Origin: Bacteroidales bacterium UBA3856
Lineage (GTDB): Bacteria > Bacteroidota > Bacteroidia > Bacteroidales > UBA932
Direction of reading: 5' to 3'
Length of the DNA stretch: 9,975 bases
Assembly (NCBI GenBank): GCA_002392525.1
Contig: DGHE01000027.1
Span: 1 to 9,975, forward strand
In this document: positions 1-9,975 of the stretch, piece by piece
Position numbering within the stretch: the first letter of the stretch is position 1
How the letters are laid out: each line of letters starts with the position of its first letter
Translations under genes and position numbers: made by a program
Notes under the pieces: generated by a model
Told to the model about the DNA's origin: nothing
What the model saw: only the letters and a program-made list of their open reading frames with translations
Database searches by the model: none

Positions 1-2
1 AG

Positions 3-605
3 CCCACCAAGCACCAGTACGACGTTGATACGGAGACCGTGATTGGCTTCCTGCGCGCCAACGGACTGGAGAAGGACTTCAAGGTGAACATTGAGGTGAA
101 CCACGCCACGCTGGCCGGTCACACCTTCGAGCACGAGCTCACCGTGGCCCGTGAGAACGGCTTCCTGGGTTCCATCGACGCCAACCGCGGAGACGCCCAG
201 AACGGCTGGGACACCGACCAGTTCCCGGTCGATGCCTTTGACCTTACCCAGGCCATGATGCAGGTCCTCCTCAATGGCGGATTCGGCAACGGCGGTACCA
301 ACTTCGACGCCAAGCTGCGCCGTTCCTCCACCGACCCCGAGGACATCTTCATCGCCCACATCAGCGCCATGGATGCCATGGCCCATGCGCTCCTGAATGC
401 AGCCGCCGTGCTGGAGGAGAGCCCTCTGTGCAAGATGGTCAAGGAGCGTTATGCTTCCTTCGACAGCGGTCTTGGCAAGCAGTTCGAGGAAGGCAAGGCT
501 ACGCTGGAAGACCTTTACGCCTACGCCGTCAAGAACGGTGAGCCGGCCGTTGCTTCCGGCAAACAGGAACTGTACGAAACCTTCCTGAACCTCTATGCAA
601 AATAG
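3..605 (+). CDS. xylA: Xylose isomerase, C-terminal part (5'-truncated by window edge)
   Basis: Converts D-xylose to D-xylulose in the cytoplasm, the first step of the isomerase pathway. The frame is open from base 3 (PTKHQYD...), so only the C-terminal 200 residues or so of a protein of roughly 440 residues are present. Six of the seven conserved metal ligands are visible: the Glu and His of NIEVNH (Glu codon 93-95), the Asp of SIDANRG, both Asp of GWDTDQFP, and the Asp of NFDAKLRR. These correspond to E. coli E268, H271, D296, D307, D309 and D339. The seventh, in the IEPKP motif, lies just upstream of the window. The TAG stop overlaps the start of the symporter gene by 11 bases, which suggests translational coupling in one xylose operon. 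A xylulokinase gene upstream would be expected but cannot be seen. The family assignment is very secure. Confidence 0.97.
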
Positions 606-2016
606 CAGCAAAGGAAATCCCGCCTACCTATTTGGCATTGTCCTGGTGGCGGTACTTGGCGGCCTTCTGTTCGGTTACGACACGGCCGTCATCTCGGGCG
701 CGGAAAAGGGCCTTCAGGCCTTTTTCCAGGGCGCTCAGGATTTCACATACACGGACGGATGGCATGGTTTCACCACGTCCAGCGCTCTTATCGGCTGCAT
801 CATCGGCGCTCTTCTGAGCGGTGTCATGGCTTCGCGCCTGGGCCGCAAGAAGAGTCTGTTCGTGGCCGGTATCCTATTCTTTCTCAGTGCACTGGGCTCT
901 TACTATCCGGAGTTTCTCTTCTTTGAGAAAGGCCTGGCTTCGAAGAGCCTTCTCATCGCGTTCAACGGCTACCGCATCCTGGGAGGAATTGGCGTAGGAC
1001 TGGCATCGGCCCTCTGCCCCATGTACATTGCGGAGATTGCGCCGGCTTCCAAACGCGGAAAGCTGGTGTCCTGGAACCAGTTTGCCATTATCTTCGGCCA
1101 GCTGGTGGTGTACTTCGTGAATTTCCTCATCATCCGGAGCCATGCTTCAGACCCCGACGTGGTGGCCTGGACCAACGCCATCGGCTGGAGGGTGATGTTT
1201 GTTTCCGAGGCTGTTCCGGCCGGGCTGTTCGCCCTCCTAATCCTGCTGGTACCCGAGACGCCGCGTTACCTGGCCATGCACGGCCAGCCTGACAAAGCAT
1301 TCGAGGTGCTTTCGCGCATCAATGGAAGTGAGAAAGCCGGCGAAATCCTTCAGGAAATCCAGGAGACGGTCCAGAAGGACACCCACGTGCGCCAGGAGAA
1401 GCTCTTCGCCTACGGCTTCATGGTGGTGTTCATCGGATGCATGCTGTCTGTGTTCCAACAGATTATCGGCATCAATGCCGTGCTGTACTTTGCACCGCGC
1501 ATCTTTGAATCCATGGGCGTTGATAACAACATGCTGTTCACGGTCATTATGGGCGTGATCAACATCTCGTTCACGCTGGTGGCCGTGTTCACGGTAGAGA
1601 AACTGGGCCGCAAGCCGCTGCTCATCACCGGTTCCCTGGGCATGGCCCTGGGCGCCTTCGGTGTAGCGCTGAGTTCCGTAGCGCAGGTTCCCGCCCTGGT
1701 GCCCGTGGCAAGCATCATGGTGTACAGCGCTTCGTTCATGTTCAGCTGGGGTCCTATATGCTGGGTATACATTGCCGAGCTCTTCCCCAACACCATCCGC
1801 AGCCAGGCTACGGCATGGGCGGTTGCGTTCCAGTGGATCTTCAACTTTGTCGTGAGCTCCACTTTCGTGCCCATGTACACGCGCAGCCCCTTCTTCGCCT
1901 ACGCCCTGTACGGTGTCATCTGCCTGGTCGCCGCCGTGTTCGTGTGGTGCCTGGTTCCTGAGACCAAGGGCAAGACGCTGGAGGACATGACGCACTTCTG
2001 GAAGACGCAGAAGTAG
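595..2016 (+). CDS. xylE: D-xylose:proton symporter (MFS sugar porter)
   Basis: Inner-membrane MFS transporter of 473 residues that imports xylose with a proton and feeds the isomerase encoded just upstream. Sugar-porter signatures occur in order: GYDTAVISG (27-35, with D29 at the place of the proton-coupling Asp27 of E. coli XylE), RLGRKK (81-86), PETPRY (220-225), QQIIGIN (288-294), KLGRKP (336-341), WGPICW (385-390) and VPETKGK (454-460). Sugar-binding residues of E. coli XylE are conserved: Q169, Q288, Q289, N294, W390, Q413 and W414 in this numbering. The ATG at 595 lies inside the last codons of xylA, so translation is probably coupled. About 12 transmembrane helices are expected. The stop is followed by the 110-bp palindromic element at 2023-2132, whose hairpin may terminate the operon. 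Substrate is inferred from the residues and the xylA neighbour; another sugar porter is less likely. Confidence 0.94.
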
Positions 2017-2022
2017 CCCGCA

Positions 2023-2132
2023 CCGTGATGCGCAATGCGCTGAAACACAGCTATTTATAAAAATTCTCCCCGTCGTTTCGACTGGGGAGAATTTTTATAT
2101 CTACCTAATTTGCAATTAGTTGCACATCACGG
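2023..2132. repeat. 110-bp palindromic element, copy 1 (solo)
   Basis: Terminal inverted repeats CCGTGATGCGCAA (2023-2035) and TTGCACATCACGG (2120-2132) match at 12 of 13 positions. The exact midpoint holds a perfect 16-bp stem, 2056-2071 with 2084-2099 (TATAAAAATTCTCCCC). Its apex GTCG-TTT-CGAC can pair further and leaves one unpaired T. Same length and plan as the copies at 5317-5426 and 6478-6587. The spacers between ends and hairpin are AT-rich and not complementary. The element sits between the convergent ends of xylE and the DUF2207 gene, where it may act as a bidirectional terminator. No target-site duplication is obvious. The interpretation as a RAYT-associated REP/BIME-like repeat is inferred; the repeat structure itself is directly visible. 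Confidence 0.88.
2056..2099. terminator. Hairpin of element copy 1, possible bidirectional terminator
   Basis: A GC-rich stem head is preceded by an A-tract and followed by a T-tract, so both strands have the shape of a rho-independent terminator. It lies 40 bases after the xylE stop and 112 bases beyond the stop of the oppositely oriented DUF2207 gene. Termination activity is inferred from the shape and convergent position only. Confidence 0.5.
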
Positions 2133-2195
2133 CCAAAATGGGCGGGGCGGGCAAGACAGGCGAGGCGGGCGGGGCGGGGCGGGCAGAACGGAGAC
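2133..2195. repeat. G-rich low-complexity tract abutting element copy 1
   Basis: Directly after the terminal repeat the plus strand becomes G-rich, built from GGGC/GGGGC units. A 13-bp direct repeat GGCGGGGCGGGCA occurs at 2141-2153 and 2173-2185. Bases 2167-2183 read as four G-runs separated by single C residues, a textbook G-quadruplex motif. The tract is noncoding and lies just beyond the 3' end of the DUF2207 gene, whose own Gly-rich tail is also GC-rich. Confidence 0.75.
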
Positions 2196-2210
2196 AAAAG
2201 GCACAAGGCA

Positions 2211-3875
2211 CTACCTGCCACCACCGCCAAAGCCGCCGCCGCTGAAGCCACCGCCGCCGCCGAAGGAGGTGTGGCCTCCGGTACCGTTGATGCTGCCGGC
2301 CTTGGAAACAGCATTGGTGAAGGCGCGGGTGCTCATGCTGCTAGTCCAGCGCATGGTGTAGTAGAGCGTAGTGGGATCGAGGCCGGTGGTACGGGCCACT
2401 TCCTCGAACTGGGCCGGGTACAGTTTCTTGAACTGCTGGGCCACTTTGTCGGCAATGCCGAAGAGCTGGGCATACACCAGGTATTCCTTCCAGAGGCGGA
2501 CTTCGATGGCGGCACGTTCATCGCTCAGAGTGAATTCCTTCAGGTAGTTGCGGAACTCCACCAGATGGCAGGCTTCGGGCCTTGCAGAAGGAGTGAGCGT
2601 GTAATCATTTACCAGATAGCCCTTGTCGTGAAACCAGCGCTTGCCACGGGCCAGAGCACGGTCGGGCCAGGCCGTAACCTTTTTGTAGTGCTGTTTGGAC
2701 CAGTTTTCAAACTCGTTCTTTTCCAAAAGGAGATTGCTTCCGGCAGCCGAGCGTGCCATCTGGTACAGGGCTTCTTCTACATCGTCCTCCGACACGGAAT
2801 CAGCCACAAAGGAAAGACTGACGCGCCTGGGGGTGGAAGCATCGGCCTGCACATTCACCTGCCCGTTCATGATCCAGCGAAGGAAGTACGCGCCGATGAG
2901 GCTGTTGGCAGGGGCCGATATCTCAAAGCGCCTGCCCTTGGCGAGGGCATAATACGCGGCAAAGAGGTTCCCTTCCAGCGGGACGTCGCGATACCACTCC
3001 GTGATCTTGGTTTTCCCGAAGAAGGACTTGCGCCATTTATAGCCCAGGGCCGATGCCACGGCAATCCAGATGACAAGCGCAAAAAAGCCCAGGAAACACA
3101 GCCCGAAAATTACGAAAAACCACTCGCCGCCGTCCTCTTCTTCGTAGGAGCTTCCATCCAGAGCATGCTCCAACACATCCTGGAACGGCCCGGCTTTGAC
3201 AACTGCGGGCGCAAAGATGCCCTTTTCGAATTTGACCAGGGCGATGACGGAACTGTTGTCATTGTCAAGGGGCTCGGAGGTTTCGGCTACCACAGCCCCG
3301 TCTATGACGTTGATGTCTCCGTAGAAGCCAAAGCCCCAGACCCGGGTGTTGTCATAGGTCCACTCCGGGCAGTCAAAGGCCGGAACGATGGTAACGCGGG
3401 CATGGTCCGGTGCGGGCTTCATGCCGCGGTTCACGAACATGAAGTTGAAGCCATCGGCGTCGTCGTAGGCCTGTACCAGACCGGTCACATAGAAGCGTAC
3501 GGTCCAGATGTGATTTCCCTTGGCACCCAGGCCCCAGCACAGTTCTACGCCGTCACTCTTACGCACAATACCGCATTTGCCGGTTTTGTACGAACGGTCC
3601 CGGTCAATGTTCCAGTTGTCTTCCAGGCTCTCGAAAGGCACACCGTTCTCACTCACCTGAAGCTGTCCGATGGTCATGGGCCCAAGGTTACTCACCGGGA
3701 TAAAAAACTCGGTACCGGAGCCGCCGGCTTCGGCATCCCAGGTTTGCGTGATCCAGGCGCTTCCGTCCGGATAGAGTTCTACACGGATGTCCACGTCCCG
3801 GATTTGCCGGATACTTTCCGCCGCAGCACTGACACACAGCACTGCGGCGAAGATAAGGGTAAGGAGTCGCTTCAT
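2211..3875 (-). CDS. DUF2207-family membrane protein with Gly-rich C-terminal tail
   Basis: A 554-residue envelope protein. Residues 1-19 form a signal peptide (MKRLLTLIFAAVLCVSAAA). A beta-rich extracytoplasmic DUF2207 domain follows to about 245, then a single transmembrane helix (about 252-278) with Lys/Arg after it. The cytoplasmic region contains the family's characteristic segment LWKEYLVYAQLFGIADKVAQ (461-480) and ends in a Gly/Ser/Phe-rich tail (about 532-554) with runs of four and five Gly. This layout matches COG4907-type proteins, whose biochemical role is not established. The gene starts 3 bases after the stop of the lemA-like gene, so the two form an operon; LemA/DUF2207 pairing is frequent in bacteria and suggests a shared envelope role. 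The tail is encoded next to a G-rich repeat tract, so its length may vary between strains. Family call strong, function unknown. Confidence 0.9.
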   Translation of the reverse strand: MKRLLTLIFAAVLCVSAAAESIRQIRDVDIRVELYPDGSAWITQTWDAEAGGSGTEFFIPVSNLGPMTIGQLQVSENGVPFESLEDNWNIDRDRSYKTGKCGIVRKSDGVELCWGLGAKGNHIWTVRFYVTGLVQAYDDADGFNFMFVNRGMKPAPDHARVTIVPAFDCPEWTYDNTRVWGFGFYGDINVIDGAVVAETSEPLDNDNSSVIALVKFEKGIFAPAVVKAGPFQDVLEHALDGSSYEEEDGGEWFFVIFGLCFLGFFALVIWIAVASALGYKWRKSFFGKTKITEWYRDVPLEGNLFAAYYALAKGRRFEISAPANSLIGAYFLRWIMNGQVNVQADASTPRRVSLSFVADSVSEDDVEEALYQMARSAAGSNLLLEKNEFENWSKQHYKKVTAWPDRALARGKRWFHDKGYLVNDYTLTPSARPEACHLVEFRNYLKEFTLSDERAAIEVRLWKEYLVYAQLFGIADKVAQQFKKLYPAQFEEVARTTGLDPTTLYYTMRWTSSMSTRAFTNAVSKAGSINGTGGHTSFGGGGGFSGGGFGGGGR

Positions 3876-3878
3876 CGG

Positions 3879-4424
3879 CTAGATAGCAGGATAATCCTTC
3901 TTGGAAAGGTCATCGGCGAGATAATCTCGCTTTGCAAAGCCCAGCATTCCGGCGACGGCCGATACGGGGAACGAGCGTACCTGCTGGTTGAAGCGGGTGA
4001 CGGTATCGTTGAAGGTCATGCGGGAAAGGCGCACGTTTTCTTCGTACTTCTCGATGCTGGCCATGGTATCACGATAGTTCTGGCTGGCCTTGAGGTCCGG
4101 GTAGGCCTCGGCCACCGCAATGAGGCGGCTGCCGATTTCCTTGAGGGTGGCCTCGTTGGCGTTGATATCGGCCACGGTGGGAGCGGGCGATGAGGTAATC
4201 TTGCGGGCATCGACAATCTTCTGGAGGGTATCGGCCTCGTAAGAAGCATATTCGCGGGTTAGCTTGATGAGCGCCTGGAGGGCGTCGTAGCGACTGATTT
4301 GCTGGACGTTGATCTGTTTTAGTGCATTGTTGCAGAATTCGTCACTCTTCACGAGCTTATTCTGAACGGCAATCACCCATAATACCAGAAGGGCGACAAT
4401 GGCAATGATAATAATGAGTGTCAT
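3879..4424 (-). CDS. lemA: LemA family protein
   Basis: A 181-residue LemA protein. An N-terminal membrane anchor (about 2-20, TLIIIIAIVALLVLWVIAV) is followed by the family motif region NKLVKSDEF...INVQQISRYDALQALIKL and a long alpha-helical domain. LemA proteins are membrane-anchored helical bundles of unclear molecular function, usually with the N-terminus outside. The frame is open to an ATG at 4451, which would add MCELNKNLT. I chose the ATG at 4424 because it puts the anchor at the N-terminus as usual in the family, and because a promoter-like -7 box at 4449-4456 would overlap the longer start. The stop is separated by 3 bases from the DUF2207 start, so the two are co-transcribed. Diverges from the DUF975 gene across 75 bases. 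Confidence 0.92.
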   Translation of the reverse strand: MTLIIIIAIVALLVLWVIAVQNKLVKSDEFCNNALKQINVQQISRYDALQALIKLTREYASYEADTLQKIVDARKITSSPAPTVADINANEATLKEIGSRLIAVAEAYPDLKASQNYRDTMASIEKYEENVRLSRMTFNDTVTRFNQQVRSFPVSAVAGMLGFAKRDYLADDLSKKDYPAI

Positions 4425-4448
4425 GGTTAAATTTTTATTTAATTCACA

Positions 4449-4479
4449 CAAATATCCGAAAAATGAGTAAATTTGTCAA
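4449..4479 (-). promoter_or_regulatory. Candidate Bacteroidetes promoter for lemA-DUF2207 operon
   Basis: Reading the minus strand, TTG (4479-4477) is followed after 20 bases by GATATTTG (4456-4449). This is one mismatch from the Bacteroidetes -7 consensus TAnnTTTG, at near-consensus spacing. Transcription would start roughly 18-20 bases before the ATG at 4424. Confidence 0.4.
4468..4475 (+). promoter_or_regulatory. Candidate -7 box for the DUF975 gene
   Basis: TAAATTTG is an exact match to TAnnTTTG and lies 24 bases before the ATG at 4500. No convincing TTG is found about 19-20 bases upstream (only TTC at 4443-4445), so this is a half-supported promoter. It overlaps the opposing candidate promoter of lemA, which would link the two divergent units. 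Confidence 0.3.
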
Positions 4480-4499
4480 GTAAACCAAATGAGTTTTTC

Positions 4500-5237
4500 A
4501 TGAAAACCAACCAGCAATTTAAAAACGAAGCCCTGGATGCCCTGCACGGTAACTGGGGAAAGGCAGTTCTGCTGACGCTCCTGTTTTTCATCATCATTGG
4601 CTTTTTCTCTGGCCCTGTCTCTTACCAGAGCGCCCAGATGCAAAGCTATATGCAGGAGCATGTCTCTTCCATGCAATCGGCCTACAAAATGACGGCTATG
4701 CTGCAGGATCCCGAGTTCCTTGCCATGTATCAGCGTGTCAACGGAGCCTCGTCCCTCCTTACCCTTGCCTGGATCCTGCTTCTGCTCCCCCTGACGCTGG
4801 GTTACATGAACTCCTTGAGAAAACTCCTTATTGCTGGTGACAACAATCTGATTTCCAACGCATTTCATATTTCATTCTCCCATTATTGGCGTAAAGTCTG
4901 GACGCTGCTGCTCATGGAAATCCTGGTCATGCTCTGGTCGCTGCTGCTTGTGATTCCCGGCATCATCAAGAGTCTTTCCTATGCCATGACGCCCTATATC
5001 CTGGTAGACAATCCGGAACTCACCGCCAGCGAAGCCATCCATCGCAGCCGCATGATGATGAAAGGACACAAATTTGACCTGTTCTACCTGTATCTCAGCT
5101 TCATCGGCTGGTTCTTCCTGAGCATTTTCACCTTCGGTATCGGCTTCCTGTGGCTGTACCCGTACGTAAGCACGGCCGAGGCCTCCTTCTATGAGGAAGT
5201 CAAAAGAGACTACGAACTCAACGGCGGGCTGGACTAG
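4500..5237 (+). CDS. DUF975 family integral membrane protein
   Basis: A 245-residue polytopic membrane protein beginning MKTNQQFKNEALDALHGNWG, the usual N-terminus of DUF975 proteins. Hydrophobic segments lie at about 21-38, 84-102, 133-153 and 194-220. The conserved C-terminal half is clear: PGIIKSLSYAMTPYILVDNP (153-172), then a SEAIHRSRMMMKGHK segment (177-191) and a final helix ending in STAEASFYEEV. The frame stays open upstream to a TTG at 4473, but the ATG at 4500 gives the family's normal start. Function is unknown; members are predicted multi-pass membrane proteins. It diverges from the LemA/DUF2207 operon, and all three products are envelope proteins of unknown job. The DUF975 gene converges on the RAYT gene, with a repeat tract and palindromic element copy 2 between them. 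Confidence 0.9.
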   Translation: MKTNQQFKNEALDALHGNWGKAVLLTLLFFIIIGFFSGPVSYQSAQMQSYMQEHVSSMQSAYKMTAMLQDPEFLAMYQRVNGASSLLTLAWILLLLPLTLGYMNSLRKLLIAGDNNLISNAFHISFSHYWRKVWTLLLMEILVMLWSLLLVIPGIIKSLSYAMTPYILVDNPELTASEAIHRSRMMMKGHKFDLFYLYLSFIGWFFLSIFTFGIGFLWLYPYVSTAEASFYEEVKRDYELNGGLD

Positions 5238-5259
5238 GTCCCCCCGTGTACGGCGCGGC

Positions 5260-5316
5260 GCTCTGGCCGCCTCAGTTGCTTCGCTCCTGCCGCCTCAGTT
5301 GCTCTGGCCGCTCTGG
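5260..5316. repeat. Short direct-repeat tract abutting element copy 2
   Basis: GCCGCCTCAGTTGCT occurs exactly at 5266-5280 and 5289-5303. GCTCTGGCCGC occurs at 5260-5270 and 5301-5311, with a partial GCTCTGG at 5310-5316. The tract runs up to the terminal repeat of copy 2. On the complementary strand, reading away from the element, it is G/A-biased, which mirrors the G-rich tracts next to copies 1 and 3. No coding content is seen. Confidence 0.75.
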
Positions 5317-5426
5317 TTGTGATGTGTAACTAATTACAAATCAAACAGATATGAAAATTCTCCCCCTCGTTTCGAAGGGGGAGAATTTTTGTAAGCTGTT
5401 ATATATCAGCAAATTGCACATCACGG
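5317..5426. repeat. 110-bp palindromic element, copy 2 (3' of RAYT)
   Basis: The ends TTGTGATGTGTAA (5317-5329) and TTGCACATCACGG (5414-5426) are inverted repeats matching at 10 of 13 positions. The central 13-bp stem pairs 5354-5366 with 5377-5389 (AAAATTCTCCCCC). Its apex TCG-TTT-CGA carries one unpaired A. The hairpin midpoint coincides with the element midpoint, as in the other copies. The element lies between the convergent DUF975 and RAYT genes and has the shape of a bidirectional terminator. Confidence 0.88.
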
Positions 5427-5442
5427 GAACAGAGCAGAAGGT

Positions 5443-6369
5443 TCAGGCTTTCACCTTGGGGATATGCAGGAACTTGCAAATCTGCCCGGGTGTGGCCTGG
5501 GTTCTATTTCTAAACAGGGGATACAGTTCTCTGCGTTTTTCGAGAGGCCAGGACAGGAATTCATGAATATCCGAAAGGCCCTTTTCTTTGATGAGGATCC
5601 GGGCCATTTGAATATAATAGGCATCGGAGCGGCCTTCGAATGTTTCATTAAGATCGTATTCGTGGGTTGTGGTGGAGTGCAGTGCAACGAGATAGTTCTC
5701 GAAGGAGCCATCGAAATAGCGGAGCGCTTCATTGTAATCTATTACGTTATAGGTTGTTATTATAAAGTCTACAAGCTGCTCTCTTTCGCGTAGAGACAGT
5801 TTTGAGGTAATTCTCCTTAGCTGGTTATAAGTGAGCGGCTTTCCCTTCTTATGCTGTGCACGCACCTCCCGCACGGCATTTTTCATGTGCCAGGAAGCTT
5901 CCCTTAAAACCAGTTTGTCCGAGAACGGATGGTCGCTTACGGCATAGGCCAGGAAGCTCCAGCGATAGTCTTCTGCATTTACGGCCAGTTGTCTTTCTAC
6001 CGCATTGTTCCCCACATAAATCAGATTGGTTCTTCCTGCCTTGGCACCTTTCTTTGGGACACTTCCATACGTAGATTTGAACCAGGACATCCTGGTACCG
6101 CAAACCTGATTGTGAGAACGCGAAAACGTACGGTTGGCTTCTCCATAGAAAGCAGATAACTCCTGAACGGTTTCTGCCGTCACAGACATGTGGGTATGGT
6201 CGGGCATGGGACACATGGACAGGACTTTGACCTTATGCCTTGCTGCGGCTGTGCATACGATTGTGAACCAGACAAGATAGTCGCTTTGACTGTAAAAGAT
6301 GACGCCACCATCGGCAGAGCGCTGAAAGCAGTGGTTAAGAATACCACGTTTAAAAGGACGTTGCTTCAT
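5443..6369 (-). CDS. REP-associated tyrosine transposase (RAYT, Y1/HUH family)
   Basis: A 308-residue protein of the IS200-like Y1 transposase superfamily, single-strand DNA nucleases that form a covalent tyrosine-DNA link. The metal-binding motif is MPDHTHM (55-61), with H58 and H60 as the HxH pair; the middle residue is Thr instead of the usual hydrophobic one. The candidate nucleophile is Y118 in LIYVGNNAVE, which aligns with Y115 of E. coli TnpA-REP in its YIYINP motif. EDYRWSF (133-139) continues the usual RAYT pattern. Beyond about 150 there is a long extension, mostly charged and helical, ending in a helix-turn-helix-like stretch (TPGQICKFLHIP, 293-304) that could bind DNA. The enterobacterial protein is about half this length. 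The frame is intact. No clear ribosome-binding site or TAnnTTTG box precedes the ATG. Flanking inverted palindromic elements support the RAYT call. Confidence 0.88.
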   Translation of the reverse strand: MKQRPFKRGILNHCFQRSADGGVIFYSQSDYLVWFTIVCTAAARHKVKVLSMCPMPDHTHMSVTAETVQELSAFYGEANRTFSRSHNQVCGTRMSWFKSTYGSVPKKGAKAGRTNLIYVGNNAVERQLAVNAEDYRWSFLAYAVSDHPFSDKLVLREASWHMKNAVREVRAQHKKGKPLTYNQLRRITSKLSLREREQLVDFIITTYNVIDYNEALRYFDGSFENYLVALHSTTTHEYDLNETFEGRSDAYYIQMARILIKEKGLSDIHEFLSWPLEKRRELYPLFRNRTQATPGQICKFLHIPKVKA

Positions 6370-6389
6370 ATTGTATAAAACAATTTATT

Positions 6390-6406
6390 CCACTGTTTTG
6401 CAGTGG
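6390..6406. other. Small hairpin in the RAYT leader
   Basis: CCACTG (6390-6395) and CAGTGG (6401-6406) form a perfect 6-bp stem with a 5-base loop, 20 bases upstream of the RAYT ATG. It could be a leader structure or an operator half-site pair; nothing else supports a function. Confidence 0.35.
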
Positions 6407-6477
6407 AGGCACTGACGTCCTGTAAACGCTATACAAATTTGGTAAATTCCCAGGAGATAAACAAATCCTGTTTTTGC

Positions 6478-6587
6478 GCGTGATGTGTAAGTTGCGTATA
6501 TACAGTTACTTATAAAATTTCTCCCCGGTCGAAACGACGGGGAGAAATTTCGCAAACAATTGATACATAAGTTGTTACACATCACGC
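6478..6587. repeat. 110-bp palindromic element, copy 3 (5' of RAYT, reversed)
   Basis: The ends GCGTGATGTGTAA (6478-6490) and TTACACATCACGC (6575-6587) are perfect 13-bp inverted repeats. The central stem pairs 6515-6526 with 6539-6550 (AAATTTCTCCCC, 12 bp). The apex GTCG-AAA-CGAC has an unpaired G on its 5' side. On the complementary strand this reads CCCC-GTCG-TTT-CGAC-C-GGGG, nearly identical to copy 1, so this copy is reversed relative to copies 1 and 2. It lies between rimM and RAYT, both on the minus strand, and could terminate the rpsP-rimM transcript. Confidence 0.88.
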
Positions 6588-6778
6588 CCGGACGAAGGGG
6601 CAGGGCAGGGGCCCGGGCCGGGGGGAGCGGGAGGGCCAGGGAGCGGGAGGGCCAAGGGGGAAAGCCGGGAAGAGGGGACCGAAGAGGGGGGCCGAAGGGG
6701 GTGCCGAGGAGGGAGAGGCCAGCGAGAGGCCAGCGAGAGGCCAGCGAGAGGCCAGGGCGCTAGAGGAGCGCTAGAGAA
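6588..6778. repeat. G-rich tract of successive tandem repeats abutting element copy 3
   Basis: About 190 bases of almost pure G/A/C on the plus strand, arranged as consecutive short tandem arrays. A 16-mer GAGCGGGAGGGCCAGG occurs twice (6625-6640, 6641-6656, one mismatch). A 12-13-mer of the type GAAGAGGGGACC occurs three times (6669-6705). An 11-mer GAGAGGCCAGC occurs four times (6713-6756, last copy with one mismatch). A second 11-mer, GCGCTAGAGGA-like, occurs twice (6757-6778). The last array runs over the stop codon of rimM. G-runs at 6597-6625 fit a G-quadruplex motif. Apart from the last bases of rimM, no credible gene is present. Confidence 0.8.
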
Positions 6779-7250
6779 GGCCGTCGGGGATGCGGAGGGT
6801 GAGGATGGAGGCCGATTCGTCGAGGCCCGTGACCAGGTCTTCGTGGAAAGGAAGAAGAACCTCGGTGCCGTCCGGGCGCCGGACCCAGAGGCAGGTGTTG
6901 CCGGGGATATCCTCGTAATCGGTCACAGTGCCGATGAATTCGCCTTCGGGGTTATGGACCTTCCAGCCGGTGAGGTCTTCGCCAGACTCTTCCTCGAAGT
7001 AGTCTGCGTAGATAGTCTGGCCGGAAAGTTCATCGGCGTCCTTCAGGGAGCGGACACCCGTGAGGTGCACCAGGGCCCGGTTGGCGCCCTTTTGCACAAA
7101 AGACTCAAAATAAAAGGGAACCGGCAGTCCATCGAATTCGATGAATACCGGTTCCTGGAGGTCGATATCCTCCGGAGCCACATCAAAGAAACTGATAAGA
7201 AGTTCTCCCTGGGTTCCGTTGGATTTCAGTACCTGAGCAATCCGCAGCAT
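6771..7250 (-). CDS. rimM: Ribosome maturation factor RimM
   Basis: A 159-residue assembly factor that binds the 30S head, contacts uS19 and helps 16S rRNA 3'-domain maturation in the cytoplasm. The N-terminal RimM barrel spans about 1-85 ([37 protein letters not shown]). A PRC-barrel follows (about 92-157: GWKVHNPEGEFIGTVTDYED, then TEVLLPFHEDLV). Its ATG shares one base with the TAA of rpsP (TAATG), so it is translationally coupled to bS16 as in many bacteria. The length is slightly short for the family but both domains are complete. The TAG stop is embedded in an 11-bp tandem repeat at the edge of the G-rich tract, so the extreme C-terminus borders unstable DNA. Confidence 0.95.
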   Translation of the reverse strand: MLRIAQVLKSNGTQGELLISFFDVAPEDIDLQEPVFIEFDGLPVPFYFESFVQKGANRALVHLTGVRSLKDADELSGQTIYADYFEEESGEDLTGWKVHNPEGEFIGTVTDYEDIPGNTCLWVRRPDGTEVLLPFHEDLVTGLDESASILTLRIPDGLL

Positions 7251-7798
7251 TATTCGGCGGCGGGAGCTTCGGTAGCTTCGGCGGCTTCCTCGGCGGGAGC
7301 TTCAGCGGCGGCAGCCTCTGCAGCAGCCTTAGCCTCAGCCTCGGCCTTCTTGGCGGCGATAGCCTTGGCACGAGCCTCGTTTACCTCGGCCTCAGCGGCC
7401 TTGACAGCCTTTGCCTTAGCAATCTCGTCGTTCTTGATGCCAGCCTTCTTGGCAGCGATCTTAGCGTCATGAGCCTCTTTCCAGGCAGCGAACTTGGCAT
7501 CGGCCTGAGCCTCGGTGAGAGCGCCCTTGGCTACACCTTCTGCGAGGTGCTTGCGAAGGAGAACGCCTTCGTAGGAGAGGAGACGGCGGGCAGTGAGCGT
7601 GGGCTGGGCACCGACTTTGAGCCAAGCCAGAGCCTTCTCGCTATCCATAACGATGGTGGCAGGGTTGGTGTTGGGGTTGTAGGAGCCAAGCTGCTCGATG
7701 AATTTACCGTCGCGCGGTGCGCGAGAGTCGGCCACAACAATGTGGAAGAATGCGAAATTCTTCTTTCCGTGGCGCTGGAGTCTGATTTTAACAGCCAT
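7250..7798 (-). CDS. rpsP: 30S ribosomal protein bS16 with long acidic/alanine-rich tail
   Basis: Small-subunit ribosomal protein. Residues 1 to about 82 are the bS16 core ([51 protein letters not shown]). Residues from about 83 to 182 form a low-complexity extension rich in Ala, Lys and Glu, ending in EAPAAE. It should be largely helical and then disordered. E. coli bS16 is about 82 residues; long tails of this kind are common in Bacteroidetes, so this is a lineage trait and not a fusion. First gene of the rpsP-rimM operon, with an exact TAnnTTTG box upstream at 7851-7858. Diverges from the tRNA-Leu gene. Confidence 0.97.
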
Positions 7799-7850
7799 TG
7801 TGAATCTGTATTAATTAGTTAAACGTATTGCCCCAACTCGTGGGAGCCCG

Positions 7851-7880
7851 CAAAGATACTAATTATATTTGGACTTTTAA
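7851..7880 (-). promoter_or_regulatory. Promoter of rpsP-rimM
   Basis: On the minus strand, TATCTTTG (7858-7851) matches TAnnTTTG exactly. TTA (7880-7878), two of three bases of the TTG -33 element, lies 19 bases upstream. The leader to the rpsP ATG would be about 45 bases, long enough for regulation, although I see no convincing structure in it. Confidence 0.55.
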
Positions 7881-7897
7881 AATTTCTCACAAAAAAT

Positions 7898-7928
7898 TTG
7901 TGGAATTCAAAAATGCTTTCTATCTTTG
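7898..7928 (+). promoter_or_regulatory. Promoter of tRNA-Leu
   Basis: TTG (7898-7900), a 20-base spacer and TATCTTTG (7921-7928) match the Bacteroidetes -33/-7 pattern. The box ends 12 bases before the mature tRNA 5' end. Confidence 0.65.
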
Positions 7929-7940
7929 CAGTCCCGTTCC

Positions 7941-8023
7941 GCGGATGTGGTGAAATGGTAGACACGCCACTTTGAGGGGGTGGTGGGCATTAGCCCGTGG
8001 AAGTTCGACTCTTCTCATCCGCA
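7941..8023 (+). tRNA. tRNA-Leu (anticodon GAG)
   Basis: A class II tRNA of 83 bases that decodes CUC/CUU leucine codons. The acceptor stem GCGGATG (7941-7947) pairs fully with CATCCGC (8016-8022), and the discriminator is A8023. The anticodon stem CCACT/GGTGG (7967-7971, 7979-7983) encloses the loop TTGAGGG with GAG at 7974-7976. The long variable arm GGGC-ATTA-GCCC (7985-7996) is typical of tRNA-Leu. The T-arm is GGAAG-TTCGACT-CTTCT (7999-8015). The 3' CCA is not encoded. A TTG/TATCTTTG promoter precedes it and a strong terminator follows, so it is a single-gene transcript. Confidence 0.96.
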
Positions 8024-8026
8024 CAG

Positions 8027-8055
8027 AATCCAGGTTTCAAACCTGGATTTTTTTT
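8027..8055 (+). terminator. Rho-independent terminator after tRNA-Leu
   Basis: AATCCAGGTTT (8027-8037) and AAACCTGGATT (8039-8049) are perfectly complementary around one base, and an eight-T run spans 8048-8055. Placed directly after the tRNA. Confidence 0.85.
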
Positions 8056-8056
8056 G

Positions 8057-8064
8057 TATCTTTG
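8057..8064 (+). promoter_or_regulatory. Candidate -7 box for the SDR gene
   Basis: TATCTTTG is an exact TAnnTTTG match 34 bases before the SDR ATG. A TTT (8035-8037) stands 19 bases upstream in place of TTG. It begins two bases after the T-run of the tRNA terminator, so the terminator and the next promoter are packed together. Confidence 0.5.
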
Positions 8065-8098
8065 TGTTCGCTAAAACCAGAATACCTAGTAGTGTAAT

Positions 8099-8905
8099 AT
8101 GAAGATTCAAGGAAAATCCGTCCTCATTACCGGAGCATGCTCCGGAATTGGAAAAATCATGGCCCGTCGCTGTCTGGAGAAGGGCGCAAAGCAAGTCATC
8201 ATCTGGGATATCAACGAAAGCGCCATCGCTGCAACCGTAGCGGAGCTCTCCGCCGTCGGGCACGTGCACGGCTATAAGGCCGATATCTCCAGCGCCGAGT
8301 CTGTAGACGCCGCCTTCGAGGCCACCCGGATTGGCTGCGGAGACGTGGACATCCTCATCAACAATGCCGGCATCATCACCAACAACAAGGTATTTGCCCA
8401 GCAAACCGACGCCGACATCGACCGCACCATCGACATCAACACCAAGGGTGCCATGTACCTCACCCGCCGCTACCTGCCCCTCATGATGGAGCGCGGCGTG
8501 GGCCACATCTGCAACGTAACGTCATCGGCCGGCATGCTGGCCCTGCCCAAGATGTCGCTCTACGCGGCGTCCAAGTGGGCGGCCATCGGCTGGAGCGAAA
8601 GCCTGCGCATTGAGCTGGACCGCGAGAAGAGCCCCGTGAAGGTAACCACCATCGCGCCCTATTTCATCAACACAGGCATGTTCGACGGCATCCACTCCTT
8701 CTTCAAGATCCAGAAGCCGGAGACCGTGGCCCGCAAAACCATCTGGGCCATCCAGCACAACGTGGGCTACCGCGGCATTCCGTTCAGCTCGCACTTTATC
8801 CGCCTCATGCAGGGCATCTTCCCCTACCGCCTGTTCAACTGGGCGTTCGGAGACCTCTGCGGCCTGTACACCGTAATGGATCATTTCACCGGCAGAAAGA
8901 AATAG
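8099..8905 (+). CDS. Classical short-chain dehydrogenase/reductase (SDR)
   Basis: A 268-residue NAD(P)-dependent oxidoreductase with a Rossmann fold. Visible motifs: TGACSGIG (11-18, dinucleotide binding), D37 in IIWDIN at the end of beta-2 (an acidic residue here usually favours NAD(H)), NNAG (88-91), N114 in DINTKG, S142 in VTSSAG, and YAASK (Y155, K159). The N-S-Y-K catalytic set is complete, so the enzyme should be active. The C-terminal region (about 195-262) is hydrophobic and aromatic (FIRLMQGIFPYRLFNWAFG), resembling the lipid- or retinol-type SDRs that contact membranes. Substrate cannot be told. An aldehyde dehydrogenase gene follows after 39 bases on the same strand, so a shared role in alcohol/aldehyde conversion is a reasonable inference. 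Confidence 0.9.
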   Translation: MKIQGKSVLITGACSGIGKIMARRCLEKGAKQVIIWDINESAIAATVAELSAVGHVHGYKADISSAESVDAAFEATRIGCGDVDILINNAGIITNNKVFAQQTDADIDRTIDINTKGAMYLTRRYLPLMMERGVGHICNVTSSAGMLALPKMSLYAASKWAAIGWSESLRIELDREKSPVKVTTIAPYFINTGMFDGIHSFFKIQKPETVARKTIWAIQHNVGYRGIPFSSHFIRLMQGIFPYRLFNWAFGDLCGLYTVMDHFTGRKK

Positions 8906-8936
8906 ATTCTTCGTCACTTCGTTCCTCAGAATGACA
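8906..8936. repeat. Short interspersed repeat-like sequence between SDR and ALDH genes
   Basis: The 31 bases after the SDR stop start ATTCTTCGTCACTTCGTTCC and end AGAATGACAG. The outer ATTCT and AGAAT are inverted, and an internal TTCGT/TTCGTT is repeated. On the complement it reads CTGTCATTCT...GAAGAAT, resembling an intergenic repeat I recall in many bacterial genomes. It fills nearly all of the 39-base gap. The similarity is from memory, not a search. Confidence 0.4.
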
Positions 8937-8944
8937 GTATTACT

Positions 8945-9975
8945 ATGACAATAGAAAACACCACCCCCGAGCGCATTCAGGAGCTCGTTCAAAAACAGCG
9001 CGCCTTCTACGCCACCGGCACCACCCGGGACCTCAAATGGCGCAAGGCGCAGCTCAAGGCCTTCAACAAGGGCCTAGGCAAATGGGAACCCGCCCTCTGT
9101 GAAGCCTTGTGGAAAGACCTCCACAAGAGCTACGAAGAAGCCTTCATCACAGAGATCGGCCTGGTATACGGGGAAATCGGCGAAGCCATCCGCAAGCTTC
9201 CCCGCTGGGCAAAACGCCGGCGCAAGGCGACGCCCCTTACCGTGCTGCCATCGGCCAGCTACATTGTGAGGGAGCCGCTGGGCTGCACGCTCATCGTGAG
9301 CCCCTGGAACTACCCCGTGCAGCTGCTCCTGAACCCCCTTGTGGGCGCCATCGCCGCCGGCTGCACCGCCATCCTCAAGCCCTCCCCCTACGTCCCGCAC
9401 GTATCCAAGGTCATCGAAGAGATGATTGCCGATACCTTCCCCGAAGAGTACGTAGCCGTGGTGCAGGGCAACCGCGTGGTGAACGGAGAGCTGTTCAAGC
9501 ACCGCTACGACCTCGTTTTCCTCACCGGAAGCCCTTCGCTCGGACGCATTGCCATGGAGGCGCAGGCCAAGTACCTCACGCCCATGGTGCTGGAGCTGGG
9601 CGGCAAGAGCCCGTGCATTGTGGACAAGGACGCCAACCTCAAGCTGGCTGCCCGCCGCATCGCCTGGGGCAAGTGCCTCAACAGCGGACAAACCTGTATT
9701 GCCCCGGACTACCTTTTCCTGCATAAGGACATCAAAGATGCCTTTGTCAAGGCTTTCCAGGAAGAACTTGCCGGCCTGTACCCCGGCGGCACCGAGCACT
9801 CCGATAAATTCGTTCACATTGTGAAAGAATCGGCCTTCGACCGCCTGGAGAGCTATCTGGCCGATGGCAACATCATTGTGGGCGGCCGCCACGACAAGAG
9901 CAAGCTCTGGATAGAGCCCACCCTCCTGGACAACGTCTCCCCCGACGCCCCCGTGATGCAGGAAGAAATCTTCGG
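8945..9975 (+). CDS. Class 3-type NAD(P)-dependent aldehyde dehydrogenase (3'-truncated by window edge)
   Basis: Oxidises aldehydes to carboxylic acids. The ATG at 8945 opens a frame that runs off the window after 343 codons, out of about 450-480 expected. Visible residues: N122 in SPWNYP (oxyanion site), the LTGSPSLGRI segment (193-202) of the cofactor site, the general base E217 in LELGGKSP, and the nucleophile C251 in NSGQTCIAPDY (codon 9695-9697). The spacings N122-E217 (95) and E217-C251 (34) equal those of rat ALDH3A1 (N114, E209, C243), which supports class 3 rather than class 1/2. The frame is intact up to MQEEIF at the edge, the usual conserved motif. Likely co-transcribed with the SDR; substrate unknown, with medium/long-chain or aromatic aldehydes as family-typical options. 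Confidence 0.93.
   Translation, partial: MTIENTTPERIQELVQKQRAFYATGTTRDLKWRKAQLKAFNKGLGKWEPALCEALWKDLHKSYEEAFITEIGLVYGEIGEAIRKLPRWAKRRRKATPLTVLPSASYIVREPLGCTLIVSPWNYPVQLLLNPLVGAIAAGCTAILKPSPYVPHVSKVIEEMIADTFPEEYVAVVQGNRVVNGELFKHRYDLVFLTGSPSLGRIAMEAQAKYLTPMVLELGGKSPCIVDKDANLKLAARRIAWGKCLNSGQTCIAPDYLFLHKDIKDAFVKAFQEELAGLYPGGTEHSDKFVHIVKESAFDRLESYLADGNIIVGGRHDKSKLWIEPTLLDNVSPDAPVMQEEIF

Follow-up and report, generated by a model that had tools for sequence, protein, structure and literature searches.

RAYT-REP systems are widespread, and they pose the questions of what they are for and of how a RAYT distinguishes its cognate repeat from that of another RAYT. The stretch of Bacteroidales DNA analysed here (9,975 nucleotides, in the following called the window) raises this question for a Y1/HUH transposase gene that is located between two palindromic repeats, with a solo copy, like both flanking ones about 110 nt long, at a distance of about 3 kb from this pair. 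We assign a probability of roughly 0.8 to the reading, based on sequence comparisons, that the locus is a REPtron/TIRtron-like unit, i.e. a RAYT with flanking members of a dispersed family of 110-nt single-unit palindromes on which it probably acts.

The protein encoded in the window shows the hallmarks of a Y1/HUH transposase, namely a match to PF01797 (E 6e-5; 23.5 bits compared to a cut-off of 23), an HUH motif with one downstream tyrosine, and a Foldseek match. PF01797 was also found, with E-values up to 0.1, in 45 of the 46 members of the RAYT alignment, and residues M55, P56, D57, H58, H60 and Y118, the latter of which we take, by analogy, to be the catalytic tyrosine, are invariant over all 46 rows. 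With the NCBIfam model NF047646 (REP_Tyr_transpos), the protein reached 27.4 bits, which is under the curated cut-off of 80. The AlphaFold model built from the 46-row alignment (pLDDT 90.8) was closest in the PDB to 4er8, the complex of the E. coli RAYT with REP (TM-score 0.71 by target and 0.40 by query), followed by ISDra2 and then IS608. In terms of architecture, the protein has its Y1 domain at the N-terminus and a C-terminal part of about 160 residues that is mostly helical and for which no Pfam match over cut-off was obtained. A HincII match at residues 175-249 was discarded (16.6 bits compared to a cut-off of 23.7; found in 6 of the 46 members), and 14 further weak Pfam families besides Y1 and HincII appeared in one to three members each.

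Table 1 Coordinates of the RAYT gene and the palindromic elements in the window. CM, covariance model.
Feature	Position	Strand	Basis
RAYT (Y1/HUH transposase) gene, 308 aa, intact ORF	5443-6369	minus	PF01797, homologues, model
HUH motif codons, M55-P-D-H-T-H60	6190-6207	minus	46-row alignment
Y118 codon, presumed catalytic tyrosine	6016-6018	minus	46-row alignment
Palindromic element, RAYT 3' side	5317-5426	.	fold; CM 85.5 bits, itself in training set
Its outer arms	5317-5329 / 5414-5426
Its central hairpin	~5355-5388
Palindromic element, RAYT 5' side	6478-6587	.	fold; CM 81.7 bits, itself in training set
Its outer arms	6478-6490 / 6575-6587
Its central hairpin	~6516-6549
Solo palindromic element, between sugar transporter and DUF2207 genes	2023-2132		fold; CM 83.7 bits, in training set
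Its outer arms	2023-2035 / 2120-2132
Its central hairpin	~2061-2094

The three copies of the repeat were recovered with exactly the boundaries given in a preliminary description of this DNA (Table 1), both by repeat comparison and by a covariance model whose training set contains all three of them. As single-stranded DNA, the elements fold far better than expected on both strands (z -7.0 to -11.2; 0 of 200 dinucleotide shuffles as good), and the only match at Rfam gathering level within the window was a tRNA. The preliminary description had the flanking pair in opposite orientation, which holds for the window (74% over 114 nt) but not as a rule for the family: among L001-L030, flanking pairs align direct or inverted, L001 and L029 being better direct and L002 better inverted. 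Since each element is itself palindromic, its orientation is only weakly defined. All three elements of the window are adjoined by low-complexity, G+C-rich or short repeated sequence (2137-2182, 5240-5310 and 6588-6770), the last of these tracts containing an 11-nt repeat at 6710-6753. Further downstream in the window, the gene for ribosomal protein S16 (7250-7798, 182 aa) codes for a long Ala/Glu-rich C-terminal extension past the Pfam domain (residues 9-67).

The window RAYT has 276 homologues; the closest of the 120 listed among these is 93% identical, and most of the 120 sit on short contigs. From a scan of a species-genome collection, 102 relatives were confirmed and 80 loci kept, all with record titles naming Bacteroidales or Bacteroidia and 35 naming a ruminant or deer host or stomach. 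The 23 pattern matches on viral contigs included no relative, and plasmids yielded none. In many of the loci L001-L030, the gene lies between two repeats of about 110 nt with a sequence unlike that of the window. Since the window arms, used as exact motifs, found almost nothing across the 80 loci, we searched for elements by structure. Over 1.27 Mb, a finder that relied on pairing rules only reported 81 elements, and a first-order Markov control gave no hit; under the strict rule of the finder, an element was present on both sides of the gene in only 6 of 76 loci. To build the covariance model R1, we used 69 of these finder elements (set A4), leaving out three without the skeleton and others that were near-duplicates or dropped by hand; A4 was chosen by palindromy, so R1 was trained on strongly palindromic examples. 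Applied to the 80 loci plus the window, R1 detected 203 sites.

For the bracketing count, we used the 76 loci in which the gene has flanks of 250 bp or more in both directions (75 fetched loci and the window; five loci were short of flank), among which orthologues and several loci per genome make the counts non-independent. An R1 element was located on both sides of the RAYT in 54 loci, on one side in 20 and on neither side in 2 (L025 and L078), compared to 10 bracketed and 172 one-sided cases among 651 other mechanically called ORFs of at least 200 aa in the fetched loci, RAYT neighbours counted in. The flanking palindromes by which a RAYT/REPtron is recognised are present in 54 of the 76 loci, the window being one of these. 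Some more distant Y1 loci (L173, L176, L187 and L195) also have R1-like matches on both sides, and a test for repeat pairs spanning the gene, restricted to the plus strand, gave a positive result for 12 of 49 more distant Y1 loci, at least two of which were counted twice. The idea that the elements enclose cargo was dropped: judged by eye from their starts, the ORFs located between elements resemble ordinary host genes, and the neighbours are equal in L010, L015 and L020.

The anatomy of the element was derived from 193 of the 203 sites (104-114 nt), corresponding to 386 half-elements. Read inward, the consensus of a half-element consists of CCGT, seven variable bases and AA, followed by a spacer that includes TGA..TCAG, then TTA, three bases, AAA and the central stem. 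Each element contains two paired variable blocks, the outer arms and the central stem, within a common skeleton. Past position 1, the sequence outside the element shows a mild base preference at -1 only, and the elements are discrete units with well-marked ends and one skeleton. Among 141 dereplicated elements, mirror covariation beyond shuffles was detected at positions 2-12 and 33-48 as well as at position 19 (z 3.6); the strongest signals fell in the variable blocks (5-11 and 41-48), those at 33-40 were weaker, with z of only 2.7-3.0 at positions 34, 36, 37 and 39, and no mirror pairing beyond shuffles was found at positions 14-18 and 20-32. About 3,150 non-mirror position pairs gave 12 signals above the cut-offs of z 3.5-3.8 (top z 4.8) and no coherent helix. 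RNAalifold reported double changes in 22 of 26 pairs of A4, in part a result of how this set was selected. Two further types of pairing were considered but are not claimed. IS608 uses base pairing between guide and target; for the elements, a search of this kind returned a few weak non-mirror signals and no clear pairing. Cloverleaf-like side hairpins (TGA..TCA) are conserved without covariation. The absence of a GTAG-type unpaired foot, noted in the preliminary description, is confirmed by the consensus, in which the conserved GT belongs to the paired arm and precedes variable bases that are themselves paired; the elements are not short (20-40 nt) REPs with a GT[AG]G foot.

The two variable blocks differ from one RAYT to the next. 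Upstream and downstream elements of one RAYT have identities of 0.88 in the stem and 0.83 in the outer arms, compared to 0.53 and 0.48 between RAYTs (51 loci), and protein similarity correlates with both blocks (77 loci; Mantel r 0.38 for the stem and 0.29 for the outer arms, with 0 of 2000 permutations as high). The elements of different RAYTs mostly differ even in the same genome, as seen in 21 pairs grouped by record title or accession; exceptions are L002/L034 (0.90), L045/L075 and L028/L057 (both 0.80) for the stem, and L037/L045, L035/L041 and L047/L052 (all 0.86) for the outer arms. By these comparisons, outer-arm and stem sequences are specific to the resident RAYT.

One genome, G004, carries five RAYT matches, 143 strand-matches to R1 and more than 70 element sites, 75 of which were read; this number excludes two listed sites, on C16 and C98. 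Sorted by block similarity with a set threshold, 19 of the 75 elements were assigned to C80, 18 to C73, 8 to C101 and 2 to C41 (both beside their RAYT), with 28 remaining as 'other'; the threshold was rough, as the upstream element of the C80 RAYT itself landed in 'other'. By this threshold, the C80, C73 and C101 classes each fit one RAYT of the genome. By eye, a class of 15, made up of 12 'other' elements and 3 with the label C73, looks like the element next to the fifth RAYT (C3), whereas 5 'other' elements and 1 labelled C73 form a class with the stem ACGTCTACC, for which no matching RAYT was seen in G004. The six elements of the ACGTCTACC class are located at L118, L122, L123, L129 and L140, and a similar element is found at L040:16866. 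A separate observation concerns a 13-16 nt extension (TGTAATGCCGATG) in a class of 15 copies, present at one end only in 11, at both ends in 2 and at neither end in 2 of them by eye; it occurs in L147, L166 and other stretches of G004 and gives the palindrome a direction.

Within hand-picked class lists of G004, stem identity was 0.76-0.91 and spacer identity 0.47-0.55; between three of these classes, the respective values were 0.12-0.34 and 0.48-0.50. Since stems are conserved within a class and spacers are no more alike than between classes, these values suggest that most dispersed copies were kept recognisable by selection or repeated replacement and do not stem from one recent burst. Signs of recent copying are few: of the 2,775 pairs that the 75 copies form, 3 reach an identity of 85% or more (0.95, 0.93 and 0.85), so that some of the copying is fairly recent.

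We compared 26 pairs of dispersed elements at orthologous sites, i.e. with both flanks matching. The stems differ (identity of 0.7 or less) in 11 pairs, in 5 of which each element matches the elements of its own RAYT at 0.8-1.0 and those of the other at 0.6 or less; these five pairs come from two sites only (L047 with L045 and L049; L010:8030, L020:7139 and L023:8832 among themselves). At these two orthologous sites, the stem follows the resident RAYT and not the site. In none of the other 6 differing pairs do both elements exceed 0.7 against their own RAYT; of the 15 pairs without a stem difference, 14 have both elements at 0.8 or above against their own RAYT. Read by eye, the solo copy of the window and L031:4015 add a third site of this kind: their outer arms are equal and their stems differ, each resembling the element beside its own RAYT.

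A clean empty site was not found among these comparisons; the clearest candidates were deletion derivatives or too diverged for a junction, so that a target duplication was unreadable. These deletion derivatives (L015:8462-8575, L019:3343-3456 and L030:6576-6689; L044:9850-9985) retain one arm of an element that is complete in sister loci. Between sister MAGs, a shared left flank and left half-element can be joined to differing right halves and flanks, with loop flips (L005:12601; L006:9418 and 11990; L007:7179 and 12601; L009:2659 and 5231), which could reflect either recombination at the elements or misassembly. Using anchors of at least 85% identity, gene-order breaks between MAGs were observed at 22 of 29 element sites compared to 20 of 95 element-free intergenic sites (Fisher 1e-7), a coincidence that we treat as a lead only, as errors of short-read assembly at palindromic repeats could cause the same breaks. 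A crossover inside the element was not supported by 21 broken pairs, with identities of 0.66 for the near and 0.63 for the far half; in 35 colinear pairs, both halves were at 0.81.

The elements are abundant where relatives of the RAYT occur. All 12 genomes searched hold from 35 to at least 150 R1 strand-matches, and four further genomes 15-85, the number of candidates scored being 150 and most sites matching on both strands. By R1, the repeat abundance expected of a RAYT/REPtron is seen in relatives, in 12 of 12 and 4 of 4 genomes; the window itself shows one solo copy. In a family sample of 99 genomes, the RAYT query A3 had a match at 1e-5 in 33, which was strong (<1e-45) in 10; R1 was applied to 80 genomes, comprising all 33 A3-positive and 47 of the 66 A3-negative ones. 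Elements were found in 10 of 10 genomes with a strong RAYT, 21 of 33 with any A3 match and 4 of 47 without (Fisher 2e-7), i.e. in 10 of 10 strong-RAYT genomes compared to 15 of 70 others; 12 of the 33 genomes with some A3 match had no R1 element. Thirteen of the 15 element-positive genomes without a strong RAYT have a PF01797 match (0.001), the exceptions being G103 and G107. In a genus sample of 61 genomes, 36 of 37 RAYT-positive (1e-20) and 12 of 24 RAYT-negative genomes contained elements (Fisher 2e-5). In the only RAYT-positive genome without elements, G148, the best RAYT match is interrupted by a stop. Relaxing A3 to 0.01 revealed distant or partial matches in 8 of the 12 element-positive, RAYT-negative genomes and none in G143, G128, G170 and G127; G143 has at least 63 element strand-matches. 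Both samples are centred on genomes picked as RAYT carriers (G001 and G112), and genome completeness was not given. MAG incompleteness or loss of the RAYT may account for the elements without a detected RAYT in G143, G103, G107 and others. Co-occurrence is strong but not absolute: with elements in 12 RAYT-negative genomes of the genus, the check suggested in the preliminary description, whether copies are confined to genomes carrying the RAYT, is passed in part only. The core of that description, a RAYT with cognate dispersed repeats, is supported by the excess of bracketing over other ORFs, tens of copies per genome, RAYT-specific classes and this co-occurrence.

REPtrons, RAYTs flanked by REPs, were described for gammaproteobacteria together with RAYT-repeat coevolution and a correlation between rayt and repeat abundance (PMC2817692). 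The present system resembles them in a Y1 RAYT flanked on both sides by genome-dispersed palindromes, in the coevolution and abundance correlation, and in the palindromicity that is kept in changed flanking repeats of orthologous rayts; it differs in that those RAYTs were found in gammaproteobacteria only, in the 110-nt single unit without an unpaired GTAG foot, and in the mostly helical C-terminal part of about 160 aa (PMC2817692). In TIRtrons, long TIRs take the place of REPs (PMC3733652). As in these, a RAYT-like tyrosine transposase gene lies here between long inverted repeats unrelated to GTAG REPs; some published TIRs are likewise self-complementary and make up families of moderate abundance, and one genome can contain more than one TIRYT gene and TIR family, whereas one 110-nt skeleton shared by many transposases, with two swappable paired blocks, is particular to the present system as far as that source goes (PMC3733652). 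The motif GGGGWSAS of many TIRs is absent from our element consensus. TnpA-Y1 subclass 2.6 is mostly from Bacteroidetes, and its genes are flanked by unspecified 'atypical secondary structures' (PMC6006769). The present flanking structures share with them the lack of GT[AG]G and the recurrence in the genome, but the window RAYT, with DHTH and YVGNNAV in place of NH[LIV]H and YIH[QN]NP, falls outside subclass 2.6; subclass 2.4 is similar in its Y motif, YIxNNP, but its repeats have GT[AG]G feet, and the median lengths of subclasses 2.6 and 2.4 are 179 and 194 aa compared to 308 aa here (PMC6006769). The suggestion of an undescribed Bacteroidales lineage agrees with our searches of the open-licence literature, in which no description of a 110-nt scaffold without an unpaired GTAG foot was found, but the structures beside subclass 2.6 genes had already been noted (PMC6006769).

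Three other explanations of the elements were considered. A possibility to which we give rather low odds is that they are mainly host elements, such as bidirectional terminators or chromosome-organising sites between convergent genes, and that the RAYT lies among them or contributes to their maintenance, with mobility being minor or past. The positions of 61 dispersed copies agree with this (31 between convergent, 17 between tandem and 6 between divergent ORFs, 3 inside ORFs and 4 at contig edges), as do the conservation of stems but not spacers within classes and the persistence of elements in G143; it does not account for RAYT genes being bracketed far beyond other ORFs, nor for the two sites at which the stem tracks the RAYT. 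Terminal inverted arms, a length of about 110 bp, intergenic location, tens of copies and the occurrence in some RAYT-negative genomes are also what MITE-like elements of a DDE transposase would display, with the RAYT having merely inserted between or near them. We regard this as very improbable, given the bracketing of 54 of 76 RAYT loci by elements with arms and stems specific to that RAYT and the G004 classes that fit one RAYT each (C80, C73 and C101, and by eye C3). Movement of element, RAYT and element together as an IS-like unit, solo elements being leftovers of its transit, is unlikely as well: bracketing is discrete and the distances on both sides are similar, but some orthologous RAYT loci stay in place across MAGs (the flanks of the downstream element match in L015, L019, L020 and L030), and G004 has far more element sites than RAYT matches.

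Judging from known Y1 transposases, the enzyme should act on single-stranded folded DNA. If the locus is a REPtron/TIRtron-like unit, the RAYT would bind the folded single strand of the element, read the conserved unpaired motifs (TGA..TCA and TTA) plus the class-specific stem, and cleave near the CGT/ACG ends, thereby copying or moving the element; the RAYT gene itself would stay put. A more speculative extension, which we put forward tentatively, is a lock-and-key arrangement in which the 110-nt scaffold is constant and the stem serves as an exchangeable 'barcode' that is read by one RAYT, probably via the helical C-terminal domain, with up to five mutually specific pairs per genome. Upon drift of the specificity, copies would be replaced or converted in place, and barcodes at orthologous sites would switch with the enzyme. 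The elements may, in addition, be sites of chromosome recombination. With many diverged RAYTs on one scaffold with a variable stem, several of them per genome, the family offers natural pairs for swap experiments, which can decide whether specificity lies in the stem, the arm or an unpaired motif. Should stem replacement between orthologues, observed here at two sites, prove to be general, the concerted evolution of a dispersed repeat would become directly measurable.
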